Source: Geranomyces variabilis
Lineage: Eukaryota > Chytridiomycota > Chytridiomycetes > Spizellomycetales > Powellomycetaceae
Direction: 5' to 3'
Length of the DNA: 64,000 nt
Assembly (NCBI GenBank): GCA_027603065.1
Contig: JADGJP010000036.1
Span: 179,151 to 243,150 of the forward strand
Made by a program: the position numbers and the translations under genes. The stretch's first letter is position 1; each line of letters starts with the position of its first letter. Below, piece after piece: positions 1 through 64,000 of the stretch. Under the pieces are notes generated by a model. It saw only the letters and a program-made list of their open reading frames with translations. It did no database searches and was not told the DNA's origin.

Positions 1-1
1 G

Positions 2-1678
2 CGCCTTTTCCCGTTTGAGGACCCGGAAGCGGGTATTGTTCTCAGCACCGACCCGGACCCGCAGAAGCAACAAGTGTTTCTCAACGGAGATCTCGTCACG
101 CACCGGTGGCTGGAAGAGAATCCCGACCCAACGTACACGGCGCTTTGTCCGTCCAACGAGCGCGGCGGTCTGAGATTTGCCAAAGACCGGTACTTACGGC
201 TTCCTGCGCTGGACCCTCCCGCCGAAACTGGCTTGATCGCTTTCGTTCTGAACCGGCAAGCCTGGGGATTTAATCTCCACGTTGCTTTGCTGGATGTCAA
301 TGAACGGGTCATGTATCACGACGCGAGCACTAACTACGATCAACCGGAGGGACGTGCCGTCCGCATCCGTCCGGACAGCGACGGGACAGTAGTGGAGCTC
401 CTCTATTACAGAGACTACGACACGGTGCACACCACAGTGTACTTGGCTCCTGACTCTCTTGACGAAGCTTACAACGGATGGAATGAGTGGCCAGCAAAAG
501 ATTCCATCGAGGTGCTCGCCGGGTGGGTCGGGTACGCTAAGGCTAATCCGGCTTTGACTGGTACAATCACCGACTTGCTGCAGAATTTGAACGATGCTAT
601 CATGACGGCCGTTCGTGAAGACAACTCGGAGCGCGCCGTCGAGCTTGGTCGCGCATACCTTCAAATCCCATTTTGTGGTAGCGGTGGGACATCCCTGCTG
701 GCAGCCGTTTATTACAATCTGGCGTGCGCCGAAGCCCGACTGGGGCATCCGGACGCTGCTCTTGCCAGACTTCAAAGGCTCGAGCAGGAAGGTTTATATA
801 GGAGTCTGTTCAGCTCGTGGGAACAAGTTGCTAAAGACCCCGATTTCGACTCACTTGGAAGTCTTGAGGAATTTCGGGAGCTTTTGGCCCGGAACGCAGT
901 AAGCCACATCCGACAGCGGGTGTTAGCGCTCTTCCGGCAGGTACAAGAAGCCGAGAACAACGACGATTGGGAACGTGTCGTTGAACATGGCAACACTTAC
1001 CTTCGCGACCCAGACGCCAAGCAGCCGCTGAAGGTAAATTACGAGAAAACGCCGTGGCTCACTGTCACTGAATTGGTTGCGGCTGCGCAAGTCAAGCTGG
1101 GAAACTTTGATGGCGCCGTAGCATTGCTGAGCGGCCTTGAGGACGCAGAAGGCGAGCCCAATTGGGAGGCTCTCGCTCGTGACGAACGACTGTAACCACT
1201 GCTCGAATCCTCAAGCGAATTTCAGGATCTCCTCGCGCGGCACGGCTTTAGCGCTAACGACCGTGAGCTGTTGCAGCAGTATATTGCCATGACAACCGCA
1301 GAAGCCGACAAGCGATATGAAGACGCCATCGCTGCGGGTCGCGCATATCTGGCGACTTCAGGGTTTGAAAAATTCACCGCTGACGCACCACCGTACGCGC
1401 TAGCTCCAGACACACTCTTTAGAGTCATGTCGGCCATCGCGCGTTGTGAGGCGTTGCTTGGACATAACGACGCAGCCATGGCGGCTCTGCTGGAGATGAA
1501 AAAAGCGAGCGAGGCCAAGACCTTATACGGCGTTTGGGATTTGCAGTTGTTGCCACAAAACGCGTTCGATGGGATGCGGGACCGCGCGGACTTTAAGGAG
1601 TTGGCGGCCAAAGACGACCACTGGGGCGCGCCAGGTGCAAAAATGCCCACCATGATGTGGAACGGGAGGCAGATATAG
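2..1678 (+). CDS. TPR-like repeat protein, 5' partial, interrupted by an in-frame stop
   Basis: The frame is open from base 2, so the true start lies outside the window. The first 150 or so residues have no recognised domain. From about residue 190 there are repeated helical units resembling tetratricopeptide repeats (for example AAVYYNLACAEARLGHPDAA). A related module recurs three times: WEQVAKDPDFDSLGSLEEF, then WEALARDERL followed by a stop, then a degenerate third copy. The TAA at 1193-1195 lies inside the second copy, and homology continues after it in the same frame to the TAG ending at 1678. A GT at 1192 and an AG at 1250-1251 would remove exactly 60 nt including the stop, keeping frame. 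It is therefore either a recent nonsense allele or pseudogene, or a newly intronised segment. Function unknown. Confidence 0.55.
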
Positions 1679-2131
1679 CTACGCCATCTGCAAACCATTT
1701 TTTGGTTGAGGTTTTGAATGTCGCGCGACGTTCTGCTCCAGAAGAGCGCTACGCACTAACGGCGGCGCCTCAGTTTTGGTCTTTATTCAACCTGAAACCC
1801 GCCTTGACCATTGTTGACGAATGTAGCCAGCTTAAATTGCTGCTCTTCCTATTTTTGAAATACAAGGTACGAAAGAGATCTCCACGGGCCGCCTGCTGAA
1901 ATGATGTTAGCAATACACAGGTATACGGACCCTGCCCCTCAAAAAGCGAAACGTCCATCATACTAAGTTCTATATAAAAGCAAGAGACATCTGTACATTA
2001 ATTGGCTACACTAGAAAGAGATAAATCTTAAAAAAGTAATTACAACGAAAACAACCCCGCGCCGTTTTTGAGCGCAATAGGTGGTGTTTGCTTTCCTCAT
2101 CTACGCGCGTTGCGGAGTCGCCAGCACAACC
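1679..2131. other. Intergenic, no gene seen
   Basis: About 450 bases between the convergent 3' ends of the TPR-like gene and FIG4. AT content is higher than in the flanking genes. The short ORFs here lack family resemblance or splice support. Confidence 0.5.
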
Positions 2132-5100
2132 CTATCGCCCGCAGCAATTGCTTTCGATCTCGCAGAAACAAACTTGCCAGTCGACAACCACTTTGCATAC
2201 GCCTTTTTTCGCGGCGAGAGGGAAGAAATACCAATCAATACCCAGCAACTCCGCCGTCCGCCATACGCGACAACTAAAACTCACCGCATGCTTTGGCAAA
2301 TCCATCTTTTCAACACCGGGCCCAACGTACGTTGACGTGTTCGCCAGCGTCTCCACGTACGTCTCGTACAGCGTCTGGTCACGTGAGTCAACTTCAAAAT
2401 AGTCGTCGCGCGTCGTGGCGGGGTTGTGATGATGCTGGTGATGATGCGAGTGATGATGATGGTGTGGGGGCAATGCCGCGCGGGTCTCAGAACCACCGCC
2501 GCCGCCACCGCGTCCAACGTATTTTTCGAATATGGGGAAATCTGCGTGCGAACTCTGCACCGCGGCCGGGAGCTCCACGGTTGGGGTGAGGAGTGTTGAC
2601 GCGGCTTTGAATTGATGTATGTACCTTGCGGGGAAACAGAGTGTCAGAAAAAAAGAGTTGAGTTGAGTTTGGCACATGTTTTTGATTTCTCACCGTTTGT
2701 ACTCCTTCAGCTCAGTACTCGGAACCTGGGGGTCAACCAGCCGCGTCGCAAGCGCGCTGGTCGTCCACCATGGCGCAACAGCCTCCTTTTGCTGTCCTGA
2801 CGAGGAAGCCGCCGATTTCGACCGGCCCGCCGCGTCTAAATCTTCTGCGCCGGATTGCTGCCGTGACTGCTGGTGCTGTCTGCTAGGCGAATGCTGGTGA
2901 TGAATAAGCAGTTGCTGTGATCCGCCGCTGGCTCCGCCTCGCGATGCGTTTCCAGCGCTTCCAGTCTTATTCGGAGTGGCGGAGGCTGATGGTGACCCTC
3001 CGCCGTCGCGCGCCAACGGCTGATTGGCAAGTTTCAACCACCGGCGAACTCCGCCAATGTTAAGGCTGTAAATCATAAGGTACCGATTCGACTGCGCCGG
3101 GTTAACACGGACCGTGAACGGACTGTTGTCGAGAAGGTCTTCCCGCGAAGGCAGCCTGGTATTGGTGCTGATGATGTTGAACGCGAAAAGCCTGCTGAAC
3201 GACGTGTACAGTTTTGGCCGGTAATATTCGTCGTAAAATGCCGTGTCGCGAGGAACGAGCGCTCGTGGTGCTGCGGCGATCTGCAGGCGATCCGAGACAG
3301 CTTTTTGGGTAAACCAGCGCGTATAACTCCGTTTCGGGCGCTTCTTTCTTGGCTCCTCGTTATGCAGGTAATAATCATTCGCCAGCTCCCACAAGGCTAT
3401 CGCATTGGCTGCCGATGCCGACGACGACGACGGCGACAGAGCTCCCGCGGCTACCGTGCTCGCACTCGGCGTAAAGTACCCCAAAAACAAGTTGATTGCA
3501 TCCTGCTTCTCAGCATCGGTAAACGAATTGCTATAATACCGCCGAATACTCTCAATCATATCTCGCGAGTGTGAGGTCCATGGGCTGATTTTGCGGTACG
3601 TCTCCATCGTATTAACCAGATGCGAGCCGCCATACTGCAGCGCGATGGTGTCACCATGGTCGTGGTACATGGCATTGAGTAAATTGATTGCGTCGGAATC
3701 AAACGGCACCGACGGGCGTTCCAGCACACCGAGCGCGTGCAGCTGGTGGCCGAGCGCACATTTACCAATCACAAACTGCGCAGCATTGGTGCGGTCGAGA
3801 CAGTCAATACAATTTGTGCGCACTACGCCGTGCTGCCGGCGGCCGTGGATGCGCTGATGCACAACTACCGGCGGCGTTGCTTTGTGGGTGTCTGAGTCCG
3901 TCGATGTCGTGGCTGCGGCGGCGGCGCGTTCGCTGCGTGCCAGGGCATTCACATATGGCTCAGGGCCACTGTGGAAAAACTCGGTCGTTTCGAGAACTTC
4001 TTCAGCGAGATTTTCCAACACTCCAATCACGTCCTGATCGTGGCTTTTTGACGCGCGGGCCATGTCCCAGGCAATGTACTTGATCTTGCGATCCGCAGGA
4101 AGGAACTGATTTAAGTACGATACCGCCTCGGTAAATTCTTCCAAAAGAATAGATTCGCGGCGCGTTTTCTCTTTGCTTTTGACGAGATTCAGAACAATGA
4201 TAGGCCCGCCATAGCGTTGCAGCATATTGTCAAAATGCAGCGCCGCTGCCGAGAAGAATGGATCAATGACAGTAAGCTCGATCGGCGGCTTGGCTACCAT
4301 CCCAGCATTCTCCTGAGACCAAAAGAGCGGGATGCTCCCACGGTGCTGAACGAAGGACGTGTAACACGGCTTTGATCCGTACCGACCGGGAGGGTGGAAG
4401 AAAGAGGTTGCTGTCGCGTCGTAGACAATCTGCTCGGTCTCCACGTCATTGGCTACGTAACCCTGGTCGTTGACACCACGCTTCAGGAACCGTGCGCCTG
4501 CAAAGTGGCGCGAGCGGCGCGCAATAAGCGCTACGTAGATGTTCCGGCCAAAAACAGATATTTCTGAGGGGTGCGAGGGAGCACGCGAGTGAGCTTCATC
4601 CTGACGTCTATTTTCGCTTTCGACTCGCAGGTTTTACTCACTCGACTGATCTACGAATCCGTGGATGATGGGCAGCACCCAGTCGGACTGCATATTCTCC
4701 ATTCCAACGCGTAACAGGTGGCTGTTCCAGACAAACATCATATTGTAGTTGAAATACTGCCGCCCATGCGGCAGGTCCATGTTCCATTGGAGCGTGCGAG
4801 TGATGTCATAGGTATAGCTAAAGTAGAAGTTTTTACTCAAATCGACCTGCCCAAAAATCTGCACGTATCTTTGAAAAGGAGCCTCGAAGCGTTAGCAAAG
4901 AAAAAGAGGGGTCTCGATACGATGGATCCACCCACCTGGCTTCGTCCGGCCGCCGGTCGACTTTGGCGCCGGGGCCAGGGACGCTGACAACCATTGTGTC
5001 ATCGATATGATAGACGTAGTGACCTCCGATCAATGCGACAGCGCTCCGCTTCGTGATGAGAATGATATAGTATCCCTCCAAGAACCGAATGAATCCTGCA

Positions 5101-5638
5101 CACGGTGGCGCAAGCAGGTTGAGCAAAACCCCGACAAAACGTCACATTGCTTTGCCCGTTCCAAAGTGTACACACCAACGATTCCAAAAAACGAGGCGAC
5201 TTTGTGCAATCCTCCCGATGCCTTGTTGCCGTTTTCGATCATGGATAGCAACTCTTGCATTTCCACCTTAGTATAGACGACCTCGTCTTCAATGACGTTG
5301 AGCTCATTGCCGTCCGTCCGGTCGATTTTCAAAACCCTAAACCGTTCATCACTCTGGTTTGATCCCACGATAAAGAATCGCTGTTGGCGTAAGAGAGACG
5401 CAAGAGTGAGTCAATGTAAGCAACTTCTGCGAACGTCAAAAGCTGTACAAGGGACGCACAGTTCGGGTTTCATAAAGCGTAAATTTGCTGCAAGTCGGAC
5501 AATTTCGAAATAAAGGATGCTTTAGCTGGCCCGTCCGCCTTTGCGATCGAGACTACAGAGTGGGGAAGAGTGGCCTCACTTGAGAACAAGGGGCTCCTCG
5601 TCTATCGTCGTCGTGGGTTCGGCATGTTGAGCGTCCAT
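2132..5638 (-). CDS. FIG4: FIG4/SAC3-type polyphosphoinositide phosphatase
   Basis: Sac-domain phosphatase that dephosphorylates PI(3,5)P2 and, with Vac14 and Fab1/PIKfyve, controls endolysosomal membranes (family knowledge). Seven exons fit: 5638-5580, 5487-5460 (28 nt), 5380-5176, 5095-4936, 4868-4642, 4563-2694, 2624-2132. The sum is 1014 codons, close to the known size range. The N-terminus reads KFTLYETRT then RFFIVGSNQSDERFRVLKID, typical of FIG4. The catalytic Sac motif RTNCIDCLDRTN (Cys-x5-Arg) is intact, as are ARRSRHFAGARFLKRG and VETEQIVYDA. Near the C-terminus is a poly-Gly stretch followed by a His-rich tract (forward bases about 2425-2475). The last exon is uncertain: a GTGAGT at 2284-2279 could be a further donor, so the extreme C-terminus may differ. 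Confidence 0.9.
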
Positions 5639-5861
5639 GTCATGGTTGTGGTTGGCAGGGTTAAGGCCGTTTTGGCAGCTTATATGAAGCGCGCGAGGCA
5701 GCGCGTCAAGCCTAAGCTGTTTTTTGAAGTGCAAGAAGTGTTTGCGCGAGATCTCAGAGCATAGCGGGTCTCAAGCAAGGCACACATAGTAGAAATGTAA
5801 ATAATTGATCTAAAGTTCAGTTACGGAAGCGAAAGCCTTGCAGCGCGCTCTCGCTACGGTA

Positions 5862-7297
5862 TTACTCTTTCTTGCAGCAGAACTCCTCCACGCAGTCCAC
5901 CACACAGTTGTTTTCGCAGTCCGTCACGGAGGTCCGGTCACTGCCACTCGTTTCCGCCTCGAGCTGGATGGTGCTCGAGTGGACATTATGCCTATGGAAA
6001 ACTTGCTTGATCTGATCAATGACATCCGGCGAGCTGAGCTCGGACAGAGTCGTGACGTGGACCGAGGCAATCGGCAGACCGTCAATTAGCTCCCATATGT
6101 GCAGCTCATGGACGCTTAGGATCGCTTGGATCTGACGAAAGGAGCAGGTCAATGACTTTGCTCAAGCTTGTTTTCCGCTGTTTTTCTCATACCGCAAGAA
6201 GTTCCTTTATTATCTTGTCTACGTCGATATTGCGAGGCACGCCCTGAAGAAGCATCCAAGATATATCCCGGACTAGAGACAGTGGAGTTAAGTGAGTTAA
6301 GAGATGAGTGGCATCGCGATGCATGCCTCGACAATGTGAACTTACTGGGCCGCAGTGAAGAGGCAATTAACAAAATTACGACGAAATAACTAAAACCGAT
6401 CAAAAAATGGTGAGTAGGCTTCCTCTCAATCGTGGCGAGTCTTGTAGGCTTTACCTTGCCGTCGGGTCAATGTACATCGTCCACCCAGCGTCAAAGAAAT
6501 GCGCAAGCAAACCCGCGATTACGACAAAGCAGCTCGAAACTGCATCGCCCAAGTAGTGCGTGAATACGGCTACTAGATTTGAGTCATGGTGGTGCGACGC
6601 ATGGTCTCTCGACGGCACATCCTCCTCTACCGGCATGGTCACTTTGGTTTCATGCAGGGGCAAAGCGAGGTCGGTGTTCGAGTCTTGGCGTACTGGCGCG
6701 GTTTTAGACGGACCGTGGGAATGATCATGACCGAGTCCAAGCACTGAAGACGAGTGATATGGTTACGCTAAGGTCAGCTAGGGTTTTGGCTAAAGAGTGC
6801 GGAGCGGGACTTACTGCCCAAAATCAGCGTGCCGAATGCATTGATGACCAAGCCCGCGGCGCCAAAGCCGACAATGATCAGAGGACGGGTCAGCGCTGGA
6901 ACCACATTGAACGTTAACGATAAAAATGCGAAAAAATAACATCCGAACCACTTGAAAGCGAATGCGGGTTCTCACCTTCTGGGAAAATGAATTTGGGAAG
7001 CGCATCTAACGCGACATACACGGCAAGGGTAAACAAAGCCACATTGTTGATAAGACCTCCAACCAGCTTTGTTCTCCGGTACCCAAACGACATGCGGCTA
7101 GTTTTTCCCTGATCGCTGGCGCTCTCAGCCAGATATGCAAGCGCCAAGGCTGCCACATCTGAGAAGTTGTGAAACCCGTCCGAGAGCAGCAAAAGACTGC
7201 GCAGCCATAATCCGACTCCGATTTCAGCAACGCTGTATGCGCATGTGAGGGCACCAACGATGCGGTAGGCCTGCAGCTTTCTAGGATCGCCGCCCAT
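5862..7297 (-). CDS. Cation diffusion facilitator (zinc transporter, ZRC1/ZnT-like)
   Basis: CDF transporter expected to export Zn2+ from cytosol into vacuole, ER or outside by proton exchange. Six exons give 361 residues: 7297-6976, 6895-6815, 6743-6455, 6389-6346, 6272-6193, 6131-5862. The two metal-site motifs HxxxD are visible in hydrophobic segments: SDGFHNFSD and FTHYLGD. The cytoplasmic His-rich loop is GLGHDHSHGP and later DHASHHHD. The C-terminal cytoplasmic ferredoxin-like domain has LLQGVPRNIDVDKI and LSVHELHIWELIDG, as in fungal and animal CDFs. The protein ends in a Cys-rich tail (CENNCVVDCVEEFCC). An upstream in-frame ATG at 7351 would add 18 residues; I prefer 7297 for its context and closer fit to family N-termini. 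Confidence 0.88.
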
Positions 7298-7879
7298 GGA
7301 TTTGATATATAGTGTGGAGCGGGTGGCAGAGGAGCGAAGAGAAACCCTCAACGACAGAGCAAAGCGCGCGGCTAGGGAATGCTAAAGCAAGAGTTGTCAA
7401 CGTCGAGATGAGCGGCTGGCTTGGCAGGCTGCCTTCCTCTCGCTCTCTGTTGGCATAACAAAAAGGAGGGCCGTCGGGCCATCGAGGTGGTTGGGGACTG
7501 AGGCCCTCTCCGGCCACGGCGAGGGGAAGACGCGCGGAGCAAATTAACGACCGGTATTGTTTGATCTTGACGAACCGGAAATACGGTGCTGTTTTTTCTC
7601 GACAACGAGGGGCAGCATAGAAAAGCGGCGAACAGGGAAAAGAAACCCCTAGAAATTGTCATGAACTTTTAAAGTTTTGGAACTTTCGTTCATTCGCTGT
7701 CGAATCCGCGGTGCCTTTACCGCTCTAAAGGAGTTGGCCGGGCGTACTGGGGCCAAGGCTGAAGCGATCTCTCTCATCTGAAAGAATAACATATCATGAA
7801 ATTGAAAACCAGAATGCCACTTATATAAGTCCTTCGTCTCATCATGTGACAAGAAAGGGATTCGTCGAACCAGGGACTT
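7298..7879. other. Intergenic region upstream of the zinc transporter
   Basis: About 580 bases between the CDF transporter start and the 3' end of the citrate synthase-like gene. A TATATAT stretch lies at about 7311-7317 just upstream of the preferred CDF start. I see no conserved coding sequence, tRNA or clear repeat. Confidence 0.4.
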
Positions 7880-8549
7880 TCAAGATGGGGGCTCCGGCGT
7901 TGCTATCGGCCTCGGTGTTGTGTTTCCCGAGCTTAAGCGAGGAGATTTTGCACTCGGCCGGCGGTCCTTTGGCACCGGTGCACTCAGATGCTGCTGAGGC
8001 GACGATGGCTCAGGCTTCGGCGCCGCACCGTCCGCGCGTTCAGCGAGAATCATTTCCCGCTGCTTGGATAACAGTTGTGTGAGTTCTGACTGGGTTTGCC
8101 GCAGACGCTGAGAAAGGAGGGTAGAAGTAAGCATAAATCACGCGGACCGGCTGTCACAGTCATTCACTCACTTCAGTCAACTGCAGCGTGATCCCAACTC
8201 CGCTCGGGCTACTGAAGAGCTGGCTTGAGACCCATGTGCTGACGCGATTCCGGATGCCTCCACGTGCATCGTGATGATGTTCGCCACCCTCCCCATCGGC
8301 GCCAGCGCCTGTCTCAATCTCGACTAGCCTCAGGTTGAGATCTTCAAGTGATTGCTGCGTTCGCGAAATGAGATTGTCAATTTCGGCCAGGCTGTTGGGA
8401 TCTGCATATGCGGCCAAGCATCCGAAAAGTCAGCCCGACGTGAAGCGTTCCCGAAGCATTTGGAGGTCGACGATTGTACCTGCTGCTCCTCGCCTCTTGG
8501 CTGCCGTGGGGTCGCTGCCGGCGTATGTGGTGTTGTCGAGTAAAGGCAT
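7880..8549 (-). CDS. Coiled-coil segment: separate small gene, or C-terminal part of the citrate synthase-like gene
   Basis: An ATG at 8549 begins MPLLDNTTYAGSDPTAAKRR in the same frame as the citrate synthase C-terminus. Exons 8549-8480, 8401-8172 and 8107-7880 sum to 176 codons with canonical splice sites. The middle holds two heptad-like stretches (SLAEIDNLISRTQQSLEDL and LRQTQSELTQLLSKQREMI), a His/Gly-rich linker, and a Pro/Ser-rich tail. I recognise no family. No in-frame stop separates it from the upstream enzyme if the 78-nt intron is removed, so I favour a single fused protein and list this as the alternative model. Confidence 0.4.
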
Positions 8550-10385
8550 GACATTCGTCAGCCGGCGGGCTTTCGGGGCGGCATAACGCCGCAGTACCTC
8601 CCCGGTGTAAATCTGTAGAGCGTCATGCGTTTAGGAGCGCCAACATTGCGGAGATCCAGGGAACAGACTCAAACCTGGCGCGGGCGGAAAATTTTATAAT
8701 CGGGATCGTCCAAAGACTCCCAACAGTTGGCAACGAAACCAGAAACCCTAGGAGTTCCACAACAGAGACGTTAAGTATACCTCCCTACGAAAACCGCTTT
8801 GACCTCCTATTATGTGTACCTCGGCACGGTCTGCAGCACGGGGAACATGTCGGGCGGAAACCGTAAAGTGTGAAAGACGATGGCAGACCAGAAATCGACG
8901 TTGGGATACATGCCGCGGGTAGTAAGCCACTCATCCCTCAGGACTGCCTCTTCCAGCGCGATGGCCAGTTTGGCTAAGTGGTCCTTGCCCATCAGGTCGA
9001 ACAACTTGATTTCAAAGTACCAATGCTGAAGTCAGTGGCCAGATAACAAACAGGTGGCGGACATATGCGAGTACCTCAAACGCCATCTTCTTTGCAATCC
9101 GGACGCGAGGATCGCCTTTCTTATAGATACGGTGACCAAAGCCCACCAGCTTGCCGGTCGTACCACTCGTAGAGTCCCGACGTTTCACTTGAGTCAAAAA
9201 TAGCTGAATCTTTTCCACCTTTCCGATTTTCTCCAGCATGCCAATCACTGCAGCGGCTTTCCGCTCGCCAAAGAGGGCGCCGGCCGCCCCGGACAGAGCA
9301 GTATACGGATCTACGCCCGACGACATCAGGTGTCGCATGAGCACGGTCGAGCAGTTACTCCCTTGTTCTGCATGGGGGGATTGCTGGTTAGTTGACCAGC
9401 GGACTTGTAAAAGCACGGTCCAACTTCTTTCCGTAACGAACCCGCAAGCAGAATGAACATTGTATCCAAAATTTTCACCAAGCGCGGGTCAGGCTTATAG
9501 TCCTGCTCATTGAGCTTGTCCATCATATACAAGATATTCTCCGCGTAGTTGAGTGAATTTGGCATAGGGTGGTTGTACGGTCTTCCCAACCGATGGCGGT
9601 AGACGTTGGCCGCAATCGTGGGTGTTTTCCCCAGAATCCGAAAAATCAGATGATTACGCGCACTGCGGACCTCTTTTGCCGTAGCCTCCTCCTCTTCAGA
9701 CAGCGCTTTGCCCGGCGCGGCCTTCGGCAGCATATACATTCCGCTGCCTTTCAGACAGGGGTTTGATTCGGGGTGGAAAGTCGAGAGTGATGCAATTGTA
9801 GAAATAAGCATTCCATGCGGATGCGCATCGTGGCGGAAGGTGGTCATCTGTAAGAAGAGCAAAAGGAGGACGCCAGATCTCAGCGTCGCAAGGACTTCCA
9901 CGGCCGTTTGCGGACGCGGCGCGCACCTGCTTTTCCAGCTCCGAATGAACATAAGTGTGGGTCATGACAGCGTCGGCCCAGTGCTCGTACTCCTTGGCAG
10001 TAGGCAGCTCGCCATAAATCAAGAGGAAAGCAACCTCCAGATAGTTTGACTTTTCCACGAGCTCCTCTACATCATAGCCACGGTACAGCAAACGCGATGT
10101 GTTGTTTTCCTTATCAAAGACCGACGATGAGACCTTGGAACGGCATACGGTGGTATTGCGCAAGCCAGGATCGTAGAGACGGATAGGGACTTTGTCGTTA
10201 GGGTCTTCTGGAGGGGGTATTGTCGGCGTGATTTTGAGTTGCGAAAACGCTGTCCCAGGGATGGTGGCAGTTGCGACATCGATGGGAACTTTGACCGAAA
10301 GGCCCGTCCGCAGGTCCTTGACGGTCAAATAGTTGTTATCTGTGGAGGCCGTCGTAGGCAGAGGAAGCTGCTGGACCGCTGCCAT
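7880..10385 (-). CDS. Citrate synthase-like protein with lost catalytic residues and a probable C-terminal coiled-coil extension
   Basis: The fold matches glyxosomal-type citrate synthase: VPIRLYDPGLRNTTVCRSKV, LLYRGYDVEELVEKSNYLEV, FRHDAHPHGMLIS, GKTPTIAANVYRHRLGRP, VGFGHRIYKKGDPR, YPNVDFWSAI and SLDDPDYKIFRPRQIYTGEV. Exons: 10385-9927, 9847-9442, 9367 (or 9403)-9075, 9025-8820, 8747-8675, 8612-8480, 8401-8172, 8107-7880, about 675 residues. Two catalytic sites are degraded. The HADHE motif reads HAEQG, and the GPLHGGANEAV loop that supplies a catalytic His reads GERKAAAV. The later GFGHR His and the NVD Asp remain. If the intron at 8479-8402 is not spliced, translation stops at 8430 and gives 539 residues. 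Spliced, the frame continues into the coiled-coil segment at 8401-7880. Probably a non-catalytic paralogue; its role is unknown. Confidence 0.75.
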
Positions 10386-10490
10386 AATGGTTGTGAGAGG
10401 ATGGCAATCGCGCTATATACAGTACTGTAGGTCACGGCGCGCTTGGTCGGTCCCTTCTCTTTCAATCCTTCCATCCTTCAAGAAACACAT
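10386..10490. promoter_or_regulatory. Divergent promoter, citrate synthase-like / RanGTP-binding gene
   Basis: Only 105 bases separate the two start codons. A GCTATATACAG element at about 10414-10424 resembles a TATA box. Function is inferred from layout. Confidence 0.4.
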
Positions 10491-12027
10491 GGACCAGCTC
10501 TTTGCGTCGCTCGCCATCTCGGGCGCCTCTCTGGTGTCAAAAGCGGCGTTCTCCTACGCCCAAGGATATGCTGTCAAGCAGCTGACGACGTTCGTCGCAA
10601 AAACGACTGCAGACAAGGGTGCGGTACACAAAAAGTTAGACGCATTGCAGCGGACTCTTGCTCTGAAACTCGCCGTCATCACACCGTCGATTGACACATG
10701 CGAAATCCTTGCCGCGCGCGGAAACACGTCCCTTGAGCCGGTGCTGGAACTCGCTGAGGACTTGCGCCGGTCGCTTCGCGTTGTCAGCGACCGCGTCACG
10801 GACGCCGACCCGGCATGTCTGGACGGCGGCGCAGACGTGGCCGGGCGGAATGCGCTCACTGTCGAAGTCTTGGAAGATGTGACGCGGGTGCTGGCTGCCA
10901 TAGACAATCTCGTACCATTCCTGAATCTCGCTCTGCAGAACTCGGGCACGAGTATCGGCGACGGCGGCGCTGCCGCGGTTGTGGGAGGAGTGAGTCCCAG
11001 TCGGCTGCTGCAAGCGTCAACGGCAGTCGCTCTCGCCGACGGCCGATTCTACTCGCATACCCAATTTGGACCAAATCGGCCACCGCAACCCGTCAAAGTT
11101 GGGCAGGACTTCCCTGTGCGAGTGTACTCGCTTTTCCAATCGTCGGCGAGAGCAAAGGGCCTGTCCGATGTCACTTGGAAGGAAGATCATGCAAAGGCCA
11201 ATGTCTGCGTGCAACGCTGTCACGGTTCAGAGAGTGTTAAAATTGCGTATGACCTGGTCATAACACCGGACCGTGACGACGGCCGGTTTCACGACGAGAA
11301 GGAAGAAGGTATTGTTTCGGCGACGCGCATCTCGATTTCTGATCTTCGCAAGGTCTTTTATTCGCGGTCGGGCTCGTTGCTGAATCACAGCGATGCGCGT
11401 GGAGCGCCGGTGTTGGTTTTGAAAGTCGAAAAGGATAGTGCACCACTTCCATCGAGCGGCAGCGAAACCCCGCGCGCTAAAAGCGCCGCAGCGACTGAGT
11501 GGCTGGCATTTGAACTTTGGCTTGATGATGACGAAGGACGCTACGATGACTCGACAAGCGACGAGAGCGACTCGGACGTGGAAGGGACTGGTTCATCCCC
11601 GACCTCTGCGCGTCCGGTCACCCCAACAGAACCTCCGTCACAAGCGCTATCTACCCACCGTCAGCCTGCGCCGGCGCAACACAAACCTTCTCTGGGAATG
11701 CTTTCAACCTTGGAACTCATCCTCCGCCTTACGGCCATGGAAATCTCGGAACAACGGTCACATTTGGAAACCACAGACGAAAAACTAATGCTGTACCTGA
11801 CAAATGAACTCCGTGGGTCCAACCGGAGTGGCCAGAGCAGCGGCATTGCGTCGCAAGCACAGCTGGGTCCGCCCTCGGGAACTGTATCCAGTGGCGTAAG
11901 GCGGCGGTCGGGCGGCGGTGGTGTCGTGGATAGCCCGCTCGCGAGAAAGGCGGGTTTTAGCGACTCTCCCTTGTTTGACCGACTGAAAAGGGAGGCGGAT
12001 GGGCTTGCAACTCCACAAACGAAATAG
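10491..12027 (+). CDS. RanGTP-binding protein, Yrb30-like
   Basis: Single-exon gene of 512 codons including the stop. The ATG at 10491 (MDQLFASLAISGASLVSKAA) is preferred over upstream in-frame starts because it begins the conserved region. The N-terminal 120 residues resemble the fungal Ran-binding family that includes yeast Yrb30: an amphipathic region followed by LQRTLALKLAVITPSID and LAARGNTSLEPVLELAEDLR. Yrb30 binds Ran-GTP and is thought to modulate nuclear transport (family knowledge). The rest is an acidic, Ser/Pro-rich disordered linker and a C-terminal helical stretch (LSTLELILRLTAMEISEQRS). Assignment rests on remembered family patterns, so moderate confidence. Confidence 0.6.
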
Positions 12028-12115
12028 GGGTTTATTGTAGTGGAGTGGCGGTCAGGTAGGAATGTAAATAGACACAATCTGTCACTCCCGCACCTTTATT
12101 GCGTTAGCGCCGACT

Positions 12116-14527
12116 TCAGTCACCCCCACCCCCGTCGGCACCAGCACCAGCGCTATTGGTAGTAGAGTTGGCACCAGGCGTAGCAGCAGGGGCAGTAGAT
12201 GGCGTAGCATTCGCATTACGACCAGCTGGCTCGCCATCCTTCCCCGCGACCTCCCACTTCTCCAAATTCCGCATATCAACCAACCCCCACTCTCGACCCG
12301 CGGTAATCACACACAACCCGCCGGCGCCACCGCCGCCCGCGACCTCGAGCATACGGCACCGCCGCACAGCAGGCAAAGCCGCTACAGTTTGCTTTGCGGC
12401 GGTGGGACCCGCGCGAGCGCCGCGCGGCGGCAGTTGCTGAGGATCGAGCGATCCGATCGAGTCGGCCGCGAGGGAGGCGTTTGATGCGGTTGGCGATGGG
12501 GTTGAGGGGTTTGCGAAGAGGTTGGCGGCGCGGTTGGAGAGAATGCGTTTCTCGAGTAAGGGCTTTGGGTTCAAAGGGCTGTAGATGACAAAAATACCTG
12601 TGTGCAGAGCGCAGAAACAGAGTTTAACCCGCCTGTCAGATTTTCGGCGAAAGCAAATGGAGAGAGGAGAAAAAAGCGCGAGGCACTCACCGTCAGCGGT
12701 GTACGCGACCAAGAACTGCTTGACTTCACCGTCCGCATCGGCCAAGGTCACACCGTCCGCCCACACCAGCGCAAGATGCTCTGACGGTGAATTTCCGCCA
12801 CTGCCTCCACCTTGGGTGGCCGGCGGCTCGCGATCCTGGTCCGTACACGTGTAGACAACGGGAGCAGCAGTCGCTAGACCCATATCCATCGGGTACATGC
12901 GTAGCGTCCCATCCGTACAGCATAGAAGAAGGTATGGTTTGGAGGAGGCCGTATGGAAGAAGGTTGTCATATGGCGCGCCTGGACGCACAAATTGCAAGT
13001 GAGAAGGACTGGCCAGCTAGGTTTCAACTAAGTAGCGACCAGCACCTTACCGTGATCTCGGGCCCGCCGCGGAAGCTGTACACGGCCTTTCCGGCGGGCT
13101 TGCCAACCCCGCCAGGCAGCTCGTCTCCACCTTTTCCCGCATGTCGCGATGGCGCAAGCGATTTGGATGGCAGCGGTTGTGTCTGAAGAAAACATCGGAT
13201 TCAGTCGCCGCGCCAAGTGAAGTAGAAGATTTTTCGACAGCTTCTTGCAATATTACCTCAAGACACCACGCGACAAAGAGATCCTTTCGTATAACGGGCG
13301 GCGGCACCACCGCTGGCGCCTGCTCGCTCGTTAACGAGGGTCTGCGGGGGTAGACAGTCACGGTTTCACAATTCAAACGCAGAATGGCACCCGAACGCAT
13401 AGCGACCAGTAGATGCTTGTGAATGACGTCGGCTTTGATGCAACTGATGAACGAATCGTCTGAGAGACGCATCAATGGCAGTTTAAGCACTAACGGTGTC
13501 ATGGAGACACTGAGCATCTTACTTACCAACTGCGGCCGTCGGTCTGTCGGTCTCTCCGCCCCTCGACCGTTCTCTCACCACATCAAGCCGTGTCTGCGCA
13601 ATGACCTTGAGCTGCTTGTCCTTCGCCGTGTACTTTAGCACGTCGCCTTTGCACTGCCACACATCCTCGAGCTCGAGACTGTATGCCGCTAGGACTTGGT
13701 CCATTCCGGTGTGGGAGACTTGGCAAACGATTGTGTCGTCGTACTCGACAAAACACGCGAGCCGGATCGGTTGAAGGGACAGTGTCCGCGTGCTGCAGAT
13801 GGAATGGACATATGTCTGACGGGTCGTGGCTTTAGTTACGGTTGTTTTCAATACACATCTGCTTTGGATTTGGCTTACCCACCAACACGTCCGTTTCTCG
13901 CTCCCAAGTTACGTCAATGACAAACGTCGATCCGGCGCCAGTCGTGCATCCGAGAAAGAACGTATGCTGCGTGATCGTGATAAGAGCCAGCTGTGCCTCC
14001 GGAACAATTGCGGTGGATTCCTTCCTCGCTGCTTTTGCCGAGACTGGCCGCGGGACACCCGCTCCCTCCGCACCATCTTCCCCTTCCTCCGGAATGGTTC
14101 CCGCGTCGTCTTCCTCCGGAACATTTCCAATCACCCGCGTGCGAGCAGATATTCGGCGCTTGTTTCCCGGATCGGGTGCACCCCATAAAGATTTGCTCGC
14201 CGGCTTATTCATGATAGGCACTTGCTCCATCGAAGCGTGGCGCGACGTGTTATTTGACGACGTCGCGGATGCGCGACGAGATGGCGCAGAGTCGGATGGC
14301 GCGACGCTACTGCGTTCGTCGCCATCTTCATCGTCGTCGTGTTCGCTTTCCCGCGGGCGGTCGTCGGAGAAAAGATGACATACGGTCGCGACCGCGTCGA
14401 TGCCGGCGAGATGCACGACGTCGCGAAGGTGCGGTGTAGACGACTCGGCGTCGAATTCCCAAAACTCGAGCCAATTGTTGGATGCGAATACAACGTATAG
14501 GCGGGCGCCGAGAGCGTGCACATGCAT
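12116..14527 (-). CDS. Beta-propeller-like hypothetical protein
   Basis: Exons share splice phase on the minus strand. The main coding blocks are about 14527-13879, 13840-13563, 13519-13245, 13182-13050, 12980-12690 and 12600-12116. Repeating beta-strand blocks such as ARLYVVFASNNWLEFWEF, YLLLCCTDGTLRMYPM, HLLVAMRSGAILRLN and LCVITAGREWGLVDMRN look like WD40-type propeller blades. An acidic Ser-rich disordered insert lies after the first blade. No enzyme motif is visible. The exon also opens upstream of the ATG at 14527 (to an acceptor near 14580, reading GPKFVHYFCSTYGEV), so a 5' exon may be missing. Family not identified. Confidence 0.5.
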
Positions 14528-14649
14528 TACCTCGCCGTATGTAGAGCAAAAATAATGCACAAACTTTGGACCAGCTGTTTTGCAATCAGAGGAGAAAGAG
14601 AAACTATGGCGTTATAATCAGCGTGCGAGCATCGTCAGCGTGGAGTCTT

Positions 14650-15219
14650 TCACTTGCCTTCCAAAAGTGCCTTCTTCGCGCGAAACTTTTCTCGCGTTTC
14701 CGTAATCTTTGCACGTAGATGCTCTTCACCGTCTAACTTTTGGTTAGCCTGCATGGATGGGTTCATTTGTCCATTATCAGTCCTGGTGTGCCGACACAGC
14801 GTTCACTCGCCACCACCGCTCACGTACATTCTCCTCCTCCAACTTTTTTTTCTGTCCGCTCTGCCTCAGCACTTCAGCCTTGGCTCGGCCAATCATCTCG
14901 TTCGCGTATTCTTCGTCATCAGCAAGCGAGGTGAGCGGTACGTCTGCTGAAAAGATCGCATATGGCTGGAACTGAACGCGCTTGAATAAGACATTTTCCC
15001 GGAAAGTCTTTTCTAATAACTAAAGCAAGCAGACGTTAAGAGAGTTCAAACAAGAGGACCAGGGGTTTGAAAGAAGCGGAGGGCGTATGGACGAACGTCA
15101 ATGTTTTCGCGAAAGTTTGTGATTTGGTTCTTGGCCTGAGCGAGTTCTGTAGCGAGCGAGACCGGACGGGCGCTGGGTGCGGATTTGAGGCTGATAGAAG
15201 CCTTTGCGGCCTTCGACAT
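14650..15219 (-). CDS. Small charged helical hypothetical protein
   Basis: Three exons (15219-15097, 15019-14828, 14748-14650) give 137 residues, all frame-consistent. The sequence starts MSKAAKASISLKSAPSARP, has a distinctive central stretch (LFKRVQFQPYAIFSADVPLT), then a Lys/Glu-rich coiled-coil ending in FRAKKALLEGK. I do not recognise the family. The first donor (GTTCGT) is weak. A GTGAAA at the stop codon might act as a donor into the next gene, but phase does not fit the propeller exon, so I keep them apart. Confidence 0.5.
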
Positions 15220-15812
15220 GTGTAATCAAGCGAGGGAGCGGATGGATGACTGAGAAGCTAGAATACTGGTGGTCGGGCAAGGCAGGTGGGATCAAAGTGA
15301 GCAAATGGAAGGCACTGTCAGAAAACGCCGTGGCTTTGGACACCCTTCCCCCCTCCCCAGCGTTCATTTTTTTGCGGGTAGGTATATACATGCACGCAAA
15401 ACTATGCTGCTCCTCTGTTTTACAACATAGAGAAATCCCTACTCACATTCTTGCTACTCATTAAAATCCCAACTGCCGCTCCCTCCTTACTTCCGATCAC
15501 AGAGGGCGTCGTTGCCATTCCCGACGTTTTGTTCCCTTACGGCGCCCCTGTTCTCTTTAAGGTAACTTTTCATTATGGTAACTTAGGCCGACAGAATGGC
15601 TATGTATCCTACGTGAACTTTGCTACATACAGCCAGAAGAAAAAAGTCGGAGACCCCCCAAAAATTTTCACAGGAAGGGAGTGCGCTGCGCGTAGGCTGT
15701 AGGGGGTCTCCGAATTTTGTCCACTGGCTGTAAGCTGCGCGAAGGGAATAATACGCCCAACCAAAGGCGAAAGAACGGCGTCAACGCTCGGGCGTAGTCC
15801 CAATTGTCGGGC
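15220..15812. other. Intergenic region containing a fold-back element
   Basis: About 590 bases between two minus-strand genes. No conserved coding sequence is visible. It contains the 101-bp inverted repeat listed next. Confidence 0.4.
15630..15730. repeat. TA-flanked 101-bp fold-back (MITE-like) element
   Basis: Terminal inverted repeats CAGCCAG (15630-15636) and CTGGCTG (15724-15730) are flanked on both sides by TA. Inside them, CGGAGACCCCC (15648-15658) pairs exactly with GGGGGTCTCCG (15702-15712). Partial pairing of A/T-rich sequence lies between. A TA duplication with short terminal repeats is typical of Tc1/mariner-derived miniature elements; that origin is inference. Confidence 0.5.
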
Positions 15813-16915
15813 TTAGGCCACCTCGATGCGCCAATCTTCGCGGTCCATCTTCTCGAAGGCCCGGATCAGAACCGGCTCCATATCGTCGTCCGTCTGGTCC
15901 CAAAAGCCTCGCGCCCTTCCCGATGCACGGAGAACCAATCCCCACGCCGCATGCAAACGCAGGTAGTCAAGATTCGGTGCGTCGGTCCCCTCCTTAGAAC
16001 ACAAGAAGGGCTCATCTTGCACTGCGCGAGCTGCGCGCACCCAATAGCGCGAGGGCAATCTATCGTCGAGGCATTGAATTCGCCACTAGGAACGCACGGG
16101 AAAAGTTTGACATTACAATGGGCTTCGGAAAACATAAGCATCGCAGATACTCACAGTGTCGACGTTTACAACCCATTCGAATGCTCCGAAGGCTTTATGA
16201 GCCGGCTCAAACAGCGAGATCACATTCTGGACAGTGTCCATCTGAGATCGGACCACCACGACAGATGGCGCAAAATAGGACAACATCGTCTTGAAGTTGA
16301 TACACACTACATCCTGCAATATTCAACTATCAGCGATGGTAGGCAGGAAAAATGCAGGCAAGTCGGGGTGTCTTACGTTCAAGTTGGAGACCGCGAATGG
16401 TATGATATGGGCACCCGTGTGTCGGCTTCCGGTACCATCCTCTGACATACCTGTAAAGCAGCACCGGTGACCATCCCTGACAGCCGTCTAAAGGTTCCCA
16501 ACGTAAATGTTTTAGCACGATTCGGTTCTGAGCTGTTCTGGAGGCCACTGTACATCCTCCTCCTCACCTGACGCGCAAGCCCAGAGCTCCTCTCTGTGCG
16601 ACCTCTAGATGTACCCTCCTCTTCGGGGGTGCTCGGACGCGAGGGCACAGGGGAAGTCAGAGGGGTCGGAGCAGGCGTGCGCCCTCCAGCAGCACGGATT
16701 GCATGATAAAAAATCCAGATATTACGGCTTAATGCAACCAGCTCATGTTGGTGCGTGAGAATTGCTTGAGCCATAGCCTCCGGCTCAGGCGAATGCAGGA
16801 GAGCAGCTTCGAGCAACTGCTGCGACCTGAGAGGCGTTTCCGAACCAATTGCAGGGGGACTGTTGGCATAGTACTGGACCATTGCCGCACGAGCGCTGTC
16901 CAAAGCCGACGACAT
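15813..16915 (-). CDS. Hypothetical protein, 298 residues
   Basis: Three exons (16915-16451, 16313-16155, 16085-15813) sum to 299 codons including the stop, with phase-0 junctions. The N-terminal part is helical (LLEAALLHSPEPEAMAQAIL) and followed by a Thr/Pro/Ser-rich linker and a basic stretch. The middle exon is hydrophobic and beta-rich (MLSYFAPSVVVVRSQMDTV). The C-terminus has AWGLVLRASGRARGFWDQ. No family is recognised. The ATG at 16915 is preferred; the open frame continues upstream only because it runs antisense to the low-complexity first exon of TAF11. Confidence 0.55.
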
Positions 16916-17093
16916 TTTCTTAATTCTGCGAGGAGGGTTATTGCTGAAAAAGCTAGTCGCTTGAGATTGAAGCTCCTTATCGTATTCGCAAGGACTGAGA
17001 GCGGCCGACAAGGCGAAATGGAATGGGGACGTGAAAAAATGGAAACCAGCGGTTGCGAAACTTTCCGCAGGCTTTGCCCTGTATCTCATCCGG
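16916..17093. promoter_or_regulatory. Divergent promoter, hypothetical gene / TAF11
   Basis: 178 bases between opposed start codons. No TATA box is obvious. Inferred from layout. Confidence 0.35.
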
Positions 17094-17897
17094 ATGGACG
17101 ACCGAACAAATACCCCACAGCCAAAGAAACGGAAAACTGCCGCCGCCAGTGCATTGCGCCCACCACCGCCAGCACTTGGCGCCGCAGAACCAAATGCTCT
17201 CCCGCCCGCCCCAGATCCGTCGTGGTCTGTGCGAGAATCCCCACCACCGCTGCCACCACCACCGCCGCCGCATTCCTCCAGCAGTCCCGCCGGCGTCCTT
17301 CCCTCCGCAACCACAGACCCTGCCGCTTCCGCCGACCCACCAAAGGATGATGATGGCGAAGAAGAATCCGAGGTCGAGGACGAGCTAGACGAGTACACAA
17401 TGCCGCAGAATGCTGTAGACAGGGAAGCCGAAAAGTGAGAGGCTTGGGGCCCAGTGGTTCTGCTCGTCGATCTGTTTACTGATGCGAGGATGCACCAGAG
17501 CGCTGTTTCAGACGTTCACGCCAGAGCAGCAAGCGCGCTATGAAGCGTTTCGACGGTCAAAGATCCCAAAGCCCACCATGAAAAAGGTACAGACCACCGG
17601 GTTCTAGGTTCTACCGTGATACGCCACAGCCAAACCAACGTGCGTATGCTCATACTCTTTCTCTAGCATCTCACTGCACTATGCGGCCAAAGCGTGTCGG
17701 ACTCGACCGCTATCGTCGTTGCTGGTGTTGCAAAGCTGTTTGTGGGAGAGATGACTGAGCGCGCGCGAGAGGTTATGCAAGAGTGGGGCGATGCAGGCGC
17801 AGTGCAGCCTGAGCATCTGCGCGAGGCGTACAGGCGGTATAAGACAGATCCGACGGCGTTTCCAATCCCAGGAAGCCGTAAGCGCATCTTCCGGTGA
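17094..17897 (+). CDS. TAF11: TFIID subunit TAF11
   Basis: Three exons (17094-17434, 17499-17586, 17667-17897) give 219 residues. The C-terminal histone-fold is characteristic: TFTPEQQARYEAFRRSKIPK, then LTALCGQSVSDSTAIVVAGV, KLFVGEMTERAREVMQEWG and PEHLREAYRRYKTDPTAFPI. TAF11 pairs with TAF13 in TFIID and contacts TBP/TFIIA during RNA polymerase II initiation (family knowledge). The N-terminal 110 residues are Pro-rich and acidic, as is usual for this subunit. The exon 1/2 junction uses the second of two close AGs, which alone preserves the reading frame. Confidence 0.93.
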
Positions 17898-18155
17898 CAT
17901 GGGGGCGCAGAACGGCCGTAATCTTCTCTAACCATCTGAAATGATCATTTTTTGATTCGGTTTCTGCACTGATGCCCGCGCCCTAGTGAAAGGCATAAAC
18001 AATTCAACCTACTCGGCATGTTTCGTGACCACAACGCTCACCACCTTGACAAAAGCGTGGCTATTTACGCATTATCCTAACAATGAGAAGGCCTATATGC
18101 AAGCAGGAAACAATATCTACAGGTTGCGCAGCAAAGATCGGAACTGGGCCGCGAT

Positions 18156-18995
18156 CTACAGGTTGTACTTAAGCGTGGAGGCATTCAGCTTGCCGGCAGC
18201 GCCATCGTCGAGGAACCAGATTAGGCGGCGCTTGGCTTGCACTGTACGCACGGAAGGCAGCGGTAGACATGAACAATTTAGTAAAACGACCACTTGTCCC
18301 AACCAAGCAGAGCCACCGTGACCGGTACCTCGTCCAGAAGGGAGGGCCTCCTTCTGATCCACAATCTTATGAATAGCATCCGCCTTGCCATCACCCGTCA
18401 CAACAAACATATTTATATCAGCATTGTTGATGATCGGGTAAGTCAGGGTAATGCGCGACGGCGGCGGCTTTGGGCTATCATCCAAAGACGCAACCCACAC
18501 GTCTGTAACATCCAGCAAACGGTGGCCAGGAAACAGCGAGCAGCAGTGCCCGTCGGGTCCAATGCCCAGGAGGTTAAGATCGATCGACGGCATCGCATCC
18601 GATCCGCCAAACGCCTTTTTAATCTGCTCTGCATAGTCCTTTGCCGCAGCTTTGTGGTCTCCCACCAGCGCAGGGTTGATCGTGTACACGTGGGTGGCGG
18701 GTATGGGGACGTGGTCGAGTAACTGCTGCTTGGCGAGCAGGTAGTTGCTGTCCTCGTGGTCAAGCGCAACGCAGCGCTCGTCGGCGAAAAAGATGTGCCA
18801 TTTGGACCATTCGATGGTCTTGTTGTCCTTGAGGTTCTTAGCGAGGGTTTTGGGAAGCGAGCCGCCAGACAGCGAGACGGTGAAGCGGCCGGAGCGGGCG
18901 ATGGCGGCGCGTGCGGTCTCGGCGACAAAGTGGTCCAGCGCGCGCGAGATGTCGTCGGACGAGCTGAACCTGAAGATTTCGGGTGTTGCGGGCAT
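18156..18995 (-). CDS. 6-phosphogluconolactonase
   Basis: Hydrolyses 6-phosphogluconolactone in the oxidative pentose phosphate pathway, cytosolic. Two exons (18995-18329 and 18241-18156) give 250 residues, the normal length. Family motifs: TVSLSGGSLPKTLAKNL, WHIFFADERCVALDHEDSNY, LLGIGPDGHCCSLFPGH (family usually GPDGHTCSLFPGH) and, after the intron, LIWFLDDGAAGKL. The start ATG gives MPATPEIFRFSSSDDISRAL. It shares a 138-bp promoter with the b5 reductase gene; both touch NAD(P)H metabolism, but co-regulation is only inferred. Confidence 0.92.
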   Translation of the reverse strand: MPATPEIFRFSSSDDISRALDHFVAETARAAIARSGRFTVSLSGGSLPKTLAKNLKDNKTIEWSKWHIFFADERCVALDHEDSNYLLAKQQLLDHVPIPATHVYTINPALVGDHKAAAKDYAEQIKKAFGGSDAMPSIDLNLLGIGPDGHCCSLFPGHRLLDVTDVWVASLDDSPKPPPSRITLTYPIINNADINMFVVTGDGKADAIHKIVDQKEALPSGRGTGHGGSAWLGQVVVLLNCSCLPLPSVRTVQAKRRLIWFLDDGAAGKLNASTLKYNL

Positions 18996-19133
18996 ATTGG
19001 ATGGCGAGAAGAGCGAGCGATAGAGAGTGGTAAAAGAAGAGAAATGGAGACGGATGAGAGAATTGTCAGCGACAACGAGGTGCGTCACGATTTGTCGGGA
19101 GTCGCGATCTTCGAGTTCCACCCGATCCCCAAA
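18996..19133. promoter_or_regulatory. Divergent promoter, 6PGL / MCR1
   Basis: 138 bases between opposed start codons. Inferred from layout; no motif stands out. Confidence 0.35.
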
Positions 19134-20592
19134 ATGCTCTTCTTCCGCAACGTCGTTCGTACGGTCGCAGCCGGTCCTGCTTTCGCTGCGCGCGGCCTGG
19201 CAACTGATGCGGCTCCCAAGCCGCGGCCCTCCACCGCCTCGCAGCTCCTGACAGTCATTGTGCCCGGTAAGCAAGCGGCAGGGGGTCATTGCGTCGGGAA
19301 AACAATGCTGATAACTTTTTTCTTGCTCTCCGATCGGTTTGACAGGGATCGTTGCTGGTGGAGGTGAGCTCTCAATGCCATGGTAGCAGATTTGCTTTGA
19401 GCCAAACTAATACTGTCGGAAGCTTATTATATGTACACGCAAAACCAAGCTACCAGCGCCTTGAAGATCAAAGAGAAGCTCGACAAAGCGGCTCGTGAAA
19501 ACCCCGTGGCCGCGCTTGATGGCAGCAAGTTTCTCCCTTTTGCCTTGAAAGAGGTACGCGCGAGGGGCGAGGTGGATCGATGATTCGGAGCAACGCTCAT
19601 AATCTTACGTTCCCTATCGCGCAATCAGGTGCAAGATGTGAACCACAACACCAAGCGGTTCCGATTTGCCCTGCCAAGTGGCACCACGGAGCTCGGCTTG
19701 CCTACAGCGTCCTGTGTGGTGACCAAGTTTGTCAATGGCACCAAACCTGATGGCAAGCCAAACGCTGTCATCCGCCCGTACACGCCCGTCGAGGACCCTG
19801 CTGATGGGTACACTGGTTACTTTGACATGATTATCAAGAAGTACCCCAGTATGTGGTTGTTTCGCCAAAAAGCTCTGTGTGATGATAAGGGCTGGGAGAG
19901 CTGACAGGTTGTCACTACATTTTTTTTAAGACGGCCCGATGTCCACACACATCTGGTCGCTGCAGCCGGGAGACACTCTTGACATCAAGGGCCCCATTCA
20001 GAAGCATCCTTACAAGGCCAACGAGTTTGAAAAGATTACACTTCTTGCCGGAGGAACCGGAATCACGCCTATGATCCAGCTCATTCAGCGGGTGCTATCG
20101 AACCCGGAGGATAAGACCAAGGTGTCCCTGGTCTTTGCCAACATTGCCGAGGTACGAGGGGAGGAGAACCACGCCTATGCCTACACTCGGAACTCTGACA
20201 GATGCTTGCTGCATATAGGAGGACATCCTGATGAAGGAATACTTTGACAGCATTGCCAAGAAGCATGCGTCGCAGGTTGAGGTCCGATACGTCCTCGAGA
20301 AGCCTCCGATCGGTTGGCGCGGCGACAAAGGGTACATCAACGAGCAGATCATCAAGGAAACTGCGCCGGCTCAGGGCAAGGGCAAGGTCTTTTGCTGCGG
20401 CCCCAACCAGATGGTGAGTCGCAGAACAGTAAGCAAGAGTGAGTGATTAGGATGATCGTATCTAACATTAGTCTCTGAATCAACCAGCTGGAAGCTCTTT
20501 GCGGTGGAAAGGCCAAGGACTTTTCTCAAGGACCTATTGGCGGCATCCTCAAGAAGCTTGGCTACACTGAGAAGGATGTGTACAAGTTCTAG
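19134..20592 (+). CDS. MCR1: Mitochondrial NADH-cytochrome b5 reductase
   Basis: Flavoprotein passing electrons from NADH to cytochrome b5 at the outer membrane/intermembrane space. Seven exons: 19134-19266, 19346-19363, 19423-19553, 19629-19848, 19931-20151, 20219-20413, 20488-20592, totalling 340 residues. The N-terminus (MLFFRNVVRTVAAGPAFAAR) is a mitochondrial presequence followed by a single membrane segment (SQLLTVIVPGIVAGGAYYMY). FAD-binding RPYTPVED, the NADH-binding LLAGGTGITPMIQLIQRVL and VFCCGPNQM are intact, and the C-terminus is KDVYKF. The 18-nt second exon encodes only six residues of the membrane segment. Confidence 0.93.
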
Positions 20593-20802
20593 ATGTCCTC
20601 TCATACATTATTCCACTGTACAGCGTATATAAAAGCTTTCCTTCCAGTCTCTTTCGTTTCCCGTTCAAAGTGACAGCTTTTTGACACGCGGAGCTGTCGA
20701 TAAGCCACCGGAGTGGCTAAGCCTCCGAGCTGAATCGTGCCAGTCGTCTGTCCCAGCACCAAGTCGACATCGCTTGTGAACTGCGAACAATCATAACACA
20801 CA

Positions 20803-22687
20803 ATGGACAGCGACGACAGTGCAACAGCACAGTATTGCCAGCGCTTTGCGCAGCTGATGGAAGAGGTTCCCAATCTGCGAGAGTCAGACATAGACGAATG
20901 GGTCATGAACACGCTTGCAGTGCGTATGCTTGTTAACAAAAATCGCAAGCAAGCGAATTCCACAGATCTTCTGGCGCTAACGTTTATCCGAAATTCTTCT
21001 CATCTTACAGCCGGAATGCAATGACGACGCCCAGTTTTATGTTACGGTCCAAAGCTTGCTAGGAAAACTCTCATTCGATCGGTCACCAGACGGTCGGACT
21101 TGGGGCCGAGTCTTTGCCCGGATATCTGAATTGCTAGAAAAGCACTCTTCCCATGCAACGTATGTTCACTTATCCATAATCCGTCTTTTGAATGCGCTGT
21201 CGCTCCTTGGGGAAAGCGATGCTTCTGTGCTTTTGTCCTTTTTTGCTCGCGTTTGGTCCACCCTGTCTCGCCCTACATACCCCCAACCCACCCACAAATA
21301 CAAATATCCCTTATGCATAGAAATACGGCGCTAGCAGAGGAGCTGCGAGCCAGTTTGCTTTCCTCTGCTGATCCGCAGATTTCTGAAGTTGTTATAGAGG
21401 TCCACCGCAACGGCCAGGTGCCAGAAGAGAGTGTAGAAAAGGTGTGTGAAACCTCCGCGAGTCCGGAACCGGCGAACCGAATGAGTACTGACATATGTTC
21501 CTTTATCCTTTTCGTCAGCTGTATAATCTATATCATTCGGAAAGCCCGCCATCCGTCGCGTATTTGCGAGATCCAGTACTTTTGGGTATAAAGCTCGAGC
21601 TCGCGCGTGTTTCCTGGATCCAGAAGCACTGCTGACAAGTCTTTTCGATCTGCAAAGACGCGTTAATCGCTGCAACGTTTGACCCGAGTCGGTCAGAGAT
21701 TCTGCTCAATGAGCGGCTATGGATTTTGGCATATGCATCTACGGTCACGGAAAATGACAGCGTAAAGCAGAGGACGGTAGGGCTTGCCTATAAACCTTAA
21801 GATCGCTTATTAGCTTTAGAGACTGATTTTCGCGATCTTTCTTCTTTGCAGGACGAGGTGCAAGAATGTCTGGATGCTTTGAAATCGCTTGACAGCCTCG
21901 TAAGCAAGATTACCGCAATGAGCCAGATGCCCGACCACATGTCGGCATTCATGCAAGCAACCAGGTGCGGTCATCCACGTCTACAATCACAGAACTCGCA
22001 CCCTCTGTGTATTTAAAGGCTGATTTGCGATTGTCACATTATTTGCAGTCTGCCCATCACCTCTATGGCTCTTTTGCATTGGGTTGAAGCTAGTATGGAG
22101 CTACCGGCGTTTTACCAGTGGGGCTTTGTAAGCGAGGAAGTACCTACTCCATTAGAAATTCTTGACGAGGTGCGTGTTCTCTGTCCGCCTCATGCCGCTA
22201 CTTTTGATTTCATGTTCTTATCTTTGCACTCTACTCGTTCATTAGATTGCCATCACACAACGAAGCGTACGAGATCCGCTCGCAAATTTCTGGCTGCGAA
22301 TGCTTCGGCGGCCGAGCACCGACATCCCTCCACGATATTTCTTACATATCAAGCAGTTTGTTTGCGATCGGCTGATCTTGATGTGCAAGATTGGCCACTC
22401 GATCCCGATCCTGCATGCCCTGCTTGGCGATGCGAAAGCCGTCGGGGAGGAGCTCAAGGTTTACTTCTTGACTAATGTAAGGGCACGACCGTCGCCTGCG
22501 ATCTATTGGTCAACAAGCTGACTGACCTTCCCTTTTTTATCGTGGTGGCTATTAGTTGCTAAGAGCTATCGAGCCGCCTTATCCACCGCGATTTGCCACA
22601 CTTGTGAGATTGATAGCATCGTCATTTTCGGCGCCTCTGACGATTGACGGTCAAATTCATGAGCTTGGCATGCCGGATGAATCTTAA
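20803..22687 (+). CDS. NELF-C/D (TH1)-like negative elongation factor
   Basis: Multi-exon gene. Clear exons are 20803-20919, 21011-21159, 21321-21441, then blocks around 21520-21780, 21852-21965, 22049-22169, 22247-22480 and 22557-22687. TH1-family landmarks: ERLWILAYASTVTEND (human NELF-D has HILAYAASVVE), PITSMALLHWVEASMEL, PTPLEILDEI, GHSIPILHALLG and a C-terminal RAIEPPYPPRFATLVRLIAS. In animals NELF pauses RNA polymerase II near promoters. It is missing from yeasts, so presence here fits an early-diverging fungus. The intron near 21590-21645 is the least certain; using the AG at about 21643-21644 restores the conserved frame. Confidence 0.7.
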
Positions 22688-22764
22688 TGAAATATGTAAT
22701 TCTTAACAAATACTCGACCACTTCGTGACGCTCGTTGCTGATGTGCATCACCTGCTCGCGCTTT

Positions 22765-23695
22765 TCACGCCCCCCTTTCGACTCTTGCAATAGCCTCCAC
22801 GAATAACGTGTCAAAAACCTGCTGCACTCCATCACCTGTCACTGCGGATGCTTCAAAATATCTGCGATGAAAAAAATAAAATTCAGATCAGACAATGTAA
22901 AGCTTGTCAAGCCAAGAAGGAATAAATAACTTACCGAAATCCAAGAAACTCCGTAAGATCTGTCGCCTCCTCACGCGGCTTGAGATCAATCTTGGTCCCC
23001 ACCACAATCACCAGGGGTATCGGATCGACAAACGCCCGCAGTTCATCCAGCCACCGGTCGACAGTCATCTTGACATCATCCCGCTCGGCAGTCCCGTCGA
23101 CAACGAGCAGCACACCGTGTGTGTCTTTGTAGAATTCTGTACGGATTGCCTTGTAGTGCTCGGAGCCGCCAATGTCCCAGAAGTTTACTTTGACTATAGA
23201 CGGCAAGGCGATAAAGAGTTTGATAAGATGCAGGTCCTGTGCTTTGCGACAGTACTGTTTGTTGAGACGCTATTACCTTCGGATCCGTTTATGACGCACC
23301 CTTTGACTCCGTAGTCAATCCCTATGGTTGAGATGTAGTCGGCGATGTACTGATTGGGATGGATCGGTCAGCGTTTGGCCGACACAGCGATAAAACGTGG
23401 TGACACACTCACCCGGCCTTCGCAGTATCGTTTTATCAGACAGCTCTTTCCGACAGCCGGATCGCCGAGACTCAAAATCTTTAATCTGCGGGATAACGAA
23501 CAATCAGATGAGACTTGGCTTCACGGGCGTCGGAGGAAAAAGCATGAGCAAGCGCATTATACCGTATCGCATCGCTTTTTGACTTTACAACTGTTCGCAA
23601 ATGGCCGGGGAGTCTGTCCATTTGGTGAGCCAAACGGTCTGCGCAGCACGACCCGCAAGCGCGTCAGCAAAAGAAAGAATAGCGATCGGAGTCAT
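22765..23695 (-). CDS. RJL/RBJ-family Rab-like small GTPase (DNAJC27-like)
   Basis: Five exons (23695-23589, 23485-23413, 23349-23277, 23193-22935, 22861-22765) give 202 residues. P-loop: LGDPAVGKSCLIKRYCEGR. Switch I region: YIADYISTIGIDYGVKG. Switch II: VKVNFWDIGGSEHY, where the residue after DxxG is Ser instead of the usual Gln. Then EFYKDTHGVLLVVDG, VGTKIDLK and EASAVTGDGV. The spacing and EFYKDT block match DNAJC27/RBJ proteins, but no J domain follows: the protein stops at ARVERGA. RJL GTPases are known to track with the flagellar apparatus across eukaryotes. It is head-to-head with a FAM227 gene. Confidence 0.85.
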
Positions 23696-23787
23696 GGGCT
23701 CACATTCACATTTCCTTCTGCTGTCCAAAAACTCAAAACCTTGAACTTCAAGCATAACCAGCTTCTGACAGACACAGCTTGACAAAC
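23696..23787. promoter_or_regulatory. Divergent promoter, RJL GTPase / FAM227 gene
   Basis: 92 bases between opposed start codons of two flagellum-linked families, so a shared ciliary-type promoter is plausible. No specific motif identified. Confidence 0.4.
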
Positions 23788-26103
23788 ATGGCTGCAGCTC
23801 ATCCCGCTCCCGAGCGAGGCTCTCTCTGGACTGACCACGATGCCGCCACCCCGCTGCCGCCCCCGCAGCACCCAAAGCCCTCACTCGCACCACCTACACC
23901 AGCACATCAGCCGTCATCCAGCCAAACGCATTTAGCAGTTCGTCGGCCATCAGCTGACGAGTCAACGCTGCAGGATTCTTCAAGACGATCTGTTGCGCAG
24001 CAACGCCGCTTTTCTGTCAGGCCAAGTGTTGGATTTGATGACCGTGGTGGACCTGGTCTGCGCATGTCGATTTTTGCACCGCCGTTGGTGGAGGACAAGA
24101 GTTTGTTGCCCAGATCTGAGTGGCCAAAAGTCGATTTGCCGCCGGTGCAGGATCAGGGTATTTTTTCGGCACTTAAAGCTGCCAGGCTTTCTGGAATGAG
24201 CTGTAAGCGTCTCGACAAACATTCGCAAAAACAATCATATGGTTGCTGAATGATTCCTGGCACTGCAACTGGTATATACAGATACTAGTCCTGTGCAAAT
24301 TGAAGAGCTGAATGCGCGCATCCGGCGAATGGCGAGCACATTGCGACTTATTGACCCAGAAGCCACGGATCTTCGGCTCCAGATTGAAGAGTTCCAACCG
24401 CCTGCGCAGAGGCCGCCGAGCCAGCAATCGCAAAAGGCGGACCAGCACCGCGACTCTAGCAATTTGAGTGTTGCCGGCGGGCGCCGCATTTTTGATTCTG
24501 GTAAGGTGCTCCGTAGTGTCTAAAGGGTGGTTAGCGGGTGCGGGTGCGTTGTTCGTTGACATTGTCGACGATTGTTCCAGTCTATCATACAGACATCCCG
24601 CTTATTTCGACGGAAGAGGCAGACGAGGCAGACGAGTCAGAAATGCAAGAACAACCGCTGACGCCACCGTCAGCACATGAAATGCGATCCATAAAAGTAA
24701 TGTGGTCGAGTGCACCCGTTTTTTCCCCAATCTTGCTGCGTCAACGTCTCCTTGATCCTGATTCTTCCGTGCCGCTGGCTTCTAGAAAGCTCAATTCCCC
24801 GGCGTAAACCCGCCACCACCATTACCACACACCGCCTCGTCTCCACGGAAGCTGATTGCTAAAGCCGCGCAGGGCTGCCGCGCTAATCGCCGGGTGCGCG
24901 CCAAACTGCTTTTGCCCGAAACGGAGCGCATGCTTTGCGACGTCTTTTGGCATGTGTTCTTGACGCATACGCAGCCCGCGGGTGAGAAGGAGGCCAAGGA
25001 TGAGTTGTTTGCTAGAATTGCAGCAAGCTATGTGCATGTGTTGCTCAAAACTGATTCGAGAGATAGGAATGATCTGAGCTTTGTAAGTGGACATGGATAC
25101 TGTTCAGCGCAGAGGAGACAAGCCGGAGAACGAAATTAATTGGGTGCAGACTTTCACATCAGTATTGAGCTCCGCGATTGCAGCTGCATTTCTCGAGAGC
25201 TTTCCAGACTCGGCGAAAGAACTGGACGCGGCATTTGAAGTTCGGCTGTCGGATCAGCTTTCAGAGTGGATCATTGGTATGCGGCCAACATTCGCCAACG
25301 GCTGGCGCAGCAGTGGTGCCATGGGCGATAATAATCGCTCGGCAAGTAACTTGCACCGCGGCGCATCAACAGCTGCTCAGGGTATGCTGCTGGCTAAGTG
25401 GCGAGTTTGCAAGTGACTTGTGTTGAACGGTGTCTCAAAACATTTGACAGATAACTTTCTGGATTTGATGGGTGGCGACGGGACGCAAGATGCAGCCCGT
25501 AACGCCCTGGCCGCAATCGTAAGCGTCATGCCATACACTTGCGGAACAGTTCAGTATGACTCACCCCAACGTGCCCATTTTTACGTTCATGACAGCCTTC
25601 CGCATACATCGGCTGCACACCACAAACGCACCGCGTGCTCTTTGACGCAAACGGAAACTCCTTACTCCTCGCAGGATACCTCGGAAAAGCCGAACGGCGC
25701 ATCATCAATATCCACCGAACCGAAGCTCCGCGCGAGATGCCATCAACGCCGCGCGACGGCTCCATAAACCGGCAAACGTACCGGCAGGCGTTAGCAGATT
25801 CGGCGCGGCGGTCGCGCGCGCTGCAGCGAGCGTATAAGGCGAAAGTAGCGGATGCGCAGCGAGAGAAGCTTCGGTTGCTGCAGGCCCTGAATGAGCAGTT
25901 GAGGGCGGAGCGCAGACGGGTTGGGAGAATCTTAGCCCGGCCAGAAAATGTGAGCAAAGTTTGCCTTCGTCTCTGTTGCTTTTCTGCATCCTGTGACCTG
26001 AACTCATTACTTTTCAAAGGTTCGCGAGACGGCGGATCAAATCATGGATCTGGCAATAGAAACTCGGATGCAGGGCGCACCGGTCTCAGCCGGGCATGCG
26101 TGA
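23788..26103 (+). CDS. FAM227-domain protein (cilia-associated family)
   Basis: Eight exons (23788-24202, 24282-24500, 24581-24696, 24786-25082, 25150-25381, 25451-25518, 25596-25949, 26020-26103) give 594 residues with every junction in phase. The FAM227 domain is in the middle: ETERMLCDVFWHVFLTHTQP, ARIAASYVHVLL, AAFLESFPDSAKELDAAF, LSDQLSEWIIGMRPTFANGW, then VLFDANGNSLLLAGYL, matching the family's WLSG..P and FD.NG..PL blocks. The N-terminus is Pro-rich and disordered, the C-terminus a basic coiled-coil. FAM227 proteins occur mainly in ciliated organisms and are testis/cilia expressed in animals; the molecular role is unknown. Confidence 0.8.
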
Positions 26104-26253
26104 TCCCACGTCTTTCGTCCAGCCAATACGGAGCATAGGTTCCTGTTGCATGTATATAGAAAGAATAAGGGCAAAAAAAAATCCACGCCCTCAGGTATTA
26201 GAAATCATCCGCCTCAGCATACGCCAACATGCGGACCTCTATAATCTAGATAT

Positions 26254-27606
26254 TCATGACTTGCGCTGCGTGGACACGTCGCGCTGATGAGAGAAAGAAC
26301 AGTCAGATATTAGCATGAACAAAACACTCAGCTCCCGCTACTCACAATGGCCTCAAGATATGCGCGCAAATGTTCGGGGTCGTGGTCAGGATGCATTCCA
26401 TGTCCCAAATTTGCAATGTACCGCGTTCGGCTGCCAAATTTCTCAAGCATGATCGCAACCTCTGCCTTAATGGTATCGATCGGAGCGTACAGCAGGCTCG
26501 GGTCAGCGTTGCCCTGCAGCGAAACAGAAGTGCCGACCCGCGCGCGGGCCGATGCCGGGTCCATTGTCCAGTCTAGCGAGATGACGTCGTAACCAATTTC
26601 TGGCGTAGAAAGGCTCTCAAGAGCATAATGGGCGCCGCGCGCAAAGATGACCATGGGGATGGATGCGAGATCCGGGTTTATGTCTCGCAAGGCGGCGCGG
26701 ACACGCTTCGGGATTTGTTGAATGTAAGGGAGGGAGAATTCGTTGAACTGCGCAGGTGAGAGCTCACCGGCCCACGAGTCAAAGACTTGCAAAAGCTGCA
26801 GGCAGAAAGTAGGCACATCAGCGAAGGCGCTTCTGACGTTTCTATAATGAACTTTTTGTGCACCCACCTGAGCTCCCGCTTTCGCCTGGCCAACCAAAAA
26901 GTCCACGACAACATCTGTGACACGCTGAAGCAGCGTCTTGCTCTCTTCCGGCCATCGTCCCAGCCACGATTTTGCCTTGCTCAGGGTCTTGCTGCCTCCA
27001 CCCTCAATCATATACGCCATCAACGTCCATGGCGCACCAACAAATCCAAACAGCGGGCAACGGCCATCGAGTTTTGTGCGAGTAAGCGTAATGGCCTCAA
27101 AAACGTAGCGCAATTCTTCATTAACATCCACGTCAGTCTTCAGCCGGCCAAGATGCGACGGGTCGACAAGCGGGTCTGGGAAGTGCGGGCCTTTTGCCGG
27201 GACCATTTGAACTTCCAGACCAAGAGCTTGCGGAACAACGAGAATGTCGCTGAAAATGATGCTGGCGTCGAGGAGGCCCTCGTAGCGGTCAATAGGCTGC
27301 AGCGTGACCAAGCACGCGAGCTCGGGCGTGCGGCAAATTGTAAAAAAGTCATGCTTTGCCCGTTCTTCACGGAATTCTACCAGGTACCATAAGCAAGAAG
27401 ATGGCGTTTGAGTAGGCAGCAATCGTACACTTGCGGTACAAAGTGAAAGCCACGCGTAGTGCCATACCTGGCAAGTACCGGCCTGCCTGGCGCATAATCC
27501 ACACGGGAGTGCGCTCTACAGTTTCTCCGCGGGCAACCCGAAGGATCAAGTCATTCTTCAGCGGCGGAAAGTCTGCATCGGTGTGCGCCGGATACGGGAC
27601 GACCAT
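26254..27606 (-). CDS. HEM12: Uroporphyrinogen decarboxylase
   Basis: Decarboxylates the four acetate side chains of uroporphyrinogen III in haem synthesis; cytosolic. Four exons (27606-27468, 27376-26868, 26795-26346, 26283-26254) give 375 residues, the family length. Conserved sites: [19 protein letters not shown] (split by intron 1), the catalytic Asp in [66 protein letters not shown] and [15 protein letters not shown]. The last exon is only 30 nt and codes RDVSTQRKS. Confidence 0.95.
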
Positions 27607-28257
27607 TGTTAAGGATGTTGAAGTGGATAATTCAGACCCAAACCTCCAATGGCGAAGGGGTGCGCGATGGGGCGAGTCCCCACGTTGCCACTAGCAACAA
27701 AATTAACAGCACAGCCATGCACAAATCTTCCGGTGACTCATTACACGTCACCAAAATAAGCAAACTTTTAGCGTACGCTGAGTTCTGAAGCTCACAACCA
27801 TGCCATAAATACGGCGCTGAAATGACCTGTTAAACCGAGGCTGATATCCTACAGTTCTGTCGAAAAAGAATCGGCAGATATCTTCACAATCAAAATTGAA
27901 AGCATCCGCGGTGAGTTGAATCAAGGTTTGACCACCGACTAAGACAAAAACTGCATACCGGGGGACAAGGAATGAATACCCTTTGACACATCATAACACA
28001 TTTATATAATGTTTACGCACTGCATGCGCCTTGCACACATGTCTTCAATCAGCTGACTGAATTAGTCGACAGGCTAAGATCATCAAGCTCTATGTTGCAA
28101 TTCCAGCTTCATTATCCTCTCTTGTTTCCCTTCCCAGTTTAAAATACTACAATATGCAAAGCAACTTAGATATCAACGCGACATTGGGAAGGAACGGGGA
28201 TTTAACATACTAAATTCATATAATAATTCTGTTTTCAAACACAAATATCGATCTACC
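27607..28257. other. Intergenic region upstream of HEM12
   Basis: About 650 bases, notably AT-richer than its surroundings, between the HEM12 start and the 3' end of the redox fusion gene. No coding exon with splice or family support is seen. Confidence 0.4.
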
Positions 28258-31200
28258 TCACAAAACGATGACAGAATCTTCGGGGTATTTCAGCATTGCG
28301 AGTCTCTCCAGCACAGCTAAGTTCATCGCGGGCGGGCTGTTTGAAATACAAGTTGTCAGACCCTCGAGACAGCCTTCCTGCTGCGGCGGCCGTTTTGCTT
28401 TGTGCTCACTTACCCGCATATCATAATTACCGTGGAAGACTCCTTTTCCTCGCGGAGGGAGCTCCCACCAAACAACATACCGGACTGCGCACCGCTGACA
28501 GACCTTCTCGGCATTTCGCTCAGTAAGTCTCGACCCAAAGCACTGCCGGATCTCTGCATCTCCGCGAATAGGTCTTGCGATCCGCTTCCGCCTAAAAATT
28601 CCGCTGAGTCCTTGGCAATCTGCTCGTCCAGCAATCGAGTTGACTTGGACCCAGCGGCGGCTGAAGCCTTCTTGGCCGACGAAAGCCTCTGCCCGCTTTC
28701 GCCCATTTTGCTCAGCCGTCGTATATGGGTCCGGGCAAACGAGTTGTTCCCTACCGCGCTGGATGTAACGCCCTGGCCACGGGGATTGTAGGCAGGGAGG
28801 GCCCTGGCTAGAACCTCGGGAGTGATCGGTCCGATTTCGCCATTGTATATATCGTTATCGACCACGGAGTGGACGAGGTTCAAGATTTTGAGGTTGCCCA
28901 TATAGCTTTTCACTGCTTCGTCTAGCTCGTCTTGGGCAAACATGTCGCGATTGGTCCGATTGATGTTCAGCAGACTGATAGTTGTTTTTGGACGACCAGT
29001 GGCAGGATCCCGCGAAGCATAGCGAAGATGATAATCGATTGTCATGAGCAATGGCGTGAGACCTGAAGCAAGACGCCAACGCATGTGAGCAACAACGAAA
29101 AGCATGGCGTTTTCGATAAGCTCCCCTTAAGCCTTACCAGAACCACCGGCAATCATGCCGATGTTATCCCAACACCCGTTTTTATCCGCAAGGTTCATGG
29201 CATCAGTATGCAGCGAGGGTCCGCGCATACGAATGGCCTTGCATTCGACCAGATGCGCAGTCATAATTCCCACATTTACTTTGATATAAAAGTCCAGAGT
29301 CTTGGCGTTGATAACCCTGAACGGCGTGTACGGTCGGGTGACCACCTCGCCATTTTCGGTGATAAACTGCAGCAGCACGCTCTGCCCGGGAAAGATGTAC
29401 ACCTTGTCATCAGGAGATGGCAGCGCAAACTTGAATAGTCGGGTCGGGCGCGTGCGTCCGGGACCAGACACGATCTCACTCGACACAAGGGAAAACGTCT
29501 TGAATTCTTGCGAGGAAAGAGGCGACACGGGAGGTTGAGTAGGATTCCGCGCCCAAGGCGGAATGTAGCCTGCCGGCCGCTCAGAAAAGCTGTTCTTTCG
29601 ATCGAGGCTGGCCGCGTCACTTTCTTCATCGAGAACCGGCTCGAAGTTCAATGCTTTGTGTCCAGTGAGCCTGCCGACCGCAAGGCTGGCGAGAAGTGAC
29701 TCCGCGAGGCGGGAGTGGCGGTGAATTATTGAGAAGCCGGTAAGTTTTGCGGCTTGAGCTGTCGGACGCTTCTTGTCGCCTTTGGCTGCTTTTTCGGCTA
29801 GCGGTGGCCCATAGAACAGGTCGGTTGCATCCAGACCCACTGCTCCCGCCAATATTTTTTGGCCGCCAGGATGCCGGTCCATGAAAAGTCCCGCATCGTC
29901 TATTCCAGAGAGAAGAGAGTTTAGAATGTAAAGGCGTGCTGCCCTTGAGCTTTAGACCGGCTGGGCTCACATATGACGGAACGGATTACAATCCACTTCG
30001 ATCCCGTTTCCACGCGTTCGTGGATATTTTCCCACGTGAAGGAAGGAAGGCTCGAGCTGCTGGTTGGACCCTTTGCCTCCTCTGACTCCAACTTCCGGCT
30101 AGCCTTCCCGCCGTACAAAGCGTGGAAAATCGCGAGCAAGACAGGCATCATCAGAACTCCTGGGATATAAGCCCAGCGCAGCCCTGTAGAAATCAAGCAG
30201 CAATGGGGTAGTTAAGGTTCACACCAGTCGGTAAAAACCCATACGCGCGGCGAGCATAAAAGTTTCACCTACAATCGTATGAGGTCCCAGCAGTAATGTC
30301 TGTAACACCGAGAAACCCGTTACACAGTCCCAGAATGTAGGCCGCATAACCACACACCCAATGCATCTTTCGAATGTGCGCGTTGTACTTGACTGTCCAT
30401 ACATTGTCCCAGTTTCCGGCAAACTTGCCAAACCATGTCACCGTCATGACCAGGACAGTGGTGAAAAGGCCAATTTTGGGGTGCGCTTTGCTGGTATCGC
30501 CAAACCCGCCGATTAACGCCAGAAGCGCGGCCATGATAATCTGCGTGGGGAGGCGGCGCAAAATGTCAGTTAGTGTAGCCTGAAGTCTACATACCGACTG
30601 TCAGCTCCATGCGCGGCCAAGCACTCACCTCGCTGGTAACTAGTGACATGAGGGCCTGTCAAAATGTTGGAAATGTCAATTACTGGCTCGAGCCATCCAC
30701 ACTCCTGTGCGGCACTAGGCCTACCTGATGATACGTGACCCAAGTCCCGCCATTCTTCCAATAGCGTGCAATGTAGATTCCGACAGGGTACACATACGCG
30801 AACCCGGTAAACATGGTGACTCTGCGCGTAAGGGGATGGACATTAGACAAACAAGCGTTCAGCAAAGTTGACGCATGGCCCGGACTCAGGACAAAAGCGC
30901 TTTTCCTTTACCCGTGAAATACGTTCAGGTTGTAAAGGTGTGTGCCTTCATTGAGGATACTCGCTTTGCCTGTGTAAAAGTTCACAGCTGCGTGGGCGCG
31001 GTCGGTGGGACCATGGTACTGCAACGCGCCGTCTCCAAACGCGAATATCATGGGCATATCGGCATTGACAATATCGACGTCGTGAGCGTCGCCAGTGGAC
31101 AATGCGCGCGTGAACGTAAACGCGTTGAGGAAGGTGGTGTCGGTCGTTCTTTCAAAGCTTTGCATGTTGTCGGTGCCGCCCAAAGCGGTGTCTGGTGTCG

Positions 31201-33847
31201 GAACTTGGAGGTTTGTGCTAGATGCAAAGATTCATATTAGCGAATAGCACTAGGTTGGCCTCTTTTGCGAGGTGCCCAAGCTAACCTGTAACAATCTTGT
31301 CCAACCCAAGCGCCCGAGGCGTCTTTGTGGAACAGGTATATGTCGGCCGGAAGCATGTTGTCTCCAAAACCAAAACCAAACCACCCCTTCGCATTACTTT
31401 CAACTTTGAAGGTAACTGAAGTGGATCCCATTGACCATGATAGTTTCGTCATGCCATCCAACACCGTAACGGACAAATCTGCAGACGCAGTTTTCACCGA
31501 AGCACCCAAAACAGAATCCTTGACAGCCACAATGAACGGATTGTCGGGAAAAACATCAATCTGTGTGTTGGCCGTGACGATGTTGCCCATCTTTGCCCAC
31601 GTCTTGATCTCGGCGAGTTCGTCGGCAGTAAACTCGCCGGGGTTCTCATACCAGTGGCGATCACCATCGCGGATTCTCAAAAAGTTTTCTTTCACGATGG
31701 CGCTAGACAGAGGACCGAGAACCGCGTTGCCGGTGCGTTGCCCCTCAACTACTGCACCTGAAGTTATGCAAAAACAAATATGTGAGAAGACGGCATGACA
31801 GAGGGAGTGCGCTTTTGCGTCATCCTCTCAGCGAATATCTGATGCCTACCGACATAAGCCTTAAATTCCAATTTATATACGTGAGAATAATGTTAATGAT
31901 TGGGTAGTTGCCAGGAGACCAAAGCTGGCAAGCAATGCTTACGTCAATGTTGTTCATCGATGTTCCGTACAGACCAGCCAGCTTCGTTGCCACCTCCGTG
32001 TCATTTGTTATGTCGGCCCAGCTCGACATCCTGCTGAGGCCGTAGCTGGCTCGAAGGGTGTTGTAATCCGCGATCCCAAAATCCCGACCACTGTTTTGCG
32101 TCGCGATTAGACGTGCGCTGATGTCTAAAGGCTACAGACAACTCTCGCACGTCCCCCTTACCGCTGAATATTGATAGCAACGAGATCAAAGCGAGCCGGG
32201 AATGCAGCCATTGGCATACTGTTACGCACAACGGGCGCGTATCGACCGTCGACGGCCTGTTCGGGCTGCGATGCGAAACCACGAATGTAGGGCTCAATGC
32301 CCACTGCCATGAGGCCGGCGTAGTTATCGTCTGAGAACGCCTCTTCGAGAAGCTGGTCGTCGCAAACGTTTTTAGATAAGCAACGTCTACTAATATTGGT
32401 GGTCGGCACTAAAGACAGGCTGCTCACCTGATGGCCTTCGTGTATCGGATGTCCATTTTCGTCCAGCCGCCAGATCATGGCGTTCAACGAGCTATGGCCA
32501 TAACGCATCGCCACATTCATGAAAGCAAGATCGATCGCGGGATTGATGGACGAGTTGTAACCTGCGTAGTCGGGCGCCTGCACACCAACCAGAATCGGAT
32601 AGTAGTAGCTCATTGTGATTCTTTGAACAATAGCAATCATCCATCGCCGCGCTTCGTAAAATATCTGATCCGATGTCCAGGTTGGGTTGGCGGCGTAGAT
32701 CTGGCGAGCTCGGCGATTGTGCTCGCGAAACAGAAGGATGTAGTTGACTGTCAGGTGCTGCGGAGTATTCCGTAAAAGGACGAAAAAAGCCAAGAGCGTT
32801 GAGAAAAGCCCCGCCTTTACCATTACAGTAGCAATTAACAAGCCCAACTTACCGGGACTAGGTTGATTACAGGAAGCGTAAAGCCCAACGCACCTCCGAT
32901 AGTCGGTGGTGCCTCGCCAAGCTTTGTGTAGTTAACATACTTCAAGAGCCCGTTATCGCCCCGCATTGTGTTGCAACTATCCTCGGTTTGACCGTACAGC
33001 CCGCTGAGATCAATGAAGGGCGTGAAACCATTCAAGTAGATCCGCTCTTGCATTGGCATGCCATTGACATCGGCTGCTATTTGAGTGCCTACGGAAGCCG
33101 TGCGTGTCATCGGGATTTGCACAGTCCCCGTGTGTCCAGGATCAAAAACCGAATCTCCCGTGGGAACACTGATAGGAAAAGATTCGCCTGAACAGGAATG
33201 GCCCCCCTTCAGTCAGTTTGTTGCCCATGTTGATAGCTATGGTCGCACTGCAAGACTTTACCGGTTTTGTCTGGGTTGCTGGCCTCAGTGTGGAGAAATA
33301 ATCCCCACATGGGGAGCATTTCCGAGGCGGAAACATCATTGTAGAAGTCCGGGGCAAGACCAAGTCCCTCTTGCGAAATCGATCTAGCATTTGGCCACGA
33401 GGAGCCTCCGGGACCTTAGAGAGGGGGTCGTGAGGCGTCAGCCGACAACTTGTAAACGACAACCATCTTTGACGTCCACTAGCACTTGAACATACTGCAA
33501 GTCGCCGGGTCGCCATACATTGGCGGATGCTGGCGGATATACGGTTGATCTTTCAAGCCATAGGTCGGATTATCGCGATTATTATCCGTTCCATCTAATG
33601 TCGCATAATTAGAAAGCGAAGCGTCCCGCGCTTTGAGAGTTCGTTCAACGTCTCCCGGCTTCAATCGCTCAGTCACATTAAAGCCGAGATTCCAGGCACA
33701 TCCCGCGGCTTGCGCGGCCTGAACGTTGTCGGATAATTGCGCACGTCTTTCAGGCGTTGCAGCAGCTAGCGGAACAAGGATGCAGATGGCCGCCGCCGCA
33801 ACGGCGAGAGGCAGCAGGGCGACGCAAGTTCTTTCGCGCGCTTGCAT
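28258..33847 (-). CDS. Fusion: secreted haem peroxidase - DOMON - cytochrome b561 - cytochrome b5 - FAD/NAD(P)H reductase
   Basis: One multi-exon gene with continuing phases. The signal peptide is MQARERTCVALLPLAVAAAA onward. The animal-type haem peroxidase domain has LDGTDNNRDNPTYG, LPMWGLFLHTEASN (distal His region), IDLSGLYGQTEDSCNTMR, FREHNRRARQIY, AMRYGHSSLNAMIWRL (proximal His), RFDLVAINIQR, FGIADYNTLRASYGL and LRIRDGDRHWYEN. A DOMON domain follows (GWFGFGFGDNMLPADIYLFH). Next a b561 core with paired His (AHPKIGLF, RKMHWVCGYAAYILGL) in hydrophobic helices at about 30265-30850. Then cytochrome b5 (FMDRHPGGQKILAGAV), then an FAD/NAD(P)H reductase (VVTRPYTPF, NIGMIAGGSG, VIMICGPPAM) ending YPEDSVIVL. 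Inferred path: cytosolic NAD(P)H to FAD, b5, b561 across the membrane, DOMON, and the outside peroxidase. Substrate unknown. Confidence 0.85.
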
Positions 33848-33992
33848 TGCGATGCTTTTGCGATGCTTTGCTGGCGGTTAAAAAATTGCGGCTTTGTCGA
33901 GTTAAAATGTTAGGAAGCTGACCAATCAATAGGTGGGTCGCTTTTTCGACAGCTCGCGGACGGGGCCTGACCGCTAAAAGTCTCCGCGTTCA

Positions 33993-35028
33993 ATGCATCG
34001 TTCTTCTTTTCTTGTTTGCAACCCCGGCGTCGGTGCCCTCGAGACTATGAATCTGTTTATTAAATCCTTGGATATGAGAGCCGCGGCACTACTACTGCAG
34101 CAGCTCAAGCGGGTCGCGCTCGATTCCCGCGGCCATTTCCATCCACCCATTGCCGACCTAGAACAACCCCGCACTCTCACCGTCCTCTCCTACTACGCTT
34201 ATCATGGACCTGCAATATGGTATCGCCTGCCTCGCGAAATCATTGACAAGATTCTTTTTCACGGTGGCATTTCTGCACAACAACACTCCGCTGGCCATCG
34301 CGCTCCGCCTCGGACACGAGGGCTGTAGCGAAGAAGCGATTGACCGAGCGTTAATCGGGGGCCACTCGATTATGGTTCAGTTCCTGCACAATCACCACAA
34401 GCCCTGCAGCGAAAACGCCATGGACTAAGCACCAACACACTTTTATTAATCCGGGCATGTCAGGGTCGTTGTTATTCTGCATGAAACTCCGACAAGAGGG
34501 CTGCTCAACACGTGCAGATGGACGCTCCCGTCCTTCGGGGGAAATCTCAAAACGGGTGCGATGTTTGCACAGGAATCGACATGAGGGAGCCACAACGCAA
34601 GGAAACGAACTTGGGGCATTTACAGGTTATCGTATTTTTGTATTAAAATCGCAAAGGGGTCTGCTCGCCAAATGCACCATGGATGCAGCCGCCTCCAACG
34701 GCCCATCTCCGCGTGGTTCAATGGCTGCACCTTCGTCGGCAAGAGGGCTTCATGGTCTGGGCAACTAACACGGCGGCTAGGGAGGAGCCACTTGAAAGTG
34801 GTCAAATTCCTGCACGACCATCGCAAAGACTGTTCCGCCGCTGCCATGGACCAAGCCGTCCGCGGAGGCCACCTTACCGTGGTCAAATTTTTACATGAGA
34901 CTCTACACCTGCCATGCGATGTCGACGCTTGTTTCGTTGAGGCTGGTTACGATGATACGGTTGAGTACTTGCGAGAGGTGGGATACTCTGCGTACGAAAT
35001 AGTTTTTAGCGGGAGCGACGAAAATTAG
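33993..35028 (+). pseudogene. Decayed ankyrin-repeat gene
   Basis: The region translates, in changing frames, into ankyrin-like units of the type HEGCSEEAIDRALIGGHSIM, FLHNHHKPCSENAMD, HLRVVQWLHLRRQEG and SHLKVVKFLHDHRKDCSAAA. Continuity is broken by stops (TAA at 34426-34428 and a further stop about 20 codons on; TAA in a FLY-stop-N context near 34645) and by several frame changes between 34260 and 34800. A possible F-box-like LPREIIDKIL precedes the repeats. The last block is open to 35028. Introns do not easily explain all breaks, so I call it a pseudogene; such ankyrin families are expanded in chytrids (inference). Confidence 0.65.
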
Positions 35029-35538
35029 GCGGCCCAGCGGCGTTCATTATTCATCAACTGAAGCAGTTTACATACCGGAGAAATCACTACCCCTATCTAA
35101 AAACACGAGTATTCCATTTCATTTACACTCTTGGATGCATGGTATTTCAGTTTTTAACAACTACTATTCATGAACCAGAGAGGTTTGCTTGGGTCACTCA
35201 GGAGCAAAAAATGTGTACATGCAGGAGGGCGAGAAAGGCCAAGTATTACACGGAAACAGAAAACTGTACATAGGCGGGAGACAGGGGATCTAGACTTGGG
35301 CGCGGTACTCGGGAGTTCGGAAATAAATAGAAGCGGGGGAGACTTCAACTCAAGGTGCTAGAGCTAAAGCAGCAAAGGCGGATGCAGCAGAAAAAGCGAT
35401 GTCTATATAACAAAAAGAGGGGGTGTGATATCGCCCAGTCCGTTTCGCGCGTGCGCTCGATGGCGGATACGTTCTCAGTTCCAGCTGAGAGGAAACGGGC
35501 GTATGGAATCTATTGCCTCTTTTATCGTTCCGTGGTCC
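35029..35538. other. Intergenic, no gene seen
   Basis: About 510 bases between the ankyrin pseudogene and the 3' end of the Pro-rich membrane protein gene. Short ORFs here have no support. Confidence 0.4.
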
Positions 35539-36609
35539 TTATGCACTTGGTGGTGAGCGGACGGGGCGCGCGCCAGTCGGGAACTCTCCGGCATCAACTG
35601 TGTTTGGGTCATATGACTCGTGATGATCATAGTACGCGCCGCCGTCGGCATAGTACGGCTGGCCCGCGGCTTGGTCGTAGTAGTCGCCGTAGTATGCCTG
35701 CTGCGGCTGGTTGGGGTCCTGGTAATACGGGTCGTAGGAGGCATGGTGGTTCGGGTCCTGGTAGTACTGGGCGGCGTGGTGGCCCTCGTATGCAAGCGCA
35801 GGATCTTGGTAGTAACCGCCGTGGGCCGGCGAGATGGGCCGCTGATCATACTCATGGCCACCAAGCATGTGTGACGGCGGCGGCACGAGAGCGGCTGTGG
35901 AGGCTACTGGCGAGGCCATTGCAAGAGTGGCTCCACTCGCAGACGCGGCAGAGTGGCCGATGCCCGGTGTGCGGCCGAGAGATGGCTTCTTTAGCGCCTG
36001 ACGCCACAGCGAGCCGTGGCCGCTAGGGTTGTTGAAATCCACGCGGTCGTCGTTGCGCAGGCGGGACTCGGACTGCCCGCGGCGGCGGCGGAAGCACACA
36101 AATGCGAGGGCAGTAATAAGGACTGCGGCGATAGCACATACAATCGCAATAATCGGGCCAACGCCAAGCGCCGAGCTTGACGTGCTTGCGCCGACCGCGA
36201 GCGAGGTGTCTGTGGCGCCGGGAGTGGCACCCAAGACCGAGCTCGAGGTTATGTCGCCGTTGAGGCCACTGGGCGCGGGCGCGAGAGACCGAGAAGTCGC
36301 AAGCACGGGCGGAAGAACATCAGATGCAACTGGCGTAGGCGTTGAGCGGGTCCGCGTTTCGGTGACAACGACGAGCGGTGGAGCGGACGTTGGCACGACT
36401 ACTGGCGGTGCTGATGTTACAGCCGCTGGCGGGACGACGACGGGAGGTGAAACAACCGGTGTGTTTACGGGCGGGACCACGACAGGAGGCTTTGTTGGCT
36501 GGACGACGGGCGGTGTGGGTGTGTCAGCGGGAGGAGTGGGCGGCGGCGGGTTGGCTTGCGTTGGCTTTGGCGTTGGCGGGGTGTCTGGCGGGTTTGAGCG
36601 AGATGCCAT
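35539..36609 (-). CDS. Pro/Thr/Ser-rich single-pass membrane protein with YYQDP repeats
   Basis: Single exon of 357 codons including the stop, starting MASRSNPPDTPPTPKPTQ at 36609. The first 170 residues are Pro/Thr/Val-rich and mucin-like. One membrane helix follows (GPIIAIVCAIAAVLITALAF), stopped by CFRRRRG. The cytoplasmic tail is rich in Tyr, Gln, Asp and His, with repeats of the type YYQDPN (three copies) and YYDQ. The layout recalls fungal wall-stress sensors or mucins, but there is no clear N-terminal signal peptide and no WSC domain. The longer frame upstream of this ATG lies in the probable promoter. Confidence 0.65.
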   Translation of the reverse strand: MASRSNPPDTPPTPKPTQANPPPPTPPADTPTPPVVQPTKPPVVVPPVNTPVVSPPVVVPPAAVTSAPPVVVPTSAPPLVVVTETRTRSTPTPVASDVLPPVLATSRSLAPAPSGLNGDITSSSVLGATPGATDTSLAVGASTSSSALGVGPIIAIVCAIAAVLITALAFVCFRRRRGQSESRLRNDDRVDFNNPSGHGSLWRQALKKPSLGRTPGIGHSAASASGATLAMASPVASTAALVPPPSHMLGGHEYDQRPISPAHGGYYQDPALAYEGHHAAQYYQDPNHHASYDPYYQDPNQPQQAYYGDYYDQAAGQPYYADGGAYYDHHESYDPNTVDAGEFPTGARPVRSPPSA

Positions 36610-37591
36610 GTTGATGAAGTGTTGCGTGCGAAATGTGGGATGGGATCGAGCGAGACAGGAAAGCGAGAGATGGAGCGAAGCAAGAGCGGGAACCACCCTC
36701 CTTTCCAGTAGTATAGCGTAGTAGTAGTAGCAGCCGTCGCCGCCGCCACCACCCACACCCACAGCCCGTCCGTCCTTTCCTTGTTGTCTTGCACTTTCTC
36801 TCCTCGTTCGGGAGTCGGGAGTCGGGAACCCCCTTGTGCCGGCCGTTGTGCGTGCAACGAGCGAGGAGAAACTTGCACGCAAACGCAAAACCCACAAGTG
36901 CCACACCGTCGCACAGCAAAATAAAATAAGCTTACTCAATCTGTAGACTGTACGCTTGTTTCTGGGACGGGCGCTGACTGGCTGACTGGCCGCTGCCGGC
37001 GCCACGTCCACGTTTCAGGAAACACAAAGCGGAAAGAAGCCCGGGACCGCGGTGCTGGCTTTTTCTGCCACGAAATGTTTTGGCGCTTGCAAAGCTCGAA
37101 ATCGCAGTGCGCGGCAATATGTGGACGAACTCCAATTTCCTGCGCACTTTCGAACAATCACTCCAGCTGTCTCTGTGAACAGCCTGTCCATCGGCATTCA
37201 CTTAGCCTTCGCAGCATTTTGTCAGTCGTCTGTCCGTTGTAAACTCAAAAGTCTCATCTGGAAAAATCGGCACTGGTCTCTTGCCGGACTGCGCAAAACC
37301 GTGACTCATCATGAGTTGTCGAAAAACTCCGGCCAACAGTGTGCAAGAGTATACCGTAAAATATTAACCGAGCTGTTGCCGTCGGCCTAGCGCTTATGAG
37401 AGCTTGTTTGTATTCGAATGTGGCGCTCAGCCGAAACTTCGTTTCTGCCGCTGCGTAGTGGCTAAATTTAGAATGCCTTTTTTACCCGCAACCTTTAGTG
37501 TCTCGTTGTTCTGGCCTTAAATATATGCCCATGAGGTGAAGAGGCATCCTCTGTCCGCCCAGAGTTCCCTCCGAGCTTCCCCCAGCAAACC
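36610..37591. other. Divergent intergenic region
   Basis: About 980 bases between two divergently transcribed membrane-protein genes. It presumably holds both promoters. ORFs at 37052-37390 and on the opposite strand show no family resemblance and no splice partners. Confidence 0.4.
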
Positions 37592-38376
37592 ATGACCAAC
37601 GACCTTCTCAGCCCGTGCTGCGTGCGTGCAATCGCTGTGCGCATTCAGCGATTCTCTCTGGTAAGCCAGAAACCGGGCCCCTAACTCACAGCATGCGTGC
37701 ATTGCACCACGCACACTAACCCCTTAAATCAATCCAGTTTCTAACCATCGCCAGCATGTTTGTCGTAGTGATGCTCAACGGCTGGCGGTGGGGCTTGTTG
37801 AGCCTCGTAAGCGTCGGAATTGAGTGCTGCAAGCTCCGCGTGCTAAGCAAGGTACGCTTAATACCGTGTTCGATGTTAGACCTTGCAGTGCATAAACTCA
37901 CACCTACGATTCCCACCGCGCGCGCAGAACAACCCACGTCACGTGCGGTACCTTTCGTATTGGCAGCGGTTTGTGGCAGGCTTAAACGGCTTCTCCCTCC
38001 TAATAATTGTCCCAGCGTTTGTTTATGGGGCGTACCTGCTGTCGACAAAGGGGGCCGACATGTGCCCGCCTGGGGAGCGTTACGCCAATGTTTTCCCGTG
38101 CGACGCCTTGCAGCAGGCGGTCCGCAGTTTTATGAGCATCTACATGCTCCTGATACTGGTAACGGGGTCGCTCTCGGTGAGTACCGCCGTGCGCCTGAAA
38201 AAAGTGATTCGGCCAGGATTTCTGGGCTTAGCATTTGATTATCATTGTTTTTTTTTTTTCAGATATATTACGCGACGGTGGTGACCAGATACGCAAAGCT
38301 GCTGAACGAGGCCCCGCAGTCATTCCAGTTGGAGGATGGACGCGGTACTTACGGACAAGTCGAGGGCCAAGTCTAA
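37592..38376 (+). CDS. Small multi-pass membrane protein, unknown family
   Basis: Four exons (37592-37660, 37738-37851, 37928-38176, 38263-38376) with phase-0 junctions give 181 residues. Hydrophobic segments: FLTIASMFVVVMLNGW plus LLSLVSVGIECC, GFSLLIIVPAFVYGAYLL, and SFMSIYMLLILVTGSLSIYY, so about four membrane passes. A loop between the last two contains CPPGERYANVFPCDA with two Cys. The tail is short and polar (EAPQSFQLEDGRGTYGQVEG). I do not recognise it. The final intron has a 15-base T tract before CAG. Confidence 0.7.
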
Positions 38377-38587
38377 GCGTAACGCGGAGTGGCATGAAAG
38401 GCGTACATCGATAGATTGTAGCTAGATTGTAGCTGCTGTCTGCGGGCAGCCACAAAACTACGTTTCGACATTTCGACAGCTTGATTGTTTTTCTGCGAAT
38501 GCAGTGATTTGCTAACTATCGAACTGCAGTTGGTGAATATGGGAATGCGTGCGTGCGTATGATATGCGTGTGTAGGGGGAAACAGAC

Positions 38588-41500
38588 TCAATCCTGCGGC
38601 AACGCAGCTCCACTGCGGTAGCCAACACCTCGTCCACGATGACCTTTTGACGCCCCACGTCGTTTGGGCCCGGATCCAGGTGCTCCACCACGGGCGCCTC
38701 CTCCTCCTCCTCCTCCTCCTCCTCCCTTTCCTCCACCTCCACCTCCTCCGCGCCCTCCTCCTCTTCCTCCTCCGCCTCGCCGCGAATCGGCCATTGCAGG
38801 ACTTCCTCCACCGCCGCCTCGCGACGACGTAGGCGTCGCTGATGACGAGTTTCCGTTCTCGCCATCGTCACTGTCATCGCTATCACCGCCAGAAGACTCG
38901 TCGTTATCGCGTTGGGGCTGTCGTCGTTGTCCGGCACTCGCGGTAACAGGCATGGCCTTGTTTCCGCGGAACTCGTACCGTTCTAGCACCTTGTGTTTTT
39001 TCGGCTGTGTGACAGCGACATATATCATGGTCAGAAAATGCATCGCAAATAGTTTGTTTTTGGCCATCGCACATGAGTTAGATCTCCCACTCACGTTTCT
39101 CTCGAGCATTGTGCCCCAACCCTCAATCTGCTCGTCGGTCATCCGCGTCTTCTTCTTCAGAGCCTCGCGCGCCGCTTGCTTTCTTGCCGACTTTGCAAAC
39201 ACTGCTGGTGAAGTCGTATATGCTGCGACAAGGTCTGCCTCTGCAGCCGCGAACGGATCGATGACGTCGGCGAGCGCTGCGCCATGCTTCTTCTTCAACA
39301 GCGCATCCTCGACTTCTTCGGTCTCGGTTGGCGGCTCGGCCTTTCCAGAAAGCTTGATGTCGGACGTATCATACGCGTCGTCGTATTCGTCGTCATACAT
39401 GTCATATTTGCCCACTGCTGGTCGATCCTCGTCTTCAGAATCGGAGCTGTATTGCGTGGCAAGGAGGGCATCGCGCTGCTCGCGCACAAACGACTTGTCG
39501 TTGAGGACGTTTCCGCCATCGCTGGAAAAAGCCGCAATAAAAAAGCGTAAGCAGAACAAAACAGGCGTGGCCCCCTTTTTCCAGATTTTGACAGGACCCA
39601 CTTTTTCTTTCCGAAATGAACCCGGTCCAAGTCCACAATGCGTCCGCGGTTGAAGATGTCAAACTCGTCTCCGTCATGTATATTTCGGCGGGCTGAGACC
39701 AGGCTGCCAGCGTCCGCGTCAGTATTCCATTCTGCGGGAGTAAGTGCGCTGTCCGCTCGTGGTGGAATGGGCGGAGCAGGCGCCGCAGGAGCCACGGGTG
39801 CCGTGCGAGCCATGCCGCGGTCAAGCCGCGTGACAACGTCAGGCAAATCGTCTTCGAGGATTTTCATGATGACAGTTTCCGCGTCATCGTTTAATGCGAC
39901 AAGACATGCTTCTATGAATCCTTCGCCGAGCTCTGGAAATAGGTCCTGGACTTGCGAGATGAGGGATGTGCGCTTGATAAAATTCTCGTTGTCCAGCGCA
40001 AGCTTTGCGATCCAGCAGAAAGGCGAGAGTCAGTATCATGTGCACTTTTCCGCAAACCGGATTCTTTTCTACTCACATCAGCAGGCGATGTGCCTGAGCC
40101 TACTGTTACACCGCCAACCGCGTTCTGCGAAGCGGATAGGTTCGCCGGTCCGGCCGCAGCCTCCCGCGCCTTTTCGGTCCTCAAATTCGTCAACAATCGC
40201 TTTGTTTCGGCGTTGCCACTGAATGTTAACAACTGTTCCAAGCTGACAATGATGTACTCAAGCCGCGCGTCGCCTTCGTCGGCAAAATATAGAGCTTGCA
40301 GTTTTCTGAGCCAGTCACTGAGGCTGTATGCAACTTCAAGATCGACGAGCAGCGGCGCAGACTCGAGGAATCCCACCGGCCCATCAAATGGAGAAAGTTC
40401 GAGTATCTGAATTGCAACATCACAGAGGACTTCTGTCCGTGAATAAACATTAGCCAATGAAATGGATGGCTTGGGCTTTGACGTCGCCGAGGACTCCTTT
40501 GGCTCGTGATCGTGTGGACGCAGCTGTAGCGGGGCGTAAAAGTGGATATTCAAAATCGTCTCGATGAGCATCAGAACTGACGCCTTGAGCTTGCGCGCTT
40601 GGCTGGCAATGTCGGTTGCGGTGCTTTTGGCTAAATCATCGACATCCTGGAACCCAACAGGAGGTGTTTGATCGCCGTCCTCATCGTCTGCCTCCCGGCA
40701 AAGAATGTTGGCAACCTGATATGTGTCCGCAAGCGCAGGTACAAAGTCAGGGTTGGCCAGCATGACAGCCGCAAAGTTCTCGCTGCCAATAAGTACGGCG
40801 CCGCGCAGATCGCGCATCGCTTCAAAGACAAGTGTCAGGTCGTTCGAGACGGTGAGACCGCCACCGCCTGGTCGAGGAGATGCAGGGCCGGATCCCGATA
40901 TAGATGGAGATTCATCTGGGGCGCCTTTTCCTTTACCCTTGCCCTTGCCTTTGGACGCCTTTCCATACTTTTTCTGTACGTGGTGGACAGACTGCACGGC
41001 AAGTCGGACGCTGGTGGTAAAGTCTGCCAGTAGCCGAGGTTGTGCCTTCAGCAGGCATTCAAAAGCATCCCGCAGAACGCCGGCGTTCAGATCGCCAAAC
41101 AGAGTCGTAATCTCCAGCAGGCGAGGCAAGGTCAGAATGCCGCCTTCGTACACGGCGTCCGCCCAAAACTCCGCGGCCCACTCGCTGGCAGCTGCTAGCT
41201 GCTCAACCGTCTCAGGCGTGGCAGGCTCCTCGACAACATCATCCCGGCCGCCGGGTAAATCCCCTTGAGCCTCAAGCGGCGCAATTGCAAGCCGACAAAT
41301 GAGACAAAACACTTTTTGCGAAAGATCTGCATCAGCGGGACACTGCCGAAAGTATGCGTCGAGAAATGTGACGACAGAATACGCTGGATTTGGCGGATAT
41401 AAGACTGTGCTCCAGAAGGCAGAGTAGGAAAGGCGCAAAAGAATGGATAACTGATTAAGTGTATATGCTGTAAGCTTTGCTTGGAGTACCGAATGCGGTT

Positions 41501-41639
41501 GTGGTGCGTTAGGATTGAGAGTTGGCGGGAAGAGCTTTAGCGTGCTGACGGCGGCGGCTGCCGAGATTGCATGCGGAGGAGAAGACAGCGGTGCCGATGC
41601 CTCGTACGGTTCCGAGGGACTAGTATGTATTTCAGCCAT
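38588..41639 (-). CDS. ASCC2/Cue3 (RQT complex, CUE domain) homologue
   Basis: Four exons (41639-40077, 40002-39602, 39521-39095, 39004-38588) give 935 residues. The N-terminal half is the helical ASCC2 region (FCLICRLAIAPLEAQ, LLEITTLFGDLNAGVLRDAF). A CUE domain follows: LISQVQDLFPELGEGFIEAC and LNDDAETVIMKILEDDLPDV. The acidic stretch YDDEYDDAYD after DRVHFGKK is also typical. ASCC2 and yeast Cue3/Rqt3 bind ubiquitin on collided ribosomes and help the Slh1/ASCC3 helicase split them (family knowledge). The C-terminus carries an unusual Gly/Arg-rich tail (about 38650-38820) with long GGGG runs, likely disordered and RNA-binding. It diverges from Clr2 across 83 bp. Confidence 0.85.
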
Positions 41640-41722
41640 CTCGTGTGTCTTGTGAAGAATTGTTGAGGTGGGAGGAGAGCGTTGGCGTTGGCGTTGGGGA
41701 AACTCTCAACTTGAACTTTGAC
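41640..41722. promoter_or_regulatory. Divergent promoter, ASCC2 / Clr2
   Basis: Only 83 bases between opposed start codons; includes a GTTGGCG repeat pair at about 41681-41695. Inferred from layout. Confidence 0.35.
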
Positions 41723-43847
41723 ATGGGGACCAGTCACTTTCAACCTGCGATCTTTCCAATTCAATATCCCGCCGGCATGCTCCCCCCGCTCGTGCTGGAC
41801 AAAGTCCCGTGTCCTGCCTTCTCCGACGGAAATGCCGCCTTGCATCCGCCCGTCATCGTTCCCACCGACGATGTCAGAGGCTATGAGAACCCTACGCCCA
41901 GTGCTCTAGCTTCCTGGCTCGGCAAGTGTGCTGCGATCGCGACAAAGGAGTACATTAAGCACCCAGAACGCTGCCCGGGGTTCCAGTCGCAAATGCACGG
42001 GTCGGTGACGTTCGCCGCCGGTGCCACAATGCCCGACTTTCCCTCCGGCTACCGACTGGTGTTTCTGCAAAGGTTCACGAGCACAGCGAGTCAAAGTCAA
42101 ACCAAAGCTGGTGATCCATACCTGTGTGGCCACCCGTCCGGCGCAAAGTTCCGAAGCATGCCCGAGTTTGCGCCGCATCTTCAATGGCTGGTGTCGGATG
42201 CCTCTCATGACTATGCCAACTGCTTGTGCAGGCACTGCCCGAGGATGGTGTCAGGCGGAAGCCAGTCCACGCCAGTCCGCGCAGCCCGCAAACGAACCGT
42301 GTCCAAGAACAGCGCCGGGACACCGACAAAAGATATCGAGCCCATTGTAATCGCAGATACCCCGCTGCAGCCGCAGAAAACTCCGCGACCAAAAAGCACA
42401 GCTAAGAAGCCTGCCGCCGCTACCGCGCCCGCATCTACGTCTGCGCCCTATCCCGATGTGATCCTCATTTCTGATTCGACATCTAGTAGTTCCCCTGCCG
42501 TAACACCATCCGTCACTAAGAAACGACCTCCGGAAGGCGAGCCTGCTTCTTCCTCAAAGAAGAGGAAATTAAACCCTGCCACGTCAGACGTAACGCCATC
42601 CTCAGTCATCGCAATTTCCTCTCCGCTCTTGGCGTCCGGCTCATTGCCTGACTCTCCCTCTCAAAAATCTAATGGCGTTCCGCCCAGCGTCATGAGCGGG
42701 CGCGAAAACCTGCCAGATCGAGTCGTCAGCACTTCCGCAGCTTCTCATACGAAAACCGTCGCTCCTCGTGCGCTCCAAAGCACACTTACCGAGCCGCTGT
42801 TTCGCCTTGGAGATGTGGTGTGGATTCAAGTATACTTGGCATTGTTGACGAGCCACTCGACCATTATCCCGCTTCCCCTTCCGACAAATCCCGCCAATTG
42901 TGTGGACAGTAGCTCGCTGCGTGGAAGGATTGCCTACTGGCCAGCAGTCGTTAAGGCGGCTTACGACAAAAAGTCTGAAGGCAGCTCATCGGGAATCACG
43001 CCATTTTGGGTGCCTCCTCTATGGCATGAGCCTGGACCGCAACCAGGCGCCCCTCTCCTGTTTGCCCCAACACATCAGTACCGGAACGATCCGCAATGGA
43101 AAGGCTTTGCGTACGTTGTACGCTTAGTGGATACTCCGGTTGAGTTTAAAACGCTGGAAGAATATGTGCGACCTTTTTCGGGCTTTGTGCTACCTCGTAC
43201 GCTGAGGGTGGGAGCCGCCGCTTATGAACAGTTCTCGCAATGCTGCTCTGATGACACCCTCAAACGGTATATTGCAACTGCCAATAAGGTGAGCTTGCCA
43301 TTTTTAAAACCACAGATTATGGCGGAATACTGACTTTATTGGCCAGGTGTATGAGTACGCACGCACGGTCGTGCGCATTGCGGGCCCTGCCCCAAAAGTT
43401 CTTCCGCCGCTACCGGATACACCACCAGGGCCTCCGGGACAGCCATCCTGGGAGATGATACAGATTGGCGCTGAACACATTTGCGTGCATGATTTTGTCC
43501 GTGCAAACGCCTCCCCTGTCGCAATGCCTAAGGCCAAGCAAAAGCCGGTCATCTCGATTGTCCAAATTCTGGGGATAAGCTGGAAGCGGGATTCAGCTGT
43601 GCAACTAAGCTGTCGCCAGATGGTAGTTTGCGATGCTGATGCGGCGCAAGACTTTGCAGATCCGACCTTTGCACGAAGATGGGACGGGCGCTGTCAAGTT
43701 GTGCGCGCCAAAGAGAAAGCCCCTATGCTGACCCTCGCTGTCGAAAACATTATCGGACGGTACTACCCAAGCTTGAAAGGAATTGATGGGTGGTCTGGGC
43801 CCCGCACGGCGGTTGCGGTGACTCAAAGCAATATTGAGCTGGCGTAA
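41723..43847 (+). CDS. Clr2-like transcriptional silencing protein (SHREC component)
   Basis: Two exons (41723-43288, 43347-43847) give 688 residues. The Clr2 silencing region is recognisable: DPYLCGHPSGAKFRSMPEF, APHLQWLVSD and NCLCRHCPRM (a zinc-knuckle-like Cys pair). A Ser/Lys-rich nuclear linker with KKRKLNP follows. The C-terminal part has a BAH-like/Clr2-type domain, for example FRLGDVVWIQVYLALL, RIAYWPAVVKAAY, FWVPPLWHEPG and CVHDFVRANAS. In fission yeast Clr2 works in SHREC with a histone deacetylase and the Mit1 remodeller to silence heterochromatin (family knowledge). Start chosen at the ATG that begins MGTSHFQPAIFPIQYPAG. Confidence 0.8.
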
Positions 43848-44081
43848 AGAGTCACTATACGTGTCCTAATGGAAATTTTGTAACTCGCTTCAGAGTGTAC
43901 GCGTATAGTTCAGCAGTTTTGAGAAAATACACAAGTCGGGAGCGAGAACGGGCTTCAAGGGACCGGCACGACATACTCGTCCTTTTCTAACCCGTTGGGG
44001 AACGTTCTGCGCTACACCAGGTGCCGAGCCGTTCCATAAACTCCTGAGTGCGGACGCAAAGTAATGCTCATATTCTCATCA

Positions 44082-44726
44082 TCAGATTCCCCACTGTTTT
44101 CGATACGCGGTGATATCCTCGACTTCCTTCTCGTATCCTCCTGCCTCCTTCAGGTATTCGAGGACATGGTCCAGCGTAACAATTGCAACCACAGGCACTC
44201 CGTACTCCTTCTCGACCTGCTGAATGGCGCTCACTTCGACGCCAGTGCCTTTTTCTCTCCGGTCCAAAGCGATCAGCACACCGCTCAATTTAGCGCCTTC
44301 GCCCTGAATGATGCCTACGCTCTCGCGAATTGCAGTCCCAGCAGTGATTACATCGTCCACAACGACGATCTGGCCCTTCAGCGGGGAGCCGACAATGGAG
44401 CCGCCCTCGCCGTGGTCCTTCTTCTCCTTCCGGTTGAAAGCATACGGCGCGTTCTTTTTAAACTCGTTGTTGAGCGCTATAACCAGCGATGCGACAAGCG
44501 GAATGCCTTTGTACGCTGGCCCGAAGAGCACGTCGAACGGCAGGCCAGTGTCTTGAAGCGCTGCGGCATAGAAGCGTCCAATATCGGCGAGGGCTTCACC
44601 AGTGTTGAACAGGCCCGCGTTGAAGAAGTAAGGGGAGGTGCGGCCGCTCTTGAGCGAGAAGGAGCCAAAGGTCAGGACCTTGTGGGTGATCGCAAATGTG
44701 ATGAACTCTTTCTGATAAGGCTTCAT
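44082..44726 (-). CDS. URA5: Orotate phosphoribosyltransferase
   Basis: Adds ribose phosphate from PRPP to orotate to give OMP, step five of de novo UMP synthesis; cytosolic. Single exon, 214 residues, the usual length, starting [18 protein letters not shown]. The PRPP-binding motif is [16 protein letters not shown]. Other sites: [35 protein letters not shown] and the flexible loop [17 protein letters not shown]. Ends AYRKQWGI. Frames that extend upstream past this ATG run into the divergent promoter with TSC13. Confidence 0.95.
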
Positions 44727-44872
44727 GGTTGCCGAGCGCTTGTGACGGGATGAATTGCGAGGGCAAAAGGAAGAACGGAGAAGCGTCACCGCTGATCTCA
44801 AAAAGTTAACTGCAGACCGCCGATCCTCGCAAGTCCTGCTAGCCTGCCCGCCGTTTACTTACAGTCACTCGC
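44727..44872. promoter_or_regulatory. Divergent promoter, URA5 / TSC13
   Basis: 146 bases between opposed start codons. Inferred from layout. Confidence 0.35.
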
Positions 44873-46253
44873 ATGGCTACCGTAACGCTAAAGTCCCGCT
44901 CGGGCAAGGTCCTCAAGGACAGTCTTGCCCTTCCAAGCGCCGGCTCTGTTGACGATCTTAAAGCCGCAATTCACAAGTCGTGTGTGTATTGCTGCCGTGA
45001 AATATCTTCCCGGAGCGTAGAGTTTCCTTCTGACTGACTTTGCAGTTCCCAAGTACTATGCTTCACGTCAGCGCCTGACCTTTGGTACGAAGCATCTGCA
45101 AGCGTTAAAGCTGCAAATCCTACCCACGCTCATCGCCTTTCATTTTGGACAGACGGCAAACTTTTGGAACCCGGAAAGAAGCTCTCGGAGTACTCTATCA
45201 AAGCTGGAGACTCTATTGTGTTGAAAGACCTTGGCCCGCAGATCGGATGGACAACTGTTTTCCTCATTGAGTATCTTGGTCCTCTGGTTATCCATCCATT
45301 GTTCTACTACTTCCCGTCGTGGTTCTACTCGGGTGTGAAGGATGCCGTGCCTCACACAAGGATTCAAACGTAGGCTAAGGTACTTTGCAGCAAACATTTC
45401 ACTTGCGTGTTACTGACGAGTGCATTGGGCAAACGCCGCAGCGTGACGATGGTGCTTTGCTTCCTCCACTTCCTCAAGCGCGAGTACGAGACGGTGTTTG
45501 TTCATCGTTTTAGCAACGACACCATGCCCATCACCAATCTGCCAAAGAACTCGTTCCATTACTGGGTCCTGGGCGGTCTGCTGGTTGCGTACCCGGTCTA
45601 CGCACCAGGATTTAATGGCGGCTACCTCGGCGGCGCGCACTCGGATGCGTTTGTAGCTGTATTGGTTGCTCTGTGGGCTGTGAGTTCAGTTTGAGAACGC
45701 AAATGATGGCAGCCGGTTGCGATGGGCTTGTTGTTAATCGTATTCGTCGCGCATTCAGTGGGCAGAGGTGTCGAACTTTTCAACGCATGTCACGCTTCGC
45801 AACCTTCGTCCGCCCGGCTCACGCGTCCGCAAGGTACGCCAATGCAGACATACGGAGTGCTTGAACATAGTGTATTCACCAATCTAATTAGATTCCCTGG
45901 GGATACGGCTTCAACTGGGTGTCTTGCCCCAACTACTTTTTCGAAATCGTTGGCTGGCTCGCCATCTCACTCCTCACCGGCTCCGTGGCAGGTAAGTACG
46001 GCTTGATGCATGTGAAGCTTCGAAACCCTTTTTTGCTGACATTTTACCCATCGATTTTTGCAGCCTATGTGTTCTTCTTTATCGGCGCAGCTCAAATGTA
46101 AGCGATACCGGTGCACGCCTATGCCGTTTTTCGATGCTCACAACCAACTCTTGCAGGTACCAATGGGCGGTCAAGAAGCACATCCGGTACAAGAAAGAAT
46201 TTGGATCCAAGTACCCCCGCAGTCGCAAGGTTCTGGTCCCGTTCCTTTTATAG
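44873..46253 (+). CDS. TSC13: Very-long-chain trans-2-enoyl-CoA reductase
   Basis: Last step of the ER fatty-acid elongation cycle, needed for sphingolipid long acyl chains. Exons begin at 44873 and continue near 45047-45083, 45165-45371, 45444-45678, 45759-45835, 45892-45992, 46064-46099 and 46159-46253. The N-terminus is ubiquitin-like (MATVTLKSRSGKVLKDSLAL), then SFPKYYASRQRLTFDGKLLE. The reductase core has HFLKREYETVFVHRFSNDTM and NLPKNSFHYWVLGG, then IPWGYGFNWVSCPNYFFEIV and WAVKKHIRYKKEFGSKYPRS near the end, all typical of TSC13/TECR. Several hydrophobic membrane spans are evident. Splice phases are consistent throughout. Confidence 0.92.
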
Positions 46254-47927
46254 TTATGCAGAGCGCCACGTAGCGCAGTTCTCTATGAAGTAGATCACCC
46301 GCCATTCTTTACACTAAAATAGCATTAGATGACACGTTTCTCGAGGACGTATATCGGCCTTGAATAAGGTCGCGGAGTGTGAGTAACATAGCTTTCGTCG
46401 CCCGGAAGTGCGCGTTAGCCTTTTGATTTTTGGGCTCGGCGCGGTGGTCACTCGACCGCCTTGCTCACGGAGGCCTCTTGCTCTTTTGGATTTTTCAAGT
46501 ATGATATAATTTATAAAAACAAATACATTTGGAGATGCCCCTCTGCATCCACCCGAAGGTGTCCCGGGCTTGGGACCGGCTCAGCTGCATTGGCACCTCC
46601 TGGGTGCCCACCCGTCTTAGGTCACGAGCGCACAACACTTTTTTTTGTAATACCCTTACTATGTCCTCCACTTGGGCACCTAAGTCCCTTTGAGACGCCG
46701 CCGTGCGCCCGGCTCACGCACCTGCCTTGCCACCACACTCTCTGCAAGGCTGCGTCGGATGATGCGCCAAGTTCCTTACAAGTCGCGTCGTTCGCAGATG
46801 TTGCCCTTGCAGGAATGGTGGCTTCCTCAGAGTGCGGCCTTGCCCTAAGGCAAGGAATGGCAGGCCACGGTACCTCATCAGGGTTGGAGTTTGCTCAAGC
46901 CAAGGCGATCAAGCCGAAGCGAACGCCCCCCGCACCTGTCTGCTTTCACTCCTCAATAAGGGTCGCCAGAGCCGGCCACGAAGGCAGCAGCAAAAGCGCG
47001 CAGTCAAGAAGCATGATTCTAAGTAGCAGCAGCCAAAGCCGGCCACGAAGGCAGCAGCAAAAGCCGGCTTTCAGAATCACGTTCTGTTCTTTTTAAAAAG
47101 TTTGGGTTGCCGAAGTCGAGTCGAGATGTCGAAGTCGAGTCGAGTTGTCGAAGCCGAGTTGTCGAAGTCGAGTTGTCGAAGTCGAGTCCAGGCGAGTTGT
47201 CGAAGTCGAGCCGAGTCGAGTTGTCGAAGTCGAGCCGAGTCGAGTGGTCGAAGTCGAGCCGAGTCGAGTTGTCGAAGTCGAGTCCAGGCGAGTTGTCGAA
47301 GTCGAGTCGAGTCGAGATGTCGAAGTCGTGTTCTGTTCTAGTAGAGAAGAGATGGAGAAGGAGAGCGGGAATTAGCACAGGGCAGAAAAGGGAGAACATC
47401 GAGTTGTCGAAGCCTTGGGCGAGGCCGAGTGGAACCGGAGCGCAGCACGATGTCGACGCGCGTCCATCGCGAAGAGATGGATGGAGTTGACCGAGTCGAG
47501 GTAGGAAGCGAGGCTCTTGTGAGTGCGCAGCCGTTGGCGAGTGGTGAGAGCGTAGTAGCGGGCGGCCACGAAGGAGGATTGAGTGAGCTGTTGATAGCGC
47601 TGCCGGCGACGATGCTTTAGAGGTCGGGGCGGGCGGGGATGCGAGGGAGCGCTCGCCTTTTATGCTTTTCCGTGGTTGCCCAACTTGCCTTCCTTCGCTT
47701 GGCCCGCTTGCGCAGCTGCTTTGCTTGGGAGCGGAAATTGGCCCGGCGCGGGCTTCTATTTTTTTTTTCTCTACGCGGGCAGTCAGCACGTTCACGTCGC
47801 GCGTTCAAGGGGTAATTAATTGGCTGACAATTCAGCTCATGTCCGAAGTGTCCGATGGTTGCGTAATGCTTGATCGTCCATTCCTCCTTTTCTGACAGCT
47901 AAAACAAACCTGCGGCGAAAATCAGCA
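46254..47927. other. Gene-free repeat-bearing region
   Basis: About 1.7 kb with no supported gene. It includes a perfect inverted repeat CCTTGCC-CTAA-GGCAAGG near 46842, a 28-base direct repeat (near 46972 and 47038, containing GGCCACGAAGGCAGCAGC) and the TCGA-rich tandem array described next. The long ORFs on both strands are by-products of the repeat. Confidence 0.45.
47100..47345. repeat. TCGA-rich tandem repeat array
   Basis: Imperfect tandem copies of a unit of about 15-24 bases of the form GTCGAAGTCGAGTCGAGTT, with variants containing CCAGGC or CCGAGTC. Over a dozen copies of GTCGAAGTCGAG are visible. All frames on both strands stay open because the unit has no stop. Confidence 0.8.
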
Positions 47928-50900
47928 ATGGAAGTTGATGAGACAAAGAAGCCTGCAAAGTAAACCCTCCGGAGACGTTAACGATAGTGCTGGTCGCCGT
48001 GGGCCTCTCCGTTCGTCAGCTAACTTGTTCCTTAACTAGACCGGGACCACCTGCGCGGAAACCGGCGGGCCTGTGTTCTGCAACCCGAGAGTACCAAAAC
48101 ATCAAGGAGGTGCGTGGGAGCATCGCGCAACGGACTACATATTTTTTCTTCAGAAAAGATGCTGATCCGGCTTTTTGTTACCAGATATGTGTACAGTTGC
48201 AAAACCTCGCGACCCAGTTTCAGCGAGAGAGCAAGCTGCGAGGGGCGCTTGACCTTGAAGATCTGCGGGTAAAGGAAGGACAGCATTCGGAAACGCATCA
48301 TATCCTCTTCGGCTGCCTCTTATTGACACATTCACTAGCGCTTGACAGAGAACTCCAAGCAAGAAGACGAAATGGCGCTCATCAGTATGGAGGCCGTAGT
48401 GTCGATTGTCAACTTTAGCGCGCGGAAGCAGATTCTGCGCGAGCGTCTGATGAAGAGGATGACAGATGAGAAAGGTAAAGCACTGCTGTGGGACTTTTTT
48501 GAAAGGCCTTTTTGTTCTAACTGCTGCGCATGTGTCCAGAGCTTGCAACCGCCCTCCAGGCCCACCGTGACCAGTTCGCACAGTTTATCTGGAAGCGGCG
48601 CGTCGGAGCGCGGAAAGATATGCGTGCCCTGTTTCAGACTGGGTAATGTAGCCAGGATGGGGTGCGTGATTGGTGGCCCCCTTCCGGATGATGGTAGGAG
48701 GTGGTAGCATGAGAAGGGTCTAACCCCATCATTTGCCTTCGGACAGCCCAGGCATGATCTCTCGCTTTGGCGACCTCATCACAAACTCAACTCTGGAATC
48801 TCTGCAGTCATTCGAGCGAATGAACTGGGCGCGGCTGTGCAAGGACAAGATCGCCGCCGGAGTGTGTAGCGACGAGGACGTTCCTGCATACTTTACGCGA
48901 AAGGTATTACCAGCACGGCTGCTAGTGGACGATTATGAGTTCTTCCTGAAAAATATAACATCAAGTTGTTGAGGATGTAGATATTTCTCGCCGCGCCAGC
49001 GGTACCAGCCGACGTGGTGGTTCACGCCAATCGGCTCGAAATGCATCTCCGCGAGCCACATTCAAGTCCCGACGGCGGCACGCCACCGCCTGGAACTCCG
49101 CCAAAAAATGACTGGGGCTGCGTTTACGGAACAGCCGGCCCATGGCGCGCACGACTGCTATCCCGCCCTACGATCCGCGAGCTTGTGCGGCAGACCTACG
49201 AGCAGATTGTCGACCTGCGGCGTCAGGAGGACGGCGGCGACGGCTACTCGTACGCGCATTTGCTTTCCCGCCTCATTGATGCAGTACATCCCAGCCACCA
49301 GCTGCCGGCAGCAGTGCTGGCAAACCCGGCCAATGGGGCCGCAGTCATCAAGCGGCGGCTGCGGCAACTAGGCTATTCGGTCACGCACCCAAATACTCCC
49401 GTGTACGCGCAACCAGCGACTGTAGACGAGGCTGCGCCGTTTGATGCCCAGCATGCCCTGGGAGTCATCGCCCAGATTGGAGATAGACTGAGGCTGGAAC
49501 ATCGATTTTATTTCGAGTTTTCCGCACCGGATCGCACGTCGTGGAGAGTAGGTGGGTTGGATTCCCCTTGGCTTTTATTTCGAATTTTGGACAGTGATTG
49601 ATAAGTACTCGTGGCTCGCCAGGCTTTTCGGTCTCGAAGCGTGGCAACGCAAATGCTCACGCGCGGTATCCCGGCGACGACGACCAGAGCTTTGGATTCT
49701 CGTCAACAGGCGAAATTTACTATCAAGGACTACCACACCCGTAAGTCGGCGCCGAGCGATAAAAAAGTGTTGCATTGGCTCACTAGTCAGCACAGCTACG
49801 TCAAATTGCAGGACGACAGCATGTATTTCATGGGCTTGCGGACATGGGGTATTGTTGTCGACTTGTATGAAGGGCGTGTCTACCTTGTTGTGGACGGAGA
49901 GCTGAAGCATGTGGCGTTTGGCAACGGCGCGAGTGCCTTTAATCGCCAAGATCAGCGGCGCCAGAGGTAAGGGAAAATAGAAATTCGCCGCCGCTGGGAG
50001 CGCGCAAAGCAGAATCTCAATATCGCTATTGCTGGACCTCTCGTAGAGACATCATTCAGACGTCAGAACTAATCCCGGCGTTTGCGCTGCAAGGTGAGGC
50101 AATGCGCCAAGAAGGGTTCTTACCATGATCAGAGAAGGTCACGGCTCTGATCGCTTTTCTTGCCCTTTTTTTCAATGCAGTTACGGATCAAAGTGCAGCG
50201 TACGCCGAGGCGCCCCAGATTCGCGTCAATTTTGGCAACAACCCCTTTCTGCGGCAGGTTAACGCACTGCCCTGTGGTGCAATCCTGAAGCCTGTGAATA
50301 CTACCGGTAAGAACGGGGAAGCTAAACCTCCCTGGTAGGATGAATTTCAAGGTGTCAGTTTTCTCACTAATACGGACACCCCTCTCTTTTCTCTAGTGGA
50401 AGCGCCGACAATCATCGACCGCGCCGCTGAAGATGCCGAAGGACCGGATAAGGAGGATGAGGATCATCTACGCAGTGTAGGTAGAGGGCGTGTTCTAATC
50501 ACCGCTTCAATATCCCCAGCTTTGTTATCAAAAACTGAGCGTTTTTTTTTTGATTCTGCTCCAGTCGATGGACAAGACCAGCTTTCGCGCCACGCTCGCC
50601 GTTGACGCCCAACGAAGCTTTTCGCAATTCCCGCCTTCCATATACCGCCGGTCTATGGCCTGCACGCGCATTCAGCGAGGTAAATTATGAAAACAAGTGT
50701 GATCATACTTGTGAACGTCTCATCTCTTACTTCTCGCCTTCTTCGGCTCTTTCCTCGTTTCTGTCTTTCCGTCCAGCATGGCGCCGTATGCGCGGCCGCG
50801 TGATGCGCGCCAAAATCCGGGAAGAACAGTACATTGCCGCAACGCTCATCCAACTTGTCGCGCGCAAAAAACTCAAGAGGCTCCGCGCTGTCAAGAACGA

Positions 50901-52146
50901 GGCTGCGGCAAAGATCCAGCGCAACTGGAGGCGGAAAAAGCTGATTTGGCTGGCGTTGCTACGTGAGTTTTATAGAATCCGAAGGCCCGGACAGACTTTG
51001 CGTACGTCTCAATGCTGATACTGACTTTTCATTCTTTTGCATAGGCTGCATCTACCAGCAGCCGATTCCGGAGCTACACCGCGCCGCGACCGTCATTCAA
51101 CGCAAGTGGCGCAACTGGCACATGTTCAGAAACTCGCCGCTTGCGGCAAAATACAACTCCAAGATCGAAGGTCAGAAAAAGGAAACATGTGCCGTGCGGT
51201 GCGCTGCGGTCGGGGGTTGCGCTTTGCTCACCTTGTTTCTGAATTTGGACAGATCTCGCAAAGGCTGCAAACTTTATCATTGCGTGGTGGCGCCCGCTAC
51301 ATCACCAGCTGTCAGAAACCAGACGCTTGCGCGAGGTACGGCCATCTTCTTCCTTTACTTTGGTTGGCACCCAGTTTCTGAAAAGCCCTTTTCATTTTTT
51401 TTTTTTTCATTTGCCAGAAATACCAAGCGGCGCGAAATATCCAGCGCGTATGGCGAGGTATGAGGCCTGAAACGCATTTCTCCCTGGCCATTTATGACTG
51501 ACCGACAAACTGCTAACGTGTCTTGCGCGGACAGGATACTCTCTCCGCCAACTCCTGCGACCCGAGCTCCGGCACCGTCTCCGTGCGCTCGGCGAATCCG
51601 TTGCCCGTCACAGGTACGAACATGATAGCTTCCCGGAGTGGGAGGGCTGCGAAGGAGGAGGGGAGGAGGAGGGCCGACAAGCCACCCCGACTCATTTCTG
51701 TTCCCTTTCCCTTTTTTCACTATTCTAGGGAGCAACTATTACGCATCCACGGCGCCTACATTATCCAAAACGGCTGGCGAAGCTACCTGCACAAACGCGT
51801 GCGGGCGGAAAAAGTCCGCACCCGGCACCGCGCCGCCGCGCGCATCCAGGCATTGTGGAAGGGATACTGGGTTCGCTCGCGTAAGTCCCCATTGTGTTGG
51901 ATACTTGCACTTTCGTTATTTTTTTGTTGTTTTTTCTACCGACTCCTTTGTCACTGATGAATCCTGTTCGAAACAGATATCCACCTACGTTTTTCGTACG
52001 GCGAGGCCATTTTCCTCACCGCAGTGTGCAAGTCGCTGCGGACAGCACACTTTATTCTCAAAATGTACCGCCCGTGCGGCATCGTGTGCCCGCGCCGCGA
52101 GGTTTCTTACACGCGGGACGGGCAGAAAATCTCGCACAAAGTTTGA
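47928..52146 (+). CDS. SPRY-domain protein with C-terminal array of IQ motifs
   Basis: Long multi-exon gene. The first exon starts MEVDETKKPAK at 47928. N-terminal exons to about 48960 are helical (DPAFCYQICVQLQNLATQFQ, ISMEAVVSIVNFSARKQILR, STLESLQSFERMNWARLCKD). A long exon from about 48995 includes RELVRQTYEQIVDLRRQE. A SPRY-like domain follows at about 49490-50310: GNANAHARYPGDDDQSFGFS, GEIYYQGLPHP, WGIVVDLYEGRVYLVVDGEL and RVNFGNNPF. From 50600 at least seven IQ-type calmodulin-binding motifs occur: CTRIQRAWRRMRGR, ATLIQLVARKKLKR, AAKIQRNWRRKKL, ATVIQRKWRNWHM, ARNIQRVWRGYSLR, AYIIQNGWRSYLHK and AARIQALWKGYWVR. It ends SYTRDGQKISHKV. Function unknown; a calcium/calmodulin-regulated scaffold is inferred. 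Some exon borders are approximate. Confidence 0.7.
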
Positions 52147-52470
52147 AACAAGCCGCAGCCCACGCTGCACCGTATCGCTTGGCTTCTTTTCTGCGAATCT
52201 GTCAATGCTTTTTGTGTTGATGTTCTTTTGTTAATAAAAAATTGAAAAAAGGGTCTCTTTCGTTTCAACCAAGCCAAAAGGGAGCCACAAAAAGCGTCCA
52301 TTTTTTCGTACAGTGAAAAAGAAAAGGGGGAAAAAAGCCACTTTCAAATTCCCTGCCTAATCTCGAGGCTGCCATGAGGTAGGGCCGAGGAGCTCCCCAT
52401 GGGGTGGGGAAGAGGACGATGGGGTTTTTCGATGATTTTTAGTTTAGTCCTTTTTTTTTTCTTCGGGTTT
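52147..52470. other. Convergent intergenic region
   Basis: About 320 A/T-rich bases with homopolymer runs between convergent 3' ends of the SPRY-IQ and PP2A genes; AATAAA at about 52231-52236 may be a polyadenylation signal for the former. Confidence 0.4.
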
Positions 52471-53830
<1,360 letters not shown>

Positions 53831-54405
53831 TCTTTAACTGGGTTTTGCGCGCGTGCCGGGGAATGCGAGACAGGTGGAAAGAGACAGCGGGTATATGCGC
53901 GGTGGTCAACGAAACGGCGGCAGGCGGTGCAAGCGGAAGGCGCGCTGCGACGAAATGGGACGACGAGGATGCGAGTAAGGGTGTCCCTGCGAGGGTGTGT
54001 CTGCGTGCGAGTTGCGGATGAGGGATGAACTGCGGGTCCAAGAGATGATGGTAGCGCGCGAAAGAGGGCGAGAGCAACACAGACGCAAGAGACTCTTTCA
54101 CAAGGGCCCCAGTTGCTAACGTAACAAACCAAGAACACATTGACCACGACAGACACACGCACATACAGCGACGCAGCGTACGCAGAGGCAGGGCACAGTG
54201 TACAGACATGGAGGAAGAGGCCGGACGCGGCGCGGTACGCCGTGTTGTCGCTGTTCGGCGCATCCCCAATTCGACGGGTGCGCTTTGACAGGAGACAAAG
54301 CGGTGCAATCAGCCGGAAGACCACCGCTCGTGTCGTAGCGCCTCAAGCAAGCCGAATGGGCTTGACATCGGCGCAGATTAGGCGCTTGGCCTTGCCCAGG
54401 TAGCA

Positions 54406-54435
54406 GCGCCTGCTGGAACGCTAAGCAGCAGGCGC
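54406..54435. repeat. Perfect 10-bp inverted repeat (hairpin)
   Basis: GCGCCTGCTG at 54406-54415 pairs exactly with CAGCAGGCGC at 54426-54435 around the loop GAACGCTAAG. Role unknown. Confidence 0.6.
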
Positions 54436-55614
54436 GCGAATACCGAGCAGTACACACACCGTAGTGATAGTATTCATCAATACACTTAGGAGCCTCTCCA
54501 TCTCGCGGTGACTGCAGCGGCCGCAAGAAGTTCTCGCCGGACTGACCAATAGTGCGGCCTTGGGCACGGACCGGAGAGAGCGGTTGCTACTCCCAACCCT
54601 ACAAAGCCGCGACAAGGGAGCCTACGATGGGAAATGCGATCAAAACGCGGCTCCAATCCTAACAGCGGCGCCGAATCTCGCGCTAGCATGCTGGTGAGGC
54701 TCCTCTCCGTAGCAATTCTGGGCTGGCCTTCCGACCGTCACTACCATTCAGGTTCCCGGCAACTGGAACCGTGCTACCAGGCCGCTCGGGCCACGTTGGC
54801 CATGCTCTCGGACGAAAGTTTGTGGTGCGACATGGGCATTGCACTGCTTCCCCAACGGCGAGTTTGGGAAGAACATGGAATTTAGGAGTACATTCCGCGA
54901 CTGGACCGTTGGAAGCGCCACCAGTTCGCGCAGTACGCGGCTGCATCACATTATGGCTGCATAATGGGAGGCGACCTTCCTTTTCATCTATTGTGAGCGG
55001 ACCTCAGGTCTCCTAATCCTGCCTCTGGCAAATCATGCGCCGAACGATCGCTCGCTCCGCTTTGACAGAGGAAGGATTGGGAGACCGACGATGAGGGGGT
55101 TGGATGCTGCCAGAGTCGTCTCCAACAGCACGGGGATTGCCTTTTTGTGGAAAGCACTAAAGCGAGCCATGGCTGCAAACTTAGCTTCTTGATCCCGATG
55201 GTTCCATGCAAAGTTAAAGGCGGCACACGACTTTTTTTATTTGCGCGCCGGAAACCGTCGGAGAGCGGACTGGCAAAACGATACGCGCTCAGAACTGTCG
55301 TGACGCAGAATTTAATATCTTCTTGATGGGGGAGGTGCGTGGTGCACGTTTATGAGGCGCGCTAGGGATCATTTTCATACACGTTGGGGGGGTTTGGCCT
55401 AGAACGAGGAATAATGGAGTGCCAAGTGAGTTGAGATGTCAAGGTTTTTGTTTTTGTCAAAAGTCATTTTTTCTTGGTTGCGCGTTTGGTTTTTGTTTTG
55501 GTTTGGATTTTTTTGGATTGCGTTGGTTGGTTGTTGGTTGTTGGCGCCCGTTTTCTCTTAATTCCGTTTAAAGTTTGTGTTGGTGCGACCCCACAGCCTC
55601 ACATCCCGCTGTGA

Positions 55615-55800
55615 CGCACACACACGCACAGACGTACACACACACACACACACACACACACATCGGTCGGAGAGAGAGAGAGACCTCTCATCCATGCACG
55701 CACACGCAGGGCTGTGGGTATGGTGTGGTGTTCGAGACTATGGAGAGAGAGAGCGAGCGAACGAGAGAGACGGCGAGAGAGAGAGAGAGAGAGAGTTGCG
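55615..55800. repeat. CA and GA microsatellites
   Basis: An (AC)n run at about 55615-55662, a short (GA)n at about 55669-55682 and a longer imperfect GA/GAGC run at about 55740-55797. Confidence 0.9.
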
Positions 55801-56152
55801 CGTGCGTTTTTTCAAAGAGAAAGTTGTAAAACCTTAACGCTTTTTGCCCGCCCGTCCGCGGGTCGTCCCCCACCGCCCTCCTTCTCCGTCCGGCGTCTTG
55901 GCCCGCATTGCGCTTGCTTTATACCCCCCGTCCCCCCTTCGGCCTCCCCATCGGCGTCGTCGTCAGACTATTCCCTTTCCTCTTCATCTTTGCTGTGTCT
56001 CTCGCGCGTGCTGCTGTCGCTTCATACACATACCTACCCCTCGGCCGCTCCCCGACCATCTTCACGCGCTCGGCCGCCACCGTTTGTGGGAACAAAAAAA
56101 CACACCCACACACAAACACCACACCACACTCTTTCGCAGGATCCCTCTCTTG

Positions 56153-59100
56153 ATGCCGGACCACACGGCCGTCAATGTCGGCGGCGCTGGCCGCCCAGGT
56201 CAGCAGCAGCAGCAGCAGCCGACGGGCAAATTCGCCATCACCGCCGACCAAATGTACGACCTCATTGACCCAAAAAACCCCGAAGAATACGCAAACCTCG
56301 GCGGCCTCGATGGTCTGCTCGAAAAACTCCATGTCGACAAGAACACTGGCTTGAAAAGCTCCGGTGGCGGCGGTTCCCAGCCTTCTTCGTCCCCACCGCC
56401 ACCCAAAGACGAGGAAGGCGCGGTTCCGCACGCGCAGCCGGCTAAAGAAGCCCGCGACCCGGATGATGGCCAAGAGCGCCGCGATGCGTTCGGCGCAAAC
56501 GAACTTCCGGAACCAGTGTCAAAGACGCTGGTTGCGTTCATGATTGATGCACTCAAAGACAAGACGCTGATTGTGCTGTGTATTGCTGCCGTCGTGGAAA
56601 TTGCCATTGGCATTTATGAGGCTGTGGACAGGAAAGACAGTCTCGGCATTATTGACGGCTTTGCCATTGTCGTTGCTGGTAAGTGAAGATTAGCGACAGA
56701 GAAGCGGAATTTCCGAGTTCTTTGCGAGAGCCTTTGCTCAGATTAGTCGCTCTGCATGGTTTTCACTTGATTTCCCGTTCTTACTTTTTTTTTCTTTTTT
56801 CTTTCCTCTCTTGCAGTTCTTATTGTCGTGTTAGTTGCGTCAGTAAATGATTTCCGCAAGCAAGCGCAGTTCCGCAAGCTAAACGACTTTAGCAAATCCC
56901 TCTCGGGCGTCAAAGTCATGCGCAACGGCGAAACCGTGACAATACCCACAAAATCGCTCCTCGTCGGAGACATTTGCATAGTCGAGACGGGCGACGTACT
57001 GCCCGCCGATGGTCTCCTTGTCCAAGGGTTCAGCATTGAAACCGACGAAAGCTCTCTCACGGGCGAGCCGGTCAACATCCGCAAAGACTTAAAAGACGAC
57101 CCGTTCATGCTTTCCGGCACCAAAGTCGTGAATGGCACCGGCAAGATGCTCGTCATTGGTTGTGGGATGAACTCAATGAATGGCCGCACCATGCTTGCGC
57201 TCGAGGTCGAGCCGGAGGAGACGCCACTGCAGGCTAAACTCAGCGCGCTCGCCGACCAGATTGCCAAATTTGGTGTTGCCGCCGCGTCGCTGATGGTTAT
57301 CGTGCTTCTCATCGCATACTTTGCCATCACAAAGGGCAAAAACGGCGGGGAACAAACTGCGCATGCCGTGATCAACATTTTCATCACGGCAATCACTCTG
57401 GTCGTCGTGGCAGTCCCTGAAGGTCTGCCGCTTGCCGTGACCCTTGCGCTTGCGCACGCGACAGGCAAAATGCTGGCAGACAACAACCTTGTGCGGCATC
57501 TCTCCGCGTGCGAGACCATGGGCAACGCAACGACGATTTGCTCCGACAAGACAGGCACTCTCACTGTCAACAAAATGACCGTCACTGCGGGCCAGTTGGC
57601 GGGCATTGAGTTTGCGCGCGAGGACCTGCCCGACGCGCTCAAAAAGCGGTTTGAAGGAGCTGAGCGCCTCGCGCTGCTCCAGCTCATGTGTCTGGGAGTC
57701 AACATCAACTCGACCGCCAGCAGGAGCAAAAACCGTGAAGGCGAGATGGCTTTTAACGGCTCAAAGACCGAGATTGCGCTTCTCAACATGACACATGGTC
57801 TGGGATACCCCTACGCACCCGATCGCGAAAACACGCACGTCGTCGACGTCGCGCCTTTCAGCTCTGAGCGCAAGCGCATGAGCACTGTGATCGAGATTGA
57901 CCAGGCGCTCGAGTCGCAGTTGCAGATCACCAACGCGCCAGCAGCTAACAACGGAAAGCGGTTTTTGATCCACGTCAAGGGCGCCAGCGAGATTATCCTC
58001 CGGTCTAGCGACTCTTACATTGCAGAAGACGGCACCATCAAGCCGTTGAGCGACGACGTGCGCAAAAATTTCGAAGCGCTGATCGAATCGTATGCCGAGC
58101 AGGCTCTTCGAACGATCGGCGCGGCGTTCAAGCCGATCTCGCACTCTGGCGTTGCGTCGACGGAAAAGCACGAGGAAGGTGTTCAGCGGGACGACGAGCA
58201 CGGCTTGACGTTCTACGCCGTGTTTGGAATCCAGGACCCGGTTCGCGAGGAGGTGCCTGGCGCAGTCAAGCAGTGCCAAGACGCGGGCATCCGTATTCGG
58301 ATGGTTACTGGTGATAATCTTGTTACTGCCAAAGCCATTGCGACCGAGTGTAACATCTACACAGAGGGCGGAGTTGCCATGGAGGGTCCCGCGTTCCGCA
58401 AGCTGACGCAAGACGAGATGGACGAGGTGCTGCCGAAACTGCAGGTTCTCGCGCGCTCGTCGCCGCTAGACAAACAGATTTTGGTTCGAAATCTGAAGCG
58501 TTTGGGAGAGACAGTTGCCGTCACTGGCGACGGAACCAACGACGCGCCCGCGTTGAAGGGCTCTGATGTCGGTTTTTCAATGGGCATCACGGGCACCGAA
58601 GTCGCCAAGGAAGCGTCCGACATTGTTATTCTAGACGACAATTTCGCGTCAATCGTCAAAGCTGTGCTGTGGGGCCGCAGTGTGTTTGACTCTGTGCGCA
58701 AGTTCCTCGAGTTCCAGCTTACCGTCAACGTCTCTGCCGTCATCATCACCATCGTCACGTCAGTCCACACCACGATTGCCAGCCCACGCAACACGCCAGC
58801 ATCCGCGCTCACCGCCGTCCAACTGCTGTGGGTTAACCTCATTATGGACACGCTTGCGGCGCTCGCGCTCGCAACAGATCCGCCAACGCCCGAACTCTTG
58901 CAACGCAAACCCTCGCGCCGAAGCGAGCGGCTGGTGAACTTCCACATGGCGCGACAGATTATCGGACAGGCGATTTACCAGATTGTACTTTGCCTTGTTG
59001 TCTACTTTTATGCCGGGACTTGGTTCCCGAATTCGTATGTCGCCTCATCGGACCCGGATGCGGAGGTACCGAAAGATATCAACAAGGAGACGGGCCAGCC

Positions 59101-60025
59101 CTGGCTCACTAGCACGCTCGTGTTCAACACGTTCGTGTTTTGCCAGGTGTTTAATGAGATCAATGCGCGGAGTATTTCGCAAGGTGAGCGAAGCATTCGA
59201 GCAAAAGGGGTTTTGAGCTTTGCAGCTCGGCTTTTGCTGACGTCGATTGTTTTTTTTCTTGCCACAGATCTCAACATTTTCAAGGGCATTTTCAAAAACC
59301 GAATCTTCCAAGCCATCATTGTTGCCACCGTCGTGCTGCAAGCCATCATTGTGGAATTCGGCGGTCCCGTGTTCAAGACCGAAGGCGGGCTCACAGGCGT
59401 GCAATGGGTAATCTGCCTTGTGATTGGGCTTGGCTCATTACCGATCGGCGTGGCGATCCGCCTGCTGCCCGACTGGCGCAAAACGCGCGACGAGGACGAC
59501 GACCCACGGACGGCAAACTTGCGTGACGATATTGAACTGGAGGAAAAATCGCACGGCGAAATGCCGACAAAGAGTACTGCGCAGCTGGTGCCCGGTGGTA
59601 GAGGTGGCGACGGCGAGGTACAGAAACCCGACGGCGCAAGCGACAAATCCGAAACATCCGACCGATGGACGTCAGCGATCCGCGCGACACAAATGCAAAT
59701 CCGCGTCGTGAACGCCTTCCAATTACCGCAGGGAGCGCGCGCCGTGTACCCACAAGACGGCACGGGTTCTGGCGGCGCGGGATCCACAACACCCCAGTTG
59801 CGCCGTCCCGTGCATCGTAGCGATACGGCACGGTCAGCGGAATTGTGGTCCCGCGCGCGCGCGGTCCCACGCAGCATTTCGGTCGTGAATGCGTTCCGCG
59901 GCGGGCGGAGACGTAATGATGGTGTGATGGGTTTGCAGATGATGGATGCGGACCGTGCGAGAGAGCAGCGGCCGGGGAGCAGGGCGAGCAACCGGAGTAA
60001 CAGGACTGCTGGCAGCGGCCGATAG
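56153..60025 (+). CDS. Plasma-membrane-type Ca2+-ATPase (P2B, PMC1/PMCA-like)
   Basis: P-type ATPase pumping Ca2+ out of the cytosol to vacuole or outside. Exons 56153-56678, 56817-59183 and 59268-60025. The ATG at 56153 precedes a polyQ stretch (QQQQQQ). Landmarks: ETDESSLTGEPV (actuator), VAVPEGLPLAVTLALAHATG (M4), ATTICSDKTGTLTVNKMTV (phosphorylated Asp), VKGASEIILR (nucleotide site), RMVTGDNLVTAKAIA, VTGDGTNDAPALKGSDVGFS and NLIMDTLAALALATDPPTPE. The C-terminal tail has WTSAIRATQMQIRVVNAFQ, which resembles the PMCA calmodulin-binding autoinhibitory helix, and a second copy of its core (RSISVVNAFRGGRRRN). The intron 59184-59267 is 84 nt with no in-frame stop; skipping it joins SISQ to DLNIFKGIFKN as in relatives. 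Confidence 0.93.
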
Positions 60026-60278
60026 TTGCCGAGAGCCAGGGACGCACTTTTCACATTATTTTTCTTTTAACCATTTCTCCATTGTTTCTTTCTTCCCATC
60101 GTTCATCATCCTCCGGGGGTTAATGTTTTTTTATCCATTTGACCTCGTTTCTATTCCCCACCCCCGTTATTGTTTTGCCACCCCTTTGTCTCTGCTTCTT
60201 TTTCTAATACTCGCAAAAAATCCAAGCTCATAAAACTCGGTATTTGGAGGACGAAATAGACTAACGACAGCGTATTAT

Positions 60279-61523
60279 CTAGTAAGCATCTGTCCGACAA
60301 AACCCAAAGTCCGGGCCCAAGGCCGCCAGAAGATCCTGTGTAGTGTTTATTGTTGTCGTCGTTGCATCCGCCACCGCAGTGCTGAGGTCTTTAGACTTGA
60401 CCACGCAAGGGGTGAGAAATTTAAACATCCAACAATCGTCGAGCGGTGCCTCTTTGACATTTAAGAATGACGTTTTGTTGCAGTTGGCCGGTAGCAGCGC
60501 GGTTGGGATTTTGAACTCGAGCATTGCGTCCGTGTCCGCAGCGGTAGCGGTAGCGGTGGCCGGTGGTGGTGGTCGAGGTATTGGTGGGTCGGCGGTGTAC
60601 AGACATTCAGCGAGGAGGAATCCAAGTACCTCTGTCTCGAGATCGGCAGGTAGGCGTGTAATGGTAACCGCAAGCGTCGCCGAGTCCTCCCCGCCGACAT
60701 CATCTTCGTCATCAACCCATCCAGCAAACCACTCACAAATCCGCCAGCTCTTAACGTCCAAAAACGCGTATCCATCGAATGCACGGCCGTCGACTTGGCC
60801 TTTACACGCGCGCCGCACCAGCTGCGCGCGATCATCCCGGCTGCCACGCGCAACCCACGTGGCCCAATACGCTGCATCCCGCGCCAGTGTCCCCGCTGGC
60901 GCAAGGCGATCGTACAGCGCCGCGAGACGCTCATTACCAAGCTCCGCCGCTGGACCCGTCCATGTCATCCACGCCGGCTTGGCGAGTTGTTGGTCCGCGC
61001 GCGTTGGGGACGGGTAGGGCACACTCAGCACAGACATCCGCATCGGCTTGCGGATGTACCCACAGCTTTCGTACAGCGGCGCCGCAAGCGGTGCAGCATG
61101 CAACGCCGCAACCGGCATCCCACAATAATCCCTCATGTACGTGTCTGCCATCGCCAACAATCTCCTCGCTAGCCCTTTACCACGGTGCGCGGGGTGTGTC
61201 GCCACATCGCCAATCGCGCCACATGGGATAGCATTATGATGAGCGAGATTTAGCGAGCGGTGGTAGACGCGGACGGAGGAGACGATTGTCGGTGTAGTCG
61301 TCGCCGTGTTTGGGAGTACAGCGATGAGGACGCCGGCGACGCTGGAGTGTGGGTCGTTGTGCCAGTGGTCTTGGAACAAGGTGGCGGGTGCGCCGGCGGG
61401 AGCGAAAGTTTGGGCGCAGTGGGCGAGGAATGCGGGGATTTCTGGTGCGGTGAGTGCGCGCAGCTCGTAGTCTGCAGCGCTTGTGGTCGGCGGCGGCTGT
61501 TGTTGTTGGTTGCTGTCAGACAT
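60279..61523 (-). CDS. GNAT-family N-acetyltransferase (LYC1-like)
   Basis: Single exon, 414 residues. After a short Gln/Pro-rich start, the GNAT core has YELRALTAPEIPAFLAHC, then the acetyl-CoA loop GAIGDVATHPAHRGKGLARR (RxxGxG/A form RGKGLA), LLAMADTYMRD and AAPLYESCGYIRKP. A long C-terminal domain follows, of the size seen in fungal lysine N-acetyltransferase-like proteins. The substrate cannot be read from sequence; lysine (LYC1-like) or other amines are possible. Divergent from ADE4. Confidence 0.75.
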   Translation of the reverse strand: MSDSNQQQQPPPTTSAADYELRALTAPEIPAFLAHCAQTFAPAGAPATLFQDHWHNDPHSSVAGVLIAVLPNTATTTPTIVSSVRVYHRSLNLAHHNAIPCGAIGDVATHPAHRGKGLARRLLAMADTYMRDYCGMPVAALHAAPLAAPLYESCGYIRKPMRMSVLSVPYPSPTRADQQLAKPAWMTWTGPAAELGNERLAALYDRLAPAGTLARDAAYWATWVARGSRDDRAQLVRRACKGQVDGRAFDGYAFLDVKSWRICEWFAGWVDDEDDVGGEDSATLAVTITRLPADLETEVLGFLLAECLYTADPPIPRPPPPATATATAADTDAMLEFKIPTALLPANCNKTSFLNVKEAPLDDCWMFKFLTPCVVKSKDLSTAVADATTTTINTTQDLLAALGPDFGFCRTDAY

Positions 61524-61736
61524 TGTTGGCAGATGCGGGAAGTCCCGTAAGTGTGAGCGAGTATAAGTGTGAGTCTATGAGCGTGTGGCTGTGACGGCGC
61601 TGTGTGACTCTGTGGCGGTGGCGGGTCTGTGCGACTGTGTGTGACACTTGCTGACTGTTGGCTGACGTGAGCTAGTCGCTTCACGTTCTTTTTGTTTGTC
61701 ACCAACTCAACCGGCAAACATCCTTGACCCTCAATA
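61524..61736. promoter_or_regulatory. Divergent promoter, GNAT / ADE4
   Basis: 213 bases between opposed start codons, with repeated GTGTGACTCTGTGG-like segments near 61600-61640. TGACTC is the core of the Gcn4-type site, which controls purine genes in yeasts; relevance here is inference. Confidence 0.4.
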
Positions 61737-63709
61737 ATGTGCGGAATCACCGGTCTCATCCTCGCTGACAGCAGCGCCTCCGCCTCTGCAGAGCTGTACG
61801 AGGGCTTGGGCTTGCTCCAGCATCGCGGTCAGGTAAAGAAAAAGCACAGCCCGAAAAAAAGAAAAAAAATATACACGCACACATATCCTTCTCTTGCTTC
61901 TTTGGCCGATCGGCCGAGTTTCTAACTCCTTATTTGTGCTTCTAGGATGCGGCGGGGATCATAACGTGTGGTGATAAAGGCCGGCTGTATCAGTGCAAGG
62001 GCAACGGAATGGTCCGCGATGTCTTTGAGCCACGGCAACTGGTCTCGTTAAAGGGTGCACTGGGTGTCGGACATGGTAAGAAGCGAGTGCGTAAAGCCGA
62101 GTCGAGAAAGAGCCAGCCCTCTTGTGGACGCGTGATTTGCTGTGGGCGCATACGAGACGATAGACGTTTGGAAGACGCAAGGCCCTCTGAACCTCGAGAG
62201 TAGGCGAACTCACCGCTATACTACCTTCTATCCTCCCGTCTCCCCTACTAGTGCGCTACCCAACGGCAGGCACATCGTCAAACGCCGAGGCGCAGCCATT
62301 CTACGTCAACAGCCCATACGGCATCGTCCTAGCTCACAATGGCAACCTCACAAATTCTCGCGAGCTCCGCGACTTTGTCGACCACGAAGCCCACCGCCAC
62401 GTCAACACCGACTCGGACTCTGAACTCCTTCTCAACATCTTTGCCGACCATCTCAACAAGACCGGCAAGTTCCGCGTCAACGAAGAAGACATTTTCTCTG
62501 CCCTCGAGGGCGTCTACGCGCAATGCATTGGCGGCTACGCATGCGTTGGGATAATAGCCGGGTTTGGGCTGCTCGGGTTCCGGGATCCCAACGGCATTCG
62601 CCCGCTAATCTACGGCGAGCGCCAAACCGCGAACGGCGGGACTGACTACATGCTTGCGTCTGAAAGCGTCGTTCTCGACGCGCTGGGTTTCACAAATTTC
62701 ACCGACGTGCTGCCCGGCGAAGCAGTCATCATTACAAAGACGGGAATCGCAAAACACCAGTGCCGCGACGGCCAGCCGTTTACTCCGGATATCTTTGAAT
62801 ACGTGTATTTCGCTCGGCCTGATTCAATCATGGACGGTGTGTCGGTCTACAAGGCGCGGTTGGCGATGGGCGAGGCGCTCGCGACCGCGGTGCAGAAAGC
62901 GCTTGGTCGACACATGGACATTGATGTCGTTATCCCCGTGCCGGACACTTCGCGCTGCTCGGCGTTGCAATGTTCTTATAAGCTGGGCATCTTGTATCGC
63001 GAAGGTTTTGTCAAGAATCGGTATATTGGGCGGACGTTTATCATGCCTGGGCAGCAGCAGCGAAAGAAGAGTGTGCGGCGGAAGTTGAATGCGATGAACA
63101 TGGAGTTTGCGGGCAAGAACGTTCTCCTCGTTGATGGTAAGCGCGCGCGCGCGCCTCACCTTTGGCTTACCGCTTCCTGGCGAGTGTGCCTGACGCAAAC
63201 TTTGTTTTAACGCTAGACTCGATTGTACGCGGAACGACATCGTATGAAATCATCCAGATGGCACGCGAGGCGGGCGCGAAAAAAGTCTACTTTGCGTCCT
63301 GCGCGCCACCAATCCGGTAGGACACCTATGAACGGCTTTTATCATACCCCCTACAGGCCCCAAGCTAAATCAACTATTGCCTTTTGATAGCTTCCCAAAT
63401 GTCTACGGGATTGACATGCCCACACGCAAAGAACTTGTCGCCCACAACCGCACCGTCGAGCAAGTCGCCGCCGAAATCGGCGCGGACCGCGTTATTTACC
63501 AAAACCTGCGCGATTTGGTGGACTCTGTGCGCAAGTTCAACCCAGCAATGGATCAATTCGACGTGTCGGTTTTCAACGGCCGCTACATCACGGGCGACAT
63601 TGACGACGAGTATTTGCAGCATTTGGAAGACTTGCGCAACGATAATGCCAAGGATAAGGTTGCGCCTCCGGGCGAGGTTATTGGGTTGCATAACTCGCTG
63701 GTTGCGTAA
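61737..63709 (+). CDS. ADE4: Amidophosphoribosyltransferase
   Basis: First committed step of purine synthesis: PRPP plus glutamine to phosphoribosylamine. Five exons (61737-61832, 61946-62075, 62252-63136, 63217-63316, 63391-63709) give 509 residues. It starts MCGITGLI, placing the catalytic Cys at residue 2 with no propeptide. The glutaminase domain has [29 protein letters not shown] and [11 protein letters not shown]. The transferase domain has [37 protein letters not shown] and the PRPP motif [14 protein letters not shown] across an intron. A GTAAGT overlaps the stop codon and could in principle extend the end. Confidence 0.95.
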
Positions 63710-64000
63710 GTGGAAGGCCACCCGCATCGGCGGCACAATTACATCTTTATTTTATCTTCCCCATATCTGTGCACTCACACATTCTCGGACTACGAAATCG
63801 CGGGCTCTTGCGCGCGAATCGCGAAATGGGTTTTTTCGCTAAAACGCACCCCTTGTATTTATAACAAACACGAACTGATTCAAACATCAAATGTATATTG
63901 TGAGAGACCCTCCTCCCTTACGCCTACAAGCCCAGGGGGCGGCGTTGCCGCCCCGCCTGTAAACAGACCTACTGGTCGGGTGCCGCAATCCTTGCGAAAA
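63710..64000. other. Intergenic end of window
   Basis: No gene seen. A GC-rich palindrome-like stretch GGGGGCGGCGTTGCCGCCCC lies at about 63936-63955 and could form a hairpin. Confidence 0.4.

What the first reader, a model, noticed from the sequence alone, without database searches (positions are those of the whole stretch)
28258..33847. Five-module redox fusion: peroxidase-DOMON-b561-b5-reductase
One gene appears to encode a complete electron chain from cytosolic NAD(P)H to an extracellular animal-type haem peroxidase. Seen: signal peptide, peroxidase motifs including FREHNRRA and MRYGHSS, DOMON, b561 with paired His, HPGG cytochrome b5, RPYTPF and GGSG reductase motifs, and a CGPP motif near the C-terminus. 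Known: dual oxidases link a peroxidase to an NADPH oxidase; DOMON-b561 proteins reduce extracellular acceptors. Inference: this is a convergent, DUOX-like design in which b561/DOMON replaces the gp91 core, possibly for wall cross-linking, oxylipin or peroxide chemistry.
Basis: partly seen in the sequence, partly recalled or inferred. Interest (0 to 1): 0.87.

Follow-up and report, generated by a model that had tools for sequence, protein, structure and literature searches.

The report
Fungal peroxidase-like transmembrane electron exporter
One fungal gene appears to encode a single membrane protein that could carry electrons from fuel inside the cell, along a chain of haem sites, to a peroxidase-shaped domain outside that lacks residues a peroxidase normally needs, a layout resembling animal dual oxidases but built on a different membrane core.

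Summary
On the minus strand, 33847 to 28258, 16 exons joined by 15 GT-AG introns (68-95 nt) give one 1463-residue protein without a stop: signal-like N-terminus, An_peroxidase, DOMON, b561 (weak), cytochrome b5, FAD and NAD lobes ending in CGPP. All four module junctions lie inside uninterrupted exons, arguing against two genes. The window looks fungal.

The interpretation needs correcting. REHN is not the catalytic arginine. The catalytic Arg and ester Glu positions are Val and Leu, against Arg and Glu in 82 of 82 comparable references (83 in all); the distal Gln is Leu. Alignments disagree on the distal His. Proximal His and Asn remain. The head is probably a haem-binding pseudoperoxidase.

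Best reading: an outward NAD(P)H electron exporter, a CYBDOM-type core with a peroxidase-homology head. It works like a dual oxidase but is not one: no EF-hand or NOX core. O2 as final acceptor is inferred; kinship with the DUOX head is unresolved. No eukaryotic protein collection was searchable, so distribution is unknown; none of the papers listed by ten searches was seen to describe it.

The parts
28258..33847 (-). Whole gene: 16 exons, 15 GT-AG introns, 1463-aa protein
   Evidence: Spliced model, no in-frame stop; exon-to-residue map
33755..33847 (-). Signal-peptide-like N-terminus (residues 1-31, hydrophobic peak 9-27)
   Evidence: Mean hydropathy 2.67; coordinates; no dedicated signal-peptide program was available
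31543..33607 (-). Animal haem peroxidase (PF03098) homology domain, residues 81-578
   Evidence: Pfam E 1.4e-101; PDB 8s6c E 5.6e-79, 6erc E 2.1e-58
33284..33301 (-). Altered distal motif LFLHTE (residues 156-161); references read mostly QFLDHD or QFIDHD
   Evidence: 82 of 83 reference rows were matched by the pattern and all 82 have Gln and, four places after it, a His. Register of the window's His is disputed: Thr at the His place against 8s6c; His kept against 6erc and myeloperoxidase
32170..32496 (-). Span holding proximal haem ligand H368 (32494-32496) and its partner N451 (32170-32172); intron 4 lies between
   Evidence: His in 83 of 83 references, Asn in 82 of 83; coordinates
31850..31859 (-). 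10-nt microexon 7 that keeps the reading frame
   Evidence: With it 389.8 bits, without it 318.4 bits and 8 stops in the modelled stretch
31286..31757 (-). Exon 8: unbroken exon joining the peroxidase end to the DOMON start (residues 507-664)
30929..31455 (-). DOMON domain; Pfam match 608-725; candidate haem ligands M641 and H732
   Evidence: Pfam E 4.9e-13; Met-His spacing 91, as in CRR (M89/H180); HYP1's is 84 (M90/H174)
30113..30928 (-). b561-type membrane core, five helices inferred, His 765/797/827/867
   Evidence: Weak Pfam match 765-887, E 0.01, below cut-off; helices 2-5 pass the hydropathy cut-off, helix 1 does not
29652..30043 (-). Cytochrome b5 domain, H977 (HPGG) and H1029
   Evidence: Pfam E 8.2e-12; PDB cytochrome b5 matches, best E 1.8e-6; second ligand chosen by eye
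29172..29510 (-). FAD lobe of a cytochrome b5 reductase type, RPYTPF at 1156
   Evidence: Pfam E 4.9e-8; PDB 2eix E 5.8e-15 for the b5-plus-reductase query
28261..29162 (-). NAD lobe, GGSGLTP 1219 and CGPP 1437, with a Ser-rich insertion about 1319-1428
   Evidence: Pfam E 3.8e-9; CGPP segment aligned to 2eix only weakly on its own (7.3 bits); coordinates

Best explanation
A single-chain trans-plasma-membrane electron exporter. NAD(P)H reduces FAD in the cytosolic C-terminal reductase; electrons pass to the fused cytochrome b5, then to the inner (H797/H867) and outer (H765/H827) haems of a five-helix b561 core, then to an extracellular DOMON haem (M641/H732), and finally to a peroxidase-fold haem domain (ligand H368 with N451). 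That head lacks the catalytic Arg, the ester Glu and the distal Gln, so it is unlikely to act as a normal H2O2-using peroxidase. It more likely serves as the outer reducing or docking site. The most likely final acceptor is O2, giving superoxide/H2O2 outside, as dual oxidases do. Shown by computation: gene structure, domain order, ligand residues, distal losses. Inferred: haem loading, topology, electron direction, membrane, final acceptor.
For: One open reading frame through all modules, with junctions inside exons 8, 9, 13 and 14. Domain matches. Haem-ligand candidates present in each cytochrome module. DOMON Met-His spacing 91 equals CRR's; b561 pairs 765-827 and 797-867 resemble CRR's 220-289 and 256-325; CRR is a five-helix protein with a cytosolic C-terminus that reduces external iron (PMC10784552, passages). 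Basic residues per loop: 2, 4, 4 expected inside against 2, 0 expected outside. Catalytic Arg and ester Glu in 82 of 82 comparable references (83 in all) but Val275/Leu278 here; replacing that Arg is said to abolish peroxidase activity in the superfamily (PMC6368334, passages). Proximal His and Asn kept.
Against: No transcript or protein data. b561 is below the Pfam cut-off, and the DOMON-b561 part finds nothing in the PDB by sequence at E up to 10. Helix 1 fails the hydropathy cut-off, and a marginal extra peak lies inside the peroxidase domain at 271-289. Several alignments keep a distal His (against 6erc and myeloperoxidase). The CYBDOM proteins read about are described as iron reductases, so O2 is not the default acceptor. 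No other organism's copy was found to show conservation.
Confidence: 0.5

Rival explanations
1. A metal reductase: the CYBDOM core reduces ferric or cupric ions (or quinones) outside, driven by NAD(P)H instead of ascorbate, and the altered peroxidase head only docks, folds or binds a partner.
For: CYBDOM proteins CRR and HYP1 reduce external iron or ferricyanide (PMC10784552 and PMC10784544, passages); DOMON domains occur on eukaryotic ferric reductases of Naegleria, Albugo and Phytophthora (PMC3591440, passages).
Against: The peroxidase domain keeps its proximal His, Asn and Ca-loop motif, so it still looks able to hold haem; a pure docking role would not obviously keep them.
Confidence: 0.3
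2. A self-fuelled peroxidase: the outer haem turns over H2O2 or lipid peroxides with unusual distal residues, and the built-in chain supplies the reducing equivalents.
For: Full-length match to the peroxidase family; His159 lies in the distal helix region and takes the catalytic place in some alignments (against 6erc and myeloperoxidase).
Against: Arg and Glu positions are lost with either intron-3 acceptor, and the distal Gln is Leu.
Confidence: 0.15
3. Two neighbouring genes, or an assembly chimera, read as one.
For: No cDNA and no second genome were available; the model is computed.
Against: Each of four junctions lies inside an uninterrupted exon, GC3 is even across modules, and all 15 introns are GT-AG of 68-95 nt.
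Confidence: 0.05

Closest known systems
Dual oxidases (DUOX1; PDB 7d3e, 6wxr)
   Same: N-terminal peroxidase-homology domain with altered catalytic residues, followed by membrane haems and a cytosolic FAD/NAD reductase (PMC4420034, passages, and general knowledge). The 7d3e sequence reads GYHVLSD at the distal motif.
   Different: DUOX has EF-hands and a NOX core; here b561, DOMON, b5 and a b5-reductase type. Losses differ: DUOX is described as lacking the proximal His and aligns a Ser there, while this protein keeps it; by hand count on the 7d3e letters DUOX1 keeps an Arg 16 before RYHN and has Arg, not Glu, at 13 before. DUOX was not found in the four fungi of PMC1940245, and PMC9421330 lists fungal NOXA, NOXB, NOXC and unclassified forms (passages).
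CYBDOM proteins (Arabidopsis CRR and HYP1; mammalian SDR2)
   Same: DOMON with Met/His haem-ligand candidates followed by a b561-type core with four His, five helices expected.
   Different: In CRR the DOMON follows the signal peptide and nothing is described after b561 in the passages seen, and ascorbate is the donor; this one has a peroxidase head before DOMON and a b5 plus reductase after b561.
Bacterial peroxidases of the peroxidase-cyclooxygenase superfamily (PDB 8s6c and the Planctomycetota-rich set)
   Same: Closest sequence relatives of the head found here: MAFFT identity 39% to 8s6c, best-segment identity 33-37% for the 80 loci kept of 508.
   Different: 82 of 82 comparable rows keep Arg and Glu, and 82 of 82 matched rows keep Gln and distal His (83 rows in all). 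In the 10 longest C-terminal tails scanned, Pfam finds RTX, Ig-like, fn3 and other domains, and no DOMON.
DOMON-bearing ferric reductases of Naegleria and oomycetes
   Same: Extracellular DOMON on a haem membrane reductase (PMC3591440, passages).
   Different: They use a ferric-reductase core; no peroxidase domain is described on them in the passages seen.

Membership tests
Dual oxidase (DUOX) | N-terminal peroxidase-homology domain | tested here: met
   Pfam E 1.4e-101
Dual oxidase (DUOX) | EF-hand calcium domain | tested here: not met
   No EF-hand among the 6 Pfam families at E up to 0.1
Dual oxidase (DUOX) | gp91/NOX ferric-reductase core | tested here: not met
   No ferric-reductase family at E up to 0.1; weak b561 plus b5 and b5-reductase-type lobes instead
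Dual oxidase (DUOX) | Peroxidase domain groups with DUOX in a tree | tested here: inconclusive
   Joined to DUOX1 with support 10 among 46 rows, flagged as long branches meeting
Peroxidase-cyclooxygenase superfamily (active peroxidase) | PF03098 domain | tested here: met
Peroxidase-cyclooxygenase superfamily (active peroxidase) | Distal Gln and ester Asp of GQxxDHD | tested here: not met
   GLFLHTE: Gln is Leu; Asp is His or gapped
Peroxidase-cyclooxygenase superfamily (active peroxidase) | Distal catalytic His of GQxxDHD | tested here: inconclusive
   Thr in that place against 8s6c; His in that place through a one-residue gap against 6erc and myeloperoxidase
Peroxidase-cyclooxygenase superfamily (active peroxidase) | RxxE: catalytic Arg and ester Glu | tested here: not met
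   Val275/Leu278 against Arg/Glu in 82 of 82 comparable references; the 83rd, L049, lacked the anchor motif
Peroxidase-cyclooxygenase superfamily (active peroxidase) | Proximal His with Asn partner | tested here: met
   H368, N451
CYBDOM | DOMON with Met/His pair ahead of b561 | tested here: met
   DOMON Pfam; M641/H732 spacing 91 as in CRR
CYBDOM | Signal peptide directly followed by DOMON | tested here: not met
   A peroxidase domain of about 500 residues lies between
CYBDOM | b561 core, four His, five helices | tested here: inconclusive
   Four His in spacing like CRR's but Pfam below cut-off and helix 1 below the hydropathy cut-off
CYBDOM | Ascorbate as electron donor | not testable with these tools
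   A fused reductase suggests NAD(P)H instead (inference)
Cytochrome b5 reductase | FAD RPYT, GGSG and CGPP motifs with both lobes | tested here: met
   RPYTPF 1156, GGSG 1219, CGPP 1437; both lobes in Pfam; PDB 2eix E 5.8e-15

The most novel reading that the evidence does not exclude
Fungi built their own dual oxidase independently: an NAD(P)H-to-outside electron machine in which a CYBDOM core plus cytochrome b5 replaces gp91, topped by a peroxidase domain that lost its peroxidase chemistry through different residues from those lost in DUOX. If so, a non-peroxidatic peroxidase head is a recurrent, useful part of outward reductases rather than an evolutionary leftover.
Probability: 0.3. Interest if true: 0.82.

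Novelty: new variant of a known kind. Interest (0 to 1): 0.62.

Why it matters
The role of the modified peroxidase domain of dual oxidases is described as obscure (PMC4420034, passages). A second outward reductase that carries a degenerate peroxidase head on an unrelated membrane core would offer a comparison that no DUOX mutant can give. It would also be a predicted five-haem wire with its own NAD(P)H reductase in one chain, useful for studying trans-membrane electron export.

Tried and rejected
Own genome: none is held, so paralogues beyond the window could not be sought; tblastn against the window found only the gene itself. Viral contigs: no relatives of the peroxidase or of the DOMON-to-reductase part. 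Plasmids: 13 records, each matching only the peroxidase part (query 85-587 at the widest), none covering 80% of the query. Bacterial loci: no match of the window's DOMON-b561 or b5-reductase part at E up to 0.1 in ORFs of 80 aa or more of the 81 loci held; this phmmer test is weak for distant relatives. NCBIfam: nothing at E up to 0.01 for the head or the DOMON-b561 part; the reductase was not scanned there. tRNA genes and Rfam families at gathering scores: none in the window.

Splice alternatives: retaining intron 4 lowers the peroxidase score (370.9 against 389.8 bits) and dropping microexon 7 gives 8 stops. The 38-nt intron-3 alternative scores the same (390.4); it aligns Leu and Thr with the Arg and Glu columns, its Arg being one place off. 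I disfavour it because the other 14 introns are 68-92 nt, not by score.

No listed paper was seen to report a peroxidase-DOMON-b561 fusion. Five of the lists were shorter than the number of papers found (10: 30 of 5,298; 20: 25 of 601; 21: 12 of 28; 22: 20 of 21; 56: 10 of 11). Ten papers were read by passages only; the others were seen as listings. The library holds only open-licence papers. The 2007 DOMON-domain paper and the 2009 DUOX1 peroxidase-domain paper are not held.

The reference set is biased: 80 of 508 confirmed bacterial relatives were kept, the best by similarity, found with patterns drawn from conserved motifs. With 8s6c, 6erc and one plasmid protein it makes 83 rows and holds no fungal or invertebrate peroxidase.

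My estimate that the head is non-canonical went from 0.8 to 0.75; other odds stand, since they rest on the Arg and Glu.
Full report
What is there. The gene is on the minus strand and runs from ATG at 33847 to TGA ending at 28258. Joining 16 exons across 15 GT-AG introns of 68-95 nt gives a 4392-nt CDS and a 1463-residue protein without an internal stop. Pfam reads, in order, An_peroxidase, DOMON, cytochrome b5, FAD and NAD lobes, with a sub-threshold b561 match between DOMON and b5. Peroxidase and DOMON share exon 8, DOMON and the first b561 His share exon 9, the last b561 helix and b5 share exon 13, and b5 and the FAD lobe share exon 14. Codon third-position GC is 0.57-0.65 in every module, and intron GC (0.488) is below CDS GC (0.537). 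These facts make a two-gene reading unlikely.

Organism. No genome is held. Among 20 ORFs of the window scanned, two match Clr2 transcription-silencing and RanGTP-binding Pfam families (both matches in 38). I take these, from general knowledge, as fungal. Repeat-like ORFs upstream look chytrid-like by eye only. No species is claimed.

Membrane core and reductase. Four His lie at 765, 797, 827 and 867; DOMON Met641 and His732 are 91 apart. In Arabidopsis CRR the pairs are 220-289 and 256-325 and the DOMON ligands 89 and 180, also 91 apart; CRR has five helices and a cytosolic C-terminus (PMC10784552, passages). In HYP1 the DOMON ligands are 84 apart (PMC10784544, passages). Four of the five expected helices pass a hydropathy cut-off of 1.4; helix 1 does not, and a marginal extra peak (1.44) lies at 271-289 inside the peroxidase domain. 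Basic residues favour the expected inside loops modestly: 2, 4 and 4 inside against 2 and 0 outside. An odd number of helices would put the b5 and reductase in the cytosol. The reductase matches NADH-cytochrome b5 reductases and nitrate reductase (2eix E 5.8e-15), with CGPP separated by a Ser-rich insertion. PDB searching by sequence found nothing for the DOMON-b561 part at E up to 10.

The peroxidase head. Its best PDB relatives are 8s6c (called lactoperoxidase; 269 bits), peroxinectin A 6erc (201), myeloperoxidase and lactoperoxidase (about 145-163) and DUOX1 (117-124). The superfamily signatures are GQxxDHD, RxxE and a proximal His with an Asn (PMC4420034, passages); that the RxxE Arg is the catalytic one in myeloperoxidase (R239, E242) I also recall. 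The window reads GLFLHTE and, 16 and 13 residues before REHN, Val275 and Leu278. Of 83 references 82 had the anchor motif, and all 82 read Arg and Glu there; L049 lacked it. Gln is kept in 82 of 83 references.

The distal His is undecided. The in-register alignment, which makes it a Thr, is given by MAFFT on three sequences, by a profile of 83 references and by phmmer against 8s6c. A one-residue gap that keeps His159 as the distal His is given by MAFFT on 84 rows and by phmmer against 6erc and myeloperoxidase. In either register Gln, ester Asp, Arg and Glu are gone. Replacing the Arg is said to abolish peroxidase activity (PMC6368334, passages). Proximal His368, Asn451 and the calcium-loop motif TPFIDLS are kept.

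Is the model right at that spot? The missing RxxE lies at the exon 3/4 junction, so I tested it. By eye, no frame of intron 3 encodes RxxE. The only other upstream acceptor I saw that keeps the frame gives a 38-nt intron, scores the same (390.4 against 389.8 bits), and aligns Leu and Thr with the Arg and Glu columns. Splicing intron 4 and including the 10-nt microexon are both favoured.

Kinship. A 46-row tree (window, four PDB proteins and 41 bacterial rows, every second of the rows over 430 residues) joins the window to DUOX1 with support 10 and flags long branches. The sequence cannot say whether the DUOX-like head is shared or convergent. The losses differ: DUOX is described as lacking the proximal His and aligns a Ser there, while the window keeps it. 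By hand count DUOX1 keeps an Arg at the catalytic place, which the window lacks.

How it probably works. NAD(P)H, FAD, b5, inner b561 haem, outer b561 haem, DOMON haem, peroxidase-fold haem. The ligand residues for this route are shown; haem loading, direction and final acceptor are inferred. I commit to O2 as final acceptor because the overall layout matches an oxidant-producing machine and the head cannot easily use peroxide. A metal reductase is a close rival, since that is what the CYBDOM proteins I read about are reported to be. My separate estimates are 0.93 for one gene, 0.8 for outward electron flow, 0.75 for a non-canonical head and 0.4 for O2.

Against what is known. It works like a dual oxidase but fails two defining features of that family (EF-hands, NOX core). 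It is best filed as an extended CYBDOM-type reductase with a peroxidase-homology head. The bacterial relatives found carry no DOMON in the 10 longest tails scanned. A 2007 survey did not find DUOX in its four fungi, and a 2022 survey lists fungal NOXA, NOXB, NOXC and unclassified forms (PMC1940245 and PMC9421330, passages). None of the papers listed by ten searches was seen to report this fusion. Subscription papers and eukaryotic protein databases were not searchable here, and five of the lists were capped, so it may be recorded elsewhere under a generic name.

Noticed in passing
window 26331-27515 (-): Uroporphyrinogen decarboxylase, a haem-synthesis gene, lies just downstream in the same orientation as this multi-haem protein (Pfam E 1.4e-104; PDB). 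Whether this is more than chance is unknown.
   Followed up: partly
window 33978-35028 (+): Short plus-strand ORFs upstream with ankyrin-like repeats (e.g. GHLTVVKFLHE), possibly a broken or spliced repeat gene; read by eye, not scanned.
   Followed up: no
window 28443-28772 (-): Ser-rich insertion of about 110 residues (1319-1428) inside the NAD lobe just before CGPP; possibly a regulatory loop.
   Followed up: no
window 41624-43330 (+): ORF with a Clr2 transcription-silencing domain (Pfam E 2.3e-17).
   Followed up: no
window 35542-37014 (-): 491-aa ORF with a Pro/Thr/Ser-rich stretch, a hydrophobic segment and a Tyr-rich tail, read by eye; no Pfam match at E up to 0.001.
   Followed up: no
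L021, L006, L042, L034, L038, L062, L049: Bacterial relatives of the peroxidase head carry RTX calcium-binding repeats C-terminal to the domain (7 of 10 tails scanned).
   Followed up: no
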